Positions 1 to 64,000 of a DNA stretch of 64,000 nucleotides are shown piece after piece (position 1 is the first letter of the stretch; every line of letters starts with the position of its first letter). Location: NCBI RefSeq assembly GCF_011634835.1, contig NZ_SIRP01000001.1, forward strand, positions 1 through 64,000, read 5' to 3'. The notes under the pieces are model-generated. The model saw only the letters and a list, made by a program, of their open reading frames with translations. It was not told where the DNA came from and made no database searches. The DNA is from Isoptericola sp. BMS4. GTDB lineage: Bacteria > Actinomycetota > Actinomycetes > Actinomycetales > Cellulomonadaceae. Position numbers and translations under genes: made by a program.

Positions 1-383
1 ACGAAGTGGAACGTGGTGTCCGACAACGTGAACGACGGGCGCGGGTGGTGCGTCATGACGAATACTGGGGTGTGGAACGGCGGCTCGTCGCCCCACCAGC
101 CGCGCCAGTCGTGGTCGGCCCACGGACCCCGCTGGGGCCCGAACTTGTTGCGGCCCATGATCTCGGCCCCGATGTTCCGGTCGAAGTCCCGCACCAGGTG
201 GTCGTCGAGCCCCCGGCCGCCCCCCGGCTCGGTGCGGCCCGGCCAGCTCGCGGTCGCCATGGCCCAGGCGTGCAGGGCCTCGGGGTCGACCGACCCGAAC
301 GGGCGCTCGAGGCTCTGGTGCTCCCCGGCGCCGTACCCGTCGGTCGAGACGGCGAAGTTCTGGACCTTCAGCAACTGACCCAT
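1..383 (-). CDS. Dihydrofolate-reductase-family protein (RibD C-terminal type), partial
   Basis: The gene runs off the left window edge, so only the first 127 or so residues are visible. The ATG at 383 has a GAAGGGA ribosome site five bases upstream. The protein opens with MGQLLKVQNFAVSTDGYGAG, then a region with GRNKFGPQRGPW and PVFVMTHHPRP. This pattern is typical of the small YyaP/RibD-C dihydrofolate-reductase-like family, which binds NADPH, although substrates of most members are unknown. It is divergent from csoR with 106 bases between, and nothing ties it to copper. The family call rests on recalled motifs; the C-terminal half lies outside the window. Confidence 0.8.
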   Translation of the reverse strand, partial: MGQLLKVQNFAVSTDGYGAGEHQSLERPFGSVDPEALHAWAMATASWPGRTEPGGGRGLDDHLVRDFDRNIGAEIMGRNKFGPQRGPWADHDWRGWWGDEPPFHTPVFVMTHHPRPSFTLSDTTFHF

Positions 384-454
384 GTGGTTCCCTTCGTGAG
401 TGGTGGTGAGGGGTGGACGACGTGGGCGCGCCGGACTCATCGATCGCCGCACCA

Positions 455-483
455 TTGCACCCCTTACCCCCTAGGGGTATGCT
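455..483 (+). promoter_or_regulatory. csoR promoter with CsoR operator in the spacer
   Basis: A -35 TTGCAC (455-460) and a -10 TATGCT (478-483) are separated by exactly 17 bases. The spacer holds TACCCCCTAGGGGTA (465-479), a G/C-rich palindrome of the kind bound by copper-sensing CsoR proteins. Bound repressor would cover the spacer and reach the -10. The ATG at 490 follows the -10 by six bases, so the mRNA is probably leaderless. Autoregulation of the csoR-copZ-copA group is inferred. Confidence 0.78.
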
Positions 484-489
484 CGCCGC

Positions 490-834
490 ATGACCGACAC
501 CACCGCACCCGCCGACGCCGTCGCGCAGGGCGACGCGCACGAGCACGACGCCCCGCACGGCTACGCGTCCGACAAGGCCGCCTACCTCAAGCGCATGCGG
601 CGCATCGAGGGCCAGGTCCGCGGGATCGCGCGCATGATCGACGAGGACGTGTACTGCATCGACATCCTCACGCAGGTGTCGGCGGTCACCAAGGCCCTCC
701 AGTCGGTCAGCGTCGCGCTCGTCGAGGACCACCTCGGCCACTGCGTCGTCGACGCCGCCCGGCAGTCCGAGGCCGAGGGCGCCGCCAAGGTCAAGGAGGC
801 CGCCGACGCCATCGGCCGCCTGGTCCGTAGCTGA
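490..834 (+). CDS. csoR: Copper-sensing repressor CsoR
   Basis: A 114-residue DUF156/CsoR-family repressor. The all-helical core starts near residue 29 ([18 protein letters not shown]). The Cu(I) ligand triad is intact: C56 in YCIDILTQ, H81 and C85 in EDHLGHC, with the same 25- and 29-residue spacing as Mycobacterium tuberculosis CsoR. In that family Cu(I) binding releases the repressor from DNA. The N-terminal 25 residues are variable and contain HEHD. It lies 26 bases before copZ, and a palindromic CsoR-type operator sits between its -35 and -10. There is no ribosome site, consistent with leaderless translation. Confidence 0.93.
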
Positions 835-860
835 CAACCCTCCTGAAGGAGCACCCACCG

Positions 861-1226
861 ATGAGCACCGTCACCACCCTCGGCGTCACCGGGATGACCT
901 GCGGCAACTGCGTCGCCCACGTCGCCAAGGACGTCTCCGCCGTGCCCGGCGTCGCGGACGTCAGCGTCGAGCTGCACGCCGGCGGCACCTCCGAGGTGAC
1001 CGTCTTCTCCGACACCCCGCTCGACGAGGCCGCCCTGCGCGAGGCCGTCGACGAGGCCGGGTACGAGGTCGCGAGCGTCGCCGTGCAGACCGACGCCCTC
1101 GCCGCCCAGCAGGCCGCCCAGGCGCCCGCCCGCCAGGAGGCGCACGACTGCGCCTGCGGCTGCGGCACCGCCGACGCCGCGCCCGCGCGGAAGACGTACG
1201 ACCTGGCGGTCCCGCCGCGCGCCTGA
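861..1226 (+). CDS. copZ: Copper chaperone (HMA domain) CopZ-like
   Basis: The first 75 or so residues form a heavy-metal-associated domain with the Cu(I)-binding GMTCGNC motif (C14 and C17). The role expected from the family is to bind cytosolic Cu(I) and pass it to CopA or CsoR. A GAAGGAG ribosome site precedes the ATG. At 121 residues it is longer than the usual 70. The extra C-terminal tail is Ala/Gln-rich and contains H95, C97, C99 and C101 (HDCACGCG), a possible second thiol metal site not present in standard CopZ. The 185-base gap to copA holds no clear signal. Copper specificity is inferred from the neighbours. Confidence 0.88.
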
Positions 1227-1411
1227 CCGCGCCGACGACGCACCGCCGTCGTTCCCCGCGGACCGTCTGCCATCCCGTCGCGCCGCTCCCGGCGACGCAG
1301 ACCCTCCGCGCCGCGCCGACCCGCACCCCCCGGGCCGGCGCCCCCACCGCGACACCGTCGCCCCGGAACGTCGCGGGTGATCTCCTTCTCAGCTTCTCCG
1401 GAGTCACCCAC

Positions 1412-3928
1412 ATGAGCACCCCCACCCAGTCGCCCCCGTGGCCGCACGCCGAGATCGACCTCGCGATCGAGGGCATGACCTGCGCCTCCTGCGTCGCCCG
1501 CGTCGAGAAGCGGCTCAACCGCGTCGACGGCGTCACCGCCACCGTCAACCTGCCGCTGGAGAGCGCGCACGTCGAGCTCACCGGGCCCGTCGACGACGAG
1601 GCCCTGCTGGCCGCCGTCGAGGCCGCCGGCTACACCGCCCACGTCACCGGGCGTCACGAGACCGCCCCTCCCCCGGCCGCCGCGCCCGACGCCGGCCCGA
1701 CCCCTGCTGCCGCCGAGGAGCCCGCCCCGGACGTCGACGCCGGCGCGCCCGCACCGGCCGTCGATGCGCGCGGCACGGACCTGCGCCGCCGCCTGCGGGC
1801 GTCCACCGTGCTCACGGTGCCGGTCGTGGCGTTGTCGATGATCCCGGCGCTGCAGCTCCCGGGCTGGCAGTGGCTCGTCGCCGCGCTCGCGCTGCCGGTC
1901 GTCACGTGGGGCGCGTGGCCCTTCCACACGGCGGCCGCCCGGGCCGCACGCCACGGCGCGTCGACGATGGACACCCTCGTCTCCCTCGGCGTCGTCGCCG
2001 CGACCCTGTGGTCGCTGTGGGCCCTGCTGCTCGGCGGCGCCGGCGAGATCGGCATGACGATGCGCCCGTCCCTGCTCCCGTCCGCCGCGCACGGCACGCC
2101 GGAGCTGTACTTCGAGGTCGCCGCCGTCGTCACCACGTTCCTGCTCGCCGGGCGCTACGCGGAGCACCGCTCCCGCCGCCGCGCCGGCGACGCCCTGCGC
2201 TCCCTGCTGGAGCTGGGCGCCAAGGACGCGGAGCGGGTGCGGCTCGCCGCCGACGGCTCCCCCGCCGTCGGGCCCGACGGCGCCCGGCTCACCGAGCGCG
2301 TGCCCGTCGCGGAGCTGGCGGTCGGCGACGTCTTCGCCGTCCGCCCCGGCGAGAAGGTCGCCACCGACGGCGAGGTCGTCGAGGGCGCCAGCGCCGTGGA
2401 CACCTCGCTGCTCACCGGCGAGCCCGTGCCGGTGGACGTCGGCGTGGGCGACGCCGTCACCGGCGCGACCGTCAACACGTCCGGGCACCTGCTGGTGCGC
2501 GCCACCCGCGTGGGCTCCGAGACGACGCTCGCGCAGATCGGACGGCTCGTCGCCCGGGCGCAGACCGGCAAGGCCCCGGTCGCACGGCTCGCCGACCGGA
2601 TCTCGGCGGTGTTCGTGCCGATCGTGCTCGGGCTGTCCGTGCTGACGCTGGTCGGCTGGCTGCTCGTCGGCGCGGACGTCCAGCTCGCGTTCACCGCCGC
2701 CGTCGCGGTGCTGATCATCGCGTGCCCCTGCGCCCTCGGGCTGGCGACGCCGACGGCGCTGCTGGTCGGCACGGGCCGCGGCGCCCAGCTCGGCGTGCTC
2801 ATCAAGGGCCCGGAGATCCTGGAGTCCACGCGCCGCATCGACACCGTGGTGCTCGACAAGACGGGCACCGTCACGCAGGGCTGCATGCGGGTGGAGCGCG
2901 TCGTCGCCACCGAGTTGTCAGACCCTGCGCGAGGTATACGCCGCGCACAGCCTGACAACTCGCGCCAGGACGAGGTGCTGGCCTACGCCGGCACCGTCGA
3001 GGCCCTGAGCGAGCACCCGATCGCCCGCGCCATCACCGACGCCGCTACGGAGTTGTCAGGCCCCGCGCGGGACATGCACCGCGCAGGGCCTGACAACTCG
3101 ACAGGAGCGGGGGCCGACGGCGTCGCGATCGGGTCGCTGCAGGCCTTCGACTTCCGGGCCACGCCCGGCGGCGGGGTCGAGGCCGTCGTACGTCGCGCGC
3201 ACTCCGGGCTCGCACCCGACGGCGGGCTCAACGCCCGGCGGGTCCTCGTCGGACAGCCCGCGTGGCTCGACCGGGAAGGCGTCACGCTCCCCGACGACCT
3301 CGCCGCGGCGTTCGCCGAGGCGGAGTCCACCGGGGCGAGCGCCGTCGTCGTCGCCTGGGACGGCGCCGCTCGCGGCATGATCGTGCTGCGCGACCCCGTG
3401 AAGCCGACGTCCGCCCAGGCCGTGACCGAGCTGCGCGAGCTCGGGCTGCGGCCCGTGCTGCTCACCGGCGACGGCGAGGGCGCGGCCCGCGTCGCCGCCC
3501 GCGAGGTCGGCATCGCCGACGACGACGTGATCGCGCGCGTGCTGCCCGACCAGAAGGTCGACGTCGTCAGGCGCCTGCAGGACGAGGGGCACGTCGTGGC
3601 GATGGTCGGCGACGGCGTGAACGACGCCGCCGCCCTGGCCACCGCCGACCTCGGGCTGGCCATGGGCACGGGCACCGACGTCGCCATCGAGGCCGGCGAC
3701 CTCACGCTGGTGCGCGGCGACCTGCGCTCCGTCCCGACGGCGGTGCGCCTGTCCCGGGGCACGCTGCGGGTGATCAAGCAGAACCTGTTCTGGGCGTTCG
3801 CCTACAACGTCGCCGCGATCCCGCTCGCCGCCGCGGGACTGCTCAACCCGATGATCGCCGGGGCCGCCATGGCCGCGTCGTCCGTCATCGTCGTCGGCAA
3901 CTCGCTGCGTCTGCGCCGGGCGGGCTGA
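1412..3928 (+). CDS. copA: Copper-exporting P1B-type ATPase CopA
   Basis: An 838-residue P-type ATPase that exports Cu(I) across the membrane. It has an N-terminal HMA domain (GMTCASC, C24 and C27), a low-complexity Ala/Pro linker, the transmembrane CPC metal site (438-440), the phosphorylation motif DKTGT (D482), SEHP in the nucleotide-binding domain (533-536) and GDGVND near 733-738. The ATG has GGAG eight bases upstream. Oddly, two related 17-residue segments (501-517 and 547-563) are encoded by 51-bp palindromes and lie in the nucleotide-binding domain, one on each side of the SEHP helix. A further loop near residues 595-610 ([15 protein letters not shown]) is also longer than in usual CopA. 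All catalytic motifs are intact, so the enzyme is probably active. Confidence 0.93.
2911..2962. repeat. In-frame palindromic element D1 inside copA
   Basis: An inverted repeat with arms beginning CGAGTTGTCAG, a GC-rich middle and a GTATAC centre. It is read in frame as [17 protein letters not shown]. It matches element D2 at 42 of 51 positions, and seven of the nine differences are transitions. The usual CopA family has a short loop here, so it looks like an insertion that kept the frame. Confidence 0.85.
3050..3100. repeat. In-frame palindromic element D2 inside copA
   Basis: A second copy of the D element, with arms GAGTTGTCAGGCCC and GGGCCTGACAACTC around an ACATGC centre. It encodes [17 protein letters not shown] in the same orientation and reading frame as D1, 29 codons downstream. 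Its arms are better matched than those of D1, suggesting it is younger or better preserved. Confidence 0.85.
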
Positions 3929-3936
3929 GGGCGACC

Positions 3937-4050
3937 GGGCGCTCGGGTGGGGACTCTCGCCGCGAGGCGCGCCATCCGCCTCGCTCGTCCCTCGCTCGGC
4001 TCCCGCCAGGCCCGACCAGCCTCTCGGCGCGAGTCCCCACCCGAGCGCCC
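3937..4050. repeat. Long imperfect inverted repeat between convergent genes
   Basis: Arms of about 32 bases starting GGGCGCTCGGGTGGGGACTC enclose a loop of about 50 bases. It lies between the copA stop and the convergent ABC permease. It could form a bidirectional terminator-like hairpin, although there is no U tract. The long loop is unusual for a plain terminator. No second copy was found in this window. Confidence 0.6.
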
Positions 4051-4099
4051 TCGTGAACCGGCCCGGCGGAACGCTGCCGTCGCCGCCCCGACCCGGACC

Positions 4100-4894
4100 T
4101 CAGCGGAAGCGGCGGCCCTCGTCGCGGCGGTAGGCCCACGCGGCGAGGGCGGCGAACACCACCGTCCAGCCGAGCAGCACCGGCCAGGCCAGGGCGTAGG
4201 CGGGCTCGCCGGTGAGCGCCTGCACCAGCAGGTCACGACCGGCGCGGGTCGGGGTGGCCTGCGAGATCGCGTCGAGCCACGACGGGAACATCATCGGCGG
4301 CAGGAACAGCCCGCCGGCGAACGCCAGCGGGAACAGGACCACCTGCACGACGGCCAGCGCGGCCTTCGCGGTGAGCGAGTACCCGATGGCCATGCCGAGC
4401 AGCACGAACGGCGCCGAGCACACCAGGATGATGCCGACCCCGGCGAGGACCTGGAGCAGGGTCGCCGACGCGGCCGTGAACAGCCACGCGATGACGATCA
4501 GCGGCACCAGACCGAACAGGGCGAAGATCGCGCCGTTGAGGACTCGGGCGACCATGCGCGGCCCCGGGCCGGCGGGCAGGGAGCGCACGTACGGGTCGAA
4601 GGGGAGCTGGCGGTCCTCCGCGACGCCCAGCCCGTAGGTGAACAGGCTGGCGGAGCACACGGCGAAGAACGACAGCCCGGCCACCGCCATCGTCGCCCAC
4701 TCCGGGTTCTGCGCCACGTCGGTCTGCGGGACGACGAAGAAGAACATCGCCAGGGCGGGGAACAGCGCGTTGCCGAGCACCGCCATCGGGATCCGCACGG
4801 TCTCGACGAACTGGTACCTCAGGTGCAGCCACGTCAGCCGGGCGGGGTTCACCGTCGTCGCGGACGGCGCCGCCGTCGTGGTCGTCGTGCTCAT
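4100..4894 (-). CDS. ABC-2 type transporter permease
   Basis: A 264-residue membrane protein with about six hydrophobic segments and the shape of an ABC-2 (DrrB-like) export permease. The N-terminal cytosolic part (TWLHLRYQFVETVRIP) precedes the first membrane span. Its ATG overlaps the stop of the ATPase gene by four bases (ATGA), so the two are translationally coupled and should form one transporter. The open frame extends further upstream, but that part is antisense or out-of-frame reading of the ATPase; the ATGA start is the natural one. The substrate cannot be read from sequence; drugs, lipids or peptides are typical for the family. Confidence 0.85.
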   Translation of the reverse strand: MSTTTTTAAPSATTVNPARLTWLHLRYQFVETVRIPMAVLGNALFPALAMFFFVVPQTDVAQNPEWATMAVAGLSFFAVCSASLFTYGLGVAEDRQLPFDPYVRSLPAGPGPRMVARVLNGAIFALFGLVPLIVIAWLFTAASATLLQVLAGVGIILVCSAPFVLLGMAIGYSLTAKAALAVVQVVLFPLAFAGGLFLPPMMFPSWLDAISQATPTRAGRDLLVQALTGEPAYALAWPVLLGWTVVFAALAAWAYRRDEGRRFR

Positions 4895-5817
4895 CGTTCC
4901 GCTCCTTCCAGGGCGGCCGCGGCCGGCGCGGCAGGGTCGGCCACCATCTCGGCGAACGCCTCCTCGAGGCTCGCGCCCCGGATCTCCATGTCCCGGAACG
5001 CGACGTCGGCCCGCACGAGGTCGCGGACGAGCGCGTCGGCGTCGGGCGTGAAGAGGGTCTGCCGCTCGCCGTCGGCCGCGGCGGGGCCGGCGGCCTCGCT
5101 GCGGGCGACGCCGGGCCAGCCGGACAGGTCGTGCGGGCTGGTCAGCACGACGCGCCGCAGGGACACCTGCCGCAGGATCGCGTCGAGCGTGTCGTCGGCG
5201 CGCACGACGCCGCGGTCGATGACGACGACGCGCTCCGCGAGGGCCTGCACCTCCTCGAGGTAGTGGCTGGTGAGCAGCACGGTGCCGCCGTCGGCGTGGT
5301 ACTCGCGGACGGCGTCCCACAGTGCCTGGCGGGCGCCGACGTCGAGGCCCGTGGTGGGCTCGTCGAGCAGCACCACGCGGGGGCGGCCGACGAGCGAGAG
5401 CGCGACCGCGAGCCGGCGCTTCTGCCCGCCCGACAGCGCGCCGGTCTGCTTGCGCGCCGCCTCGGCCAGGCCGAACCGGTCGAGCAGCTCCGCCGTCGGC
5501 ACGGGGTCCGGGTAGTGGCCGCCGACGAAGTCGACGACCTCCCGCACCCGCAGGGTGGGGGGCAGGCCGGTCTCCTGCGGCGTCAGCCCGAGCCCCAGGC
5601 GGGCACGGGCGTCGCGCGGGTCGCCGCCGAGCAGACGCACGGTGCCGGCGTCGGGCCGGCGCTGGCCGCTCACCAGGGAGAGCAGCGTGGACTTGCCGGC
5701 GCCGTTGGGCCCGAGCAGCCCCACGAGCTCGCCGGGCGCGACGTCGAGGGACACGTCGTCGAGCGCGACGACGCCGCCGAACCTCCGTGTCACGTGGTCG
5801 ATCCGGATGGCGGTCAT
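4891..5817 (-). CDS. ABC exporter ATP-binding protein
   Basis: A 308-residue ATPase subunit of the DrrA/CcmA type. Walker A is GPNGAGKST (about 35-43), the signature is LSGGQKRR, Walker B is VVLLDEPTTGLD and the switch histidine is in LLTSHYLEE. The C-terminal 80 residues form the extension common in drug-export ATPases. It overlaps the upstream regulator gene and the downstream permease gene by four bases each, so the order is membrane protein, regulator, ATPase, permease in one operon. It should energise export by the permease encoded at 4100-4894. Confidence 0.92.
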   Translation of the reverse strand: MTAIRIDHVTRRFGGVVALDDVSLDVAPGELVGLLGPNGAGKSTLLSLVSGQRRPDAGTVRLLGGDPRDARARLGLGLTPQETGLPPTLRVREVVDFVGGHYPDPVPTAELLDRFGLAEAARKQTGALSGGQKRRLAVALSLVGRPRVVLLDEPTTGLDVGARQALWDAVREYHADGGTVLLTSHYLEEVQALAERVVVIDRGVVRADDTLDAILRQVSLRRVVLTSPHDLSGWPGVARSEAAGPAAADGERQTLFTPDADALVRDLVRADVAFRDMEIRGASLEEAFAEMVADPAAPAAAALEGAER

Positions 5818-6113
5818 GCCCGTGCTCCTTTCAGCAGGTCCGTGAGGGCGGCGGTGTAGTCCTCGAACGCGCGCCGACCGGAGGTGGTGAGCGCGAGGTA
5901 GGTGACCGGCCTGCGGCCGGCGAACGTCTTGGCGACGCGCACGTACCCGGCCTCCTCGAGCTTGCGCAGGTGGGTGGACAGGTTGCCGGCGGTCATGTCG
6001 AGCAGCTTCTGGAGCTTGGGGAACGCGATCTCGTCGTCGTGGGGCAGGGTGGCGAGCGTCGAGACGACCCGCAGGCGCGCGGGCGCGTGGATGACGGCGT
6101 CGAGCTCAGTCAT
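5814..6113 (-). CDS. Winged-helix transcriptional regulator (ArsR/MarR-like)
   Basis: A 99-residue single-domain winged-helix protein. The core (FPKLQKLLDMTAGNLSTHLRKLEEAGYVRV) is the recognition helix and wing of the small regulators often paired with ABC exporters. The start at 6113 overlaps the upstream membrane-protein gene by eight bases, and its stop overlaps the ATPase start. It likely controls its own operon; a perfect 15-bp palindrome lies just upstream of the first gene and is the natural candidate operator. The inducing signal is unknown. Confidence 0.87.
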   Translation of the reverse strand: MTELDAVIHAPARLRVVSTLATLPHDDEIAFPKLQKLLDMTAGNLSTHLRKLEEAGYVRVAKTFAGRRPVTYLALTTSGRRAFEDYTAALTDLLKGARA

Positions 6114-6750
6114 CGGCCGTCCCGCCCTCGCCGAGGGCGGCGCGCCGGCGCCTCTGGACGACGTGCGCGAGGACGGCCATGACGAGGAACCCACCTCCGC
6201 CGGCGGTGGCCAGCAGCAGGTAGCTGCCGGGGATGCCTGCCACGGTGGCGACGCCACCGACGAGGAGTATCCACAGCCCGAGGACGAACACGCCCGAGTC
6301 GCAGAAGAGAGCACCGCCCGCGAGGTACATCAGCCCGACGATCACGCAGGCCAGCGCGTTGGCGATCAGCCCGATGACCTCGTCCGACGCGCCGGCCCGG
6401 GCCACGCCCGAGATGATGAAGGGATAGGCGAGGAAGCCGAGCATCCACGACCACCCGTACATCGCGCCGGCACGGGTGCTCGGCCCCCGGGTGCCGGCGC
6501 TGCGCCGGACGGTGTGGACGATGGTGATCGCCGTCGCCACCCCCAGCAGGGCGAAGAACACCGCGAACCCGGGGCCGGACGGCGCTCCCCCGGCCCCCCG
6601 GGCACTTGTCCACAGGACGGTGTACCCGACGGCCCAGGCGATCCCCCAGACCAGGTAGAGCAGGCGGACGTCCGGCTCCGTCCCGGTGCGGGCCTGCTCC
6701 TGGCTCTCGCGGATCATGCGCAGCGAGGCGGCAGGGTCGAGGTCGTTCAT
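6106..6750 (-). CDS. Hypothetical membrane protein, first gene of ABC operon
   Basis: A 214-residue protein with an acidic N-terminus (MNDLDPAASLRMIRESQEQAR) and about six predicted membrane spans, ending in a basic RRRRAA tail. I chose the ATG at 6750 because GGAGGAG lies four to ten bases upstream; a GTG further out lacks this and falls inside the palindrome. It overlaps the regulator gene by eight bases. Proteins of this layout often head regulator/ABC operons in actinobacteria, but I do not recognise a function. It may be an accessory subunit or sensor. Confidence 0.75.
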   Translation of the reverse strand: MNDLDPAASLRMIRESQEQARTGTEPDVRLLYLVWGIAWAVGYTVLWTSARGAGGAPSGPGFAVFFALLGVATAITIVHTVRRSAGTRGPSTRAGAMYGWSWMLGFLAYPFIISGVARAGASDEVIGLIANALACVIVGLMYLAGGALFCDSGVFVLGLWILLVGGVATVAGIPGSYLLLATAGGGGFLVMAVLAHVVQRRRRAALGEGGTADD

Positions 6751-6763
6751 GAGCTCCTCCGAG

Positions 6764-6778
6764 GTTTGCACTGCAAAC
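6764..6778. promoter_or_regulatory. Perfect palindromic operator GTTTGCACTGCAAAC
   Basis: A 7-1-7 perfect palindrome located 14 bases before the ATG at 6750. On the minus strand TAGTTT (6780-6775) could be the -10, so a bound regulator would block transcription start. The winged-helix regulator encoded third-to-last in the operon is the likely ligand; this is inferred from position only. Confidence 0.65.
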
Positions 6779-6818
6779 TACTCTGCCATGCCCGATCTTA
6801 CGGCGCCAGCCCCCGGGC

Positions 6819-6878
6819 GTTGTGGGCGCGCGTTTGGCGCTATTCCCGACGGAATAGCGCCAAACTCGCGCCCACAAC
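6819..6878. repeat. Palindromic element A, copy A1
   Basis: A 60-bp near-perfect inverted repeat with arms GTTGTGGGCGCG-N-GTTTGGCGCTATTCC and a CGAC-like centre. One mismatch is seen in the 28-bp arms. It lies between two divergent genes, so it cannot be a simple terminator here. Its right arm reaches the -35 zone of the CPBP gene. Copies A2 and A3 are at 38380 and 39716. Confidence 0.85.
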
Positions 6879-6908
6879 ACGTGCAGGGAGGGGTGCTATA
6901 ACCGGACG

Positions 6909-7766
6909 GTGCCCGACGCGCAGACCACCACCGCCCGCCGCTGGACCCCGCCGGGCCCCGCGGCACCCGCCACGACCCCCTCGGACCGCCGGCGGGCGGC
7001 CGCGGAGATCTGGATCGTGCTCGGGCTGAGCCTGGGGCAGAGCGCCGTCTACGCCGTCGTCAACATCATCGCGAGGCTCAGCGCCGACACCCCGCTGGCG
7101 GAGCAGTCGGCGACCCTCAACGCGAGCCAGTCGGAGCGCTCGCTGCTCGACCTCGTGTACCAGCTCCTCGGCGTCTTCTTCGCGCTCGTCCCCGTCGCCC
7201 TGGCCCTGTACCTGCTCAGCGGGCGCGCCTCGGCGACGTGGCTCGGCACCCGCCGCCGGATCGGCCTCGACTGGGGCCTGCGCGGGTCACGACCGGGCCG
7301 GGACCTCGCGTGGGGCGTCGCCCTGGCCGCCGCCATCGGCATCCCCGGGCTGGCGTTCTACCTGCTGGGGCGGCTGCTGGGGATCACGGTCGCCGTCGAG
7401 GCCAGCGCCCTGAACAGCGCCTGGTGGACCGTGCCCGTGCTCGTCCTCGCGGCGCTGCAGAACGGGCTGCTCGAGGAGGTCGTCGCCGTCGCCTACCTGC
7501 ACGAGCGCACGCGCGACCTCGGGTGGCACCGGGTGCGCTTCGTGGTGGCGAGCGCGCTGCTGCGCGGCTCGTACCACCTGTACCAGGGCATCGGGCCGTT
7601 CGTCGGCAACGTCGTCATGGGCGTCGTCTTCGCCTGGTTCTACACCAGCCGCTGGGGCCGGCACCGGGTGCTACCGCTCGTCGTCGCGCACACCCTGCTC
7701 GACGTCGTCGCCTTCGTGGGCTACGCCCTCCTGCCCGCGGGCGCCAAGGAGGCGCTCGGTCTCTGA
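6909..7766 (+). CDS. CPBP (CAAX/ABI) family intramembrane metalloprotease
   Basis: A 285-residue multi-span protein. The family motifs are in order: EEVVAVAYLHERTR (EExxxR type), a membrane helix with SYHLYQG (FxxxH-like), and VVAHTLLD (HxxxD/N). These residues form the glutamate/histidine site of CPBP proteases. The GTG start lies six bases after TATAAC (6897-6902), which fits a leaderless mRNA. The N-terminal 35 residues are a polar tail. The 3' end overlaps the convergent HdeD-like gene by 96 bases. Substrates are unknown for most bacterial members. Confidence 0.86.
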   Translation: MPDAQTTTARRWTPPGPAAPATTPSDRRRAAAEIWIVLGLSLGQSAVYAVVNIIARLSADTPLAEQSATLNASQSERSLLDLVYQLLGVFFALVPVALALYLLSGRASATWLGTRRRIGLDWGLRGSRPGRDLAWGVALAAAIGIPGLAFYLLGRLLGITVAVEASALNSAWWTVPVLVLAALQNGLLEEVVAVAYLHERTRDLGWHRVRFVVASALLRGSYHLYQGIGPFVGNVVMGVVFAWFYTSRWGRHRVLPLVVAHTLLDVVAFVGYALLPAGAKEALGL

Positions 7767-8564
7767 CCGGGGCGGCTCCCCGGTCAGCTCGCCGGCGGAC
7801 TCGACGGCGGGCTCGGCGGCCGGACGGGCGGCGGTCGCCGCTCCCCCGCCGGCCGCGTGCCGGCCCGGCCCCACCTGGGGGTTGGCGGCGCCGAGGACCG
7901 ACCCGCCCGTGACGACGGCGCCCATCGACTCGGCCTGCTCCCGCAGCTCGGCCAGCTCGCGCGCGACCGACCGCACCGCGAAGCCGGACACCACGTGGAT
8001 CGACCCGGCGACGAACGCGAACAGCGCGAACACGATGGTGACCAGGCGCAGCACGTCGAGGGAGTCCAGCGGCCGGGTCACGAGCAGCAGGCCGAACAGC
8101 GCCGCGGTGATCCCGAAGGTCAGCAGCCACGGCCACCCGAGGTCGCGGTTGCGCGCCAGCCCGGCGGCCCCGACGACGGCGACGATGCCGAGCACGATCG
8201 TCCACACGGCGAGGACGTAGTAGAGGGGCGTGGCGCCGAGGTCCGGCCAGAACGCGACGGCCACGCCGAACACCACGTTGACGGCCGCCTGCGCCAGCCA
8301 CCAGGCCGACCCCAGCTGCGTGCGGTGCACGAACCACTGCACGAGCACCAGCACCGCGTCCAGGACCAGGAACGCCCCGACGACCAGGCGCAGCACCTCG
8401 AGCTCGGCCAGCGGCTCGATCATCAGCAGCAGGCCGAGCACCACGAAGGCGATGCCGCGCACCACCGGCAGCCACCACACCCGCCGGAACGGGTTGCGTG
8501 CCGTCGTCGGCTCGTCCCGCACCTCCGCGGGCGGTGCCTCGCCCCCGGTCTCCTGGTCCGTCAT
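7671..8564 (-). CDS. HdeD-family (DUF308) membrane protein
   Basis: A 297-residue protein with about six membrane spans arranged as repeated hairpins (RGIAFVVLGLLLMIEPL and similar), typical of HdeD/DUF308 proteins. I chose the ATG at 8564, which has AGGGGG six bases upstream, over a TTG two codons earlier. A hydrophilic Ala/Gly-rich cytosolic tail follows residue 200 or so. Its last 31 codons are antisense to the end of the CPBP protease gene, so the tail may be a read-through extension. HdeD proteins are linked to acid stress in enterobacteria; the role here is unknown. Confidence 0.82.
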   Translation of the reverse strand: MTDQETGGEAPPAEVRDEPTTARNPFRRVWWLPVVRGIAFVVLGLLLMIEPLAELEVLRLVVGAFLVLDAVLVLVQWFVHRTQLGSAWWLAQAAVNVVFGVAVAFWPDLGATPLYYVLAVWTIVLGIVAVVGAAGLARNRDLGWPWLLTFGITAALFGLLLVTRPLDSLDVLRLVTIVFALFAFVAGSIHVVSGFAVRSVARELAELREQAESMGAVVTGGSVLGAANPQVGPGRHAAGGGAATAARPAAEPAVESAGELTGEPPRSETERLLGARGQEGVAHEGDDVEQGVRDDER

Positions 8565-8617
8565 GCGCAACCCCCTGTGCTCAGCGCCGTCCCGTTGCGG
8601 CCACTGTAGGGAGCGGG

Positions 8618-8656
8618 GGCGCCCCCTGCCCGTCGAGAGGCGGGCAGGGGGACGCC
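8618..8656 (-). terminator. Hairpin terminator of the peptide ABC operon
   Basis: A GC-rich stem of about 15 bp (GGCGCCCCCTGCCCG pairing with CGGGCAGGGGGACGCC, one mismatch) with a TCGAGAGG loop. It begins two bases beyond the stop of the ATPase gene at 8658. No U tract is visible, which is common for actinobacterial hairpin terminators. Confidence 0.75.
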
Positions 8657-8657
8657 G

Positions 8658-10331
8658 TCAGCCGTGCAGGAGCGCCTCGCGCCGGCGTGCCTGCTCCACC
8701 GGGTCCGGCACGGGGAGCGAGCCCAGCAGCCGGCGGGTGTAGTCCTCGCGGGGGCTGCCGAGCACCTGCTCGCCCGTGCCCTGCTCGACGAGCCGCCCGC
8801 GGTACAGCACCGCGATCCGGTCGGCGAGGAGGTCCACGACGGCCAGGTCGTGCGACACGAACAGGCAGGCGAAGCCGAGCTCCGCCTGCAGCTCGGCGAA
8901 GAGCTCCAGCACCCGCGCCTGGACGGACACGTCCAGGGCCGACGTCGGCTCGTCGGCGACCAGGAGCTCGGGCTCGAGCGCCAGGCCGCGCGCGAGCGAC
9001 GCGCGCTGCCGCTGCCCGCCGGAGAGCTCGTGCGGGAACCGGTCGCCGTAGCTGCGCGGCAGCTGGACCGCCTCGAGCAGCTCGTCCACCCGCCCTCGCG
9101 CGGCCCGCGGCGACGCGAACCGCCCGTGCACCACGAGCGGCTCGGCCACGCACTCCGCAATGGTCAGCAGCGGGTTGAACGACGTGCCCGGGTCCTGGAA
9201 GACGAAGCCGAGACGGGTGCGCATCGGCCGCAGCCGCCGCGTCCGAGCGCCGCGCATCTCGGTGCCGAGCACCCGCAGCGACCCGTCCGAGACGGGCGTC
9301 AGGCCGGCGATCGCCCGCGCGATCGTCGTCTTGCCCGACCCGGACTCGCCCACCAGGCCGAGCACCTCGCCGGGCCGGATGTCCAGGGACACGTCGTCCA
9401 CGGCGGTGAAGGCGGGCTGCCGGAACCGCCCCGGGTACGTGACGGTCAGGTGCTCCGCCCGGACCACCGGGTCGGACTCCGCCCAGCCGTCCGGCCGTCC
9501 GGCCGCCCGCTCGACGGCGCGCGCCGTGCCCTCGCCGATCCGCGGCACCGCCTTGAGGAGGGCGCGGGTGTAGTCGGCCTGCGGGTCGGCGAAGAGCTCC
9601 TCGACGGGCGCCTGCTCCACGACCTTGCCCTGGAACATCACGGCGACCCGGTCGGCCAGGTCCGCGACCACGCCCATGTTGTGGGTGATCAGCACGATGG
9701 CCGTGCCGGTGGAGTCCCGCAGGCGGCGCAGCAGGTCGAGGATCTCGGCCTGCACGGTGACGTCGAGCGCCGTCGTCGGCTCGTCCGCGACGATGAGCCC
9801 GGGGTTCAGCACCAGCGCCATCGCGATGACGACGCGCTGCTTCTGCCCGCCGGAGAACTGGTGCGGGTAGTGGTCCACCCGGTGCTCCGGGTCGGGGATG
9901 CCGACCTGCCGCAGCACCTCGATCGCCCGCCGGCGGGCCTCCTTCTTCGGCACGTCCCCGTGGGCGCGGAGGCCCTCGGCGATCTGCCAACCCACCGTCT
10001 GCACGGGGTTGAGCACGCTGGAGGGCTCCTGGAAGACCATCGCCACGTCGCGGCCACGGGCGGCGCGCAGCTGCGCGGCCGACGCCCGGACGAGGTCGGT
10101 CGTCCCGCCGTCGCGCCCGCTGAGCACGACGGCCCCGCGCGTGGTCGCCGTCTCGGGCAGCAGCCCGAGCAGCGTCTTGGCCGTGACGGTCTTGCCGGAG
10201 CCGGACTCGCCCACGACGGCGAGCACCTCGCCCTCCCGGACGTCCAGGCTCACGCCGTCGACCGCCCGGACCGGGCCGGCGTCGGTGGCGAACGAGACCG
10301 CGAGGTCGGTGATCGACGCGACGGTGCTCAT
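8658..10331 (-). CDS. Peptide ABC transporter, fused double ATPase (DppD-DppF type)
   Basis: A 557-residue protein with two complete ABC domains in one chain. The first has Walker A GESGSGKTV, signature FSGGQKQR and Walker B LIVADEPTTALD. The second has GESGSGKTT, LSGGQRQR and LLVADEPTSALD. In many bacteria these are separate DppD and DppF subunits; the fusion is common in actinobacteria. The ATG at 10331 overlaps the permease stop by four bases (ATGA). The linker near residues 265-300 is Arg/Ala-rich. It should power uptake through the two permeases encoded just upstream. Confidence 0.93.
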   Translation of the reverse strand: MSTVASITDLAVSFATDAGPVRAVDGVSLDVREGEVLAVVGESGSGKTVTAKTLLGLLPETATTRGAVVLSGRDGGTTDLVRASAAQLRAARGRDVAMVFQEPSSVLNPVQTVGWQIAEGLRAHGDVPKKEARRRAIEVLRQVGIPDPEHRVDHYPHQFSGGQKQRVVIAMALVLNPGLIVADEPTTALDVTVQAEILDLLRRLRDSTGTAIVLITHNMGVVADLADRVAVMFQGKVVEQAPVEELFADPQADYTRALLKAVPRIGEGTARAVERAAGRPDGWAESDPVVRAEHLTVTYPGRFRQPAFTAVDDVSLDIRPGEVLGLVGESGSGKTTIARAIAGLTPVSDGSLRVLGTEMRGARTRRLRPMRTRLGFVFQDPGTSFNPLLTIAECVAEPLVVHGRFASPRAARGRVDELLEAVQLPRSYGDRFPHELSGGQRQRASLARGLALEPELLVADEPTSALDVSVQARVLELFAELQAELGFACLFVSHDLAVVDLLADRIAVLYRGRLVEQGTGEQVLGSPREDYTRRLLGSLPVPDPVEQARRREALLHG

Positions 10332-11371
10332 GCGCGCTCTCCCTTCGTCGGGCCGTCCTCGACGGACGTCTCGGCGACGTCCCCCGCGACCTGCGAGGAC
10401 CGGGCCCGCGAGCGCAGCCGCGGGTCGGCCAGGTCGTTGAGCGACTCGCCCATCAGCGTCATGCCCATGGCGGCCATCACGATCGCCAGACCGGGGAAGA
10501 GCGCCGTCCACCAGATGCCGGACGTCACGTCCGCGACGGCACGCTGCAGGTCGTACCCCCACTCCGCCGCGGCCGTCGGCTCGATCCCGAAGCCGAGGAA
10601 GCCCAGGCCCGCGAGCGTGAGGATCGCCTCCGACGCGTTGAGCGTGACGATCAGCGGCAGCGTGCGGGTCGAGTTGCGGAGCACGTGGCGGGTCATGATC
10701 CGCCAGCTGCCGGTGCCGAGCACGCGCGCCGAGTCGACGAACGCCTCGGCCTTGACGCGCACGACCTCGGCCCGCACCACCCGGAAGTACTGCGGGATGA
10801 ACACCACGGTGATGGACAGCGCGGCGGCGAGGATGCCGCCCCACATGCTCGACTGCCCGCCCGAGATGACGATGGCCAGCAGGATCGCCAGCAGCAGGGA
10901 CGGGAACGCGTAGACCGCGTCGGCGATCACCACGAGCACGCGGTCCAGCCACCCGCCGAAGTACCCGGACACGAGGCCCAGCAGCACGCCGACGACGATC
11001 GAGGACGCCACCGCGACGACGACGACGAGGAGCGCCGTCCGCGCGCCCCACACCACGCGGGAGAACACGTCGTAGCCGCCGACCGTGGTACCGAACCAGT
11101 GCTCGGCCGACGGCGGCATCTGCGCCCCGAACGCGCCGTCGAGGTCGCGCAGCTGCGACCAGCCGTACGGCGCGAGCAGGGGCGCGAGGACCGCGACCAG
11201 GACGAACAGCCCGGTGAGCACGAGGCCCGCGACGAGCATGCCGCGCTGCAGGCCCACGCTCTGGCGCAGCTGGTGCACCACGGGCAGGCGCCTGAACCAG
11301 GCGCCCCTGCCGCCGAGGTGCTCGGGTGCGACGCCGGCCGTGCCGACGCTGCTGATCTCTCCGGCGCTCAT
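10328..11371 (-). CDS. Peptide ABC transporter permease (DppC type)
   Basis: A 347-residue permease. After a 40-residue cytosolic tail there is a first span (GMLVAGLVLTGLFVLVAVLAP), a periplasmic segment containing HWFGTTVGGYDVFSRV (a hallmark of DppC/OppC), then five more spans with the EAA loop near DSARVLGTGSWRIMTRHVL. The start at 11371 shares one base with the DppB-type stop (TGATG). The C-terminus carries DLADPRLRSRAR, also typical. It pairs with the DppB-type permease to form the membrane channel. Confidence 0.92.
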   Translation of the reverse strand: MSAGEISSVGTAGVAPEHLGGRGAWFRRLPVVHQLRQSVGLQRGMLVAGLVLTGLFVLVAVLAPLLAPYGWSQLRDLDGAFGAQMPPSAEHWFGTTVGGYDVFSRVVWGARTALLVVVVAVASSIVVGVLLGLVSGYFGGWLDRVLVVIADAVYAFPSLLLAILLAIVISGGQSSMWGGILAAALSITVVFIPQYFRVVRAEVVRVKAEAFVDSARVLGTGSWRIMTRHVLRNSTRTLPLIVTLNASEAILTLAGLGFLGFGIEPTAAAEWGYDLQRAVADVTSGIWWTALFPGLAIVMAAMGMTLMGESLNDLADPRLRSRARSSQVAGDVAETSVEDGPTKGERA

Positions 11372-12414
11372 CAGTACCTCACCCTCGGGTCGACCAGCGC
11401 GGCGACGACGTCCACGAGGAAGTTCGTCACCGCCACCACCACGGCCATGAGCACGACGATCCCCTGCACGGCGACGAAGTCGCGCGCCTGCAGGTACTCG
11501 GCGAGCTGGAAGCCCAGCCCGCGCCACTCGAACGTCGTCTCCGTGAGCACGGCGCCCACGAGCAGCATGGCGATCTGCATGCCCGCCACGGTGATGATCG
11601 GGATGAGCGCGGGCCGCCACGCGTGCTTGCGCACGAGGCGGCTCTCGCGCACGCCCCGCGACCGGGCGGCGTCGATGTAGTCCGCGCCCAGCGTGCTGAT
11701 CATGTTGGTGCGCACCAGGCGCAGGAACACGCCGGCGGTGAGCAGTCCCAGCGCCGCGGCGGGCAGCACCGCGTGCGACAGGACGTCGAGGACCACGGCG
11801 GGGTCGCCGGTGCGGAACGCGTCGACCAGCATGAAGCCGGAGTCGGCGCCCGCGACCTGCATCGCGATCTCCCCGTCCGTGGACACGCGGCCCGCCACGG
11901 GGAACCAGCCGAGCCACACGGAGAAGATCAGCTTGAGCAGCAGGCCGGCGAAGAAGACCGGCGTCGCGTACGCGAGGATCGCCAGGATGCGCAGGACGGC
12001 GTCCGGCAGCCGGTCGCGGAAGTACCCGCTGACCATGCCGAACGGGATGCCGAGCACGAGCGCCACCAGCACCGCGTACGTCGCCAGCTCGAGGGTCGCC
12101 GTGCCGTACTGCGACAGGATCTCGACCACCGGCCGGTTGTCGCTGATCGTCCTGCCGAAGTCGCCGGTGAAGATGCCGGTCAGGTACTCCCAGTACTGCG
12201 CGAGGATCGGCCGGTCGTAGCCGGCGGCGTGGATGCGCTCGGCGAGCTGGTCGGGGGTCAGCCGCCCTCCCAGCGCGGCCGTGATGGGGTCACCGGTCGC
12301 GCGCATGAGCACGAAGACGGTGGTGACCAGGATGAAGACGGTCGGGATGATGAGCAGGAAGCGCACCAGGACGTAACGACCCAGTGCGCTCCCTGCCGTG
12401 CTACGCGAAGCCAC
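11371..12414 (-). CDS. Peptide ABC transporter permease (DppB type)
   Basis: A 347-residue permease with an N-terminal span (YVLVRFLLIIPTVFILVTTVFVLMR), a large extracytoplasmic loop with GGRLTPDQLAERIHAAGYDRP and five more spans. The EAA-like loop is ARSRGVRESRLVRKHAWRPALIP, and the C-terminus ends in ALVDPRVRY, as in many DppB proteins. GTG is the start; it lies only 20 bases after the binding-protein stop, and the ribosome site is weak. The operon order binding protein, DppB, DppC, DppDF is standard. Confidence 0.92.
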   Translation of the reverse strand: MASRSTAGSALGRYVLVRFLLIIPTVFILVTTVFVLMRATGDPITAALGGRLTPDQLAERIHAAGYDRPILAQYWEYLTGIFTGDFGRTISDNRPVVEILSQYGTATLELATYAVLVALVLGIPFGMVSGYFRDRLPDAVLRILAILAYATPVFFAGLLLKLIFSVWLGWFPVAGRVSTDGEIAMQVAGADSGFMLVDAFRTGDPAVVLDVLSHAVLPAAALGLLTAGVFLRLVRTNMISTLGADYIDAARSRGVRESRLVRKHAWRPALIPIITVAGMQIAMLLVGAVLTETTFEWRGLGFQLAEYLQARDFVAVQGIVVLMAVVVAVTNFLVDVVAALVDPRVRY

Positions 12415-12434
12415 GGACGGATCTCAGCCCCGGC

Positions 12435-14081
12435 TCAGCCCTTGGCCAGCGCGCCGTAGCGGAACTTGAACGACGCGTCGAGCGTGTCCTCCGCCCCGGT
12501 GACGTCGGCGCCGACGACCGCGACCTGCTCGCCCTGGAGGTACGGCACGGTCGACAGGTCCTGGGCCTCGAGCTCCTGGATCTGCTCGATCAGCGCGGTG
12601 CGCTGCGCCTCGTCGGGCGTGGACGCCTGCTGCAGGATGAGCTTCTCCACCTCCGGGTCGGCGTAGTGGTTGCCCAGGAAGTTCTCCTCGAGGAAGAACG
12701 GCGTGAGGTAGTTGTCGGCGTCGGAGTAGTCCGGGAACCAGCCGAGCTGGTACGCGGGGTAGACGTCGGCGGTGCGGTCCTTGGAGTACTGCACCCACTC
12801 CGTGGTCTGCAGGTTGACCTTGAAGAGGCCGTCGGCCTCGAGCTGATCCTTGATGAGGGCGTACTCGTCGCCGGACGACGGACCGTAGTGGTCGTTCGAG
12901 TACTGCAGGTCCAGCTCGACCGGCGTGGAGACGCCCGCGTCGGAGAGCACCTTCTTCGCCGCGGCCGCGTCGGGGCCGCCCTGGCCGTCGCCGTACATCT
13001 CCTTCAGCGGCTCGGCGGCACCCGTCAGGCCGTCCGGCACGAAGGAGTACAGCGGGGCGTACGTGCCCTTGTAGACCTGGTCGGCGAGGGCCTCGCGGTC
13101 GATGAGGTGGGCGACGGCCTGGCGGACCGCGGACGCCTTGTCCTCGTCGGCGTCCTGCTGCTTCGCCCCGAACGGCTGCGTGTCGAAGTTGAAGACGACG
13201 TAGCGGATCTCGCCGCCGGGGCCCTTGACGACCTGCACGTCGTCGTTGCCCTCGAGGTCCTCGATGTCCGTGGGCGACAGGGACCGGAACGCGACGTCCA
13301 CGGAGCCGTCCTGGACCTCCAGCTTGAGGTTCGACGCGTCCGCGAAGTACTTCACGCTGACCTGCGGGGTCTTGGCCTCCCCGAGGACGCCCTCGTAGCC
13401 GTCGTACGCCTCGTAGGTGACGAGGCGGTTGACCTCGTAGCTCGAGATGGCGTACTGGCCGGCGAACGCGTTGCCGTCCACGATCTCCTGGTCGGGCGTC
13501 AGCGCGTCGGGCGAGAACACGTCCTCGTCGACGATCGGCCCGGCCGGCGACGACAGCACCTGCGGGAACGTCTGGTCGTCCGGGCTCTTGAGGTGGAACA
13601 CCACGGTCGTGTCGTCCGGCGCCTCGACGCTGTCGAGGTTGAACAGCAGCGACGACGGGCCGTTCTGGTCGGCGATCGCGAGCTGCCGGTCGAAGGTGAA
13701 CTTCACGTCCGAGGAGGTGAGGTCGTTGCCGTTGGCCCACTTCAGGCCCGGCTTGAGCGTGACCGTGTACTCCTTGGGCGCCGTGAACTCCGCCGACTCG
13801 GCGATGTCCGGCTCCACGTCCGGGCTGCCGTACGGCGTGTTCATCAGGAACGGATACACCTGGTTCATCACCGCGAACGACCCGTTGTCGTACGCCCCCG
13901 CGGGGTCGAGGGAGGTGATCTTGTCGGTGGTGCCGACGATGAGCGACCCGCCGCCGCCACCGCCCTCGCCGTCGTCGCCGGTCCCGCCGGACCCGCCCGA
14001 GCAGGCGGTGAGTGCCAGCGCCACGGCGGCGGCGCCCGCCACCGGAGCGAACAGCCTTCGTGAGGCTCGGTTCGTGGTCAT
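12435..14081 (-). CDS. Peptide ABC transporter substrate-binding lipoprotein (SBP family 5)
   Basis: A 548-residue extracellular lipoprotein. The signal peptide ends in a lipobox (LALTACSGG), followed by a Gly/Asp-rich linker. The mature part has the SBP_bac_5 pattern: SLIVGTTDKITSLDPAGAYDNGS at the start and EYTVTLKPGLKWANGNDLTSSDVKF further on. It should capture oligopeptides or similar nutrients and deliver them to the permeases. The ATG at 14081 has GAGAGAGGGA ten bases upstream. It is the first gene of the operon, and its upstream region carries a repeated 12-bp motif. Confidence 0.93.
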   Translation of the reverse strand: MTTNRASRRLFAPVAGAAAVALALTACSGGSGGTGDDGEGGGGGGSLIVGTTDKITSLDPAGAYDNGSFAVMNQVYPFLMNTPYGSPDVEPDIAESAEFTAPKEYTVTLKPGLKWANGNDLTSSDVKFTFDRQLAIADQNGPSSLLFNLDSVEAPDDTTVVFHLKSPDDQTFPQVLSSPAGPIVDEDVFSPDALTPDQEIVDGNAFAGQYAISSYEVNRLVTYEAYDGYEGVLGEAKTPQVSVKYFADASNLKLEVQDGSVDVAFRSLSPTDIEDLEGNDDVQVVKGPGGEIRYVVFNFDTQPFGAKQQDADEDKASAVRQAVAHLIDREALADQVYKGTYAPLYSFVPDGLTGAAEPLKEMYGDGQGGPDAAAAKKVLSDAGVSTPVELDLQYSNDHYGPSSGDEYALIKDQLEADGLFKVNLQTTEWVQYSKDRTADVYPAYQLGWFPDYSDADNYLTPFFLEENFLGNHYADPEVEKLILQQASTPDEAQRTALIEQIQELEAQDLSTVPYLQGEQVAVVGADVTGAEDTLDASFKFRYGALAKG

Positions 14082-14127
14082 GTCAGGGGTTCCCTCTCTC
14101 CAGCTCGGGCCGCGGCGTCGTCACCCG

Positions 14128-14180
14128 GCCCAGGTCACGATGCGGGCTTTGTAGCACACCGTCGAGTCGCCCAGGTCACG
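14128..14180. promoter_or_regulatory. Direct repeat GCCCAGGTCACG upstream of the peptide operon
   Basis: The 12-mer occurs at 14128-14139 and again at 14169-14180, 41 bases apart, close to four DNA turns. It lies in the divergent promoter region between the binding-protein gene and the flippase gene. A regulator site is possible, but no regulator is encoded nearby. Confidence 0.35.
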
Positions 14181-14289
14181 GTCGTGGGTCACACTCCGGG
14201 CGCGGATCGCGTCGTGAGGGGCGAAGTTACCACCGCCGTGGCACCGCTGTCACAGGCCGAACCAGCGCGTACGACCTACACTCGCCGGT

Positions 14290-16977
14290 ATGTCCGGAGC
14301 GAGCGCAGCGGGTCCTGCACCCGGCCCGTCGCACGACTCCCAGCCACCCACCGGCCCCCTCCAGGCGCTGCTCGCCGGGGGCGTCCCCCCTCCCGGGGCC
14401 GACACCGACCTGGTGCGGGTCGTCGACACGCCCGAGTCCCGTGTGCGCCACCCCTCCGACATGCTCGGCATGGTCTCCAGCGCCCTCGGGATCGCCCTCG
14501 TGCTCGTGCTGTCGGTCGTCGCACACGCCACCACCGAGGGCGTCACGCAGGACGTGCAGAGCTTCAGCTCCCTGCTGGCCCGGATCCTGTTCGTCCCGGT
14601 GGCCGTCCTCGAGGGCCTCATCACCCTGTTCGTCCCCGCCGCGGTGCTGGTCGAGCTCGGGATCCGGCGCCTCGGCCGCCAGGTCGTCGAGTCGATCTGC
14701 GCGGCCGCGCTGGGGCTCCTGCTCGGCGTCGTGGCCGTCGTGACGATCTCGCGCTTCGGCAGCGCCGAGCTGGTGCGGGGGCTGTCGGTCTTCACCGACG
14801 GCTCGTGGACGCTGACCGTGCCGGGCTACGTGTCCGCCATCGCCGGGCTCCTGACCACCGCCGGGCCGCGCACCCGGCGCCGCACGGTCCGCTGGTCGTG
14901 GAACGTGCTGTACCTCGCGCTGTTCATCGTGCTCATCACCGGGCAGGTCTCCCTGCCCGGCATCCTGGTGGCGCTGCTGCTCGGCCGGCTCGCCGGCCAG
15001 GCCGTGCAGTACGTCTCCGGGGTCCGCAGCGAGCGGGCGTACGGGGGCGACCTCGTCACGGCGGTGCGCCGCGCCGGGTTCCGCCCGACGGCGCTCGTGC
15101 GGGTGCGCGACGTGTCGGAGGCCGTCGACGCGGAGGACCCCGACGACGCCGTACCGGACGACGCCGTCGTGTCGTACGACGTCGCGGGCGACGTCGTCAC
15201 CCCCGTCGCCGCCGGCGGCGGGGCAGCGAGCAGCGCCGGCCCGGGCCGGACCGCGCGCCCCGACACGACGTCGAGCGACCCGGCCGCGGTCGCGCTGACC
15301 CGCTCGGGCGACAACCGCGTGTACGCGCTGTTCACCGACGACGGCCGGCGGCGCGACGCCGTGGTGCTCGACGGCGACCGGCAGGTCATGACGACGGTGC
15401 AGCGGCTCTGGCGGGCCCTGCGCCTGCGCGGCCTCGAGGGCCGGGCCGCGATCTCCCTCAAGGCGGCGGCGGAGCGCATCGCCCTCCTGTCGTACGCCGC
15501 GTCGGCGGCCGGGGTGCGCACCCCGCGGCTCGAGGGCATCGGCGTCGCCGACGACTCCGTGGTCCTGGTCCAGGAGCACGCCCGGGGCGCGGTGTCGCTG
15601 CGCGACCTGCCGGACGCCCGGCTCGACGGCGAGCGGGGCGACGCCGTCCTCGCCGAGGCGTGGGAGCAGGTGCGCCGCGCGCACGCCGCCGGGCTCACGC
15701 ACCACGCGCTCACCCCCGACGTCGTGCTCGTGCACGACGACACGCGCGGCGACCCCCACGTGTGGCTCACCGGCTGGGAGCAGGGCGAGATCGCGTCCTC
15801 GACCCTGTCGCGGCGGCTCGACCTCACCCAGATGCTGGCACTGCTCGCGCTGCGCGTCGGCGCGCGCCGCGCCCTCGCGTCGGCGGTGCGGGCCCTGCCC
15901 GACGAGGACATCGCGGCGATCGGCCCGCTGCTGCAGACCATCGCGCTGCCCAGCCCCACGCGCACCGAGGTGCGCCAGACCAAGGGCCTGCTCGACGAGC
16001 TGCGCGAGGCACTGGTGGAGCGCCTCCCCCAGGCCGACGTCCAGCCGCAGAACATCACCCGGTTCGGGGCACGCACCGTCCTCATGGTGACGCTGACGAT
16101 CGTCGCCGTCGCGGTGATCGTCACGACGATGAACTTCGAGGAGATCGCCGCGGCGATCGCCGAGGCCAACCCCTGGTGGGTGGCGGGCGCGTTCCTGCTC
16201 GGGGCCATCACCTGGCTCGGCGCCGCGCTGACCTTCACGGCGTTCTCCCCGGAGCGGCTGCCGCTGTGGCGGGCCACCCTGACGCAGATGGCCGGGTCGT
16301 TCGTGGCCCTGGCGGCGCCCGCGGGGATCGGGCCCGCCGCGCTCAACCTGCGGATGCTCACCCGGCGCGGGGTCGGCACCCCGATGGCCCTCGCCACCGT
16401 CGCGCTCGTGCAGGTGTCGCAGTTCGTCGTCACCGTGCTGCTGCTGGTGGTGCTCTCCATGTTCTCCGGCCCGGGCGGGCTCATCGAGCTGCCGTCCACG
16501 ACGGTGCTGCTCGCGATCTCCGGCGTCGCGCTCGCCGTCGTCGCGACACTGCTCGTGCCCGCCGCCCGCCGCTGGGCGTGGGAGAAGGCGCGGCCCACGC
16601 TGGAGCAGGTGTGGCCGCGGCTCTCGCAGATGCTCGGGCAGCCGGGCCGCCTCGCCCTCGGACTCGGCGGCAACCTCGTCATGACGCTGGGCTACGTGCT
16701 CGCGTTCGACGCGGCCCTCGCGGCGTTCGGCCAGTCCCTGAACCTCATCGACGTCGCCGTCATCTACCTGGTCGGCAACGCCCTCGGCGCCCTGGTGCCC
16801 ACCCCCGGCGGCCTCGGCGGCGTCGAGGGCGCGCTCACCGCCGGGCTCACCGCCGCCGGCATCCCCGCGTCCATCGCGTTCTCCGTGACGATGCTGTACC
16901 GCGTCGTCACGTACTGGGGCCGCGTGCCCATCGGGTGGGTCGCGATGCGCTACCTGGAGCGCAAGGGCGAGCTCTAG
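14290..16977 (+). CDS. Flippase-like membrane protein (UPF0104/LPG-synthase TM family) with degenerate kinase domain
   Basis: An 895-residue protein in three parts. Residues 55-250 hold about six membrane spans. Residues 330-560 resemble an aminoglycoside/RIO-type kinase: the catalytic loop reads THHALTPDVVLVHD and the metal motif is replaced by WLTGWEQ, so it is probably inactive. Residues 600-890 are the multi-span lysylphosphatidylglycerol-synthase transmembrane (TIGR00374) domain, with the typical PAGIGPAALNLR and VPTPGGLGGVEGALTAGL motifs. There is no C-terminal aminoacyl-transferase domain, so it is not a full MprF. The ATG follows TACACT (14277-14282) by seven bases, a leaderless start. 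A lipid or lipid-linked substrate is likely. Confidence 0.85.
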   Translation: MSGASAAGPAPGPSHDSQPPTGPLQALLAGGVPPPGADTDLVRVVDTPESRVRHPSDMLGMVSSALGIALVLVLSVVAHATTEGVTQDVQSFSSLLARILFVPVAVLEGLITLFVPAAVLVELGIRRLGRQVVESICAAALGLLLGVVAVVTISRFGSAELVRGLSVFTDGSWTLTVPGYVSAIAGLLTTAGPRTRRRTVRWSWNVLYLALFIVLITGQVSLPGILVALLLGRLAGQAVQYVSGVRSERAYGGDLVTAVRRAGFRPTALVRVRDVSEAVDAEDPDDAVPDDAVVSYDVAGDVVTPVAAGGGAASSAGPGRTARPDTTSSDPAAVALTRSGDNRVYALFTDDGRRRDAVVLDGDRQVMTTVQRLWRALRLRGLEGRAAISLKAAAERIALLSYAASAAGVRTPRLEGIGVADDSVVLVQEHARGAVSLRDLPDARLDGERGDAVLAEAWEQVRRAHAAGLTHHALTPDVVLVHDDTRGDPHVWLTGWEQGEIASSTLSRRLDLTQMLALLALRVGARRALASAVRALPDEDIAAIGPLLQTIALPSPTRTEVRQTKGLLDELREALVERLPQADVQPQNITRFGARTVLMVTLTIVAVAVIVTTMNFEEIAAAIAEANPWWVAGAFLLGAITWLGAALTFTAFSPERLPLWRATLTQMAGSFVALAAPAGIGPAALNLRMLTRRGVGTPMALATVALVQVSQFVVTVLLLVVLSMFSGPGGLIELPSTTVLLAISGVALAVVATLLVPAARRWAWEKARPTLEQVWPRLSQMLGQPGRLALGLGGNLVMTLGYVLAFDAALAAFGQSLNLIDVAVIYLVGNALGALVPTPGGLGGVEGALTAGLTAAGIPASIAFSVTMLYRVVTYWGRVPIGWVAMRYLERKGEL

Positions 16978-16981
16978 CGGC

Positions 16982-17037
16982 CGAGCACCACCTGACCGCC
17001 GTCATCTCCGCGGGAAGCGATCCTCAAGTCGTGCTCG
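16982..17037. repeat. Palindromic element E, copy E1 (degenerate)
   Basis: A 56-bp element starting CGAGCACCACCTGACCGCCG and ending GTCGTGCTCG, five bases after the flippase stop. The outer arms pair well and the middle is degraded. It has the same length and left end as E2 and the same end spacing as E3. Confidence 0.6.
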
Positions 17038-17141
17038 CGACGACGGTCGCGCCGCGCGCAGAGGATGCCCTCCGGCCGCGTCCGTCCACAGCCCGGCTCC
17101 GGCCGGTCCCGCGGCAGGTGGTCCGCTGGTTCGCTGCTCGC

Positions 17142-18128
17142 ATGCCTCGACCATTCGCACCTGCACCGCCGCGCCTCGTCGCCCTCTCGCTCCTGCAGGA
17201 AGGGCTCGTCTCGGCCCGCCAGTGCGAGGAGCACGGCGTGAGCAGCGCCCGGCGGGCCCGGCTCGTGGCCGCTGGCCGGTGGGCGCGGGTGACGCACGCC
17301 GTCTTCGACACCGACCCGACACCGCCCGCGCGACGCACCGGCACGGACGTGCTCGACCACCGTCGCCGCCGGCGGGTCTGGGCGGCGCTGCTCGCGTACG
17401 GCCCGGAGGCCGTCGCCGTGGGCGCGAGCGCCCTGGCCCTGCTCGGCGTCCACGGCCTGCCCGTCGACCTGACCCCCGAGGTAGCGCTGCACGGCGGGCG
17501 CTTCGGCCGGGCGCGGGACGGCGTCGTCGTGCGGCAGTACGAGGCCGGGCGGGTCCTGCGGGCCCGAGGTGCGCCCGTCATCGACCCCGAGCTCGCTCTC
17601 GCGCAGGCCGTCCCGACCTGGGCCCGACGGCAGGCAGTCACCGTCCTCGACAGCGCGCTCCAGCAGCGCATCGTGACCTGGGGCGGGCTGCACCGCGCGC
17701 ACGAGCTCGCCCGCGGCCGCCGCGGCGTGGCGCGGACCCACGACTGGTGGGGCCTGGCGCGCGAGGACGCCGAGTCCCCGCTGGAGACCTGGGCCAGGCT
17801 CGAGGCGGTCGACGCCGGCTGCCCGCCGGACCGGCTCCAGGTCGGGGTCGAGGACCGCGACGGCCGGTTCCTCGGCCGCGGCGACCTCGGCTGGTTGCTG
17901 CCGGACGGCCGCTGGTTCGTCGTCGAGGCCGACGGCGCCGGGGTCCACTCAGCACCGCAGGCGCTGTTCCACGACCGTGCCCGGCAGAACGCGATGGTGA
18001 CGGCGGGGTCGGCCGTCGTCGTCCGGGTGACCCACGGCGACCTCCGTGTCGAAGGGCGGGTCGGTGCCCAGATCGTCAGGTCGTTGGCAGCCCTCGGGTG
18101 GCGGCCCCGGCCGACGAGCACCACCTGA
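17142..18128 (+). CDS. AbiEi-like / DUF559-type protein
   Basis: A 328-residue protein. Residues 1-60 resemble the AbiEi antitoxin winged helix (LLQEGLVSARQCEEHGVSSARRARLVAAGRWARV). The C-terminal 100 residues resemble the Vsr-like DUF559 nuclease fold, with ESPLETWARL, a RGDLGWLLPDGRWFVVEADG strand pair and HDRARQNAM. The acidic residues fit a PD-(D/E)xK-type site, but a clear lysine is missing. Proteins with this layout are widespread singletons in actinobacteria. No toxin partner (AbiEii) is adjacent, so a functional toxin-antitoxin role is not supported. Its stop codon lies inside palindromic element E2, and E1 lies just before it. Confidence 0.75.
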   Translation: MPRPFAPAPPRLVALSLLQEGLVSARQCEEHGVSSARRARLVAAGRWARVTHAVFDTDPTPPARRTGTDVLDHRRRRRVWAALLAYGPEAVAVGASALALLGVHGLPVDLTPEVALHGGRFGRARDGVVVRQYEAGRVLRARGAPVIDPELALAQAVPTWARRQAVTVLDSALQQRIVTWGGLHRAHELARGRRGVARTHDWWGLAREDAESPLETWARLEAVDAGCPPDRLQVGVEDRDGRFLGRGDLGWLLPDGRWFVVEADGAGVHSAPQALFHDRARQNAMVTAGSAVVVRVTHGDLRVEGRVGAQIVRSLAALGWRPRPTSTT

Positions 18129-18170
18129 CCGCCGGTATCGGCCTCGGAGACGGCCACGGTGTTGTTCTCG
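18115..18170. repeat. Palindromic element E, copy E2 (supplies a stop codon)
   Basis: A 56-bp element that begins CGAGCACCACCTGACCGCCG, identical to E1 for its first 20 bases, and ends GTTGTTCTCG, identical to E3. The TGA within CACCACCTGACC is the stop codon of the DUF559-type gene, so the last codons (TSTT) are element-derived. The middle is poorly paired. Confidence 0.62.
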
Positions 18171-18193
18171 TCGGCGCGAGGCCCGGCGCGGAC

Positions 18194-18239
18194 GCACGAA
18201 GGCCCGCCGCTCGTCGTGACGAGCGGCGGGCCTTCGTGC
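18194..18239. terminator. Strong bidirectional hairpin between convergent genes
   Basis: A perfect 22-bp stem beginning GCACGAAGGCCCGCCGCTCGT with a two-base GT loop. It lies 36 bases beyond the hup stop on the minus strand and 66 bases past the DUF559-type stop on the plus strand, so it can serve both. Confidence 0.85.
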
Positions 18240-18275
18240 GGCTGACGCGGCGACGTGCGGCGCGTCAGCGGAGGA

Positions 18276-18560
18276 TCACTTGGCGACGGCCTTCTTCAGG
18301 ACCGAGCCGGCGCTGATCTTGACCCCGTGGCCCGCGGGGATCTGGATCTCCTCACCCGTGCGCGGGTTGCGGCCGGTGCGAGCGGCGCGCTCGACACGCT
18401 CGACCGAGAGCAGCCCGGTGACCTTGACTGCCTCGCCCTTGCTGAGCGAGTCCTCCAGCACCGCCTGGAAGGCGTTCAGGAACTCCTCGGCCTGCGCCTT
18501 GGTGAGGCCGTCCGACTTGGCGGCGATGGCCGAGACGAGCTCGGACTTGTTCAGCGACAT
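18276..18560 (-). CDS. hup: HU-family DNA-binding protein
   Basis: A 94-residue nucleoid protein that bends and compacts DNA as a dimer. It has the classic layout: MSLNKSELVSAIA, helical dimerisation region, GLLSVERVERAARTGRNPRTGEEIQIPA (the arm and Arg-rich DNA-contact region), and a C-terminal KISAGSVLKKAVAK. Two ATGs are in frame; I chose 18560 because GGAGAAGGG lies six bases upstream, whereas the earlier ATG at 18566 directly abuts the ribosome site. It lacks the long Lys/Ala tail of mycobacterial HupB. It is transcribed alone and followed by a strong hairpin. Confidence 0.95.
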   Translation of the reverse strand: MSLNKSELVSAIAAKSDGLTKAQAEEFLNAFQAVLEDSLSKGEAVKVTGLLSVERVERAARTGRNPRTGEEIQIPAGHGVKISAGSVLKKAVAK

Positions 18561-18733
18561 GTGCATCCCTTCTCCGGATCACGACGCACGCTACCCGCAC
18601 GTCGTCACGTTCCCGCCCTGACGGCTGCTCGCCGGCAGGACGGGGAACACACTATGGAACATCCGCGGATTCCTGCGACTTTTGCGGGCGTGGCGTGCGA
18701 TACGGCGTGGATCTCGCCCGCCGGCGGAGTCGA

Positions 18734-19471
18734 TCAGGCGTCCGGGCCGTCGCGGTGCCCGTCCGGACGGTCGTCGGGATCCTCGTCGTCGAGGTCCCGA
18801 TCCCGGCGCCGGCGGGCCAGCAGCACCGCCGCGGCGGTGCCGACGGCCGCGAGCACGGCGACGCCGAACAGCCACGACATCGTCCAGTTCGCCTCCCCGT
18901 TCTCGCTCAGCTCGGCGCCCGGCGCACCGTGCTGGTGACCGGAGGCGGCGGAGGCCGTCTCCTCGGGCTCCGCGGCGCCCGACGACGCCTCCTGGGTCGG
19001 CTCGGCGGTCGGCTCGACGGCCGGCTCCTCGCTCGGCGCCGGGGAGGGCTCCTCGGACGCGGCGCCGGCGACGTCGTAGGTGAGCTCCCCCTCGATCGGG
19101 TGGCCGTCCGCCGACACGACACGCCACCCGACGACCCACTCGCCGCCCGAGAGCCCGTCGGGCACGGTCACGGTGACGACCTCGCCGTCGACTTCCGTGT
19201 CGGCGGGCTCGGTCCCCTCCGACGTCGTCACGGCCGCCTGCGCCCCCGTGCCCAGCAGCTCACCGCTGAACGTGAGGGTGAGCTCGGAGGGCGGCTCGTC
19301 GAGGCTCTCGCCGTCGGGCGGGTCGGCCGAGACCAGCCGGTCGTGGGCGGCCGCGGGCGTCTCGGGGAGGACGACGGCCAGCATGGTCGCCGCGGCCGTC
19401 GCGAGGGCGGTGGCGAGCAGGGTCACGCGGTCCGGGAGGTGGCGCCGCACGGCGCCGGGTCGGGGGTTCAC
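18734..19471 (-). CDS. CopC-domain copper resistance protein, membrane anchored
   Basis: A 245-residue secreted protein. A signal peptide is followed by AHDRLVSADPPDGESLDEPP, the start of a CopC beta-barrel domain, with the typical GEWVVGWRVVSADGHPIEG segment near residue 110. The predicted cleavage after AAA would place the first His near the mature N-terminus, as in copper-binding CopC. A Pro/Glu-rich spacer and a HQHG stretch precede one C-terminal span and an Arg/Asp-rich cytosolic tail. GTG is the start, seven bases after TATCGT (19484-19479 on the minus strand), which fits a leaderless mRNA. No CopD partner is adjacent. Confidence 0.85.
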   Translation of the reverse strand: MNPRPGAVRRHLPDRVTLLATALATAAATMLAVVLPETPAAAHDRLVSADPPDGESLDEPPSELTLTFSGELLGTGAQAAVTTSEGTEPADTEVDGEVVTVTVPDGLSGGEWVVGWRVVSADGHPIEGELTYDVAGAASEEPSPAPSEEPAVEPTAEPTQEASSGAAEPEETASAASGHQHGAPGAELSENGEANWTMSWLFGVAVLAAVGTAAAVLLARRRRDRDLDDEDPDDRPDGHRDGPDA

Positions 19472-19576
19472 GGCCCCGACGATAGCGGCGGGCGGACCGC
19501 CCCGGGACCGGCGGTCGGCCCCGGGGCGGCGGCGCGGGCGAGCCCGGTGAACCTGGGCACGCGGCCGGGCGTGCCG

Positions 19577-20851
19577 TCAGCCGGCGAGCGCCTCGGCGGC
19601 GACGTCGAGACGGAGGGACGCCACGACGTCGTCGGCCCACTCCTTCGCGGCACCACCGTGCGGGTCGGCCGTCATGACGTGGCCGAGCCGGTCGTTGTTG
19701 TCGGCCGGCCGCACCACCCGGCCGGGGGCCGGCAGCCGGTGGGCGATGACGCGGGGGTCGTCGGCCAGGTCCGTGCCGCCGGGGACGGCGCGCAGCTCGC
19801 CGTCGTCGGCGGCCAGGAGGAAGGCGACGGCGGCGCTCGCGGCGCGGGGCGGCTCGTGCGCGACCGGGGCGTGCCCGAGCGCGAGGTCGACGACGGCGCC
19901 CAGCGGGTCGAGCCCCGTCACGAGCCGCACCAGGTCGAAGATGAACCCGCCGCCCTGGCGTGGGTTGAGCTCGACGACCCGCGGCCCCGAGGCCGTGAGC
20001 CGCACCTCGGTGTGGCTGACGCCGTGGGTGTAGCCGACGGCGTCGAGCGCGGCGACGACGTGGCGCTCGACGGCGGCGCGGGTGGCGTCGTCGAGCGGGG
20101 CGGGAAACAGGTGCCCGGACTCCACGTAGGCGCCGTCGAGCTCGGTCACGGACTTCGCGGTGATGCCGACGACCCGCGTGACGCCGTCGCGGGTGACGGC
20201 CTCGATGCTGCACTCGGGGCCGTCGAGGACGCGCTCGACGAGCGCGAGCCGTTCGAGGCGCTGCCCGCGGGAGTTGCGCTCGGGCCCGGTGGCGGCGGCG
20301 AACGCGGCGGCGAGGCCGGCCTCGTCCTCGACGCGGCGCACGGCCGTCCCGGAGTTCAGGTCGACGGGCTTGACGACGAGCGGGTAGCCGAGGTCGGCGG
20401 CGGCCGCGCGGGCGTCCGCCCAGGTGGCGGCGACGGCGTGAGCGACGTCCGGGACGCCGGCGACGGCGAGGGCCCGGCGCACGAGGTGCTTGCGCGTGGC
20501 GGTGCGCATCGCTGCGGCGGACGGGCCGGGCAGGCCGAGCGCCTCGGCGACGACTCCCACCGTCGGCAGGTAGTAGTCGCAGGTGGTCAGGACGCCGCGG
20601 ACCGGGGTCCCGGCCGCGGCGCGGTCGGCGGCGACGTCGCGCGCGGCGGCGGTGACGGCGTCGTCGTCGTTGGTCTCGGTGACGACCACCTCGGCGGCAC
20701 CGTCGAGGACCGGGTGCGCCGTCCCGTCAGGCAGCGTGTAGAGCGCCGGGTCGCGGGTGAGGAGCACGTAGTCCAGGCCACGGCGCGCGAGCAGGGGCGG
20801 GAGCATGAGGCCGGTCGAGTGGAGCCAGCTCTCGACCATCAGGACGGTCAT
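19577..20851 (-). CDS. ATP-grasp domain ligase
   Basis: A 424-residue ATP-grasp enzyme of the carbamoyl-phosphate-synthetase/PurK-like group that joins a carboxylate to an amine. Residues 1-105 are the N-terminal Rossmann-like part. The ATP-binding part has TRKHLVRRALAVAGVPD, GYPLVVKPVDLNSG (the phosphate-binding loop) and HTEVRLTASGPRVVELNPRQGGGF, whose E and N bind Mg-ATP. Similar ligases make dipeptides or modify amino acids. The ATG at 20851 begins the typical MTVLMVES strand, but has no strong ribosome site. A Zur/Fur-like box lies 45 bases upstream. Substrates are unknown. Confidence 0.8.
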   Translation of the reverse strand: MTVLMVESWLHSTGLMLPPLLARRGLDYVLLTRDPALYTLPDGTAHPVLDGAAEVVVTETNDDDAVTAAARDVAADRAAAGTPVRGVLTTCDYYLPTVGVVAEALGLPGPSAAAMRTATRKHLVRRALAVAGVPDVAHAVAATWADARAAAADLGYPLVVKPVDLNSGTAVRRVEDEAGLAAAFAAATGPERNSRGQRLERLALVERVLDGPECSIEAVTRDGVTRVVGITAKSVTELDGAYVESGHLFPAPLDDATRAAVERHVVAALDAVGYTHGVSHTEVRLTASGPRVVELNPRQGGGFIFDLVRLVTGLDPLGAVVDLALGHAPVAHEPPRAASAAVAFLLAADDGELRAVPGGTDLADDPRVIAHRLPAPGRVVRPADNNDRLGHVMTADPHGGAAKEWADDVVASLRLDVAAEALAG

Positions 20852-20894
20852 GGGCGGGGTGCCCGGCGAGCGGTGGCGGACAGCGGCGAGCAGA

Positions 20895-20909
20895 TAGGAA
20901 CGATTCTCA
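20895..20909 (-). promoter_or_regulatory. Zur/Fur-like box upstream of the ATP-grasp gene
   Basis: On the minus strand the site reads TGAGAATCGTTCCTA, a 7-1-7 imperfect palindrome that resembles actinobacterial Zur boxes (TGAAAATCATTTTCA type). It lies 44-58 bases before the ATG at 20851, in the divergent region with nadE. Metal control is inferred from sequence likeness only. Confidence 0.4.
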
Positions 20910-20978
20910 TGTTCACCGATCGTGGCACAGCGGCGCCCCGGCGGGCCGGACGCCACGCCCACCTCTTAGGCTCGGGGC

Positions 20979-23033
20979 ATGCCGGCCAGCAACGACTTCT
21001 CGTCCGCCTACGCCCACGGGTTCGCCCGGGTGGCCGCGTGCACCGTGCCCGTGACGGTCGCCGACCCCGCCGCGAACGCCGCCGCCGTCCTCACGGAGGC
21101 GCGCGCCTGCCACGACGACGGCGTCGCCGTGGCCGTCTTCCCCGAGCTGTGCGTGCCCGGCTACGCGATCGACGACCTGCACCTGGCCGACACCCTGCTG
21201 GAGGCGTCCCTCGACGCGCTCGCGGAGATCGTCGCCGCGAGCGCCGAGCTGCGGCCGATGCTCGTCGTCGGTGCCGCGCTGGAGGTCGGGAACCGGCTGC
21301 TGAACTGCGCCGTCGTCGTGCACCGGGGGCGGGTGCTGGGCGTCGCACCGAAGTCGTACCTCCCGAACTACCGCGAGTTCTACGAGAAGCGCTGGTTCGC
21401 GCCGGGCGACGACCGGCGCGGTGCCACCGTCGACCTGCCGTTCGCGGACGGGCCCGTGCCCTGCGGGCCCGACCTGCTGTTCCGCGCCGACGACGTGGCG
21501 GGGCTGACCGTGCACGTCGAGGTGTGCGAGGACATGTGGGTGCCGGTCCCTCCGTCCGCCGAGGCCGCGCTGGCGGGCGCGACGGTCCTGCTCAACCTGT
21601 CCGCCAGCCCGATCACGGTCGCCCGCGCCGAGGACCGGCGCCTCATGGTGCGCTCGGCGAGCGCCCGCTGCTCGGCCGCGTACGCGTACGCGGCGGCGCA
21701 GGGCGAGTCGACGACCGACCTGTCGTGGGACGGGCAGACGATGATCTACGAGATGGGCGACGAGCTCGCCGAGACCGAGCGGTTCCCGGACGGCCCGCGG
21801 CGGTCCGTCGCCGACGTCGACCTCGACCGGCTGCGGCAGGAGCGGCTGCGGCAGGGCAGCTTCGACGACAACCGCCGGGCCCTCGCGGACCGGGTCGAGG
21901 GCTTCCGCACCGTCGGATGGACGGTCGACCCGCCGTCGGGCGACATCGGGCTGCGGCGCACGGTGGACCGGTTCCCGTTCGTGCCCGACGACCCGGAGCG
22001 CCTGGCCCAGGACTGCTACGAGGCGTACAGCATCCAGGTGTCCGGCCTGGAGCAGCGGCTGCGCGCCATCGGGCAGCCGAAGGTCGTCATCGGGGTCTCG
22101 GGCGGCCTGGACTCGACGCACGCGCTGCTCGTGGCGGCCCGCGCGATGGACAGGCTCGGGCTGCCCCGCACGGACGTGCACGCCGTCACCATGCCCGGAT
22201 TCGCGACGACGTCGGCCACCAAGGACCGCGCCACCCGGCTCGCGACCGCGCTCGGTGTGCGGTTCGAGGAGCTGGACATCCGGCCGGCGGCGGAGCAGAT
22301 GCTGCGCGACCTGGGCCACCCCGCCGGGGACGGCGAGGCCGTGTACGACGTGACCTTCGAGAACGTCCAGGCGGGCCTGCGCACCGACTACCTGTTCCGG
22401 CTCGCGAACCACCGCCGCGGCATCGTGCTCGGCACCGGCGACCTGTCGGAGCTGGCGCTCGGCTGGTGCACGTACGGCGTCGGAGACCAGATGTCGCACT
22501 ACGCCGTGAACACGGGGGTGCCGAAGACCCTGATCCAGCACCTCATCCGCTGGGTCGCGGACTCGGGACAGATCGGCGGCGACGCCGACGAGGTGCTGCG
22601 CGAGATCCTCGACCAGGAGATCACGCCGGAGCTCGTGCCGACCGCCGACGGCGAGGCCCCGCAGTCCAGCGAGGCCATGGTGGGGCCGTACGCGCTGCAG
22701 GACTTCTCCCTGTTCTGGACGCTGCGGCACGGCCTGCGCCCGTCGAAGATCGCGTTCCTCGCGTGGCACGCGTGGCGGGACGCCGAGGCCGGCGCCTGGC
22801 CGCCGAGCTTCCCGCACGACGAGCGGTCCGCCTACGACCTGCCGACGGTCCGGCACTGGCTCGAGGTGTTCGTGCGGCGATTCTTCTCCTCGCAGTTCAA
22901 GCGCTCCGCCATCCCGAACGGCCCCAAGGTCTCCGCGGGCGGGTCGCTGTCGCCGCGCGGCGACTGGCGGATGCCGTCGGACGCCACCGCCGCCGCGTGG
23001 CTGGCCGAGCTGGAGGCGAACGTCCCCGGCTGA
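20979..23033 (+). CDS. nadE: Glutamine-dependent NAD+ synthetase
   Basis: A 684-residue two-domain enzyme that makes NAD+ from nicotinate adenine dinucleotide, ATP and glutamine. The N-terminal nitrilase-type glutaminase has its triad: E56 (FPELCVPGY), K125 (APKSYLPNY) and C183 (EVCEDMW). The C-terminal synthetase has the PP-loop GVSGGLDST and GTGDLSELALGWCTYG. The length matches the actinobacterial type. The ATG follows TAGGCT (20967-20972) by six bases, so the mRNA is probably leaderless. A family C palindrome begins 20 bases after the stop. Confidence 0.96.
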   Translation: MPASNDFSSAYAHGFARVAACTVPVTVADPAANAAAVLTEARACHDDGVAVAVFPELCVPGYAIDDLHLADTLLEASLDALAEIVAASAELRPMLVVGAALEVGNRLLNCAVVVHRGRVLGVAPKSYLPNYREFYEKRWFAPGDDRRGATVDLPFADGPVPCGPDLLFRADDVAGLTVHVEVCEDMWVPVPPSAEAALAGATVLLNLSASPITVARAEDRRLMVRSASARCSAAYAYAAAQGESTTDLSWDGQTMIYEMGDELAETERFPDGPRRSVADVDLDRLRQERLRQGSFDDNRRALADRVEGFRTVGWTVDPPSGDIGLRRTVDRFPFVPDDPERLAQDCYEAYSIQVSGLEQRLRAIGQPKVVIGVSGGLDSTHALLVAARAMDRLGLPRTDVHAVTMPGFATTSATKDRATRLATALGVRFEELDIRPAAEQMLRDLGHPAGDGEAVYDVTFENVQAGLRTDYLFRLANHRRGIVLGTGDLSELALGWCTYGVGDQMSHYAVNTGVPKTLIQHLIRWVADSGQIGGDADEVLREILDQEITPELVPTADGEAPQSSEAMVGPYALQDFSLFWTLRHGLRPSKIAFLAWHAWRDAEAGAWPPSFPHDERSAYDLPTVRHWLEVFVRRFFSSQFKRSAIPNGPKVSAGGSLSPRGDWRMPSDATAAAWLAELEANVPG

Positions 23034-23052
23034 CCATGCCCTTCCGCGGTGT

Positions 23053-23109
23053 CGAACATGGGGTTGGTCCGGGATCGAGCCCGTCAATCCCGGACCAACC
23101 CCATGTTCG
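23053..23109. repeat. Palindromic element C, copy C1
   Basis: Arms CGAACATGGGGTTGGTCCGG pair perfectly around a short loop. The element starts 20 bases after the nadE stop. The 18 or so bases between stop and arm (ACCATGCCCTTC...) are also shared with C2, so the full repeat unit probably begins at the stop codon. Confidence 0.88.
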
Positions 23110-23137
23110 GCAGGGGGCGGGGCGGCATGATGGCGGG

Positions 23138-24391
23138 ATGACCGCACCGATCCGCACCACCCGCTCCTCCGTCGCCCTCACGAACGGCTACGTCGTCCCC
23201 GTGGACGGCAACCCGGTCGACGGCGGCACCGTCCTGGTCGTCGACGGCGTGATCACCGCCGTCGGCGCCGACGTCGTCGTCCCGGACGGCGTCCGCACGC
23301 TGGACGTCGGCGGACGGTGGGTGCTGCCCGGCTTCGTCGAGTCGCACGGGCACGTCGGCGTCCACGAGGAGGCCGAGGGCTGGGCCGGGGACGACACCAA
23401 CGAGAAGACGGGGCCCGACGGCGCGCACCTGCGTGCGCTCGACGCGATCCACGTCGAGGACGAGGGATTCCGGGACGCGCTCGCGGGCGGGGTCACCTCG
23501 GTGGTGGTCAAGCCGGGCTCGGCCAACCCGATCGGCGGGCAGACGGTCGCGATCAAGACGTGGGGCGGGCGGACCGTCGACGAGCAGGTGATCAGCGACG
23601 CCGTGTCGGTGAAGTCGGCGCTCGGCGAGAACCCCAAGCGCGTCTACGGCGAGCAGAAGAAGGCGCCGTCGACCCGCCTCGGCGTGGCGGCCGTCATCCG
23701 GCAGGCCTTCCTCGACGCGCAGCACTACGCGGCCGCGCGCGACGCCGCGGCGGCGAAGGGCGAGCCGTTCGCGCGGGACCTGGGCTCCGAGACCCTCGCA
23801 CGGGTTCTCGCGGGCGAGCTCGCGTGGGACCAGCACACGCACCGGGCGGACGACATCGCCACCGCGCTGCGTCTCGCCGACGAGTTCGGCTACCGGCTCG
23901 TGATCAACCACGGCACGGACGGCGCGGCGATCGCCGACGTCCTCGCCGAGCGCGACGTGCCCGTCATCTACGGCCCGATGCTCACCTCGCGCTCCAAGGT
24001 GGAGCTGCGCGACCGCGACACCGGCAACCTCGCCCGGCTCGCCGAGGCAGGGGTCCGCGTCGCGATCACGACCGACCACCCGGTGGTGCCGATCAACTTC
24101 CTCGTGCACCAGGCGTCGTTCGCGGTGAAGGAGGGCCTGGACCCGCAGGTCGCGTTGGAGGCGCTGACGGTGAACCCGGCCTCGTTCCTGGGCCTCGACG
24201 ACCGCGTGGGCGCCCTGACGCCGGGGCTCGACGGCGACGTCGTGGTCTGGTCGGGCGACCCGCTCGACGTCACCTCGCGCGCCGAGCACGTCTTCGTCAC
24301 CGGCACCGAGGTCTACACCTGGGAGGCGGGGGCGGACGGCGGGCGCGGCGCGGGGCACGTCCGCGAGCGGGCGGAGCGTCTCGCCCGCTGA
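23138..24391 (+). CDS. Amidohydrolase (imidazolonepropionase-like)
   Basis: A 417-residue amidohydrolase-superfamily enzyme. The small N-terminal beta-sandwich leads to GGRWVLPGFVESHGHVG, the first metal site (HxH as HGH). Later come WDQHTHRADDI, NHGTDG and TTDHPVVP, which provide further histidines and the catalytic Asp. The C-terminus has NPASFLGLDDRVGALTPGLDGDVVVWSGDPL, as in many uncharacterised amidohydrolases that act on cyclic amides or ureas. The ATG follows CATGAT by six bases. The gene is bracketed by family C palindromes C1 and C2. The substrate is unknown. Confidence 0.88.
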   Translation: MTAPIRTTRSSVALTNGYVVPVDGNPVDGGTVLVVDGVITAVGADVVVPDGVRTLDVGGRWVLPGFVESHGHVGVHEEAEGWAGDDTNEKTGPDGAHLRALDAIHVEDEGFRDALAGGVTSVVVKPGSANPIGGQTVAIKTWGGRTVDEQVISDAVSVKSALGENPKRVYGEQKKAPSTRLGVAAVIRQAFLDAQHYAAARDAAAAKGEPFARDLGSETLARVLAGELAWDQHTHRADDIATALRLADEFGYRLVINHGTDGAAIADVLAERDVPVIYGPMLTSRSKVELRDRDTGNLARLAEAGVRVAITTDHPVVPINFLVHQASFAVKEGLDPQVALEALTVNPASFLGLDDRVGALTPGLDGDVVVWSGDPLDVTSRAEHVFVTGTEVYTWEAGADGGRGAGHVRERAERLAR

Positions 24392-24410
24392 CGACCATGT
24401 CCTTCTTCGT

Positions 24411-24473
24411 TGCCGAAAATGTGGTTGGTCCGGGATCGAGGGTCTCGATCCCGGACCAACCACATGTTCGGCA
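24411..24473. repeat. Palindromic element C, copy C2
   Basis: A 63-bp inverted repeat with arms TGCCGAA-N-ATGTGGTTGG and one mismatch. It begins 20 bases after the amidohydrolase stop, the same spacing as C1 from the nadE stop. It lies between convergent genes, so it could act as a terminator for both. Confidence 0.88.
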
Positions 24474-24489
24474 TCCGGGGGGCGGCGGG

Positions 24490-26526
24490 TCAGAGGCCCG
24501 TGAGGAAGTCCTTCATGATCGGGCCGGCCGTCGTGGAGCCGTAGTCCCCGTCCTCGACGAAGACCGCGACGGCCAGGTCGTCCTGGATGGCGAGCATCCA
24601 CACGTGCTGCCGCGACCCGTCCCCGTACTGCGCGGTCCCGGTCTTGGCGCCGACGACGCCCGGCACGCCCTGCAGCAGGTCGGCGCTGCCGTCGGTGACG
24701 ACACCGTGCATGAGGTCGCGGAGCACGGCCGCCTCGTCGGCGGTCACGCCGCCCTCCACGGTCTCGGCGCCGTCGGACGCCTCCGGGGACTCCGACGGCT
24801 CCTCGCCCTCGGCGTCCCCGCCGTCCCCGGCGCCCTCGGTCTCGCGGACCAGCACCGGCCGCACCGGCTCACCCGCGACGACGCTCGCCGCGACGGTGGC
24901 CATGCCGAGCGGCGAGGCCTGCACCTTGCCCTGGCCGATCAGCGACGCCGCGTGCTCGGTGGCGCCGGCCTTCGCCGGGACGGAGCCGAGGAACGCCGGG
25001 ACGCCCACGCCTGCGGCGACGTCCTCGTCGTCGGTCAGCCCGAGCGCGGCGGCGGCCGCGGTGAGGTCCTTCTGGGCGACCTTCTCCCGCTGGGCGATCA
25101 TCGCGGTGTTGCACGAGTGGGCGAACGCGGTGCGCAGCGGCACCGTGCCCAGGGCCGACGACGGGTAGCCGGGGACGTTGGAGAACTCGCGGCCGTCGAC
25201 CGTGATCGTCGGGGAGCACTCGACCTTCGAGTCCGGGCCGAGGCCCGCGCGCTGGAACGCCAGGCCGTCCACGACCTTGAACGTCGACCCCGGCGGGTAC
25301 TGGCCGAGCGTCGCCGTGGACCAGCCCTCGCTGCCCGGGCCGCTCGCCGCGGCGAGCACCTCGCCCGACGAGGGCCGGACGGCCACGATCGCGCTGGCCG
25401 GGTCGACGTCCGACAGCACCTTCTCGGCGTGCTTCTGCATCCCGACGTCGAGGGTGGTCGCCACGGGGGTCCCGTCCACGGGGTCGACGCGGAAGACCTC
25501 GCGCACCTCCTCGCCGTCGTCGTCCGCCCCCGGCGGCAGCACCCGGACGACGACGCCGCGGTCGCCCGCCAGCTGGTCCTCGTAGGACTGCTGGATCCCC
25601 GACAGCCCGACGACGTCCCCCTGCTTCACGTCCCCGCCGGAGGCCTCGATGACCTCCGCCGTCGCCTCCCCCGCGCGCCCGACGATCGGGGCGGCGAAGT
25701 CGCTCGTCGGGGCCAGCTCCAGGGTGTCGGGGATCGCGGCCACGCCGATGATGTCGAGCGCCTCGTCGACGGTGAAGTCGACCCCCGAGTTCTTCTTCCG
25801 GATCGTGATCGCCTCGACGAACGCCTTGTCGCCCGCGGCCTGCACGATGTCGAAGAAGACGTTGGGCTCGCGGCCCACCAGGACGGCGAGCTCGCGCGCC
25901 GCGGACTCCTCGCCGAGGCCCTCGACCGCCGTCTTGTCCACACCGATGTGCCACACGTCGCGGGCCGTGACCATCGGGTCGCCGGCGCCGTCGAGGATGT
26001 CCGCGCGGTCGGGCTCGAGCCGCTCGACCTCGAGCCGCTCGCCGGGCGCGAGGTCGGGGACGATGAGGTCCGGCTGCCACACGACCTGCCACTGCCCGGG
26101 CTCCGCGCCGTCCTCCTCGGCCGCCGCCGTCCCGGCCGGCGGCACGTACGTCAGGTCGACGTCCGTGCTGTACTCCCAGGTCGCGGTCGGCGTCACCGCC
26201 CAGGACCACGCGAGGGTGGCCGTCGCCTCCGCTCCCCCGCCCTCGGTGGTCGTGACGTCGCCGACGTCGGCCACGCTCACCGCGTGCTTCCGCTCCCCGG
26301 AGGCGTCGAGGAGCGGCTCGACGACCTGCGACAGCTGGGTCTGCGGGGAGACCGACTCCCCGACGTCGAGGGGGAGGCCCGACACGTCCACGGCCGCGAG
26401 CGCCTCGGCGAGCGCGTGCGCGACGTCGTCCGGGGGCGGGACGTCCGGCCCGCTGCAGGCGACCAGCGGCAGCGCGAGACCGGGGATCAGCACGAGAGAG
26501 AGAACGTTTCGGGTCCGACGGCGCAC
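24490..26526 (-). CDS. Penicillin-binding protein (class B transpeptidase, MecA-N type)
   Basis: A 678-residue lipoprotein-like transpeptidase that cross-links peptidoglycan outside the membrane. The signal peptide ends LALPLVACSG, a lipobox. A MecA N-terminal-like domain spans about 30-160 and a dimerisation domain follows. The transpeptidase has the three active motifs: GSTFK (near 410), SCN (near 470) and KTGT (near 630). An acidic Glu/Ser/Asp insert near residue 590 is unusual. GTG is the start, seven bases after TACGCT (26539-26534 on the minus strand). It is divergent from an M15 peptidase, another wall enzyme. Confidence 0.92.
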   Translation of the reverse strand: MRRRTRNVLSLVLIPGLALPLVACSGPDVPPPDDVAHALAEALAAVDVSGLPLDVGESVSPQTQLSQVVEPLLDASGERKHAVSVADVGDVTTTEGGGAEATATLAWSWAVTPTATWEYSTDVDLTYVPPAGTAAAEEDGAEPGQWQVVWQPDLIVPDLAPGERLEVERLEPDRADILDGAGDPMVTARDVWHIGVDKTAVEGLGEESAARELAVLVGREPNVFFDIVQAAGDKAFVEAITIRKKNSGVDFTVDEALDIIGVAAIPDTLELAPTSDFAAPIVGRAGEATAEVIEASGGDVKQGDVVGLSGIQQSYEDQLAGDRGVVVRVLPPGADDDGEEVREVFRVDPVDGTPVATTLDVGMQKHAEKVLSDVDPASAIVAVRPSSGEVLAAASGPGSEGWSTATLGQYPPGSTFKVVDGLAFQRAGLGPDSKVECSPTITVDGREFSNVPGYPSSALGTVPLRTAFAHSCNTAMIAQREKVAQKDLTAAAAALGLTDDEDVAAGVGVPAFLGSVPAKAGATEHAASLIGQGKVQASPLGMATVAASVVAGEPVRPVLVRETEGAGDGGDAEGEEPSESPEASDGAETVEGGVTADEAAVLRDLMHGVVTDGSADLLQGVPGVVGAKTGTAQYGDGSRQHVWMLAIQDDLAVAVFVEDGDYGSTTAGPIMKDFLTGL

Positions 26527-26564
26527 CTTGGCGAGCGTAGCGGTTCACTGGCACCCTGGTCGCC

Positions 26565-27362
26565 GTGCCCCCCGGATGTCATGTGTCCATGCTGCGACGA
26601 ATCTGTGTGACAGCCGTCACCACGACGGCCCTCGCCGGCCTCGGCGTGGCCGCCGGGACCTCGGCGCAGGCCGTGCTCCCGGTGCCCGGACCCTCGCTCG
26701 GCGAGGTGACCTTCGCCGCGGCGGACGACCCGGCCCACCCGTGGGTCCTCGTCAACAAGACCCACCCGATCACGCCGCGGGACTGGGCCCCTCAGCGCCT
26801 CGTCCGGCCCGACGTCGCCGCGCTCGGCGCCCACGACCGGCTCCGCCCCGTGGCGGCCCGAGCGCTCGAGCAGCTCGCCGCCGCCTCCGAGCGCGCCACC
26901 GGGCACGAGCTGGTGCTCGTCTCCGGCTACCGCAGCGCCGCCTACCAGGGCGACCTCTACGACCGGTACGTCGCCTCCCACGGACGGCGCGAGGCCGACA
27001 CGTTCTCCGCCCGCAGCGGCCACTCCGAGCACCAGACGGGCCTCGCCGCCGACGTCACCGAGGCCGGCACCCCGTTCACCCGGTTCGGCGGGACCGAGTC
27101 CGGCCGGTGGGTGCGCGAGCACGCCTGGCGCTACGGGTTCGTCGTGCGGTACCCGGCCGGCGAGCGCGCCGTGACCGGGTACGCGCCCGAGCCGTGGCAC
27201 CTGCGGTACGTCGGCGTCGGGCTCGCGTCCCACCTGCGCCTCAGCGACGCCACCACCCTCGAGGAGGCGTTAGGGACCGGGCCGGCGCCCGACTACCCCG
27301 CCGACGACGCCGGACCCGACGGGTCCGAGGGGCCGGAGAAGGCCGACAGGTCCGCGAGATAG
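26565..27362 (+). CDS. D-alanyl-D-alanine carboxypeptidase (M15/VanY family), secreted
   Basis: A 265-residue secreted zinc peptidase that trims the terminal D-Ala of peptidoglycan stem peptides. A signal peptide (LRRICVTAVTTTALAGLGV...SAQA) precedes the VanY domain, which has ELVLVSGYRSAAYQ, SGHSEHQTGLAADVT (zinc ligands H and D) and APEPWHLRYVG (third ligand H). GTG 26565 lies seven bases after CACCCT, matching the leaderless pattern; the ATG at 26589 would give a more ordinary signal peptide and is a fair alternative. It is divergent from the penicillin-binding protein. Confidence 0.9.
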   Translation: MPPGCHVSMLRRICVTAVTTTALAGLGVAAGTSAQAVLPVPGPSLGEVTFAAADDPAHPWVLVNKTHPITPRDWAPQRLVRPDVAALGAHDRLRPVAARALEQLAAASERATGHELVLVSGYRSAAYQGDLYDRYVASHGRREADTFSARSGHSEHQTGLAADVTEAGTPFTRFGGTESGRWVREHAWRYGFVVRYPAGERAVTGYAPEPWHLRYVGVGLASHLRLSDATTLEEALGTGPAPDYPADDAGPDGSEGPEKADRSAR

Positions 27363-27374
27363 GCCCCGGGGCGG

Positions 27375-28604
27375 TCAGCCGAGGGCCCGGCCGAGCCGCT
27401 CGACCGCCTCCGTGAGGATCGCGGGTGACGTCGCGAGGTTGAGCCGCAGCCACCCCGCCCCACCGGCGCCGAACGTCACGCCGTCGCCCAGCGCCACCCG
27501 CGCACGCTCGACGACGAACCGGTGCGCGTCGCCCGCCGGCACCCTGTCCGGCAGCGCCGCGCGCACGTCCAGCCACGCGAGGTACGTGGCGTCGGCCGGC
27601 TGCACCCGCACGGCCGGGGCGTGGTCGGCGAGCAGCGTCGTGGCGAGCTCCCGGTTGCGCACGATCCCCGCGAGCAGCGCGTCGAGCCAGTCGTCGCCGT
27701 CGGCGTAGGCGCCGGCGTGCGCGAGCACGGCGAGGTGGTTGACGGCGTGCCCCGCGACCTCCGGGATGCGGCGCAGGTCGGCCGCCGCCTCCGGCCCGGC
27801 CACCGCGACCGCGGCGCGCAGCCCGGCGAGGTTGAACGCCTTCGACGCCGAGTGCACCGCGATCGCGCGCTCCGCGCCCGCCACCGACAGCAGCGGGACG
27901 AACGCCGGGGCGCCGGGCCGCACCCGCTCGAACGTGAAGGGGGCGTGGATCTCGTCCGCGACGACGCGCACGCCGTGGCGGTCGGCGAGCGCCAGCACCG
28001 CCTCCAGCTCGTCCCGGGTGTGCGCCACCCCGCCCGGGTTGTGCGGGTTGCACAGCAGCAGGACGGCGCGGCGGCCGCTGCCCGGGCCGGAGCCGCCGCC
28101 GGTGGCGCGGGCGAACGCGGCCTCGAGCGCGCCCGGGTCCAGCCGCCCGTCCGGCGCGAGCGGCGCCTCGACGACCTGGCGGCCCTCGTGGCGCGGGAAC
28201 GCGTAGAACGGCGGGTACACCGGCGGGGTGACGACGACCGCGTCGCCCGGCGCCGTCAGCACGCGCAGCACCTCGGTGATCGCGACCATGACGTCGGGGA
28301 GGGTGCGGCTGGTCGGGACGTCGGGCACCCACCCCCACCGCCGCGCGGCGAACGGGGCCAGGGCCTCCGCGTAGGCGGTGCCGGTGTCGTAGCCGGTGTC
28401 GCCCACGTCCAGGGCACGCCGGACGGCGTCGGCCACGAAGGGCGCCGTGGGGACGTCCATCTCGGCGACGAACAACGGCAGCACGTCGGGCGGGTAGGCC
28501 CGCCACTTCACCGAGGTGCGACGGCGCAGGTCGTCGAGGGTGAGCTGGTCCAGGGGGCAGTCGCGCGCCGTCAGGGCGGCGACGGCGGACTCGTCGGTCG
28601 TCAC
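27375..28604 (-). CDS. PLP aminotransferase/C-S lyase (MalY/PatB type)
   Basis: A 409-residue fold-type I PLP enzyme. The N-terminal SVKWRAYPPDVLPLFVAEMDVPTAP is the hallmark of the MalY/PatB group, which cleaves cystathionine or cysteine conjugates. Next come the cofactor motifs LLCNPHNPGGV, VVADEIHAPF and the Schiff-base lysine in HSASKAFNLAGLR. The C-terminal domain ends with GWLRLNLATSP, the Arg that holds the substrate carboxylate. GTG is the start. It converges on the M15 peptidase gene with 12 bases between. The natural substrate cannot be told from other class I aminotransferases by eye. Confidence 0.9.
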   Translation of the reverse strand: MTTDESAVAALTARDCPLDQLTLDDLRRRTSVKWRAYPPDVLPLFVAEMDVPTAPFVADAVRRALDVGDTGYDTGTAYAEALAPFAARRWGWVPDVPTSRTLPDVMVAITEVLRVLTAPGDAVVVTPPVYPPFYAFPRHEGRQVVEAPLAPDGRLDPGALEAAFARATGGGSGPGSGRRAVLLLCNPHNPGGVAHTRDELEAVLALADRHGVRVVADEIHAPFTFERVRPGAPAFVPLLSVAGAERAIAVHSASKAFNLAGLRAAVAVAGPEAAADLRRIPEVAGHAVNHLAVLAHAGAYADGDDWLDALLAGIVRNRELATTLLADHAPAVRVQPADATYLAWLDVRAALPDRVPAGDAHRFVVERARVALGDGVTFGAGGAGWLRLNLATSPAILTEAVERLGRALG

Positions 28605-28665
28605 GGCTCCGGTCTACCAGACACCGCCGACTCAGGGCCGGGCGGGGCGCCGGGGCGGTGCGCCG

Positions 28666-29370
28666 TCAGGCGTCGACGGCGGCGGGCCGCACCACGTCCT
28701 CCCACTGCTCCTCGCGCAGCGCCGGCTCGTCGTCGCTGCGGCCCGCCCAGGCGCGGGCGTCCTCGATCGCACCGCGCAGCAGGTCGCGAAGCCGTGCGTC
28801 GACGTCGGGGACGAAGGCCTCGCTGATGCCCTGCACGGCGGTCGAGACGACGGACGGTGCGGCGTCGCGGACGAACCGCTTGGGCCGCACGCGCGTGCCC
28901 TCGCAGAACCGGTACGCCCAGTCCGTGGTCTTCGGGGCCGTCTCGAGCGCGTCGACGCTGGCCTGGGAGAGCGTGCCGTCGGGGCGGTCGTCGAGCGTGT
29001 CCAGCATCCGCTCGGCGCCGATGACCGCGACGGCGAGCGTCTGCTGCCGGTCCGCGGGCGCCACCGGCAGTGCGGCCTGCGCGGCGCGCAGCGCGATCCG
29101 CACGTCCCAGCGCGGGTCGTCGCTGGTCAGCCCGATGACCGACGGGATCAGCGGCGCCAGCTGCGGCCGTGCCCGGTCGGAGGTCAGGTCGTTGACCGCG
29201 CGCGCGAGCATCGCCAGCAGCGGGTGCGTGCACTGCGGGTGGTCGCTCCACCGCTCACCGGCGAGGAACGACGCCAGCTCCATGAAGCACGCGCCCTTCT
29301 TCGGGTTGCGGTGCTTGCCACGTCCGAGCATCGGCAGGGCGTCGAAAGCACCTGCGACAGATCCAGCCAC
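28666..29370 (-). CDS. Hypothetical protein, helical
   Basis: A 234-residue soluble protein that I do not recognise. No signal peptide or membrane span is seen. It contains KHRNPKKGACFMELASFLAGERWSDHP, and repeated Ala/Leu helices. The GTG at 29370 has GGGGGTGG a few bases upstream. The phrase CFMELASFLAGERWSDHPQCTHPLLA, with paired Cys and His, is the most conserved-looking part. The pattern MELASFLAGE is familiar from short uncharacterised actinobacterial proteins but gives no function. It is divergent from the small Arg/Ala-rich gene at 29650. Confidence 0.72.
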   Translation of the reverse strand: MAGSVAGAFDALPMLGRGKHRNPKKGACFMELASFLAGERWSDHPQCTHPLLAMLARAVNDLTSDRARPQLAPLIPSVIGLTSDDPRWDVRIALRAAQAALPVAPADRQQTLAVAVIGAERMLDTLDDRPDGTLSQASVDALETAPKTTDWAYRFCEGTRVRPKRFVRDAAPSVVSTAVQGISEAFVPDVDARLRDLLRGAIEDARAWAGRSDDEPALREEQWEDVVRPAAVDA

Positions 29371-29485
29371 GAGTCCACCCCCGTATCGATCCGGTCCTCC
29401 CAGTGTGCGACCGGTGTGACCCAGGTCGCAACGGATAGCCGCCGACCGGGGGCGTCGCGCGTCGCCGCCCGCCGGGGCCCGCCCC

Positions 29486-29530
29486 TACCTCAGACCCCTC
29501 CCCGGCCCCGTCCCGACGTCGTCTGAGGTA
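29486..29530. promoter_or_regulatory. Inverted repeat TACCTCAGAC / GTCTGAGGTA
   Basis: Two perfect 10-bp arms (29486-29495 and 29521-29530) are separated by 25 bases, and a third related half-site, CACCTCAGGAC, occurs at 29576. They lie in the 279-base gap before the small-protein/LuxR pair. The rest of that gap holds no feature I can name. A regulator site is plausible; the large LuxR-type regulator downstream is one candidate. Confidence 0.45.
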
Positions 29531-29649
29531 CCCCCGACCTGCGAAGACCGGGCGTCTGACCGATCCGCCGGCCCCCACCTCAGGACGAGCGTGGACCCCA
29601 CGCCGCCACGACCGGAACGTCCGGTCGGCGGCACTCGGAGGGGACGATC

Positions 29650-30066
29650 ATGGGACAGCAGCTGTGGGGACCGGGCCTGGAGGCCGAGGTCGAGTACCGC
29701 CGCGAGCGTCTGACGCAGGCCTACCGCGGGGTCGGCGCGGTGCCGGCCCTCCGCCGGGCGCTGCGCGACCGCGCCCGGGCGCGGCGGACGGCCCGCCGCA
29801 ACGCACGGCGGGCGGCGCGGGGGTCGCGGAGGTCGGCGGCCGGCGCTGCGCGGGAGACCGCCCGACGGGCGGCCGCCGGCCTCGGCGCGGTCCTGGACGC
29901 CGTCGCGGCGCGCACCGACGCGCGCGCCTGGGACGCGCAGGTCACGCCCCGGACGCCGGAGGCCACCGGCGCGCCCACGGGGGTGCACCGCCTGGTCGCC
30001 GGGCGCGGGGACGGCACGGGGCACGGTGCCGGACACGGTGCCGAGGCCGGGGGCAGGGCCGCATGA
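29650..30066 (+). CDS. Small Arg/Ala-rich hypothetical protein
   Basis: A 138-residue very basic protein. Residues 25-75 are almost all Arg and Ala (RDRARARRTARRNARRAARG and similar), forming a long amphipathic helix likely to bind nucleic acid or acidic lipid. The C-terminus is Gly/His-rich (GTGHGAGHGAEAGG). A strong GGAGGGG ribosome site lies before the ATG, and the stop overlaps the next start by four bases (ATGA), so it is translationally coupled to the LuxR regulator. No known family. The composition could be a coding artefact of GC-rich DNA, but the ribosome site argues for a gene. Confidence 0.62.
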   Translation: MGQQLWGPGLEAEVEYRRERLTQAYRGVGAVPALRRALRDRARARRTARRNARRAARGSRRSAAGAARETARRAAAGLGAVLDAVAARTDARAWDAQVTPRTPEATGAPTGVHRLVAGRGDGTGHGAGHGAEAGGRAA

Positions 30067-33000
30067 GCGGCGGCGACGGCGGCGCCCGGGTCGTTCCCGA
30101 CGGCCCGGGCGCCGCTGTCGTGCCCGGCTCAGGCCACCCGGCGGCGGGTGTCGGTGCGCGGTGGGACGATCACGGTGTGCGCCGCTCCAGCCGAGTCCCC
30201 CTCGTCGCCCGCCAGGAAGAGGTCGCCACGTTCCGTGGCGCGCTGGAGCGCGCCGCCGCCGGGGAGCCCGGCATGCTGCTGGTCGGCGGCGACGCCGGGG
30301 TGGGCAAGACCCGGCTCGTGACCCACCTCGGCCAGGTCGCCCGCGACGCGGGCGCGCGCGTCGTCGTCGCGCACTGCGTCGACCTGGGCGACGTCGGCAT
30401 CCCGTACCTGCCGCTGACGGAGGCCCTCGCCGAGCTGCGCGGCGACCCGGACGTGGACGAGGCCGTCGCCGAGCGGCCGGCGCTGGCCCGGCTGCTCGAC
30501 CCGGCCGCCGACGGCGGGGCGGAGCACGCGGAACGCCTGCAGCTGTTCGACGGCGTCGCGCGGTCGCTCGCCGCCGCGGGCCGCCCCGGCGCGCCCCTCG
30601 TCCTCGTGCTGGAGGACGCGCACTGGGCCGACTCCTCGACCCGCGACGTCCTGCGCTTCGTCGTCGCGCGCCTGCGGGCGGAGCACCTCCTGGTCGTCGT
30701 CACCTACCGCAGCGACGACGTGGACCGGCGGCACCCGCTGCGCCCCCTCCTGGCCGAGCTGCACCGCCGGCGCGCGGTCGAGCACCTCGAGCTGTCGCCG
30801 TTCACGGCCGACGAGCTGCGCGACTTCACGACTGCCGTCCGCGACGGCGAGCCGCTGCCCCCGCGCGACCTCGACGAGGTGCGGCGGCGGTCGGAGGGCA
30901 ACGCCTTCTTCGCCGAGGAGCTCCTGGCCGCCGGGGCGCCGTCGTCGACCCTGCCGTGGTCGCTCACCGACGTGCTGCAGGCCCGGCTGCAGCGGCTCGG
31001 CCCGGCCGCGCAGCAGCTCGCCCGGCTGGCCTCCGCCTCGGGCCGGCAGGTCGACGAGACGCTCCTCGCCGCGGCCGCCGACCGGCTGCCGGGGCTGCAC
31101 CCCGACGGCGCCCTGGACGAGGCGCTGCGCGACGCCGTCGCGCAGCAGGTGCTCGGCGTCGAGGGCCGCACGCTCGCGTTCCGGCACGCGCTCCTCGCCG
31201 AGGCGCTCTACCTCGACCTGCTGCCCGGGGAGCGCACGTCGATCCACCGGGCCTACCTGGAGGCGCTCGCCGCGGACCCCGCCCTCGGCTCGGCCGCGCA
31301 GCGCGCGCACCACGCGCGGGCCGGCCACGACCTGCCGGCGGCGCTCGTGGCGTCCGCCGAGGCCGCCGTGGAGGCCCGCGGGCTCCTCGCCCCCGCCGAG
31401 GAGCTGCGACACCTCGAGGAGGTGCTGGCGCTGTGGGAGTCCGTGCCGGACGCCGCGGACCTGCTCGACCGGGACCGGGTGGACGTCGCGCTCGAAGCGG
31501 CCGGGGCCGCCTCGAGCGCAGGCCTGGAGCCGCGCGCGAGACAGCTGGCGCACGGCGTCGTCGAGGCCCTCGACGACGACCCGGAGCGGCAGGCCCGCGT
31601 GCGGCACGTCCTCGTGAAGTCCCTGCTCGTGCTCGACGAGGACGACGAGGCGCGGCGCCAGTCCGAGGCAGCGCTCGCCGTGCTGGCCCCGGGCGGCCGG
31701 GTCGAGGAGGCCGTGCCCACCCCCGACCTCGCGTGGACGCTGGCCCTGCACGCCCTCGTCGAGACCGACCTCGAGTTCGACCTCGAGTCCGACGTCGACC
31801 ACGACGACGAGGCCCGCCGCTGGGCCGAGCGGGCGGTCCAGGTGGCGCGTGCCGCCGGCGCCCCCGACGCGGAGGCCCACGCGCTCACCACGCTGGGCGT
31901 CCTGGAGGTCGAGGACCCGCGGGCCGCCGCCGACCGGTACGCCGCGGCGCGGGAGCGCGCCAGGGCAGCGGGCGACCTGCCCACCGAGCTGCGCAGCTGG
32001 TACAACCTCACGATCACCCGCTTCTACGCCGGGGAGCTGGAGCCGGCCGCCACGACCGCGGCGCAGGGCGTCGCGCGAGCCCTGGAGACCGGGATGACGT
32101 GGAGCCCCTACGGCGTGCAGCTGCAGGTGATCACCGAGCTCCTGCGGTACTTCCAGGGCGACCTGGCGGCGCGCGGGACCGCCCCGGGGACGCCGAGCTT
32201 CGCCGTCGGGTACCTGGACGCCGTCCGGCTCTACGCCGCGGTGGCGCGCGAGGGCGGCGACGCCGTGCCCCTCGCGGAGGCGACCCGCCCGGACTGGGAG
32301 TCCGACGGGCAGATCGTGCTCCTGGCCGGCGGCTGCCTCGTGGACGCGCTCACCTGGGCGCAGCGGTACGACGACGCCTCCGCCCTGGCCGAGGAGATCG
32401 CCGACCACCTCGGCGCGATCTGGACGGAGTTCTTCCTGGGCCGCATCTGGATCTCCGCGCTCGCGACGGCGGCGCTGGCGGACGCCGCCGAGGCTCCGGG
32501 GGCCGGCACGCCGGACGGGTCCGGCGGGGCCGCCACCGAGCCCGGGGCGTCCGTCCTCGCCCGCGCCGACCACCTGCTCGCCGTGGCCCGCGAGACCGCC
32601 GAGCGCGGGCGCCCGCGCGGCGGGCGGCTGGGGCCCGAGGGGCGCGCCTGGCTGCTGCGCGCCGAGGCCGAGCGCGCCCGCGTGCGTGCCGCCGTCACCG
32701 GCGAGCCCGCCGACCCCGAGATCTGGGAGCGCTGCGTGCGCGCCTTCGACTTCGGCTACCGGTACGAGACCGCCCGCTCGCGGCTGCGCTGGGCGCAGGC
32801 CCTCCGCGCCGCCGGCGACACGCCGGCCTCCGAGGTCGAGGCGGCGGAGGCGCTCGCCGAGGCGGAGGCGATGGGCGCGGAACCGCTGGCCGACGCCGTG
32901 CGGTCCTGGGCCCGCCGCGCCCGCGTCCCGCTGCCCGGGGTGCGACGCGCACCGACCACGCTGCTCACGGCCCGGGAGGAGGAGGTGCTGGAGCTCGTCG

Positions 33001-33155
33001 CGCAGGGGCTGAGCAACCGGCAGATCGGCGAGCACCTGTTCATCTCCACCAAGACGGTCAGCGTGCACGTGTCGAACCTGCTCGCGAAGCTCGGTGTCTC
33101 CGGGCGGGCGGAGGCCGTCGCGGTCGCGCACCGGCGCGGACTGCTGAGCGTCTGA
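30063..33155 (+). CDS. Large LuxR-family ATPase regulator (LAL/MalT-like)
   Basis: A 1,030-residue regulator. The N-terminal AAA/STAND ATPase has Walker A GGDAGVGKTR and Walker B LVLVLEDAHWAD. A long helical, TPR-like middle follows. The C-terminal LuxR helix-turn-helix (LTAREEEVLELVAQGLSNRQIG, then TKTVSVHVSNLLAKLG) binds DNA. Such proteins use ATP and a ligand to activate transcription of carbon-use or secondary-metabolite genes. The ATG at 30063 overlaps the preceding stop; a GTG at 30177 would remove about 38 low-complexity residues and is an alternative. Targets are unknown. Confidence 0.9.
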   Translation: MSGGDGGARVVPDGPGAAVVPGSGHPAAGVGARWDDHGVRRSSRVPLVARQEEVATFRGALERAAAGEPGMLLVGGDAGVGKTRLVTHLGQVARDAGARVVVAHCVDLGDVGIPYLPLTEALAELRGDPDVDEAVAERPALARLLDPAADGGAEHAERLQLFDGVARSLAAAGRPGAPLVLVLEDAHWADSSTRDVLRFVVARLRAEHLLVVVTYRSDDVDRRHPLRPLLAELHRRRAVEHLELSPFTADELRDFTTAVRDGEPLPPRDLDEVRRRSEGNAFFAEELLAAGAPSSTLPWSLTDVLQARLQRLGPAAQQLARLASASGRQVDETLLAAAADRLPGLHPDGALDEALRDAVAQQVLGVEGRTLAFRHALLAEALYLDLLPGERTSIHRAYLEALAADPALGSAAQRAHHARAGHDLPAALVASAEAAVEARGLLAPAEELRHLEEVLALWESVPDAADLLDRDRVDVALEAAGAASSAGLEPRARQLAHGVVEALDDDPERQARVRHVLVKSLLVLDEDDEARRQSEAALAVLAPGGRVEEAVPTPDLAWTLALHALVETDLEFDLESDVDHDDEARRWAERAVQVARAAGAPDAEAHALTTLGVLEVEDPRAAADRYAAARERARAAGDLPTELRSWYNLTITRFYAGELEPAATTAAQGVARALETGMTWSPYGVQLQVITELLRYFQGDLAARGTAPGTPSFAVGYLDAVRLYAAVAREGGDAVPLAEATRPDWESDGQIVLLAGGCLVDALTWAQRYDDASALAEEIADHLGAIWTEFFLGRIWISALATAALADAAEAPGAGTPDGSGGAATEPGASVLARADHLLAVARETAERGRPRGGRLGPEGRAWLLRAEAERARVRAAVTGEPADPEIWERCVRAFDFGYRYETARSRLRWAQALRAAGDTPASEVEAAEALAEAEAMGAEPLADAVRSWARRARVPLPGVRRAPTTLLTAREEEVLELVAQGLSNRQIGEHLFISTKTVSVHVSNLLAKLGVSGRAEAVAVAHRRGLLSV

Positions 33156-33180
33156 GCACGGCGGGTCCATACTGAACGAC

Positions 33181-35547
33181 GTGCCGGAAACCCAGGTCGC
33201 CGGCGACCCGTCCGACCAGCGGGACGGTCGGAGCGCCGGAGAGTCCGTCGCCGACGAGGTGTTCGACCGCATCGCGCGGCTCGCGCACCGCCACCTCGAC
33301 GTGCCCGCGGCCGCCATCGTCATGCTCTCCCCCGACGGGAGCGAGAAGATGCTCCCCGGCGCGGTCGGCTTCCCGGCGGAGGCCCAGCGGCGGCGGCTGA
33401 TCGACCTCGAGAAGCCCCTGACGGCGATGGTCGCGCGCTCCCGCGCGCCGCTCGTGGTGCACGACGCCGACGACGACCCGCGCGTCGACGGCCGGCACCG
33501 CATCGGCGACCTCCTGGCGGCGGCGTACGCCGGCTACCCGGTCGAGGACGCGCGCGGGCACGTCGTCGGGGCCCTGTGGGCGGTGGCGTCCGAGCCGCGC
33601 ACCTGGACCGACTCGGACCTGGACACGCTCGCCGACCTGGCCGCCGCCTGCTCCGGGGAGCTGCGCCTGCGCGCCGAGCGGGAGCGGGCCCGACTCGCGG
33701 AGCAGGTCGCCTTCCGGGCGCACCGGCGCTCCCGGTTCCTGCTCGGGCTGAGCGAGCGCTTCGCGCGCGTCACGACGCTGGACGAGGTCGAGGACGCGAT
33801 CGCCCACGTCGTCGGCACGGGCACGGGAGCACGGTGGGTGTCGCTCGCCCTCGTGGACGCCGACCGCCGGCACCTCACCTTCGTCACGGTCGGGCACCAG
33901 GAGCCCGGCACCCCGCAGCTGCGCAGCACGCGCCTGGACGAGCCGCGCCCCGACACGCACGTGGTGCACAGCCACCTGCCGCTGCGCTTCCGGGACCACG
34001 CGGAGATGGTCGCCGCCTACCCCCAGATGGAGCCGGTCGGCTCGGTGTCGGACGGCGCCCGCTCGTTCCTGCCGGTGTCGTCGAACGGGACCGTCATCGG
34101 CGTGATCGCGTGCGTCTGGGCGACCGTGCGCGAGCACGACGCCGAGACCGCGGCGCTGGAGTCGACGATCAGCCGGTACGTGGCGCTCGCCCTGGAGCGG
34201 GTGGCGCTGCTCGAGGCCCGCCGCCGCGTCGCGACGACGCTGCAGGAGTCGCTGCTGACCGAGCCCCCGGCGGTCGCCCACCTCGACATCGCCACGACGT
34301 ACGCGACGGCGGCCCGCACGGACCAGGTCGGCGGCGACTGGTACGACGCGGTGGTCCGCGACGACGGGACCGCGCTCGTGATGATCGGCGACGTCGCCGG
34401 CCACGACGTGCACGCTGCCGCCCAGATGGGTCAGCTGCGCTCGATGCTGCGCGCCCTCGCATGGAGCCACGACGAGTCGCCCGCCGACCTGCTCGGCCGG
34501 CTGGACAAGGCGAACGCGCGCCTGGGCCCCCGGGCGATGGCGACCGCGGTCGTCGCCCGGCTGGACCGCGACCCCCCGCCGTCGACGGCCTCGGGGCCGG
34601 TGCCCACCGTGGAGGAGGCGGCCGCCCCGTCCCACGAGCGCGCCTACACGGCCACCTGGTCGTCGGCAGGGCACCCGCCGCCGATGATCCTGCGCCGCGA
34701 CGGGTCGGTGGAGCGCCTCGACGGCACGCCGGACCTGCTGCTGGGCGTCGTGCCCTCGGCTCCGCGCGCGGACCGCACGGCCCGGCTGCTCCCGGGCGAC
34801 ACGCTGGTGCTGTACACCGACGGCCTCGTGGAACGGCGCGGGGTGCCGAGCGACGAGCGCCTCGCCGAGCTGGAGCGGGTGCTGGCGGGCACGAGGGGCG
34901 AGGCGACGTCGGCGGTGCCGCGCGCGCTGGTCCGCGGCCTGGTCGGGAACGCCCAGCGCGACGACGTCGCCGTGCTCGCGCTGCGGGTGCGGGTGCCCGC
35001 GCCGTCGGGGCCGCCGTCGTCCGCGGGTCCGGCGCGCGCCGAGCGGCGGGTGCAGGGCGACGATCTCAGCGACCTGGGCCCGGCGCGGCGGTGGGTCGAC
35101 GACGTGCTGGAGTCGTGCGGCGTGGACGACGAGCTGCGCCGCACCGCGATGCTGCTCACCAGCGAGGTGCTGACGAACGCGCTGGAGCACGGCGAGGCGC
35201 CGATCACCGCGACGGTCGAGGTGGACGACCGGCACCTGCGGGTCGCGGTGCGCGACGGCAGCACGGCCGAGCCGGAGCTCCAGGAGCCCACCCCGCACGA
35301 CCTGTCGGGCCGCGGCGTGCTGTTCCTGGACAGGCTCGCGGCGCGCTGGGGTGTGGAGCGCCACGACGGGTCGGACGCGGTGGGCCGCCACTCGGGCGTC
35401 GTCGAGGGCAAGACGGTGTGGTTCGAAATCGAGCGCAGCGCGCGGCCCTTGACCGGCGCCGTGCCGCGCGTGCGGCAGGCCCCGCAGACGCCACCGACGG
35501 GCGCCGTGCCGCTGGTCGAACGGGTGCTGGACGAGAACTCTTCCTGA
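33181..35547 (+). CDS. GAF-SpoIIE phosphatase-HATPase regulator
   Basis: A 788-residue signalling protein. Two GAF-type sensor domains occupy roughly 20-165 and 190-345. The PP2C-like SpoIIE phosphatase (about 350-585) has VGGDWYDAVV, MIGDVAGHD and QRDDVAVLALRV metal-binding motifs. A C-terminal anti-sigma-like histidine-kinase ATPase (about 610-725) has the EVLTNALEHG N box. This combination can phosphorylate and dephosphorylate anti-sigma antagonists in partner-switching control. GTG is the start, seven bases after CATACT. An ECF sigma gene follows 38 bases later, but ECF factors are not the usual partners. Confidence 0.9.
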   Translation: MPETQVAGDPSDQRDGRSAGESVADEVFDRIARLAHRHLDVPAAAIVMLSPDGSEKMLPGAVGFPAEAQRRRLIDLEKPLTAMVARSRAPLVVHDADDDPRVDGRHRIGDLLAAAYAGYPVEDARGHVVGALWAVASEPRTWTDSDLDTLADLAAACSGELRLRAERERARLAEQVAFRAHRRSRFLLGLSERFARVTTLDEVEDAIAHVVGTGTGARWVSLALVDADRRHLTFVTVGHQEPGTPQLRSTRLDEPRPDTHVVHSHLPLRFRDHAEMVAAYPQMEPVGSVSDGARSFLPVSSNGTVIGVIACVWATVREHDAETAALESTISRYVALALERVALLEARRRVATTLQESLLTEPPAVAHLDIATTYATAARTDQVGGDWYDAVVRDDGTALVMIGDVAGHDVHAAAQMGQLRSMLRALAWSHDESPADLLGRLDKANARLGPRAMATAVVARLDRDPPPSTASGPVPTVEEAAAPSHERAYTATWSSAGHPPPMILRRDGSVERLDGTPDLLLGVVPSAPRADRTARLLPGDTLVLYTDGLVERRGVPSDERLAELERVLAGTRGEATSAVPRALVRGLVGNAQRDDVAVLALRVRVPAPSGPPSSAGPARAERRVQGDDLSDLGPARRWVDDVLESCGVDDELRRTAMLLTSEVLTNALEHGEAPITATVEVDDRHLRVAVRDGSTAEPELQEPTPHDLSGRGVLFLDRLAARWGVERHDGSDAVGRHSGVVEGKTVWFEIERSARPLTGAVPRVRQAPQTPPTGAVPLVERVLDENSS

Positions 35548-35585
35548 GCCGACGAGTGTCGGGGGCCCGTCGTACGGTGTGAGAC

Positions 35586-36641
35586 GTGACACACACCGCA
35601 CCCGCCGGCGCGCACGTCGACCCGGACGTCGGCGCCCTGCTCGAGCCGTACCGTGGCGAGCTCACGGGCTACTGCTACCGGATGCTCGGCAGCGGCTTCG
35701 AGGCCGACGACGCCGTGCAGGAGACCATGCTGCGCGCGTGGCGCGCCTACGACCGGTTCGAGGGGCGCTCCTCGCTGCGGTCGTGGCTGTACCGGATCGC
35801 CACCAACGTGTGCTTCGACCACCTCGGCTCGTCGAAGCGTCGCGAGCGGCCGATGGGGTTGGGCGGGCCGCAGCCCGCCGAGCAGGAGTACTTCGGCGAC
35901 GTCCTGCCCGAGGAGCGGTGGGTCGAGCCCGTGCCCGACGACGCGGTGCTGCCGCGCGCCGGCGACCCCGCCGACGTCGCCGTCGGTCACGAGTCGATCC
36001 GGCTCGCGTTCGTCGCGGCGCTGCAGCACCTGCCGGCCCGGCAGCGGGCCGTGCTGATCCTGCGTGAGGTGCTGCGCTGGTCGGCGGCGGAGGTCGCCGC
36101 CCTGCTCGACACGACGGTCGCGTCGGTCAACAGCGCGCTGCAGCGCGCCCGCGCCACCCTCGGCAGCAAGGCGCTGCGCCGGGACCCGGACGCCGAGGAC
36201 GGCGACGCCGCGTCGGCGCCCGAGCGGTGGGGCGCCGTCGACGAGGACCTGCTGGCGCGGTACCTCGACGCGTTCGAGCGCTACGACATGGAGGCGCTCG
36301 TCGCGCTGCTGCGCGAGGACGCGGTGCTCAACATGCCGCCGTACACGATGTGGGTGCGCGGCCGCGACGAGGTGGTGCGGTGGATGACGGGGCCCGGCGC
36401 GGGGTGCCGGGGATCGCGCTGCCTGCCGGTGCGGGCCAACGGGTCGATGGCGTACGCGCAGTACCGCGCCGACCCGACCGGCGGCTGGTCCCCCTGGGGT
36501 CTGGCCGTGCTGGAGGACGACGGGCAGGGCCGCATCACCGGCATCACCACGTTCCTCGACACCGCGACCTGGTTCCCCCGCTTCGGGCTGCCCGAGCGCC
36601 TCGACGAGGCCCCCGCCCGGACCGCTGCGCCCGTGGCCTGA
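35586..36641 (+). CDS. ECF sigma factor with C-terminal SnoaL-like domain (SigG/SigJ type)
   Basis: A 351-residue extracytoplasmic-function sigma factor. Region 2 has YCYRMLGSGFEADDAVQETMLRAWRAYDRF, and region 4 has LPARQRAVLILREVLRWSAAEVAALLDTTVASVNSALQRAR. The C-terminal 120 residues form an NTF2/SnoaL-like domain (YLDAFERYDMEALVALLREDAVLNMPPY), which in this subgroup (ECF41/SigG-like) modulates activity instead of a separate anti-sigma factor. GTG lies seven bases after TACGGT (35573-35578), a leaderless start. The neighbouring genes give no clear target. Confidence 0.9.
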   Translation: MTHTAPAGAHVDPDVGALLEPYRGELTGYCYRMLGSGFEADDAVQETMLRAWRAYDRFEGRSSLRSWLYRIATNVCFDHLGSSKRRERPMGLGGPQPAEQEYFGDVLPEERWVEPVPDDAVLPRAGDPADVAVGHESIRLAFVAALQHLPARQRAVLILREVLRWSAAEVAALLDTTVASVNSALQRARATLGSKALRRDPDAEDGDAASAPERWGAVDEDLLARYLDAFERYDMEALVALLREDAVLNMPPYTMWVRGRDEVVRWMTGPGAGCRGSRCLPVRANGSMAYAQYRADPTGGWSPWGLAVLEDDGQGRITGITTFLDTATWFPRFGLPERLDEAPARTAAPVA

Positions 36642-36690
36642 CGCGGCGGGTGCGAGGCCCGCTCCCCGGGCGGGTGAGAGGCTGTGGCCC

Positions 36691-37671
36691 ATGAGCCTCA
36701 TGCTGCTGGACACCGCGTCGCTCTACTTCCGGGCGTTCTACGGTCTGCCGGACTCGCTGCGCTCCCCCGACGGGCGGCCCGTCAACGCGGTGCGCGGGCT
36801 GCTGGACACGATCGCCTTCCTCGTCACGGAGCACGGCCCGGACCGGATGGTCGCCTGCTGGGACGACGACTGGCGCCCCGCGTTCCGGGTGGCGGCGATC
36901 GGCAGCTACAAGGAGCACCGGGTCGCGCGGCTCACCCCCGACGGCGAGCCGGACGTCGAGGAGGTGCCCGAGGGCCTGCAGCCGCAGGTGCCCGTCATCG
37001 TCGACGTGCTCGCCGCGCTCGGGCTGGCCCGCGTGGGCGCGCCCGGCTTCGAGGCGGACGACGTCATCGGCACCCTCACCGCGCGCGAGGTGGCCCGCGG
37101 CATGGCGGCGTCGGCGCCGGTGCCGGGCGCGGCCGGGGCGGCCCTGCCGTCGAGCGTCGACATCGTCACCGGCGACCGCGACCTCTTCCAGCTCGTGGAC
37201 GACGACGCCGGGGTGCGCGTGCTGTACCCGGCGCGCGGGGTCCGGGACCCCGACGTCGTCGACCAGGCCCGGCTGGCAGAGAAGTACGGCGTCCCCACGG
37301 GCGCCGCGTACGCGGACATGTCGATCCTGCGCGGCGACCCGTCCGACGGTCTGCCCGGGGTGGCCGGGATCGGGGAGAAGACGGCCGCCAAGCTCGTCGG
37401 CGCGTTCGGCGACCTCGACGCGGTCCGCGCGGCGGCCGAGTCCGGGGCCCCCGGCCTCACCCCGTCCCAGCGCCGCAGGCTGACCGAGGCCGCCGCCTAC
37501 CTCGACGTCGCGCCCACCGTCGTCCGGGTGGCGCACGACGCGCCCGTGGCGGAGGTCGACGACGCGCTGCCGCGCGAGCCCTCCGACCCCGACGCGCTCG
37601 ACGCCCTCGTCGAGCGGTGGGGCATCCGCTCCAGCGTGGACCGCGTGCTCACCGCCCTCGCCGCGCGGTAG
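36691..37671 (+). CDS. 5'-3' exonuclease (FEN/PolI N-domain type)
   Basis: A 326-residue standalone flap/exonuclease of the DNA polymerase I N-terminal type. Metal-binding motifs are LLDTASLYFRAFYG, GFEADDVIG and TGDRDLFQLV; the helix-hairpin DNA-binding part is DGLPGVAGIGEKTAAKLV. No polymerase domain is attached, so it would act in removing flaps or RNA primers or in repair, possibly beside a separate PolI. A stretch of Ala/Pro residues near 140-150 (ASAPVPGAAGAALP) is an insertion between conserved motifs. It converges with the VOC gene. Confidence 0.92.
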   Translation: MSLMLLDTASLYFRAFYGLPDSLRSPDGRPVNAVRGLLDTIAFLVTEHGPDRMVACWDDDWRPAFRVAAIGSYKEHRVARLTPDGEPDVEEVPEGLQPQVPVIVDVLAALGLARVGAPGFEADDVIGTLTAREVARGMAASAPVPGAAGAALPSSVDIVTGDRDLFQLVDDDAGVRVLYPARGVRDPDVVDQARLAEKYGVPTGAAYADMSILRGDPSDGLPGVAGIGEKTAAKLVGAFGDLDAVRAAAESGAPGLTPSQRRRLTEAAAYLDVAPTVVRVAHDAPVAEVDDALPREPSDPDALDALVERWGIRSSVDRVLTALAAR

Positions 37672-37679
37672 CGGAGGGG

Positions 37680-38360
37680 TCAGCGCCTGAAGACGCAGAA
37701 CTCGTTGCCCTCGGGGTCGGCCATGACGGTCCAGCCGATCTCGTCGTCCTGGGCGCGGAGCACGGTGGCGCCGCGGGCGACGAGGTCGTCGAGGGTGACG
37801 CCGTCGTTCAGCGTGACGTCCCAGTGCACGCGGTTCTTCACCGTCTTCGGCTCGGGCACCGGCACGAAGTCGAAGGACTCGAACGACTCCGACGGCACGC
37901 CCGCGCTCTCGTCCAGCCAGGAGTACTCGCCGTCGGTGCTGAGCACCCCGCCCAGCAGCCCGTGCCAGAACTCTCCGAGGACGCGGTGGTCCGCGCACGC
38001 GACGACGACGTCCTTGAGGCGGTAGGCCGGCGCGTCGTCGTAGGTGAACACGCAGGACTCACCGCCGTCCGGGTCGGCGAAGGTGGTCCACGGGAAACGC
38101 CCCGTCTCGGACACCTGCGGGACACCCGCGAAGTCGTCGAGCGACCTCGCGCGCACGTCGAGGTGCACCCGGTGCTTGACCGTCTTCGGCTCGGGCACGG
38201 TGTTGATCCACACCGTCTGCTCGGGCCGGTCGCCGCGCAGCACGACGTCCCCGTCGTCCAGCGCCTCGGCGCGCAGCCCGAGCGTGCGCGCCCAGAACTC
38301 TCCCATCGCTGCGGCGTCGGTGGCGTCGATGCACAGGTCCTTGAACGTCACGAGGCTCAT
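37680..38360 (-). CDS. Tandem VOC-domain protein (glyoxalase/bleomycin-resistance fold)
   Basis: A 226-residue protein made of two VOC half-domains, each with the repeated phrase PEPKTVK(H/N)RVH(L/W)DV, at about 60-75 and 165-180. The fold binds a metal in glyoxalases or a small ligand in resistance proteins; metal ligands are uncertain here. The ATG at 38360 follows TAGGGT by seven bases, so a leaderless start is likely and I prefer it to a GTG three codons earlier. A family A palindrome lies 20 bases upstream of the start. Function is unknown. Confidence 0.86.
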   Translation of the reverse strand: MSLVTFKDLCIDATDAAAMGEFWARTLGLRAEALDDGDVVLRGDRPEQTVWINTVPEPKTVKHRVHLDVRARSLDDFAGVPQVSETGRFPWTTFADPDGGESCVFTYDDAPAYRLKDVVVACADHRVLGEFWHGLLGGVLSTDGEYSWLDESAGVPSESFESFDFVPVPEPKTVKNRVHWDVTLNDGVTLDDLVARGATVLRAQDDEIGWTVMADPEGNEFCVFRR

Positions 38361-38379
38361 CCGCCCCACCCTAGAGCGC

Positions 38380-38435
38380 TGTGGGCGTGAGATCCGCAGT
38401 ATTTCCGGCGGAATACCGCAGATCTCACGCCCACA
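38380..38435. repeat. Palindromic element A, copy A2
   Basis: A 56-bp inverted repeat with arms TGTGGGCGTGAGATC-N-GC-N-GTATT and a few mismatches. The outer TGTGGGCG ends match A1 and A3, but the inner arms differ (TGAGATC instead of GAGTTTGGCG), a sub-type. It starts 13 bases after the glycosyltransferase stop. Confidence 0.78.
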
Positions 38436-38447
38436 ACAGCAGGGGTG

Positions 38448-39620
38448 TCAGCCGAGCAGCTCCTCGACGACGTCGGCGGCGCGCCGCGTGCCGCCCTCCG
38501 CGCGCGAGGCGGCCTGCAGCTCGGTGGAGCGGCGCGCGACCTCCGGGTCGGCGGTGAGCTCGAGCAGCGCCGCCCGCAGCGCCTCCGCGGTGGCGTCGTC
38601 GGTGTCGAGGCGGCGGGCGACACCGAGCTCGACGAGCCGGTCCGCGTTCATGAACTGGTCGACCGCCTGCGGGACGGCGATCATCGGGACGCCGGCGAGC
38701 AGTCCCTCGCTGCTACCGCCCATCCCCGCGTGCGTCACGAACGCGTCCGCCTGCTCGAGGATCGCGCGCTGCGGCACCCAGGAGTGCGCCTCGACGTTCG
38801 AGGGGAGCTCGCCGAGCTCCGCCAGGTCGACGTACTTCCCGATCTGCAGCACGACGTGCCAGCCGGGCAGGTCGCCGAACGCAGCCAGGCACCGGCGGTA
38901 GAACTCCGGCTGCCGGGTGTACGCCGAGCCGAGCGAGACCAGGAGCACGCGCTCCGCGCCGGCCGGCCGGGACCACTCGTCGAGGTCCGCCCGGGGGTCG
39001 AAGCACGGGCCGACGAACGTGCACCGGTCCGTGTCGACACGGTCCGCCTCCGGCTGCATCGCGCGCGGGATCATCGCCAGGACCCGCTCCGGAGCTCCCG
39101 GGAACGCGTCCATGTCGGTGGTCGTGGCCCCGCTGCCGGCCAGCCAGCGGGTGAACTTCTCGCGGTACGCGTCGGCCCCGGGCAGCTGCCACAGCGGCGC
39201 CGCCACCTCCTGGTCGTAGCCCTCCCAGGCCACGAAGGTCGGGGACAGCTGCAGCACGGGCCGGTCCTGCGACTCGCCCAGGGCCCGCGCGGAGTACCCG
39301 CCGATGTCGTACAGGTAGACGTCGGCCGGGTCGTCGTCGTAGAAGGCGCGCAGCTGCGGCAACGCCTGGATCTGGTCGTCGAGGAACGTCTCCATGGCGC
39401 CGATCGGGTCCTCGGGCCAGTCGTTGTCGGCGACCGGCAGCGTGGAGGTGACGGGGACGAGCTCGGCACCGGTGGCCTTGATCAGGTCTGTCACCTGCGG
39501 GTCGTTCGCGTACGTGACCCGGTGCCCCCGTGCGACGAGCTCGCGGACGATCTCCAGGCTGGGCAGGACGTGGCTGACGGCGGGGATGCCGACCATCGCG
39601 ACGTGGGCGGGGCGAGGCAT
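38448..39620 (-). CDS. MGT-type glycosyltransferase (GT1 family)
   Basis: A 390-residue GT-B glycosyltransferase. The N-terminal acceptor half begins MVGIPAVSHVLPSLEIVRELVARGHRV. The C-terminal half has the nucleotide-sugar site HAGMGGSSEGLLAGVPMIAVPQAVDQFMNADRL, a strong GT1/macrolide-glycosyltransferase signature. It likely adds a sugar to a small hydrophobic molecule, perhaps inactivating an antibiotic. The ATG at 39620 has GGAGTGA eight bases upstream. It stands alone, bounded by palindromic elements A2 and A3. No biosynthetic cluster is visible around it, so detoxification is more likely than production; this is inference. Confidence 0.88.
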   Translation of the reverse strand: MPRPAHVAMVGIPAVSHVLPSLEIVRELVARGHRVTYANDPQVTDLIKATGAELVPVTSTLPVADNDWPEDPIGAMETFLDDQIQALPQLRAFYDDDPADVYLYDIGGYSARALGESQDRPVLQLSPTFVAWEGYDQEVAAPLWQLPGADAYREKFTRWLAGSGATTTDMDAFPGAPERVLAMIPRAMQPEADRVDTDRCTFVGPCFDPRADLDEWSRPAGAERVLLVSLGSAYTRQPEFYRRCLAAFGDLPGWHVVLQIGKYVDLAELGELPSNVEAHSWVPQRAILEQADAFVTHAGMGGSSEGLLAGVPMIAVPQAVDQFMNADRLVELGVARRLDTDDATAEALRAALLELTADPEVARRSTELQAASRAEGGTRRAADVVEELLG

Positions 39621-39715
39621 GCGGGATCACTCCAGAGCGGTCGGGGTCGGCGTCGGCCCCATCCTTTCCGCAGCCCGACCGCCGTGGCCAGCGCATTTGC
39701 TGTCCGTCCGAGAGC

Positions 39716-39775
39716 GTTGTGGGCGCGAGTTTGGCGCTATTTCCTCCGAAATAGCGCCAAACTCGCGCCCACAAC
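39716..39775. repeat. Palindromic element A, copy A3
   Basis: A 60-bp inverted repeat with perfect 28-bp arms (GTTGTGGGCGCGAGTTTGGC...) and a CCTCCG-like centre. Its right arm matches that of A1 closely. It begins 18 bases after the PEP carboxylase stop and lies about 95 bases upstream of the glycosyltransferase start. Confidence 0.9.
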
Positions 39776-39792
39776 ACTGCTGGGCCGGGGTG

Positions 39793-42519
39793 TCAGCCGG
39801 TGTTCTGCAGGCCCGCGGAGACGCCGTTCACGGTGAGCAGCAGCAGGTGGCGCCAGCGGTCCTTGTACCCGCCGTCGACCCACGTGCCGGAGTCGGTGGT
39901 GATGCCCTCGCTGGCGCCCTCGGTACGCAGCGCGCGCAGCGCCCGCACCTGCAGCAGGGACAGGGCGTCCACGTACGGCGAGCGGAGCTGCACGGCCCGG
40001 CCGAGGACCCGGCGGTTCGCCAGCGGCCACTCGTTGCCCGTCACGCGCAGCACCCACTCGCGGGTGAGGCGCAGCTCCTCGAGCACCATGTCCGCGAGGT
40101 CGTCGCGGTCGCCGAGCGCGAGGTACTGCGCGGCGATGCCCTCGTCCGTCTTGGCGAGCGCCATCTCGACGTTGTCCAGCAGCGTGGTGAACAGCGGCCA
40201 CTCGCGGTACGCGGCACGCAGCTCGTCGAGGCCGCCCTCGCGCACGCCGTGCTCCCGCAGCGCGGTGCCGAGGCCGAACCAGCCGGCCAGGTTGATGCGC
40301 GCCTGCGACCAGGAGAACACCCACGGGATGGCGCGCAGGTCGTCGAGGGAGTTGACCGACAGGCCGCGCTTGGCGGGCCGGGAGCCGATCGGCAGGAGCC
40401 CGACCTCCTCCAGCGGCGTCACCTGGGCGAACCACTGCGGGAAGCCCTCGGACTTCACGAGCCCGTGGAACCGGGCGCGCGACGACGCGTCGAGCGACGA
40501 CGCGAGCGGCTCGAACCGGCGGGTGGCCTCCGCGTTCCGCTTCTCCACCGTGGGGGCCGACGCCAGCAGCGTGGCCGCGGCGACCTGCTCGATGTGCCGC
40601 GCCGCGATGGTCGGGTCACCGTAGCGAGCCAGGATCACCTCGCCCTGCTCGGTGAGCTTGAACCGGCCGTCCACGGAGTGCGGCGGCTGCGCGAGCACCG
40701 CGCGGTTCGCGGGGCCGCCGCCGCGGCCGAGGGCGCCGCCGCGGCCGTGGAACAGCGTCAGGGTGATGTCGTGCCGCTCCGCCCACTGCGCGATGCGCTC
40801 CTGCGCGGAGTGCAGCGCGAGCGTCGCCGCGACCGGTCCGACGTCCTTCGAGGAGTCCGAGTAGCCGAGCATGACCTCGACGCGGCGGTCGTTCTCGGCG
40901 AGCCGGCGCTGCACCTGCGGGAACTCCAGCGCGGCCTCGAGGATGTCGACCGAGTTCTCCAGGTCGTCGAAGGTCTCGAAGAGCGGGATCGCGTCGACGA
41001 CGGGCGCGTCGTCGGTGCCGTCGAACGCGAGCTCGGCGAGCCGGTAGACGGCCTCGAGGTGCTCGGGCGCCTGCGTGAACGACACGATGTACCGGCGGGC
41101 GGCACGCTGGCCGAACCGCTTCTGCACGGCGCCGAGGGCGCGGTAGGTGTCGAGCACCTCGCGCGTGCGGTCCGACAGGTCGCCGTGCACGCCCTTCTCC
41201 GCGATCTCGTCGAGCGCCGCGGCATGCACCTGCGAGTGCTGCCGGACCTCGAGCTCGGCCAGGTGGAACCCGAAGGTCTGCACCTGCCACACGAGACGCT
41301 GCAGGTCGCCGTACGCGGCGCGCGGCGCCCCGGCCTCCTCGAGGGAGGCCTGCACGACCCGCAGGTCGGCGACGAGCTCCTCCGGGACGGCGTAGGCCAG
41401 GTCGGCGTCCCGGCGGCGGGTCGCGGCGACACGGCCCGCGATCGCGAGGACGGCGGCCCGGTGGGGCTCGTTCGGCGAGTCCGCCGAGGCCTGCGTCGTG
41501 AGGTCGTCGGACAGCTGGCGCATCCGCTGCCACAGCGCCTTGAGGTCCGCGGACGCGGGAGTGCCGTCGTCGTCGAGGGTGAGCTGACGGCCGGTCTCGC
41601 GGGCGGCGGCCTCGAGCGCGGTGAGGGCGTGCTCGGCGGCCAGGGTCGCGGCCTGGCGGGTGACCTCGGCGGTGACGTTCGGGTTGCCGTCCCGGTCGCC
41701 GCCGATCCACGTGCCGAGGTACACGAACGGGCGCGCGACGGGCGCGGTGTGCCCGGCGTCGCCGTCGAGCAGCCAGTCGTCCAGGCGCCGGTACACCTCG
41801 GGGAACGTGCGGAACATCGTGGCGTCGAAGACGCCCATCGCCGTCTTCACCTCGTCGATGACGGACGGCTTCTTCTCGCGGATCGGCGACGTGCGCCACA
41901 TGGTGTCGATCTCGGCGAGCAGGCGGCGCTCGTTCTCCGCGAGGGTGGTGCCGCCCGGGCGCAGGATGTCACGCTCGGCCAGCAGGCCGGAGATGCGGCG
42001 GACGGCGCCGGAGACGGCGCGGCGGCGCGCCTCGGTCGGGTGCGCGGTCAGGACGGGACGGAACTCGAGCTCGCCGAGGCGGCGCAGCGCCTCGTCCCGG
42101 CCGACCTCCTCCGCGAGCTGCGTGAAGGCCTGCGGCAGCGAGTCGTCGACGTCGCCCGCGGCGCGCTCGGACTCGCGGGCCCGCAGCGAGCGCACGCGGT
42201 GGTACTCCTCCGCGAGGTTCGCCAGGTGGAAGTAGCACGTGAAGGCCCGCGCGACCTGCTCGGCGCGCTCCAGCGGGAAGGCGGCGACGACGTCGGCGGC
42301 CTCGGCCAGCGCCGCACCCCCGTCGTCCGCCCCGTAGGCGCGGATGGTCAGCTCGCGCAGCCTCTCGACGTCGTCGAGGAGACTCTGCCCTCCTGCCTCG
42401 CGCAGGACGGTGCCCAGCATGCCTCCGAGCAGCCGGATGTCCTCGCGCAGCTGGTCGGGCATCTCGTGCCGTGCGACCACGCGTTCGATCGAGCCGGTGG
42501 ATCCCAGGTTCTCGCTCAC
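39793..42519 (-). CDS. ppc: Phosphoenolpyruvate carboxylase
   Basis: A 908-residue enzyme that makes oxaloacetate from PEP and bicarbonate, refilling the citric acid cycle. Hallmarks are VLTAHPTEARRRAVSG (catalytic His, near 165), the active-site glycine loop FHGRGGALGRGGGP, GYSDSSKDVG and a C-terminal NTG ending. The length matches the bacterial family. GTG is the start; TACCCT lies eight bases upstream, so a leaderless mRNA is possible. It is monocistronic, and a near-perfect palindrome follows the stop. Confidence 0.97.
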   Translation of the reverse strand: MSENLGSTGSIERVVARHEMPDQLREDIRLLGGMLGTVLREAGGQSLLDDVERLRELTIRAYGADDGGAALAEAADVVAAFPLERAEQVARAFTCYFHLANLAEEYHRVRSLRARESERAAGDVDDSLPQAFTQLAEEVGRDEALRRLGELEFRPVLTAHPTEARRRAVSGAVRRISGLLAERDILRPGGTTLAENERRLLAEIDTMWRTSPIREKKPSVIDEVKTAMGVFDATMFRTFPEVYRRLDDWLLDGDAGHTAPVARPFVYLGTWIGGDRDGNPNVTAEVTRQAATLAAEHALTALEAAARETGRQLTLDDDGTPASADLKALWQRMRQLSDDLTTQASADSPNEPHRAAVLAIAGRVAATRRRDADLAYAVPEELVADLRVVQASLEEAGAPRAAYGDLQRLVWQVQTFGFHLAELEVRQHSQVHAAALDEIAEKGVHGDLSDRTREVLDTYRALGAVQKRFGQRAARRYIVSFTQAPEHLEAVYRLAELAFDGTDDAPVVDAIPLFETFDDLENSVDILEAALEFPQVQRRLAENDRRVEVMLGYSDSSKDVGPVAATLALHSAQERIAQWAERHDITLTLFHGRGGALGRGGGPANRAVLAQPPHSVDGRFKLTEQGEVILARYGDPTIAARHIEQVAAATLLASAPTVEKRNAEATRRFEPLASSLDASSRARFHGLVKSEGFPQWFAQVTPLEEVGLLPIGSRPAKRGLSVNSLDDLRAIPWVFSWSQARINLAGWFGLGTALREHGVREGGLDELRAAYREWPLFTTLLDNVEMALAKTDEGIAAQYLALGDRDDLADMVLEELRLTREWVLRVTGNEWPLANRRVLGRAVQLRSPYVDALSLLQVRALRALRTEGASEGITTDSGTWVDGGYKDRWRHLLLLTVNGVSAGLQNTG

Positions 42520-42612
42520 GGGACTAGAGGGTAAGCGGAACTGCCCTTGAACCGTGCATTGCGTCCGGACAGTGGTCGCCGGAACGGCGACGGTGCTGGT
42601 CGACGGCGTTCC

Positions 42613-43359
42613 TCACAGGGTCGCCGCCGCGAGGGCGTCGGCGCTCCCCGCGAGCCCGATCTCCACCCGGGCGACGTCGGCGAGCGGGACGGCCGACGCC
42701 GCCGCCAGGCCGGCCGACGCCGGACCGGAGGCCGTCCAGGTCGCGGCGACGGTGCGTCCGCCGTCGCGGTCGACGAGGACCAGCTCGTACACCGCCGGGC
42801 CCCCCGCGGGCCCCGGGTCGTAGCGACCGTCTCCGGTCGCCGTGGCGGACGGGTAGGTGCAGGTCCACGACAGGCTCGTCCCCCACGCCCTCGGCGTCGC
42901 GGTGAGCGTGGCGGTGACGTCCGCCACGCCCTGGGGGGCGAGGTCGACGGTCCGTGTCCCCTCGGCCGGCCCCGACCCGGCGGCCGGCACAGGGCCGGGG
43001 TCGCCGTCGAACGCCCCGCCCCACGCGAGGCCGGCGGCGGTGCCGCCGAGCACGAGCGCGACGGCCGCGACCGCCGCCAGCGACCGGCGGCGGGCCCGGG
43101 ACCGCCGGGCCGCGCGCACGAGCCGGTCGAGGGGCACGACGTCGCCCTCCCCCGGCGCGACCGCGGGGAGGTCGGCCGCGACGACGTCCTCGGGCGCGAC
43201 CCCGCGCAGCAGCCCGGGCACCCCCGCGAGCTCGGCCACCGCCGCGCGGCAGTCCGCGCACGTCGCCAGGTGCTCCTCGAACGCGTGCCGGTCCGCCGGC
43301 CCGAGCGCCCCGAGCACGTACGCGGCGTCCCACTCGCGGTACGGGTCGGTCGGGGTCAT
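42613..43359 (-). CDS. Anti-sigma factor (RskA type, zinc-binding N-domain)
   Basis: A 248-residue membrane anti-sigma factor. The cytosolic N-terminal domain has the ZAS zinc motif H30-x3-C34-x2-C37 (HLATCADC). A single span lies near 93-113 (SLAAVAAVALVLGGTAAGLAW), followed by an extracytoplasmic RskA-like domain with VDLAPQGVADVTATLTATPRAWG. It should hold the sigma factor encoded just upstream until an envelope signal triggers proteolysis. It overlaps the sigma gene by four bases (ATGA) and has GAAGGGAG upstream. The C-terminal part has one conserved-looking Cys. Confidence 0.9.
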   Translation of the reverse strand: MTPTDPYREWDAAYVLGALGPADRHAFEEHLATCADCRAAVAELAGVPGLLRGVAPEDVVAADLPAVAPGEGDVVPLDRLVRAARRSRARRRSLAAVAAVALVLGGTAAGLAWGGAFDGDPGPVPAAGSGPAEGTRTVDLAPQGVADVTATLTATPRAWGTSLSWTCTYPSATATGDGRYDPGPAGGPAVYELVLVDRDGGRTVAATWTASGPASAGLAAASAVPLADVARVEIGLAGSADALAAATL

Positions 43360-43859
43360 GACGTGACTCCCTTCTCCTGCAGCGCGAGCCGCAGCGCGCG
43401 CAGCGCGTAGTGCATGCGGGACTTGACGGTCCCGGGCGGGACCTGGAGCTCGTGCGCCAGCTCCGCGACGCTGCGGCCCCGGTAGTAGGCGCCGACGACG
43501 ACGGCCCGGTGCTCGGGCGACAGCTCGCCGAGGGCGTCGGCGACCAGCCAGCCGTCGAGCACGGCCTGCGTCTCGTCCGGCCCCGGCGACTCGGGCAGCC
43601 GCTCGGCGACGCGCTCGCGCGCGTGCCGGGCGCTGCGCAGGTGGTCGACGACGAGATGGCGCGCGACGGTGAACAGCCAGGCCCGGACCGACTCCTCGGG
43701 GCGCTCCAGCACGTCCGGGTGCCGCCAGAGCCGCAGCAGCGCCTCCTGGACGACGTCCTCCGCGTCCGCGTCGTCGGGCACGAGGCGGGCGACGAACCGG
43801 TGCAGCGCCGCGGCGTGGGCGCCGTGGATCGCCTCGAGGAGCGCCTCGTCAGTCGCCAT
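43356..43859 (-). CDS. ECF sigma factor (SigK/RskA-linked type)
   Basis: A 167-residue sigma factor. Region 2 has DDADAEDVVQEALLRLWRH, and region 4 has LSPEHRAVVVGAYYRGRSVAELAHELQVPPGTVKSRMHYALRALR. Its start overlaps the YceI stop by 11 bases and its stop overlaps the anti-sigma start. The operon promoter has a GAACC -35 and a CGTC -10, so the factor probably transcribes its own operon and the divergent lipoprotein gene. The partner is the adjacent RskA-type anti-sigma factor. I infer the promoter assignment from symmetry and position. Confidence 0.93.
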   Translation of the reverse strand: MATDEALLEAIHGAHAAALHRFVARLVPDDADAEDVVQEALLRLWRHPDVLERPEESVRAWLFTVARHLVVDHLRSARHARERVAERLPESPGPDETQAVLDGWLVADALGELSPEHRAVVVGAYYRGRSVAELAHELQVPPGTVKSRMHYALRALRLALQEKGVTS

Positions 43860-44529
43860 CCGCCCGCACCAGCTCCAGCGAGAACTCGACCGCGCCCGTG
43901 TCGTCGACCCGCACGAAGCCCAGCGAGGGCGCCGCGACGCCGAAGTCCGCGAACTCGACGGGCACGCTCCCGACGACCTGCGCGCCCGACGCCGTGGTGA
44001 CGACCTCCGCGTCCACCTCGACGTCCCGGCCGACCCCGCGGATCGTCAGCTCGCCCGGCAGCGTCACGGCGGACTCGCCCGCCGTGAGCGCGACGGGCTC
44101 CGTCAGCTCGAACGCCGCGCTCGGGTAGGTGCCCACCTGCATCACGGTGCCACGGAAGTAGGCGTCGCGCGGCGGCTCGTCGGTGGCGACGCTCGCGACG
44201 TCGACCTCGACCCGAGCCGCCGTGACCGCCCCTCCGGAGACCGTGACGCTGCCGCTCACCTCCTCGGTACGTCCCGTCACCGTGACGTCCTCGCCGCGCA
44301 GCACCTCGTGCACGCGGTAGCCGGCGAACGACCCGTCGGCCACGACCCACGCGCCGTCGAGCGCCGCCGGGTCGCCCGGGGCCGTCCCCGTCGCGGCGAC
44401 CGTCGGCGCGTCGGCCGCCGCCCGGTTGGCCCGGTCCGCGTACAGGCCGGGGCCGAACCACGCGGCGGCTCCCCCGACCAGCAGCACCGCGACGCCCGCG
44501 CCGACCAGCACCTTGGTCCGTGTGCGCAC
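43849..44529 (-). CDS. YceI-family secreted/membrane-anchored protein
   Basis: A 226-residue protein with an N-terminal span (VLVGAGVAVLLVGGAAAWFG) and a YceI-type lipocalin-like barrel. Family features are GSFAGYRVHEVLRG, VDVASVATDEPPRDAYFRG and GELTIRGVGRDVEVDAEV. YceI proteins bind polyisoprenoid or amphiphilic ligands in the envelope, and several respond to stress. GTG has GGAGGGAG eight bases upstream. It is the first gene of the sigma/anti-sigma operon, an unusual position for a YceI gene, and so a likely part of the sigma regulon. Confidence 0.9.
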   Translation of the reverse strand: MRTRTKVLVGAGVAVLLVGGAAAWFGPGLYADRANRAAADAPTVAATGTAPGDPAALDGAWVVADGSFAGYRVHEVLRGEDVTVTGRTEEVSGSVTVSGGAVTAARVEVDVASVATDEPPRDAYFRGTVMQVGTYPSAAFELTEPVALTAGESAVTLPGELTIRGVGRDVEVDAEVVTTASGAQVVGSVPVEFADFGVAAPSLGFVRVDDTGAVEFSLELVRADGD

Positions 44530-44584
44530 GTCCGCTCCCTCCGCCGCGCAGGGTGCCGTCCGCCCCTGCTCTCTCCTCGACCAC

Positions 44585-44609
44585 GACGGGTGAGCGGCCC
44601 GTCCGGTTC
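44585..44609 (-). promoter_or_regulatory. ECF-type promoter of the YceI-sigma-antisigma operon
   Basis: On the minus strand a -35 GAACC (44609-44605) and a -10 CGTC (44588-44585) are separated by 16 bases. The layout is the classic ECF promoter (GAAC and CGTC). The YceI GTG at 44529 lies about 55 bases downstream. The same pair with the same spacing occurs on the opposite strand. Confidence 0.75.
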
Positions 44610-44623
44610 ATTCGTACGGACCT

Positions 44624-44648
44624 GAACCGCGCGGGCACCGGCGCCGTC
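44624..44648 (+). promoter_or_regulatory. ECF-type promoter of the Y-x4-D lipoprotein gene
   Basis: GAACC (44624-44628) and CGTC (44645-44648) are separated by 16 bases, identical to the divergent minus-strand promoter. The two -35 boxes are 14 bases apart, back to back. The lipoprotein ATG at 44683 lies about 34 bases downstream with a GAAGGAGG ribosome site. Confidence 0.75.
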
Positions 44649-44682
44649 GTACCGGGAGAGGGCACCGATCGAAGGAGGCACC

Positions 44683-45225
44683 ATGCGAGGCAGCAGCACC
44701 ACGCTCCGGCGCATCCGGGCCCGGCGGGCCGTCGCGCTGGCCGCGGCGTGCACGCTCGCCGGCGCGCTGGCGGCGTGCTCGGACGGCGGGCCCGGTGGCG
44801 GGTACGGCGGCGGGGGCGCGGACGAGGAGCCCGGCGGGACCGCGTCCGACGCGACGCTCGCCACGGCGGACAGCGACCTCGGCGAGATCGTCGTCGACGG
44901 CGAGGGCATGACCGTGTACTACTTCTCGAACGACGAGCCGGGGTCCGGCGAGAGCGCGTGCACGGACGACTGCCTCGCCGCGTGGCCGCCGGTGCACGCG
45001 GACGGCGAGGACCCCCAGGTCGACGGCGTCACCGCGGAGGTCGGCACGATCACGGGCAACGACGGCGAGCTCCAGGTGACGCTCGACGGCCGCCCGCTCT
45101 ACCTCTACGCCCAGGACGCGCGGCCCGGCGACGTCACCGGCCAGGGCGTCGACGACGTCTGGTGGGTGGTCGCGCACGACGGCGCGGAGGTCACCAAGGC
45201 GTCCGACTCGGGCGGCGGGTACTGA
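44683..45225 (+). CDS. Lipoprotein with repeated Y-x4-D motifs (COG4315 type)
   Basis: A 180-residue lipoprotein. The basic n-region (MRGSSTTLRRIRARR) and lipobox LAAC (C32) are followed by a Gly/Asp-rich linker. Two repeats match the secreted-repeat family: GMTVYYFSNDEPGSGESAC...WPPV and PLYLYAQDARPGDVTGQG...WWVV. Each has the Tyr/Phe-rich start and conserved Asp, and a DDC pair suggests a disulphide. The family's function is not established; it is common beside redox and copper genes. It is divergent from the sigma operon and carries the same ECF promoter, so it is probably a target of that sigma factor. Confidence 0.87.
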   Translation: MRGSSTTLRRIRARRAVALAAACTLAGALAACSDGGPGGGYGGGGADEEPGGTASDATLATADSDLGEIVVDGEGMTVYYFSNDEPGSGESACTDDCLAAWPPVHADGEDPQVDGVTAEVGTITGNDGELQVTLDGRPLYLYAQDARPGDVTGQGVDDVWWVVAHDGAEVTKASDSGGGY

Positions 45226-45244
45226 CGGCCGGGTGCAGCCTGGA

Positions 45245-45269
45245 GTCCGGGGGCGGTGAAGCCCCGGAC
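45245..45269 (+). terminator. Hairpin between lipoprotein and membrane-protein genes
   Basis: A perfect 8-bp stem GTCCGGGG / CCCCGGAC with a nine-base loop. It starts 20 bases after the lipoprotein stop and ends 11 bases before the next GTG, so it may end transcription or affect translation of that gene. No U tract is visible. Confidence 0.5.
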
Positions 45270-45280
45270 GGTGAGGTCGC

Positions 45281-45922
45281 GTGGCTGGTGCGCCGGTCGG
45301 CACGTGGATGGTGCTCTGCGCCGCCGCGGAAGCCGTGGGGATGTCCGCGGCGGCCGCGGCCGCGCGCCTGTCCACGGCGACCGTCGGAGAGCCCTCCACC
45401 CCCGGGGAGACGGTGGTCGCGCTCGCGCTGGTGACGGCGGGCGGCCTCGTGGAGGGCACGGCGCTGGGGCTCGCGCAGGCGACGGGGCTGCGCGCGTGGC
45501 GGCGACGGCTGCGCACCGCGGGCTACGTCGCGGCGACCGTCGTCGTGGCGGGCCTCGGATGGGCCGGGGCGTCGGCCCCCGCGGCGCTCGCCGGCGCCGC
45601 GGACGAGAGCGCCGGCCCTCCCGCGTGGCTGGTGATCGCGGGGGGCGCGGCGCTCGGTGCGGTGCTGGGCACGCTGCTCGGCGCGGCCCAGGCGGCCACC
45701 CTGCGCCGGCAGGTGCCGCACCCGTGGCGGTGGATCGGGGCCAACGCCGTCGCCTGGATCCCTGCGATGGCCCTGATCTTCGCGGGCGCCACCACTCCCG
45801 CGGAGGGCTGGCCGCTCGCCGCGGTGATCGGGACCGGCACCCTGACAGGCGCCCTCGCCGGGGCGGTGCTCGGCGCCCTGCTGGGCCTGCGCCTCCCGTC
45901 CCTGGACCCCGACGGTGACTAG
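45281..45922 (+). CDS. Hypothetical multi-span membrane protein
   Basis: A 213-residue protein with about five or six Gly/Ala-rich membrane spans. It begins MAGAPVGTWMVLCAAAEAVGMSAAA and has repeated LVEGTALGLAQATGL and LGTLLGAAQAATL segments, which suggest an internal duplication of a two-helix unit. GTG is the start. I do not recognise the family. A short hairpin separates it from the lipoprotein gene, so it may or may not belong to the same transcript. Its stop overlaps the convergent gene's stop within CTAG. Confidence 0.68.
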   Translation: MAGAPVGTWMVLCAAAEAVGMSAAAAAARLSTATVGEPSTPGETVVALALVTAGGLVEGTALGLAQATGLRAWRRRLRTAGYVAATVVVAGLGWAGASAPAALAGAADESAGPPAWLVIAGGAALGAVLGTLLGAAQAATLRRQVPHPWRWIGANAVAWIPAMALIFAGATTPAEGWPLAAVIGTGTLTGALAGAVLGALLGLRLPSLDPDGD

Positions 45923-46581
45923 TCCTCGCCCTCGAAGAGCCCGCCGTCGAGGAGCCAGTGGTAGCGCAGCCGCAGAGCACGTTCGGTGCTGGCCAGGAGC
46001 GTGGCCACCACGAGCGCGACGTTGAGCGACGGCGCGAGCCGGACCGGGGAGACGAAGGTGCCGAACCGGTCGGCGACGGGCGGGATGGCCGAGACCTGCT
46101 CCACGATCTGGGGCACGCCGAGGACCAGGGCGACGACGAGCACGGCCACGGACACCGCCCCGAGGGCGCGGCTCAGGCCCGGGCGACGGCGCTCCAGCCG
46201 CGCACGGCGGCCCTCGGCCGACGCCGGGTCCGGAGCGAGCTGCCGCTCCGTCCCGTCGTCGGCCACGTAGTGGCAGCGGCGCAGCCCGTAGCTGCTGGCC
46301 GCCACCTGCACCACGCCGCCGGTCACCGGGAGCTCGGCCGGGAGCTTCGACGTGGCGTGGTGGACGCCGTCGCGGTACAGGCGGGCACGGACCTCGCCGT
46401 CGTCCGAGTCGCCCCACAGGCGGACGTCGACGGACCACGTCTCCGGCCCGTCCGGCCCGGCGAGGCGCAGGTGGAGCAGCGAGCGGGAGAGGGGCTGCCA
46501 CCACCGGAAGCGCGGCAGGGGGTGCCCGTCGCCGGGCTTCACCCGCCGCGCGGCGCGGCGGCGTCTCCAGTCCGAGAACAC
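45919..46581 (-). CDS. Hypothetical protein with two C-terminal membrane spans
   Basis: A 220-residue protein of unknown function. An Arg-rich start (MFSDWRRRRAARRVKPGDG) is followed by a soluble part of beta character (ETWSVDVRLWGDSDDGEVRARLYRDG) up to about residue 125. Two membrane helices follow (ALGAVSVAVLVVALVLGVPQIV and APSLNVALVVATLLAS), and it ends acidic. The GTG start lies six bases after TACGTT, so a leaderless start is likely. No family is recognised. Confidence 0.7.
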   Translation of the reverse strand: MFSDWRRRRAARRVKPGDGHPLPRFRWWQPLSRSLLHLRLAGPDGPETWSVDVRLWGDSDDGEVRARLYRDGVHHATSKLPAELPVTGGVVQVAASSYGLRRCHYVADDGTERQLAPDPASAEGRRARLERRRPGLSRALGAVSVAVLVVALVLGVPQIVEQVSAIPPVADRFGTFVSPVRLAPSLNVALVVATLLASTERALRLRYHWLLDGGLFEGED

Positions 46582-46654
46582 CCGAGGAACGTAGCAACGC
46601 GCCCGCCGGGGCGCCTGGCGGGCGCGCGGCCCCCGGTCGGGTCAGGACGCGAGG

Positions 46655-47482
46655 TCAGGACGCCGCGTACGCGCCCTGCCACACGGTGTCGAACGGGGTG
46701 CGTGCGGCCACGCGCTCCTCGATGCCGGCGGTGACCATGTCCTTCGCCACCCGGACGGCGTCCGGGACGGTCGCGCCCTTGGCGAGCTCGGCCGTGATCG
46801 CCGCGGCGAACGTGCACCCGGCGCCGGAGACGCGCTCCTCGCCGACCTTGGCCGCGGCGAGGATCGTCACGTCCTCGCCGTCGAACACCACGTCGACGGC
46901 GTCGGGGCCGGGCAGCTCGACGCCGCCCTTGGCGACCACGTAGCGGCGGCCCTGACCGGTGTCGAGCTTGGCGTGGATGCGGCGCGCCGCCTCCGCGAGG
47001 TCGTCGACGGAGGCGATCTCGTCCATGCCGGCGAGGGTCTTCGCCTCGAAGAGGTTCGGGGTGACGACGGTGGCCAGCGGCAGCACCCGCTCGCGCAGCG
47101 CCGTGTCGGTGTCGAGGGCTGCGCCGGGCTCCTGGCCCTTGCAGATCAGCACCGGGTCGAGCACGACGTGCCGCCACGGCTGCGCCTCGAGCGCGCGGGC
47201 GACGACGTCGATCGTGTCGGGGGTGCCGAGCATGCCGACCTTGACGACGTCGAGGGCGTGGGTCGCCGTGGCCGCCTCGACCTGGTCGGCGATCACCTGC
47301 GGGTCCACCGGCACGAACCGGTGGCCCCAGTCGTGCTTCGGGTCGAACGAGACGATGCAGGTCAGCGTGCCGACGCCGTAGGCGCCGAGCTGCTGGAAGG
47401 TCTTGAGGTCGGCCTGGATGCCGGCGCCGCCGGTGGCCTCGGACCCGGCGATGACGTACGCGAGCGGGGGCGTGGTGCTCAT
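46655..47482 (-). CDS. ThiD-like kinase (pyridoxal or hydroxymethylpyrimidine kinase)
   Basis: A 275-residue ribokinase-fold kinase. The N-terminal GSEATGGAGIQADLKTFQQLGAYG is the shared signature of ThiD and the ThiD-like pyridoxal kinase PdxK. The anion-hole and catalytic motif reads SGAGCTFAAAI, with the Cys also seen in PdxK/ThiD enzymes. The phrase VSFDPKHDWGHRFVPVDPQVIADQVE favours the PdxK-like branch, but substrate cannot be settled by eye. No thiamine genes are adjacent. The ATG at 47482 follows TAGGCT by seven bases, a leaderless start. Confidence 0.87.
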   Translation of the reverse strand: MSTTPPLAYVIAGSEATGGAGIQADLKTFQQLGAYGVGTLTCIVSFDPKHDWGHRFVPVDPQVIADQVEAATATHALDVVKVGMLGTPDTIDVVARALEAQPWRHVVLDPVLICKGQEPGAALDTDTALRERVLPLATVVTPNLFEAKTLAGMDEIASVDDLAEAARRIHAKLDTGQGRRYVVAKGGVELPGPDAVDVVFDGEDVTILAAAKVGEERVSGAGCTFAAAITAELAKGATVPDAVRVAKDMVTAGIEERVAARTPFDTVWQGAYAAS

Positions 47483-47547
47483 GGGGGCACAGCCTACGAC
47501 GGGCCGGTTCCGAGAAGTTTCCAAGAACGGCGGCGGACGCTGGCTGC

Positions 47548-48954
47548 ATGAGCGTCACCACTCCCCGGGCCGCGACACCCGGCCCGACGGACCCCACCGG
47601 CCCCGCGCACCGCGCCGCGCCCGTCGTGCCGCGCGGACGACGACACGCCCCGGGCTCCGTGCTGCTGCGCCTCCTCCTGGTCGTGGGCGCGGCGGGCGTC
47701 GTGGCCTTCTGGTGGCCCGGCGCCGCCCCCGTGGCGGGCGGACCGGGCGAGGCGCTCAGCGGCGCCGGCGACCTCGCGGGTCTGCTCGCCTCGTTCCTCG
47801 TGTGCGCACTGCTGCTGCTCGTGGCCCGGGTGCCGTGGTTCGAGCGCGCCGTGGGCATGGACCGGCTGGTGGCCTGGCACCGGAACCTCGGCGCGAGCGT
47901 CGTGCTGCTGGTCGCGACGCACGTGGTGCTCGTCGTGGTCGGCGGGGCGATGCTCGACGCCGCCACACCCTGGGCCGAGACGCTCACCCTGGTCCGTACC
48001 CGCCCCGAGCTGCTGTCCGCCGTGGTCGGCACCGCGCTCTTCCTTGCCGTCGGGGCGACCAGCGCCCGCCTGCTGCGCCGGTACCTGTCGTACGAGGCCT
48101 GGTACGCGGTGCACCTGACGGTGTACGCCGGGGTCTACCTGGCGTTCGGGCACCAGCTCGCCGCCGGGACCCACTTCGTCGCGTCCCCGGTGGCGCGCGC
48201 CGTGTGGACGGGGCTGTACGTGGCGACGGCGGCCGCGATCGTGACGTGGCGCGTGGCCCAGCCCCTGTGGCGGCTGGGCCACCACCTGGGGCGCGTGCAG
48301 GCCGTCGTGCCGGAGACGCCCACCACGACGAGCGTCTGGGTCTCGGGCCCCGGGGTGGCGGCCCTCGGCGGCCAGGGCGGCCAGTTCTTCCTCGTGCGCT
48401 TCCTGACCCGCGGGCACCTGGGCACGGCGCACCCGTACTCGCTCTCCGCGCCGCCGGTGGGCGGGCTGCTGCGCTTCACGATCGGCGCGCTCGGCGACCA
48501 CTCGTCCGGGGCCCGTGGCCTGCGCCCCGGGACCCGGGTGCTGCTGGAGGGCCCGTTCGGGCGCACGACGGCCGACCGCGCGCGCTCCGCGCGGGTGCTC
48601 CTCGTGGCAGGCGGCGCGGGGATCGGCCCGATCCGGGCCCTGGCCGAGGAGCTCTACCGTCGCGGCAAGGACGTCGTGGTGCTGCACCGTGCCCGCACGG
48701 CGGACGAGCTCGCCCTCGGGCACGAGATGGCGCCCGTCCCCGGGCAGCGGTACGTCGCGCTGCCGGGCCGGCGCGCGGAGCTCGGGTACGACCCCCTGTC
48801 CGCGACGGCGCTGCGCCGGCTCGTGCCCGACGTGGCCGCACGCGAGGTGTTCGTCTGCGGCCCGCCGGGACTCGTCGACACCGTACGCCGGTCCGCCTCC
48901 GCGCTCGGGGTGCCCCGCAGCGCCGTCCACCACGAGGAGCTGAGCCTGTCATGA
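47548..48954 (+). CDS. Ferric-reductase-like membrane flavoprotein
   Basis: A 468-residue membrane oxidoreductase. A basic N-terminal tail leads to about six spans of the ferric-reductase-like domain, with heme-ligand-type histidines in WHRNLGASVVLLVATHVVLVVV and WYAVHLTVYAGVYLAFGHQL. The C-terminal half is a ferredoxin-reductase module: HPYSLSAPP (FAD), GPFGRTT, GGAGIGPIRAL (NAD(P)H) and VFVCGPPG. It should pass electrons from NAD(P)H through FAD and heme to the outside of the membrane. It is coupled by a four-base overlap to the FMN-binding gene, which likely receives the electrons. Confidence 0.9.
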   Translation: MSVTTPRAATPGPTDPTGPAHRAAPVVPRGRRHAPGSVLLRLLLVVGAAGVVAFWWPGAAPVAGGPGEALSGAGDLAGLLASFLVCALLLLVARVPWFERAVGMDRLVAWHRNLGASVVLLVATHVVLVVVGGAMLDAATPWAETLTLVRTRPELLSAVVGTALFLAVGATSARLLRRYLSYEAWYAVHLTVYAGVYLAFGHQLAAGTHFVASPVARAVWTGLYVATAAAIVTWRVAQPLWRLGHHLGRVQAVVPETPTTTSVWVSGPGVAALGGQGGQFFLVRFLTRGHLGTAHPYSLSAPPVGGLLRFTIGALGDHSSGARGLRPGTRVLLEGPFGRTTADRARSARVLLVAGGAGIGPIRALAEELYRRGKDVVVLHRARTADELALGHEMAPVPGQRYVALPGRRAELGYDPLSATALRRLVPDVAAREVFVCGPPGLVDTVRRSASALGVPRSAVHHEELSLS

Positions 48955-49514
48955 CCGCACGATTCCGAGGAACGCTGATCTACGTCGGCAGCCTCGCCGC
49001 GATCGGCGTCGCCGCCGTGGCCCGGTTCGGGCTGGTGCCGGCCGACGAGGCGACGACCGCCGCCACCGGGACCGGCAGCACGGCCACCGGGACGACGCCG
49101 GGCGCCACCGGCACGACGTCCGGCGGCACGGGGTCCTCGGGCACCGGCTCGCCGTCCACCGGGAGCAGCGACGGCGAAGGCAGCACGGGCGGCTCCGGGC
49201 CGTCGGACACGAGCGGCTCGTCGACCACGACGAGCTCCGAGGTCACGGTCGCCGGCGACGTCGCGCAGACGCGCTACGGTCCCGTCCAGGTGACGGTGAC
49301 GTTCGACGGCTCGCGGATCGTCGACGTGCAGACGGTCCAGGTGCCCGGCGGCCACCCGGAGAGCGAGCAGATCAACGCGTACGCGGCCCCCGAGCTCGCG
49401 CAGGAGGTGCTCGACGCCCAGTCGGCGCAGATCCACACGGTCAGCGGCGCGACCTACACGTCCGAGGGCTACCGCGAGTCGGTGCAGTCCGCGATCGACA
49501 GCCGGCAGGGGTGA
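48951..49514 (+). CDS. Extracytoplasmic FMN-binding protein (covalent flavin carrier)
   Basis: A 187-residue membrane-anchored protein. After an N-terminal span (LIYVGSLAAIGVAAVA) there is a long Thr/Gly/Ser linker (about 40-90), then an FMN-binding domain with YGPVQVTVTFDGSRIVDVQTVQVP. The flavinylation motif SGATYT (165-170) is intact; ApbE would attach FMN to T170. The flexible linker lets the flavin domain swing at the membrane surface. It overlaps the reductase before it and apbE after it by four bases each, a tight electron-transfer operon. Confidence 0.92.
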   Translation: MTARFRGTLIYVGSLAAIGVAAVARFGLVPADEATTAATGTGSTATGTTPGATGTTSGGTGSSGTGSPSTGSSDGEGSTGGSGPSDTSGSSTTTSSEVTVAGDVAQTRYGPVQVTVTFDGSRIVDVQTVQVPGGHPESEQINAYAAPELAQEVLDAQSAQIHTVSGATYTSEGYRESVQSAIDSRQG

Positions 49515-50320
49515 CGGCCGTGCGCGAGCTGGCGGTGGTGATGGGGGTGCCGACGAGCCTGCACCTACCGGCCCGTCGTGGCCTGGCGGCCGAGGACCCC
49601 GGCGCCGCGAGGGCAGCGGTCGCCGACGCCCTCGACCTGCTGCGCGCGGCGGAACGCCGCTTCAGCCGGCACGTCCCGGGGTCGGAGCTCGATGCCCTGC
49701 GCCGCGGGGTGCTCACCGAGGACGACGTCTCCACCGACATGCGCGCCGTCCTCGCCGTCGCGCGGGCGGCGGAGCGCGACTCCGGCGGGGCGTTCCGCAC
49801 CGTCGGCCCGGACGGGCTCCTCGACACGGACGGCGTGGTCAAGGGCTGGGCGGTCCAGCGCGCGGCCGACCTGCTCGGACGACGCGGCGTCACGGACCTG
49901 TGCCTCAACGCGGGCGGCGACGTCGTCGTGCGCGGCGAGCCCGAACCCGGGACGCCCTGGACGGTCGCGGTCCGCGACCCCGCCGACCCGCACCGGCAGG
50001 TCGCCGTCGTGCGGGTCGTCGACGGCGCGGTCGCGACGTCCGGCGCCTACGAGCGCGGCCCGCACGTGTGGGACGGGCGCACCGGGGCGGCCGCGCACGG
50101 CCTGGCGTCCGCGACCGTCGTGGCGGGCGACCTCACGGCCGCGGACGTGCTCGCCACGGCGGCGTTCGCCCGGGGTGCCGGCGGCGGCGCCTGGGCCACC
50201 CGGCACGGGGCGGCCTGGGCGCTGGAGGTGCGGCCCGACGGGCGGGTGGTCACCGACGTCGCGGCAGCCGCAGGACCAGCAGCGCCCCTCCCCGGCCGTC
50301 GTCGGGCTCGACGGTCCTGA
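49511..50320 (+). CDS. apbE: FAD:protein FMN transferase
   Basis: A 269-residue ApbE enzyme that transfers FMN from FAD to a Thr in the adjacent FMN-binding protein. Family motifs are ERRFSRHVPGSEL, DTDGVVKGWAVQRAADLL, CLNAGGDVVVRG and HVWDGRTG; the Mg-binding acidic residues are present. No signal peptide is obvious, although the family often acts outside the membrane; this is a point to check. GTG at 49511 overlaps the previous stop (GTGA). The last 71 bases overlap the convergent histidine-kinase gene. Confidence 0.92.
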   Translation: MTAVRELAVVMGVPTSLHLPARRGLAAEDPGAARAAVADALDLLRAAERRFSRHVPGSELDALRRGVLTEDDVSTDMRAVLAVARAAERDSGGAFRTVGPDGLLDTDGVVKGWAVQRAADLLGRRGVTDLCLNAGGDVVVRGEPEPGTPWTVAVRDPADPHRQVAVVRVVDGAVATSGAYERGPHVWDGRTGAAAHGLASATVVAGDLTAADVLATAAFARGAGGGAWATRHGAAWALEVRPDGRVVTDVAAAAGPAAPLPGRRRARRS

Positions 50321-51476
50321 CCTCGCCCCCGTGGTTCGCCGCGACGTCCGCGACGAGCGCGAGCCCGAGGCCGTAGTGCCGGCGCCCGGCCCCGTCGCCG
50401 TCGTGACGACGGCCCGAAGCGAAGCGCGCGAACGGGTCGCGCCCGTCGGCGGGCAGCCCCGGTCCGTCGTCGCGCACCCGGACCGTGACGTCGTCCGGCG
50501 TCCCCTCGACCCGTACGGTCACCCGCGTGGCCGCGTGGTCCACGGCGTTGTCGAGCAGGGCGGTGACGGCGCGGCGCACGCCCGTGGGCACGACGTCGGC
50601 CCCGGTCGAGCCGTCGACCTCGAGCGCCACGGCGATACCGCGGGCCTCCGCCGCGGCGCGCACCGACTCCACGACCTCGGACGCGAGCGCGGCGACGTCG
50701 AGACGGACCCGGTCGACCGAGCGGTTGTCCGCCGCGACGAGCATGTCGTCGAGCACGGCCCCCAGGGCCGCCGTGTCCGCCACCAGCCCGGCGGCATCCG
50801 CCCGGGCCCGGTCGTCCGGCGGGTCGGCCGCGTCCAGCCGGCGGCGCAGGAGCTGGGCGCGGGTGCTGAGCAGCGTCAGGGGGGTGCGCAGCTCGTGCCC
50901 GGCGTCGGCGACGAACCGCCGCTGCATCGTCAGCGCCTCCACCGTGGGCCGCAGGGCGCGGCGGGCGAGCAGCACCCCGGCACCGCCCGCGAGCACGATC
51001 CCGAGCGAGCCCGCGAGCGCCAGGGCCACCAGCAGCCGTTCACGCTCCTCGTGCCACGGTCCGGGGTCGACGGCGGCCTGCGTGACCCGGTCGCGGGACG
51101 CGGAGGTCAGCACGTGCACGGTCGTGCCCTCGACGTCGAGCGTGGTGCGCACCTCGCCACCCGTGGCGGCGGCCCGCCGCAGGGCGTCGGTCTGCGGGAA
51201 GCCGTCGGGGACGTCCTGGCCGACGCTGAGCCCGCGGGCGTCGGCGACGGCGAGCCACGTCCCGTCCGGCGCGTCGTCGACGTCGTCGAGCGACGTCACG
51301 GCGCTCGCCAGCGTCCGCTCCGTGGCGGCGGACTGGCTGCGCGAGACCACGACCAGCACGGTGGTCCCGACCACCAGGACGCACGCCAGCACGACCGCGG
51401 CGACCTGGAGGCCGAGGCGGCGCGACGTGCCGCGCAGGAGCGTCCGCTCGGCGTCGGTGAGGACGGCGCGCGTCAT
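50250..51476 (-). CDS. Sensor histidine kinase (OmpR-type pair)
   Basis: A 408-residue membrane sensor kinase. Two spans (LGLQVAAVVLACVLVVGTTVLVVV and LLVALALAGSLGIVLAGGAGVLLARR) bracket an extracytoplasmic sensor of about 120 residues. The phospho-acceptor histidine lies in FVADAGHELRTPLTLL, and the ATPase has LDNAVDHAATRV (N box), VRDDGPGLP (G1) and HYGLGLALV. The ATG at 51476 overlaps the regulator stop by four bases. It is downstream of and convergent with the flavin operon, which it may control; this is inferred from position. Confidence 0.92.
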   Translation of the reverse strand: MTRAVLTDAERTLLRGTSRRLGLQVAAVVLACVLVVGTTVLVVVSRSQSAATERTLASAVTSLDDVDDAPDGTWLAVADARGLSVGQDVPDGFPQTDALRRAAATGGEVRTTLDVEGTTVHVLTSASRDRVTQAAVDPGPWHEERERLLVALALAGSLGIVLAGGAGVLLARRALRPTVEALTMQRRFVADAGHELRTPLTLLSTRAQLLRRRLDAADPPDDRARADAAGLVADTAALGAVLDDMLVAADNRSVDRVRLDVAALASEVVESVRAAAEARGIAVALEVDGSTGADVVPTGVRRAVTALLDNAVDHAATRVTVRVEGTPDDVTVRVRDDGPGLPADGRDPFARFASGRRHDGDGAGRRHYGLGLALVADVAANHGGEVRTVEPDDGRGGALLVLRLPRRR

Positions 51477-52180
51477 CCGGCGCCCAGCCGGTAGCCGAGC
51501 CCGTGCACGGTCGTCACGACGGCCCGTCCGAGCTTGCGGCGCAGGTAGTGCACGTACGTGTCGACGGTGCCGCCGTCGCGGGACTCGGGGAACACCTCGC
51601 CCAGGATCTCCTGCCGGGACCAGACGCGCGACGGACGACGTGCGAGGAGCGCGAGGAGATCGGCCTCGCGCGCCGACAGGTCGGCCTGCCGGCCGTCGTC
51701 CAGGCGGACCCTGCGTGCCGGGACGTCCAGGACTCCGCCGGGGACCCGCAGCGCGTCGGCGCGGTCGAGGGGGCCGCCGGGGTCCGCGGCGCGGCGGCGC
51801 AGGGCCCGCAGCCGGGCGACGAGCTCGGCGACGTCGAACGGCTTGCCGAGGTAGTCCTCGGCGCCGGCGTCGAGCCCCTCCACGCGGTCCGCCGGGTTGG
51901 CGAGCGCGCTGAGGACGAGGGCGGGCGCCCGGACGCCCCTCCCCCGCAACCGGGACAGCAGGTCCAGCCCCTCGACGGCAGGGAGACCCCGGTCGAGCAG
52001 GAGGACGTCGTGCTCGCGCGTGAGCCCCAGGTGCAGGCCACGCTGCCCGTCCCGGGCGGTGTCGACGTCGTACCCCTCGGTCTCGAGGAGCTCCGCGAGC
52101 ATGCCGAGCAGCTCCGCGTCGTCCTCGACGACGAGGACTCGTGGGCGGGGCCCGCCGCGGGCGGGGTCGGATGCGGCCAC
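51473..52180 (-). CDS. OmpR-family response regulator
   Basis: A 235-residue regulator. The receiver domain has the acidic pair E19-D20-D21, the phospho-acceptor D63 (LLLDRGLPAVEG) and the conserved K in YLGKPFDVAEL. The C-terminal winged helix has SAREADLLALLARRPSRVWSRQEILGEVFP and TYVHYLRRKLG. GTG is the start. It is translationally coupled to the downstream sensor kinase and divergent from nfo with a 41-base gap, so their promoters overlap. Confidence 0.93.
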   Translation of the reverse strand: MAASDPARGGPRPRVLVVEDDAELLGMLAELLETEGYDVDTARDGQRGLHLGLTREHDVLLLDRGLPAVEGLDLLSRLRGRGVRAPALVLSALANPADRVEGLDAGAEDYLGKPFDVAELVARLRALRRRAADPGGPLDRADALRVPGGVLDVPARRVRLDDGRQADLSAREADLLALLARRPSRVWSRQEILGEVFPESRDGGTVDTYVHYLRRKLGRAVVTTVHGLGYRLGAG

Positions 52181-52221
52181 GGCCCCATTGTGCGTCGGGG
52201 GCGGCCCGTAGGGTGGTCGCC

Positions 52222-53013
52222 ATGAGCGTGAGGATCGGGGCGCACGTCGACGCGTCGGACGCGGTGGCGCAGGCGAAGGAGATCGGGGCGGAGGTCGTGC
52301 AGGTCTTCCTGTCCGACCCGCAGGCGTGGAAGATCACGCCGTTCGCCCACCCCGGGGGTGCGGAGGCGTTCCGCGCGGAGACGGCGGAGGCGGGGCTGGA
52401 CGTCTACGTGCACGCGCCGTACGTCATCAACGTCGCGTCCACGAACAACCGCATCCGCATCCCGAGCCGCAAGCTGCTGCAGCAGATCATGACCGGGGCG
52501 GAGGAGATCGGGGCGAAGGGCGTCGTCGTGCACGGTGGCCACGTCACCGCCAAGGACGAGCCGGCCAAGGGGTTCGACAACTGGCGCAAGGCCATCGACT
52601 CGCTGGAGACCGACGTCCCGGTGCTCATCGAGAACACCGCCGGCGGCGACTTCGCCATGGCGCGGCACCTGGAGCGCATCGAGCAGCTCTGGGCCGCGGT
52701 GATGCAGGCGAACGGCGCGGAGAACGTCGGCGTCACGCTGGACACCTGCCACGCCTGGGCCGGCGGCATCGACCTGGCGACCGCTGCCGCGGACGTCCGC
52801 GCCATCACGGGGCGCATCGACCTCGTGCACGCGAACGACTCCCGCGACTCCGCGGGCTCCGGCGCCGACCGGCACGCCCACTTCGGCGAGGGCCAGATCC
52901 CGCCCGGGCTGCTCACGGGCGTGATCGCCGACGCCGGGGCGCCGGTCGTCTGCGAGACGCACGGCGACATGGGCCCGGACATCGCCTGGCTGCGCGAGCG
53001 TCTCACGTCCTGA
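52222..53013 (+). CDS. nfo: Endonuclease IV family protein
   Basis: A 263-residue TIM-barrel AP endonuclease that cuts DNA at abasic sites. Zinc ligands are seen in GAHVDAS, VHGGH, ENTAGG, DTCHAW, NDSRDSAGS and RHAHFGEG, covering the trinuclear site of Nfo. The length is slightly shorter than E. coli Nfo (285). The ATG follows TAGGGT (52209-52214) by seven bases, a leaderless start. A family E palindrome begins 12 bases after the stop. Confidence 0.93.
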   Translation: MSVRIGAHVDASDAVAQAKEIGAEVVQVFLSDPQAWKITPFAHPGGAEAFRAETAEAGLDVYVHAPYVINVASTNNRIRIPSRKLLQQIMTGAEEIGAKGVVVHGGHVTAKDEPAKGFDNWRKAIDSLETDVPVLIENTAGGDFAMARHLERIEQLWAAVMQANGAENVGVTLDTCHAWAGGIDLATAAADVRAITGRIDLVHANDSRDSAGSGADRHAHFGEGQIPPGLLTGVIADAGAPVVCETHGDMGPDIAWLRERLTS

Positions 53014-53024
53014 GGGAAGGCCGC

Positions 53025-53080
53025 CGAGGACGACGTGACGGTCGCCACCCGCCCGGGTAGCGACCGTCACGTTGTTCTCG
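53025..53080. repeat. Palindromic element E, copy E3 (best preserved)
   Basis: A 56-bp inverted repeat, arms CGAGGACGACGTGACGGTCG and its near complement, with three mismatches in 27 bp. It lies between the convergent nfo and NarL-type regulator genes, 12 bases after the nfo stop and eight bases from the regulator's stop. Confidence 0.85.
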
Positions 53081-53087
53081 ACATGGG

Positions 53088-53741
53088 TCAGCCGGCGAGA
53101 CCGGCGTCGTGCATGACGATGGCGGCCTGCACGCGGTTACCGGCGTCGAGCTTGGTGAGGATGCGTGACACGTGCGTCTTGACGGTCGGGACGCTCATGT
53201 AGAGCTCGCCCGCGACCTCGGCGTTGGACAGCCCGCGGGCGACGGCGAGCGCGACGTCCCGCTCCCGCTCGGTGAGCGTCGCCACCCGCGCCTCGGCCCG
53301 GCGACGGCCCTCCGGCGCCGAGCCGTCCGTGACGGCCGCGATGAGCTGCGCGGCCACGCGCGGGGACAGCGTCGGCTCCCCCGCCGCCGCGGCCCGGACG
53401 GCGGCGACCAGGCGGTCCGGCGGGGTGTCCTTGAGCAGGAACCCCGCCGCGCCGGCGCGCAGGGCCTCCACGATCAGGTCGTCCGTGTCGAACGTCGTCA
53501 GCACGATCACCCGGACCTCGGGGCAGGCCGGGCCGAGGCGGCGGGTCGCCTCGATCCCGTCCATGCGCGGCATCCGGATGTCCATCAGCACGACGTCGGG
53601 GCGCTCGCGGGCGACGACGTCGAGGGCCTCCACCCCGTCGACGGCCTCCCCGACGACCTCCAGCCCCGGGCCGCCGCCCAGGATGAGCCGCAGCCCCGCC
53701 CGCACCAGCGGGTCGTCGTCGACCAGGACCACCCGCGTCAC
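53088..53741 (-). CDS. NarL/LuxR-type response regulator
   Basis: A 217-residue regulator with a receiver domain (D8-D9-D10, phospho-acceptor D54 in LMDIRMPRMDG) and a C-terminal LuxR helix-turn-helix (LTERERDVALAVARGLSNAEVA, VPTVKTHVSRILTKLD). I chose the GTG at 53741 because AGGAG lies six bases upstream and the protein then starts directly with the first receiver strand. A GTG at 53795 would overlap the kinase gene by 13 bases and is a possible alternative. It works with the kinase encoded just upstream. The nearby ABC exporter is a possible target. Confidence 0.92.
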   Translation of the reverse strand: MTRVVLVDDDPLVRAGLRLILGGGPGLEVVGEAVDGVEALDVVARERPDVVLMDIRMPRMDGIEATRRLGPACPEVRVIVLTTFDTDDLIVEALRAGAAGFLLKDTPPDRLVAAVRAAAAGEPTLSPRVAAQLIAAVTDGSAPEGRRRAEARVATLTERERDVALAVARGLSNAEVAGELYMSVPTVKTHVSRILTKLDAGNRVQAAIVMHDAGLAG

Positions 53742-53782
53742 GGTGGTCTCCTGCGCGGCCGCGCCGCGGTTCCCGTCGCTCG

Positions 53783-55033
53783 TCACGCGGGCCACGGTAG
53801 CCGCGCCTCCAGCAGGAACGCCTCCCCGCCACCGTCGGGCACGAGACCGTGCCGCAGGTGTCCGCCCGCCAGCTCGGCCCGTTCGGTGAGCCCCACCAGG
53901 CCGAGGCCCGACGCCGGCGCCGAGGCCGGCTCGGGGGTACCCGCCTCCGGTGGCCCGACGCTGCGCACGGGGTTGCGCACGGTCAGCGAGAGCGCGTCCC
54001 CGGGCGTGCCTGCCAGGAGCACCGTGACCGGCGCCCAGGGCGCATGCTTGCGGGCGTTGGTCAGGCCCTCCTGGACCACCCGGTACGCGTTCCTGCCCAC
54101 GGACTCCGGCAGTGCCGCCAGGACCTCCGCGGTGACCTCAGGCCGGTAGCGGACCTCCGTGCCCCCGCGCCGGGCCTCCGCGAACAGCTCGTCGAGGTCG
54201 GCGAGCGTGGGCTGCGGCGGCTCGGGCGCACCCGGCACCGCGCCGTCGGTCTCGCGCAGCACCCCCAGCACCTCCCGCAGCTCGGTGAGCGCGTCGTGGG
54301 CGCCCTGCTGCACGACCTTCGCGGTCTCCGCGACCTGCTCGCGCGGCAGGTCGGTCCGGTAGGCGAGCGCCCCGGCGTGCATCGCGACCAGGGACATGCG
54401 GTGGGCGAGGACGTCGTGCATCTCCCGGGCGATCCGCGCCCGCTCGTTCGCGCGCGCCTCCGCCGCCCGGCTCGCCTGCTCCCGCTCCGCCGTCTCGGCG
54501 CGCTCCTGCAACGACGCCAGGTGCTCGCGCCGCAGCCCGATGTACGCGCCGATCCACACGAGGAGCCCGTACGACAGCAGGCCCGCGACGACGTCGAGCA
54601 CCTCGCCGTGGTCCTCCGCAGGCGGGTGGAGCGCCCCGTAGACGAGGCCGGCCGCGTTGAACACGACCCCGACCGCGACGACCGACCACCAGCGCCGGTG
54701 GGTGGCGAGCGAGATGACGGCGATCGCCGTCGCACCGGCCACCGACACCGACACCGCGCTCGCCGCGGCCAGGACCACCGCGACGACCAGGGGTGCCCTC
54801 CGGCGCAGGAGGAGCAGCGGCAGCCCGAGCACCCCGACGAGGACGTCGACCGCCCACAGGTCCGACGGGAAGTCCCGCTGCCCGGTGTCGTACTCCCACG
54901 CGACCGCGACCAGGACGAGGAAGCCCGCGGCCGCCGCCGCCAGCAGCCGCCACGTCTCCCCCCACAGGCGTGCCGCGCGGGAGCTCCCCGGCGTCGCGGG
55001 TCGCACGGCCGTCGGCGCGCCGGAGGTCGTCAT
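53783..55033 (-). CDS. NarL-family sensor histidine kinase
   Basis: A 416-residue kinase. About five or six membrane spans occupy residues 30-170. The HisKA_3 dimerisation region has the phospho-acceptor histidine in ARIAREMHDVLAHRMSLVAMHAG. The ATPase has RVVQEGLTNARKHAP (N box) and GLGLVGLTERAEL (G box). The ATG at 55033 follows TAGGCT by seven bases, so a leaderless start is favoured over the longer open frame. The layout (membrane-embedded sensor, short ATPase) matches DesK-type kinases that sense membrane or envelope stress. Confidence 0.92.
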   Translation of the reverse strand: MTTSGAPTAVRPATPGSSRAARLWGETWRLLAAAAAGFLVLVAVAWEYDTGQRDFPSDLWAVDVLVGVLGLPLLLLRRRAPLVVAVVLAAASAVSVSVAGATAIAVISLATHRRWWSVVAVGVVFNAAGLVYGALHPPAEDHGEVLDVVAGLLSYGLLVWIGAYIGLRREHLASLQERAETAEREQASRAAEARANERARIAREMHDVLAHRMSLVAMHAGALAYRTDLPREQVAETAKVVQQGAHDALTELREVLGVLRETDGAVPGAPEPPQPTLADLDELFAEARRGGTEVRYRPEVTAEVLAALPESVGRNAYRVVQEGLTNARKHAPWAPVTVLLAGTPGDALSLTVRNPVRSVGPPEAGTPEPASAPASGLGLVGLTERAELAGGHLRHGLVPDGGGEAFLLEARLPWPA

Positions 55034-55197
55034 GCGCCCGAGCCTAGGCAGCGGACGCCCGGGCGGCATCGGCCACGCGGCACCGGTCCGTCGCTCGTGG
55101 GTCCGTCGAAGGGATGACCCGGACCACACTCCCGACCGACACGGTTCATCCCCCTGCGGGATGTGGAGGGCCCCGGCGGCCGGGAAGGGTGGTGGGC

Positions 55198-56109
55198 ATG
55201 ATCACCGTGGAGCACCTGACCAAGCGATACGGCCCCGTGGCCGCCGTGGACGACGTGTCGTTCACCGTCGAGCCCGGGCACGTGACCGGCTTCCTCGGCC
55301 CGAACGGCGCCGGGAAGTCCACGACCATGCGCATGATCAGCGGCCTCACGCCCGCGACGTCGGGCTCGGCGCGCGTGCTCGGCAAGCCGTTCTCCGCGCT
55401 GACCAACCCCGGCCGCCGCGTCGGCGTGCTGCTCGACGCCGGCGCGCAGCACTCCGGGCGCACGGGTCGCGAGGTCCTGACGCTGGCGGCGATGATGACC
55501 GGCGTCGACCGCCGCCGCATCGAGGCCACCCTGGACGTCGTCGGGCTCACGGAGCGTGAGGCGGCGCGCCGGGTCGGGCAGTACTCGCTCGGCATGCGCC
55601 AGCGCCTCGGCATCGCGTCCGCGCTGCTCGGCGACCCCGAGGTGCTGATCCTCGACGAGCCGGCGAACGGTCTCGACCCGGCGGGCATCCGGTGGATGCG
55701 CGACCTCCTGCAGGACTTCGCGTCCCGCGGGGGCACCGTGCTGCTGTCCAGCCACCTGCTGCGCGAGATCGAGCAGGTCGCCGACCGGCTCGTCGTCATC
55801 GGGCGCGGCCGCATCGTCGCGCAGGGCACCAAGGACGAGCTGCTGCAGCAGGCGGGCACCGTCGTGCGCTCGACCGACGACGCCGCCCTGGCCGCGTCCC
55901 TGCGCGACGCCGGACACGGCGTCGAGGTGGTCGCCACCGGCGGCCTCGCGGTGGACGCCGAGCCGCTGGACGTGGGGCGCGTCGCCGCCGCGACCGGCGT
56001 GGTCCTGGCGGAGCTGCGCGCGGCGGACTCCCGCGGCCTGGAGGAGCTGTTCCTCGAGCTGACCGCCGACGACGCCCGCGAGCACGCCCGGACGGAGGTG
56101 GCGGCATGA
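55198..56109 (+). CDS. ABC exporter ATP-binding protein
   Basis: A 303-residue ATPase with Walker A GPNGAGKST, signature YSLGMRQRLG, Walker B VLILDEPANGLDPAG and the switch His in LLSSHLLREI. The phrase GQYSLGMRQRL and the C-terminal extension fit BcrA/DrrA-like export ATPases linked to bacitracin or antimicrobial-peptide resistance. The ATG has GGGAAGGG nine bases upstream. It overlaps its permease gene by four bases. A divergent DesK/NarL-type two-component system lies next to it, a common pairing for stress-induced exporters. Confidence 0.93.
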   Translation: MITVEHLTKRYGPVAAVDDVSFTVEPGHVTGFLGPNGAGKSTTMRMISGLTPATSGSARVLGKPFSALTNPGRRVGVLLDAGAQHSGRTGREVLTLAAMMTGVDRRRIEATLDVVGLTEREAARRVGQYSLGMRQRLGIASALLGDPEVLILDEPANGLDPAGIRWMRDLLQDFASRGGTVLLSSHLLREIEQVADRLVVIGRGRIVAQGTKDELLQQAGTVVRSTDDAALAASLRDAGHGVEVVATGGLAVDAEPLDVGRVAAATGVVLAELRAADSRGLEELFLELTADDAREHARTEVAA

Positions 56110-56870
56110 CCACGACGACCCCGGTCCGCCCCGTGACGTTCTCCACGCTCACCCTCGTCGAGTGGCGCAAGCAGCTCGACACCCGCTCCGGCCGCTGGCT
56201 GCTGGCGACCATCGCGATCATCACCGTCGGCGTCCTGGCGATCATGGTCGCGGTGAACGGCGGCAACCACTCGTTCGGCGCGTTCCTCGTCGCGACGACG
56301 ACGCCGATGGCGATCCTGCTGCCCATCGTGGGCGTCATGGCCGCCACGTCCGAGTGGTCGCAGCGCACGGCGCTGGTGACGTTCACCCTGGAGCCGCGCC
56401 GCACGCGCGTCGGGCTGGCCAAGGTGCTCAGCGCCGTCGGCTCCGGGCTCGCGCTCCTCGCGCTCGCGGTCGCGCTCGCCGCCCTGGCCCACCTGCTCGT
56501 CGTCTCGCTGCGGGACGCGGACCCGGCGTGGGACGTGACGGTGCAGAACGTGGCCTACCTGGCCCTGTCCGTGGTGCTGTTCATGGCCCAGGGCGTCGGG
56601 TTCGGCCTGCTGCTGCGCAGCACGCCGTTCGCCATCGTCACGCTGCTGGTGCTGCCGACACTGTTCGGCGTCGTGGGCGGCCTGGTGCCGGGCATGGCGG
56701 ACGTGCTGCCGTGGATCGACCTCGGCACGGCCGGCGAGCCGCTGCTGTTCGGCAGCACCCTGGACGGCGAGGGCTGGGCCCGGCTCGCCACCGCGTCGCT
56801 CCTCTGGGTCGTGGCCCCTCTCGCCGGCGGCCTGTGGCGCGTGGCCCGCAGCGAGATCACGTCGTCCTGA
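56106..56870 (+). CDS. ABC-2 family transporter permease
   Basis: A 254-residue membrane protein with about six spans. It starts with a cytosolic segment (FSTLTLVEWRKQLDTRSGRWLL) typical of ABC-2 permeases, then FLVATTTPMAILLPIVGVMAATSEWSQRTALVTFTLEPRR, a signature of this export group. It is coupled to the ATPase by a four-base overlap, and a hairpin terminator follows the stop. Substrate is unknown. Confidence 0.9.
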   Translation: MTTTTPVRPVTFSTLTLVEWRKQLDTRSGRWLLATIAIITVGVLAIMVAVNGGNHSFGAFLVATTTPMAILLPIVGVMAATSEWSQRTALVTFTLEPRRTRVGLAKVLSAVGSGLALLALAVALAALAHLLVVSLRDADPAWDVTVQNVAYLALSVVLFMAQGVGFGLLLRSTPFAIVTLLVLPTLFGVVGGLVPGMADVLPWIDLGTAGEPLLFGSTLDGEGWARLATASLLWVVAPLAGGLWRVARSEITSS

Positions 56871-56880
56871 TCCCCCCGGG

Positions 56881-56911
56881 CGCGGGCCGGGACGAGGAGT
56901 CCCGGCCCGCG
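56881..56911. terminator. Hairpin terminator between exporter and marR genes
   Basis: A perfect 13-bp stem CGCGGGCCGGGAC / GTCCCGGCCCGCG with a GAGGA loop. It begins 11 bases after the permease stop and ends 15 bases before the convergent MarR stop. Confidence 0.85.
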
Positions 56912-56925
56912 TCGGCGTGCCGCCG

Positions 56926-57390
56926 TCAGACGCGGACGTCGCGGAGCTCGTCCAGGATCGCGGTGAGCACCCGGGCGCAGGCGTCGACGTCGTGGTCGGT
57001 CAGGTCCCCGGCGACGGTGCCGAGCCGCCCCTGCTCCCGCGCCGCGATCGCCGTGATGACCGTACGCCCCTCGTCGGTGAGGGTGATCAGGGACGACCGC
57101 TTGTGCCGGGGGTTGGCCCGCACGGCGGCCCAGCCCCCGGCCAGCGCGTCGTTCACGGTGCGCTGGACGAACTGCCGGCTCAGGGACTGCGCCCGAGCCA
57201 TCTGCGGGACGGTGAGGTCGCCGTGCACCCGGAGCATGTCGAGCACGGCCCGGACCCCGACCGAGACCCCGTCGGCGCCCTCCGCGTCCTCGACGAGGCG
57301 CTGGCTCTTGCGGTACAGGGGGCCGACGAGCAGGAGGATCTCGGCGAGCCGGGGGCCGAGGCGTTCCGGGGCGAGCGGTGCGGGGTCCAT
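56926..57390 (-). CDS. MarR-family transcriptional regulator
   Basis: A 154-residue winged-helix dimeric repressor. The DNA-binding core is VSVGVRAVLDMLRVHGDLTVPQMARAQSLSRQFVQRTVNDALAGGWA, followed by the wing PRHKRSSLITLTDEG. The ATG at 57390 lies six bases after CATACT (57402-57397 on the minus strand), a leaderless start. Two inverted repeats fill the 57-base gap to the divergent hydrolase gene; one overlaps this gene's -10. It most likely represses both genes until a small-molecule ligand binds. Confidence 0.92.
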   Translation of the reverse strand: MDPAPLAPERLGPRLAEILLLVGPLYRKSQRLVEDAEGADGVSVGVRAVLDMLRVHGDLTVPQMARAQSLSRQFVQRTVNDALAGGWAAVRANPRHKRSSLITLTDEGRTVITAIAAREQGRLGTVAGDLTDHDVDACARVLTAILDELRDVRV

Positions 57391-57399
57391 CACGGCAGT

Positions 57400-57418
57400 A
57401 TGACACCTGAGTTGTCAT
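57400..57418. promoter_or_regulatory. MarR operator 1
   Basis: ATGACACCTGAGTTGTCAT, an inverted repeat with six-base outer arms. It overlaps the -10 of marR on the minus strand and includes TTGTCA (57412-57417), the likely -35 of the hydrolase gene. Confidence 0.7.
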
Positions 57419-57429
57419 CCTTGGGGAGT

Positions 57430-57450
57430 CATGACACCTTGGGTGTCATG
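57430..57450. promoter_or_regulatory. MarR operator 2, overlapping the hydrolase start codon
   Basis: Nine-base arms CATGACACC and GGTGTCATG are separated by TTG. The final ATG is the hydrolase start codon, and CACCTT (57435-57440) inside the site is the likely -10. Its centre is 31 bases from operator 1, three DNA turns. Confidence 0.72.
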
Positions 57451-58362
57451 ACGTCCGCCACGACGCTCCACCATGTCCCGGTCACGGACGGGCACGTCGC
57501 CGCGTTCGACGGCGGGGAGGGCCACGGGCCACCCCTCGTCCTGCTGCACGGCGGGGGCCTCGACCATCGCTCGTGGGAGCCGCAGGCCCGCGCGCTCCGG
57601 CGCGCCCACCGGGTGATCGCCCTCGACCTGCGCGGCCACGGCGCCTCCTCCACGCCGAAGGCGCCCTTCCGCCACGCCGACGACGTGGCGGCCGTGCTCG
57701 ACGCCCTCGACGCCGCGCCGGCGGTGCTCGCCGGGGTGTCGATGGGAGCGTCCGCCGCGGTCGACCTCGCGGTCACCCGCCCCGAGGCCGTCGCGGGCGT
57801 CGTCGCCGTCGGCGCCGGGGCCGGCGGACCGGAGTTCCGCGACCCGTGGACGCTCGGCGTCCTCGCGGCCCAGGACGAGGCCGCCCGGGCCGGCGACGCC
57901 CCCGCCTGGGTCGAGGCCTTCCTGCGCTTCGCCGCAGGCCCGTCCCGGTCGCTCGACGACGTCGACGAGGCCGTCGTCGCGCTGCTGCGCGAGTGCGTCA
58001 CGAGCACGCTCGCCCGGCACGTGGCCGCCGGCCCGCCGGTGCTGCCGGAGTGGGCCGAGGACGCGGCCGGGCGCGCGAGGCATCTCACGGTGCCGGTGCT
58101 CGCCGTCGTCGGCGAGGAGGACTCCGCGGACCACGCGCGGCAGGCCGCCGAGCTGGTGGCGCCCCTGCCGCAAGGACGCCTGGTGACCGTGCCGGGCGCC
58201 GCGCACTACCCGCACCTGGAGCGGCCCGCGGCGGTCGAGGCGGCGCTGACCCGGTTCCTGGACGACCTCGGCGAGGAGCCGCCCGGCGGGCTCATTCCTC
58301 CGGGCCGGCGCGCAGCTCGACCGCGATCTGGTCGGCGTCGAGAAGGTCGAGGGAGCGACTGA
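57448..58362 (+). CDS. Alpha/beta hydrolase
   Basis: A 304-residue alpha/beta-fold hydrolase. It has the oxyanion HGGG motif (LVLLHGGGLDHRSW), the nucleophile elbow GVSMGAS (Ser), and the late catalytic His in GAAHYPHLERP; the acid is probably in VVGEEDSADHA. Substrates could be esters or lactones. The last 30 or so residues are Arg/Gly-rich and antisense to the antiporter gene, a probable read-through tail. It is divergent from marR with shared operators, so its substrate or product may be the MarR ligand. Confidence 0.9.
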   Translation: MTSATTLHHVPVTDGHVAAFDGGEGHGPPLVLLHGGGLDHRSWEPQARALRRAHRVIALDLRGHGASSTPKAPFRHADDVAAVLDALDAAPAVLAGVSMGASAAVDLAVTRPEAVAGVVAVGAGAGGPEFRDPWTLGVLAAQDEAARAGDAPAWVEAFLRFAAGPSRSLDDVDEAVVALLRECVTSTLARHVAAGPPVLPEWAEDAAGRARHLTVPVLAVVGEEDSADHARQAAELVAPLPQGRLVTVPGAAHYPHLERPAAVEAALTRFLDDLGEEPPGGLIPPGRRAARPRSGRRREGRGSD

Positions 58363-60199
58363 GCAGGTCGGAGTCGTACGTCCCGAGGGAGCGCGCCTCC
58401 AGGAGGGCGGCGCGCTGGGCGTCGATCGTGGCGAGCCGCAGCTCGAAGAACTGCCGCGCGAGCTCCCCCGGCGTGGCCTCCTCCTCGTCCTGGTCGTGCT
58501 GCTCGCGCACGACGACGTCCCGCACGCGGTCGACGACGGCGGGCACGTAGGCGGTGCCGTCCGGCCGGCGGAGTTCCGGGTCGTCGAGCACGTCGCGGGC
58601 GGTGCGGTCCACGATCTCCCGCAGGCCCGCGGTCCCCTCCGCGAGGCGCGGCGGGGTGACGCCGGAGAGGCCGAGCCGGCGCACCACCCACGGCAGCGTG
58701 CCGCCCTGCACCAGCAGGGTCCCCGCCGCGACGCCGAACGCCACGAGGACGAGCAGCGACCGCTGCGGGAAGCCGGTGGGAAGGGTCTGTGCCGCCGCCA
58801 GGGTGACGACGCCCCGCATGCCCGCCCACACGATGACCACGCCCTCCTTCGGCCCGAGCGGCGCCGCGAGGAGGTAGTCGACGTCCGCGACCCGCCGGGT
58901 GAAGCGGCGCCGGAACTCGGCGGCGCGGTCATGGCGCTGCCGGGACGCCCGTTCGGCGTCCTCACCGCCGGGCGCCTGGCCGACCCGCCGCCGCAGGCGG
59001 AGCTCGTGCCGCTTCGCCCGGCGGCCGAGCCGGTGACGCAGTCCGGAGCCCTGCACGGGCCGGGGGTCCGTCTCGCTCCGGACGGCCGTCATCAAGTCCA
59101 TGGCGGCCTGCGGGGTGAGGATGCCGTCGGCGTCGACGAACTCGTCGAGCTTCTCCGCGACGCGCCCCTGCATCCGGTCCAGCGTGGAGCGCACCTGCTG
59201 CGCGCGCTCGCGCCGGCGCGCGAGCACGCGCAGCAGCGGCAGCACGAACAGCGCCCGCACGACGACGACGCCCACGGCCCCGAGCGCCGCCACGCCGAGC
59301 GCGAGCCACAGCGAGCCGTGCGCCGCCCGTACGTCCTCGACCAGCCCGAAGACCTGCAGCCCCATCGCGAGGAAGAGCCCGCCCTCCAGCAACGTCTCGA
59401 CGGTGTGCCAGTTGCTCCGCTCGGAGACCCGGTCCTGCGGGCGCAGGTGCCGCGCCGCGAGGGCGCTGGTCACCAGGCCGGCCGTCACGGCCGCCACGAT
59501 CCCGGACGCGTCCAGCGCCTCCGCGGGCAGGTAGGCGGCGAAGGGCACCACGAACGAGACGGCGGTCGACAGCGCCGCGTGCCGCAACCGGGCCCGGACC
59601 CACAGCGCGAGCCGGCCGGCGACCAGGCCGAAGACGACAGCGATCAGCACCGCCTTGGCGAAGTCCCCCGCCACGCCCCAGAAGGACACGCTCGCCGCGG
59701 TCGCCGCGATCGCCGAGCGCAGCAGCACCAGCGAGGTCGCGTCGTTGAGCAGGCCCTCGCCGTCGAGCATGACGACGACGCGCCGCGGCGCGCCGAGCTT
59801 CTTGATGATCGACGTCGCGACCGCGTCGGTGGGGCTGACGATGGCCCCGAGCGCGATGCCGGCCGCCAGGCCGACGCCGGGGATCACCCAGGAGAAGACG
59901 AGGCCGAGCAGGACGGCGGACAGGACGACGAGCAGCACCGACATCCCGCTGATGGCGGTGAAGTCGCGGCGGAAGTCCATCGACGGGAACGACGCGGCCG
60001 AGGCATAGAGCAGGGCCGGCAGCACCCCGGCGAGGATCAGCTCCGGGTCGATCTCGATCGCAGGGACGGCGGGGACGAAGCTCACCCCGACGCCGATCAG
60101 CACGAGCAGCAGGGGCGCGGCGACCCCGGCACGAGGCGCGAGCGCGGTGACCGCGATGACGACGACGGCCGCCGTCACGGCGATGAGCAGCGTCTCCAT
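58292..60199 (-). CDS. CPA1-type Na+/H+ antiporter
   Basis: A 635-residue cation/proton antiporter. About 12 spans cover residues 1-400. Conserved parts are GAIVSPTDAVATSIIKKLGAPRRVVVMLDGEGLLNDATSLV (ion-binding Asp region) and the GMRGVVTLAAAQTLP segment. A long charged cytosolic insert (about 335-425) splits the membrane part, and a soluble tail follows. The ATG at 60199 lies seven bases after TACGTT (a leaderless start); the much longer open frame upstream is not needed. The 3' end overlaps the hydrolase gene by 71 bases. Confidence 0.92.
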   Translation of the reverse strand: METLLIAVTAAVVVIAVTALAPRAGVAAPLLLVLIGVGVSFVPAVPAIEIDPELILAGVLPALLYASAASFPSMDFRRDFTAISGMSVLLVVLSAVLLGLVFSWVIPGVGLAAGIALGAIVSPTDAVATSIIKKLGAPRRVVVMLDGEGLLNDATSLVLLRSAIAATAASVSFWGVAGDFAKAVLIAVVFGLVAGRLALWVRARLRHAALSTAVSFVVPFAAYLPAEALDASGIVAAVTAGLVTSALAARHLRPQDRVSERSNWHTVETLLEGGLFLAMGLQVFGLVEDVRAAHGSLWLALGVAALGAVGVVVVRALFVLPLLRVLARRRERAQQVRSTLDRMQGRVAEKLDEFVDADGILTPQAAMDLMTAVRSETDPRPVQGSGLRHRLGRRAKRHELRLRRRVGQAPGGEDAERASRQRHDRAAEFRRRFTRRVADVDYLLAAPLGPKEGVVIVWAGMRGVVTLAAAQTLPTGFPQRSLLVLVAFGVAAGTLLVQGGTLPWVVRRLGLSGVTPPRLAEGTAGLREIVDRTARDVLDDPELRRPDGTAYVPAVVDRVRDVVVREQHDQDEEEATPGELARQFFELRLATIDAQRAALLEARSLGTYDSDLLSRSLDLLDADQIAVELRAGPEE

Positions 60200-60251
60200 G
60201 CCGACCAACGTAGGCCGCGCGAGGCGGTGACGCCCCTCACCGCCCATTCTC

Positions 60252-60280
60252 TTGTCAAAGATATATCGTTGATCTATCTT
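60252..60280 (+). promoter_or_regulatory. padR promoter with PadR operator
   Basis: A -35 TTGTCA (60252-60257) and a -10 TATCTT (60275-60280) are 17 bases apart. Between and over them lies a 23-bp palindrome (60258-60280) with arms AAGATA and TATCTT and inner halves ATC and GAT; 18 of 23 positions are symmetric. It resembles known AT-rich PadR sites and stands out in GC-rich DNA. It is also 53-75 bases upstream of the divergent antiporter start. Confidence 0.78.
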
Positions 60281-60338
60281 CGACATGTCGGGTCGCGCAC
60301 GCGGCCCGCTCACGACCCACGACACGCAGGAGCACCCC

Positions 60339-61094
60339 ATGTACCCCACGCACCCGATGCACCCCGAGCGCGGCCGGCGCGGCCGCGACCCGTTCGACCC
60401 CTTCGCCGCCACCGACCCCCGCGCCCGCCGGCGGCGCGGCGACTTCCCCCCGGACGACGCCGCGGGACCCGCACGCCGCGGGCGACCCGACGGCGGCGGC
60501 CCCCGCGGCGGGCACCCCCGGCGCGGCGGGGGCCCCGGCTTCGACCCCTGGTCCGGCCCCGAGCGCGGCCCGCGCGGACCCCACGGCCGCGGACGCGGGC
60601 GACGGGCCGGGCGCGGCGAGATCCGCGCCGCCGTCCTGCTGCTCCTCGCCGAGCGACCCATGCACGGCTACCAGGTGATCACCGAGCTGTCCGACCGCAC
60701 CGACGGCCGCTGGCGCCCCAGCCCGGGCGCCGTCTACCCGGCGATCTCCCAGCTCCAGGACGAGGGCCTCGTCGCCGTGACGGACGACGGCGGCCGCCGG
60801 CTCGCCTCGCTCACCGACGCGGGGCGCGAGCACGTCGAGTCCCACCGCGAGGAGCTCGGCAACCCCTGGGAGGCCTACGCCGCCGCCGACCCGCTGCGGC
60901 GCGGCCACGAGCTCCGCGCGGGCATGCGCGCGCTCGGCGGCGCCGTCGAGCAGGTCGCACGTGCCGGGACCGCCGAGCAGGCGGAGGTCGCCGCGGCCGT
61001 GCTCGACCGCGCGCGCCGCGACATCTACCTGCTGCTCGCCGGGCCCGCGCACGACACGACGGGCGGGCCCACCGACGGCCCCGCCGAGGGCTGA
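60339..61094 (+). CDS. PadR-family regulator with Arg/Gly/Pro-rich N-terminus
   Basis: A 251-residue regulator. Residues 92-170 form the PadR winged helix (EIRAAVLLLLAERPMHGYQVITELSDRTDGRWRPSPGAVYPAISQLQDEGLV). The C-terminal helices support dimerisation. The first 90 residues are unusual: mostly Arg, Gly and Pro, with a HPMHPERGRRGRDPFDPF start. I chose the ATG at 60339 because AGGAG lies six bases upstream; an ATG at 60285 lacks this. A palindromic PadR-type operator lies across the promoter, so it likely represses itself and perhaps the divergent antiporter. Confidence 0.9.
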   Translation: MYPTHPMHPERGRRGRDPFDPFAATDPRARRRRGDFPPDDAAGPARRGRPDGGGPRGGHPRRGGGPGFDPWSGPERGPRGPHGRGRGRRAGRGEIRAAVLLLLAERPMHGYQVITELSDRTDGRWRPSPGAVYPAISQLQDEGLVAVTDDGGRRLASLTDAGREHVESHREELGNPWEAYAAADPLRRGHELRAGMRALGGAVEQVARAGTAEQAEVAAAVLDRARRDIYLLLAGPAHDTTGGPTDGPAEG

Positions 61095-61105
61095 CCGCGC
61101 GCCGG

Positions 61106-62848
61106 TCAGCCGGAGGACAGGCCGACGATCTCGGTCGGCGACCACCGGACGAGGTGGCCGTCGACCGTGAGGTGCGCACCCCACTCCTCCGCCTCCGTGC
61201 GCACGCTCCACAGGTCCTCGCCCGTGGCGACGTCCAGCGCGAACCAGTGCAGCACGTCGCCGCGCCCCAGGTCGGGCACGACGAACGCGGCGAGACGCCC
61301 GTCCGTGAACGCGCCCTCCATCACGTACGGGCCGTAGGTGAGCATCCCCGTGTCGACGCCCTCGAACAGGTCGTCGCGCATCCACAGCTCCTCGCCCGTG
61401 GCCAGGTCCAGCCCGTGCACGGCACGGTCCTCGGCTACCACCGTCACGACCTGGGCGGTCCGCACCGGCACGGCGATCGCCGGCACCCGCGCCGTCCACA
61501 GCTCGTCCCCCGAGCCGTCGAGGGCCACCACGACGTCGTCCCGGCGCACCAGCTGCACGTCCTGGGCGCTGCCGTCCGTGCTCTGCGGGGCCAGGTACCG
61601 CCCGCCCAGCTCCCGGGAACGGTCCCCGTCGGCCGACACGAGGCGGTCGCTGTGCACGGGCGCCCGCGGCCCCTCGCCCCCGCGGCGCGCCACGAAGCCG
61701 CCCGCGTCCAGCGCCGCGACCGAGAACCCCTCGAACGTGCTCGGGTCCCCCGCCCGGTCGAGCCGGTCCCCGTCGTGCGTCAGCCAGGCGTCGATGCCGC
61801 AGCCACCCACCCAGACCGTGCGCTCGCGCACCCGCGTGACCACGTCACCCCGCAGATTCACGCCGTCGGCGGTCCCGTCCTCGGCCCACGAGACGCACTG
61901 GTACGGCCCGGTCCCGGCGTCGAACGGGACGGTGCGCTCCCAGCGCTCCTCGCCGGTCGCCGCGTCCTCGAGCCGTACCCGCAGGTCGTAGCCCTCCGGG
62001 ACGGCGTCGGCCGCGTCGCCGGAGTACAGCTCGTCCACCGTGAGCGACGGCGGCACGGCGGCGTCGCGCGGGCCGTCGCCCACCCACGTCATCCGCAGGA
62101 GACCGCCGTCCGGGCCGGGCACGAGCTGGGAGCCGTCGGGCGCGACGTCCCGCGTGCCGACCACCTGCCCGCGCGTGTCCACGACGGTCACGGCGCGAGC
62201 ACGGTCGCGGGCACCGCGACCGACGGGCGCCGTCAGGCACACCACCCGGTCCGCCTGCTCCACCCGATACACGCCCGACCACAGGTCCATCCCGGGGCCG
62301 CAGGTCGTCGCCGCCGGCAGGTCGACGCTCCACCGCCGCTCGCCGGTCGCCACGTCGATCCCGAGCAGCGCGTCGCGGTGCTGCGCGACGACGAGCCCCT
62401 CCGAGGTCGCGACCAGCCCGCCCGGCACGCGGCCCTCTGCCTCGACCCGCCACACCTCGCGCGGTGCGCCGGACAGGTCCAGCACGCCGCCCGGCGCCGT
62501 CCGGAGCGCCGCCACCCGGCTGCGGTCGCCGACCGTGTCGACGACCACCCCGGTGAGGGCGACGGCCGCGAGCACCACCGCCGCGACCAGCCGGCGCCCC
62601 CGCAGGAGCTCGTGGACGCGGAGCCCCGCACCGCGCAGCACACCGGCGGTGCGGCGCGGCGGCGCGGGCGCGGAGGGTCGCGGCGCGTCCGCCTCGAGGT
62701 CCAGGTCGATGAGGAGCGGGCCGGGGCCACGGCGGCGCGGCGCCGGCCGCGCCGTCCGGCTCACCGACGCAGCCACGTCCTCCTCGTCGCCGTCGTCGGG
62801 CTCGAGGTCGAACGTGTACGTGCCGGGGTCGGCGCGGCGTCGGGCCAC
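61106..62848 (-). CDS. PQQ-like beta-propeller membrane protein
   Basis: A 580-residue protein. An acidic, then Arg/Pro-rich cytosolic part (1-85) leads to one span near 88-105 (RLVAAVVLAAVALTGVVVDTV). The outer part carries several PQQ-type beta-propeller repeats (ALLGIDVATGERRWSVDLP, and VHGLDLATGEELWMRDDL). Such propellers act as scaffolds or bind ligands; no enzyme residues are apparent. The GTG start lies six bases after TAGGTT, which fits leaderless translation. The next gene upstream encodes a similar protein, so the two arose by duplication. Confidence 0.86.
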   Translation of the reverse strand: MARRRADPGTYTFDLEPDDGDEEDVAASVSRTARPAPRRRGPGPLLIDLDLEADAPRPSAPAPPRRTAGVLRGAGLRVHELLRGRRLVAAVVLAAVALTGVVVDTVGDRSRVAALRTAPGGVLDLSGAPREVWRVEAEGRVPGGLVATSEGLVVAQHRDALLGIDVATGERRWSVDLPAATTCGPGMDLWSGVYRVEQADRVVCLTAPVGRGARDRARAVTVVDTRGQVVGTRDVAPDGSQLVPGPDGGLLRMTWVGDGPRDAAVPPSLTVDELYSGDAADAVPEGYDLRVRLEDAATGEERWERTVPFDAGTGPYQCVSWAEDGTADGVNLRGDVVTRVRERTVWVGGCGIDAWLTHDGDRLDRAGDPSTFEGFSVAALDAGGFVARRGGEGPRAPVHSDRLVSADGDRSRELGGRYLAPQSTDGSAQDVQLVRRDDVVVALDGSGDELWTARVPAIAVPVRTAQVVTVVAEDRAVHGLDLATGEELWMRDDLFEGVDTGMLTYGPYVMEGAFTDGRLAAFVVPDLGRGDVLHWFALDVATGEDLWSVRTEAEEWGAHLTVDGHLVRWSPTEIVGLSSG

Positions 62849-62903
62849 CCTTCGAACCTAAGCCCGTGGGGCACCACCCGGCGACCGGTGGCACGCGTCC
62901 GCG

Positions 62904-64000
62904 TCATCCGGTCGCCAGGCCCCGCAGGACGGTGTCCGACGTCGCCACACCCGGCTCGCCGTCGCCGCCCACCCGCACGCTCGGCGACCTGTCCTGCAGC
63001 ACCGCGACCACGTGCCCGTCGACGGCGCGGAGGTCCGCGAGCGGGCGGCCGTCGTGGCCCGACTCCCACACCGTCCGCCCCGACACCGCGTCCAGCGCGA
63101 CCAGGTCGTACCCGTCCGCGCGCCGCACGCCGAGCACCACGGTGCGGCCGTCCGTCAGGGCCCCGACCACGCGCTGGTCCGTCTCCTCGTCGGTGGGGAG
63201 CACGTCGTCCCGGCGCCACCGCTCCTGCCCCGTGGCCAGGTCCAGACCCACCAGGTCACCGTCCGCGCCCGTCATGACCGTCGTGCCACCGGCCCGCGCG
63301 AGCTGCTGCCGGCTCCACGCGTCGGCGTCGAGCGACGCCGTCCAGCGGCCGGTGCCGTCGGGGGCCGCACCGACGACGGACCCGTCCGGCGCCACGGCGA
63401 CGACGACGTCCGACGGGTCGACGTCGGCCAGGACGGGCAGCGGCACGCCGGGGAGATCGACGTTCCCGTCCTCGCCGCCGCGCACCACGGTGGCTCCCGT
63501 CTCGGTCGCGACCACGAGGCCGTCGTCCAGGGACCACGTCCGGCCGGTGACCGGCGCGGGCACCCCGTCGACCTGCTCGCCGCCGGTCGTGAGGACGGTC
63601 GGCGTACCGCACACCGACATGGAGGCGAGACCCCCGGAGACCCAGGTGTACGGCTGTTCGAGGTCGACCAGCCAGCCGGCCACCGAGTCCTGGCACCCGG
63701 CAAGGTCAGCGGTCGTACGCAGCGACGGCGTCGCCGCACCGCGGACCTCGCCGGACCGGGCGTCGACGACCCGCAGCTCAGGAAGATCGTCCGGCCGCAG
63801 CGCCGCCAGGGCACGGCGCGCCTCGTCCGCGTCCGCGGCCTGCACCATCCCCTCGCCGGGATCCAGCACCACCAGGGCGCCGTCCGCGGCCGGCCACACC
63901 GAGGGCAGGGACCACCGGAAGCGCTCGCCGTCGTACCCCGCGACGCTCCCCACGCCCGGCACCTGCGTCCCGGCCGACTCCACGGCGCCGAGCCCGCGCG
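62904..64000 (-). CDS. PQQ-like beta-propeller protein, partial
   Basis: The coding frame is open to the right window edge, so the start lies outside. The visible 365 or so residues include PQQ-propeller-like repeats (LVGLDLATGQERWRRDDVLP and LVALDAVSGRTVWESG). It is a paralogue of the downstream gene at 61106-62848, 55 bases away, in the same direction. The visible part has no membrane span; one probably lies in the missing N-terminus. Function is unknown. Confidence 0.84.
   Translation of the reverse strand, partial: RGLGAVESAGTQVPGVGSVAGYDGERFRWSLPSVWPAADGALVVLDPGEGMVQAADADEARRALAALRPDDLPELRVVDARSGEVRGAATPSLRTTADLAGCQDSVAGWLVDLEQPYTWVSGGLASMSVCGTPTVLTTGGEQVDGVPAPVTGRTWSLDDGLVVATETGATVVRGGEDGNVDLPGVPLPVLADVDPSDVVVAVAPDGSVVGAAPDGTGRWTASLDADAWSRQQLARAGGTTVMTGADGDLVGLDLATGQERWRRDDVLPTDEETDQRVVGALTDGRTVVLGVRRADGYDLVALDAVSGRTVWESGHDGRPLADLRAVDGHVVAVLQDRSPSVRVGGDGEPGVATSDTVLRGLATG

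Follow-up and report, generated by a model that had tools for sequence, protein, structure and literature searches.

A dispersed 50-bp palindromic repeat in copA of Isoptericola sp. BMS4 and its candidate partner gene PalN

Palindromic repeats in copA and in the home genome

The copA gene of the 64-kb window (the whole stretch of DNA analysed) occupies the open reading frame 1412..3928 on the + strand. It encodes a Cu(+) P-type ATPase of 838 amino acids (Pfam E1-E2_ATPase, Hydrolase and HMA; solved homologues e.g. 3rfu and 7si3) and is the host of two short palindromes, D1 (2912..2961) and D2 (3050..3099), to which no strand is assigned and which are both free of arm mismatches. They share the copA reading frame and each contributes one segment of 17 residues to CopA, D1 before and D2 after the SEHP segment, as the original prediction had it. 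The two elements described there are real; each is 50 bp long, the earlier figure of 51 bp having included one flanking base, and the match of 42/51 bases claimed between them was reproduced with that base counted (41/50 over the 50-bp units). Their palindromic character was confirmed as well: D1 forms 20/25 and D2 22/25 pairs, a level (≥20/25) found in 8 stretches of the whole 64-kb window, and in single-strand DNA folding both are far more stable than their shuffled versions (z -5.0 for D1 and -7.3 for D2).

D1 and D2 belong to a 50-bp repeat, named here PAL, a palindrome with the consensus layout GAGTTGTCAG-N30-CTGACAACTC. A genome-wide search of the home genome (4.43 Mb) gave 18 exact copies and, with up to three mismatches allowed, 49 copies vs 0 for the reversed-pattern control; since so many copies exist and the control gave none, D1 and D2 are not chance palindromes. 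All occurrences of GAGTTGTCAG in this genome (56/56, positions compared by eye) are PAL ends. An alignment of 52 gap-free home copies, gathered by a looser rule from the window and 28 stretches picked for their PAL content, revealed common arms and variable interiors with compensatory changes. The interior covariation amounts to 0.236 vs 0.138 ± 0.010 in shuffles (0/500 as high) and is higher than in any of the slid versions; of five covariation measures one, further pair types, was not significant (58/500 shuffles). Across actinobacterial orders the arms are conserved, and the interiors are lineage-specific yet self-complementary.

Of the PAL copies in the home genome, 14/52 lie inside 11 genes, every one of them starting at a codon boundary, and the remaining ones are intergenic or overlap gene ends. 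In a set of 177 distinct copies, combining the home genome with other loci, 38 are in genes of several genera, 38/38 in frame 0, and the in-gene copies read ELS...DNS or close variants. The genes were called with a simple codon-model script, not with an annotation pipeline, and the results are model-dependent; with the codon model trained on named loci 14/90 copies fell in genes, 14/14 in frame 0, two of these (both at L056) being absent from the in-gene list of the 177-copy set. On the strands of the home intergenic copies frame 0 is open in 72%, frame 1 in 97% and frame 2 in 1%; stop codons alone are no explanation of the frame-0 bias in the home genome. Elsewhere the bias says less because frame 1 is open there in only 45%.

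The proteins hosting PAL include an aromatic amino acid lyase, a dihydrolipoamide acyltransferase E2, a biotin carboxylase subunit, XdhC, an Fpg-type glycosylase and a molybdopterin oxidoreductase. Set against the Pfam ranges, several inserts fall between domains or close to the termini, and a few fall within domains. The likeness to Rickettsia palindromic elements put forward in the original prediction holds for the form, that is small in-frame palindromes in unrelated enzymes, but not for the usual location, as coding sites are a surviving minority and most PAL copies are intergenic, as a rule shortly downstream of a stop codon.

Doublets outside genes are spaced by 60-62 bp in 13/18 close pairs, and inside genes by 60 bp (three cases) or 72 bp (one case). 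An insertion sequence or its remnant with GGCGGGTTCAAGCGGTCGTCGCAACAC ends was observed between the two PALs of four doublets, at home-genome positions 1003900, 1449385, 3509355 and 3601112 (L021, L027, L038 and L039), with ~3 bp duplicated (judged by eye) and the middle unassembled in three of them; a one-sided GGCGGGTTCAAGCGGTCGTCGCAACAC end adjoins the PAL at 718496. A second, unrelated family of 50-bp palindromes with GGGCGCGAGTTTGGCG arms is represented by 4 copies in the ~357 kb examined, at 6824-6873, 38383-38432 and 39721-39770 of the window and at 7890-7939 of L025, the copy at 38383 differing at 9 arm positions. Two copies of this family bracket a glycosyltransferase gene (38448-39620), and no partner gene for the family was found.

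PAL was detected in 14/58 relatives (degenerate pattern, two mismatches), and genomes of the genus carry between 0 and 66 copies. Every organism named among the listed matches of the exact pattern to GTDB contigs is actinobacterial; these matches come from Isoptericola, Krasilnikoviella, Oerskovia, Luteimicrobium, Cellulomonas, Microlunatus, Propionicimonas, Nocardioidaceae, Frankiales, Geodermatophilaceae, Actinopolymorpha and others. At L121, L120, L079, L063 and other Propionibacteriales loci PALs were seen in the centre of longer, copy-specific inverted repeats. Such flanking repeats, measured as pairing runs, occur in Microlunatus (n=40) and in other MAGs (n=45), with 0/2000 shuffles as high, and were not found in the home genome (n=38), hinting at existing hairpins as insertion targets in some lineages.

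Within the genus CopA carries PAL, as judged by pattern, in genomes G000, G001, G004, G005, G006, G008 and G014, and a decayed left PAL arm is retained in G011; none is present in CopA of G003, which has PAL elsewhere, or in CopA of the nine PAL-negative genomes. Several close orthologues thus do not have one or both segments and, with other copies present in the genome, the mobile-element reading of the original prediction stands. On the CopA tree five gains or losses of PAL are needed, at least four of them on supported branches, and the clustering of PAL presence is not clear (73/500 shuffles as low). For 6 of 7 CopA PALs, drawn from 5 species, the nearest match is clearly another PAL in the same genome; the seventh is almost tied. 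Between species, PALs occupying the same CopA site agree at only 7-15/30 interior positions, which does not exceed the agreement of unrelated copies from the two genomes. The interior comparison used 14/66 copies of G005, 10/17 of G004, 9/20 of G014 and 7/8 of G008, and G001 and G006 were left out. Shared sites with dissimilar interiors were also found in LutC and, within ~3 residues, in a carboxylase. The resemblance to own-genome copies at shared sites points to concerted rewriting or repeated re-insertion. In CopA of G004 (L186) the stretch between the two PAL sites, the SEHP segment included, is gone and one PAL is left; this gap in the catalytic domain is likely the result of a PAL-by-PAL deletion by recombination.

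The candidate partner gene PalN and its flanking palindromes

The original prediction proposed a coding palindromic repeat family; a dispersed family was found, and to it a flanking partner gene can be added. The name PalN was given to a gene which, among the neighbours of PALs, is bracketed by PALs in the home genome (at ~3.60 Mb, outside the window), in a Frankiales MAG and in another actinobacterial MAG; it is also PAL-flanked in Microlunatus speluncae and in a Nocardioidaceae MAG. The N-terminal module of PalN has an AbiEi-antitoxin-like fold. VIA-align on the C-terminal third listed no strong nuclease match, the PDB profile search gave no credible match by sequence, NCBIfam had no match for 3 PalN proteins and PHROGs gave one match with E 0.09.

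A profile built from three PalN sequences gave 10 loci above 200 bits among the 58 relatives, spread over 8 genomes, all of them PAL-positive, the next score being 146 bits. PalN is therefore present in 8/14 PAL-positive vs 0/44 PAL-negative genomes (Fisher p 1.6e-6), and 6 PAL-positive genomes are without it. PAL-type palindromes (≤5 arm mismatches) lie near one or both sides of PalN at 8/10 loci, the gene limits at the G001 locus having been set by a separate analysis. At the PalN loci L239 and L240 the flanking palindromes have different arms; the TGTCAG core is shared by the arms at L239. Most of the nuclease-like part of palN is gone in G008, and its N-terminal part in G004. A viral origin was considered and rejected: viral contigs contained 0 exact PALs and the PalN profile found 1 weak viral locus. 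The search with one PalN protein returned 0 plasmid records and 1 phage-like record. A distant PalN-like paralogue was noticed in the window at 17103-18128 (AbiEi_4 E 0.0034), with a strong hairpin nearby at 18192-18241; neither this paralogue nor the one at 823382-824284 of the home genome has matched flanking palindromes.

At the class level matches to PalN with E ≤ 1e-30 were found in 128/394 genomes. Next to many of these homologues lie 50-bp palindromes with arms that differ from gene to gene and match on both sides of the same gene, for example GGTCGTGCCCCTGAG, GCTTTGGATGGG and GTCGATGTGTAAC. A matched flanking pair is present at 27/55 protein-ascertained loci, hence not at all of them: at 8/10, 2/6 and 3/14 loci of the relatives taken by falling score and at 14/25 of the class set, from which four edge loci had been dropped. 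In the control, with flanks paired across loci, the mean was 1.9 and the maximum 5, and 1/26 CopA loci had a matched pair. In a wider set 35/59 loci were matched vs 5.1 in the control (maximum 10) and 1/27 for CopA, after four of 63 loci with the gene parsed in fragments had been dropped; L053, L081, L135 and L159 were found via PALs, and the unbiased count is that of the protein-ascertained loci (27/55). Among other called genes 7/221 had matched flanks, one of the seven being PalN itself.

The identity of the arms follows that of the PalN proteins (Mantel r 0.63, 0/2000 permutations). Arm types are clustered on the PalN tree, with 6 changes vs ~12 and with 0 and 1 of 500 shuffles as low; L220 was labelled 'other arms' on this tree via a shifted palindrome, its PALs being of the TGTCAG type. 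In its own genome the GGTCGTGCCCCTG palindrome occurs 6 times, twice as a flank of the gene; 7 other genomes have no copy of it. Distant PalN homologues at L237, L238 and L240 are flanked by clean palindromes (18-23 of 25 pairs) with arms of separate types, and they probably represent further cognate palindrome-protein families.

Competing explanations and the proposed mechanism

We consider it rather probable, judging the following as one explanation, that D1 and D2 are copies of a dispersed non-autonomous 50-bp palindromic repeat of Actinomycetota cognate to the flanked gene PalN, and that PalN joins an AbiEi-antitoxin-like DNA-binding module to a predicted PD-(D/E)XK-type endonuclease-like domain.

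An unlikely alternative sees in PALs the sites bound by a regulator or defence protein of the PalN type, acting as operators, decoys or self-marks; the copies next to the gene would serve in autoregulation and the dispersed ones would be kept for that role, not by selfish spread. Antitoxins of the AbiEi type recognise inverted repeats at the promoter of their own gene, and the AbiEi-antitoxin-like N-terminal module of PalN agrees with this, as do the co-divergence of arms with the protein and the geometry of 35 loci, where the upstream palindrome precedes the matched domain by a median of 85 bp. The downstream palindrome, however, lies about the stop codon (median -4) and fits poorly, as does a copy number of 0 to 66 within one genus, and the dozens of copies that lie within unrelated genes or next to them, in-frame protein inserts included, also argue against regulatory sites.

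It is more doubtful still that PALs are RNA hairpins (terminators, mRNA 3'-end protection or RNase sites) with the pairing kept at the RNA level. Their stems are strong, and the unidirectional intergenic copies lie at a median of 15 bp past the upstream stop, 52/63 of them nearer to it than to the next start, as such a function would have it. On the transcribed strand, however, no G-U tolerance is visible because G-T mismatches do not exceed A-C mismatches (27 vs 48 in genes and 34 vs 43 in unidirectional copies; convergent copies, with no defined strand, were left out). The 10-bp sequence-specific arms and the in-frame coding copies are not explained by RNA hairpins, and Rfam gave no match to PAL near the gathering score.

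We regard as very improbable that PALs are classical REP/REPIN elements mobilised by a Y1 tyrosine transposase (RAYT), or that they form a MITE family belonging to an ordinary insertion sequence. The layout is the same (dispersed palindromes, doublets, a flanked gene) and agrees with the RAYT logic in the available part of PMC2817692, but Y1_Tnp (PF01797) was found in 2/58 genomes, both PAL-negative and outside the family, and in 0/36 home-family genomes (own genome, genus and family), PAL-positive ones included. Y1_Tnp is absent among the Pfam matches of PalN, and the GTAG tag is absent from the PAL consensus with its GAGTTGTCAG arms. As for a MITE, PAL half-sites do not occur outside PALs in the home genome, so there is no insertion sequence with PAL ends there; the 177 PAL copies gave no signal of target duplication. 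Finally, that D1 and D2 are ancient fixed CopA inserts, palindromic by codon bias or chance, can be practically dismissed: the same two loop positions are common to several orthologues, but the dozens of copies elsewhere, mostly non-coding, refute it, and the interior covariation and the resemblance of CopA copies to own-genome PALs also contradict it.

In the preferred explanation, a PAL repeat cognate to PalN, the protein may spread or maintain the repeat. PalN would bind the conserved PAL arms via its AbiEi-like part and cut or nick PAL DNA, hairpin DNA or the target, and repair would copy PAL into the break. Copying of this kind could lead to the spread of PAL, to the formation of doublets and to the rewriting of old-site interiors to the current genome type, and would explain both new copies and interior rewriting at old sites. 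Insertions would survive where they are harmless, past stop codons or as in-frame hydrophilic loops of 17 residues in genes, the nucleotide-binding domain of CopA being a possible example of such tolerance. We give about even chances to a broader proposal of a RAYT-independent actinobacterial class of palindrome-nuclease pairs, in which an AbiEi-derived DNA-binding endonuclease would be flanked by 50-bp palindromes with co-evolving arms, and would copy and rewrite dispersed palindromes, in-frame inserts included, by cut-and-repair gene conversion. If true, REP-like elements would have a second origin, and solitary AbiEi-like genes could be selfish genetic systems. The in-frame insertion of peptides by PAL would also offer a natural experiment in the evolution of protein loops.

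PAL and PalN among known systems

No description of the PAL repeat or of a palindrome-AbiEi/DUF559 pairing was found among the best-ranked literature matches, mainly open-access, and the available parts of PMC3733652, PMC2817692, PMC12306157, PMC10969869, PMC2229807 and PMC1525189 contain nothing on a PAL-PalN pairing. The N-terminal fold of PalN resembles that of AbiEi antitoxins and Rv2827c (6y8q, 1zel), from which PalN differs by the additional C-terminal endonuclease-like domain and the flanking palindromes.

The Rickettsia palindromic elements (PMC2229807, PMC10969869) are likewise in-frame palindromes in unrelated protein genes; they are ~100-150 bp long, and no mobilising gene is named for them in the accessible sections of these papers. 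PAL differs from them, by comparison of descriptions, in its length of 50 bp, its occurrence in GC-rich actinobacteria and its mainly intergenic location. The CGTC-tagged REPs (dRS3, RPE-4 and RPE-6), as presented in PMC3733652, are similar to PAL in being palindromic, in having doublets, intragenic copies and no Y1 partner, and in the CGTC/TGTC-like letters near the ends. Their units have stems of 8-9 bp, loops of 4-5 bp and a terminal CGTC/TGTC tag placed outside the stem and, according to the same paper, no associated transposase gene, whereas PAL pairs over the whole 50 bp with TGTC inside the stem and has a flanked partner gene.

The closest layout is that of REPtrons (REP and RAYT), described in the available excerpts of Nunvar 2010 (PMC2817692) and Di Nocera 2013 (PMC3733652) as many short palindromes near gene 3' ends, often in doublets. 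To the extent of these excerpts, the two systems have in common a gene flanked by cognate palindromes, repeat-protein co-divergence, some copies inside genes and a palindrome kept by compensatory change. They differ in the protein, since PalN is predicted to be AbiEi-like and endonuclease-like and not an HUH/Y1 transposase, and in the repeat, PAL having a fixed length of 50 bp, no GTAG tag and a home in Actinomycetota. PAL-PalN is thus the RAYT-REP layout without the defining Y1 transposase or tag. RAYTs are the sole partner enzyme class of REP-like palindromes in the available parts of the cited literature; PalN is a candidate enzyme type for repeats without a known one, and if a second, unrelated partner is real, with arms that match and co-diverge, dispersed palindromes would have more than one origin.
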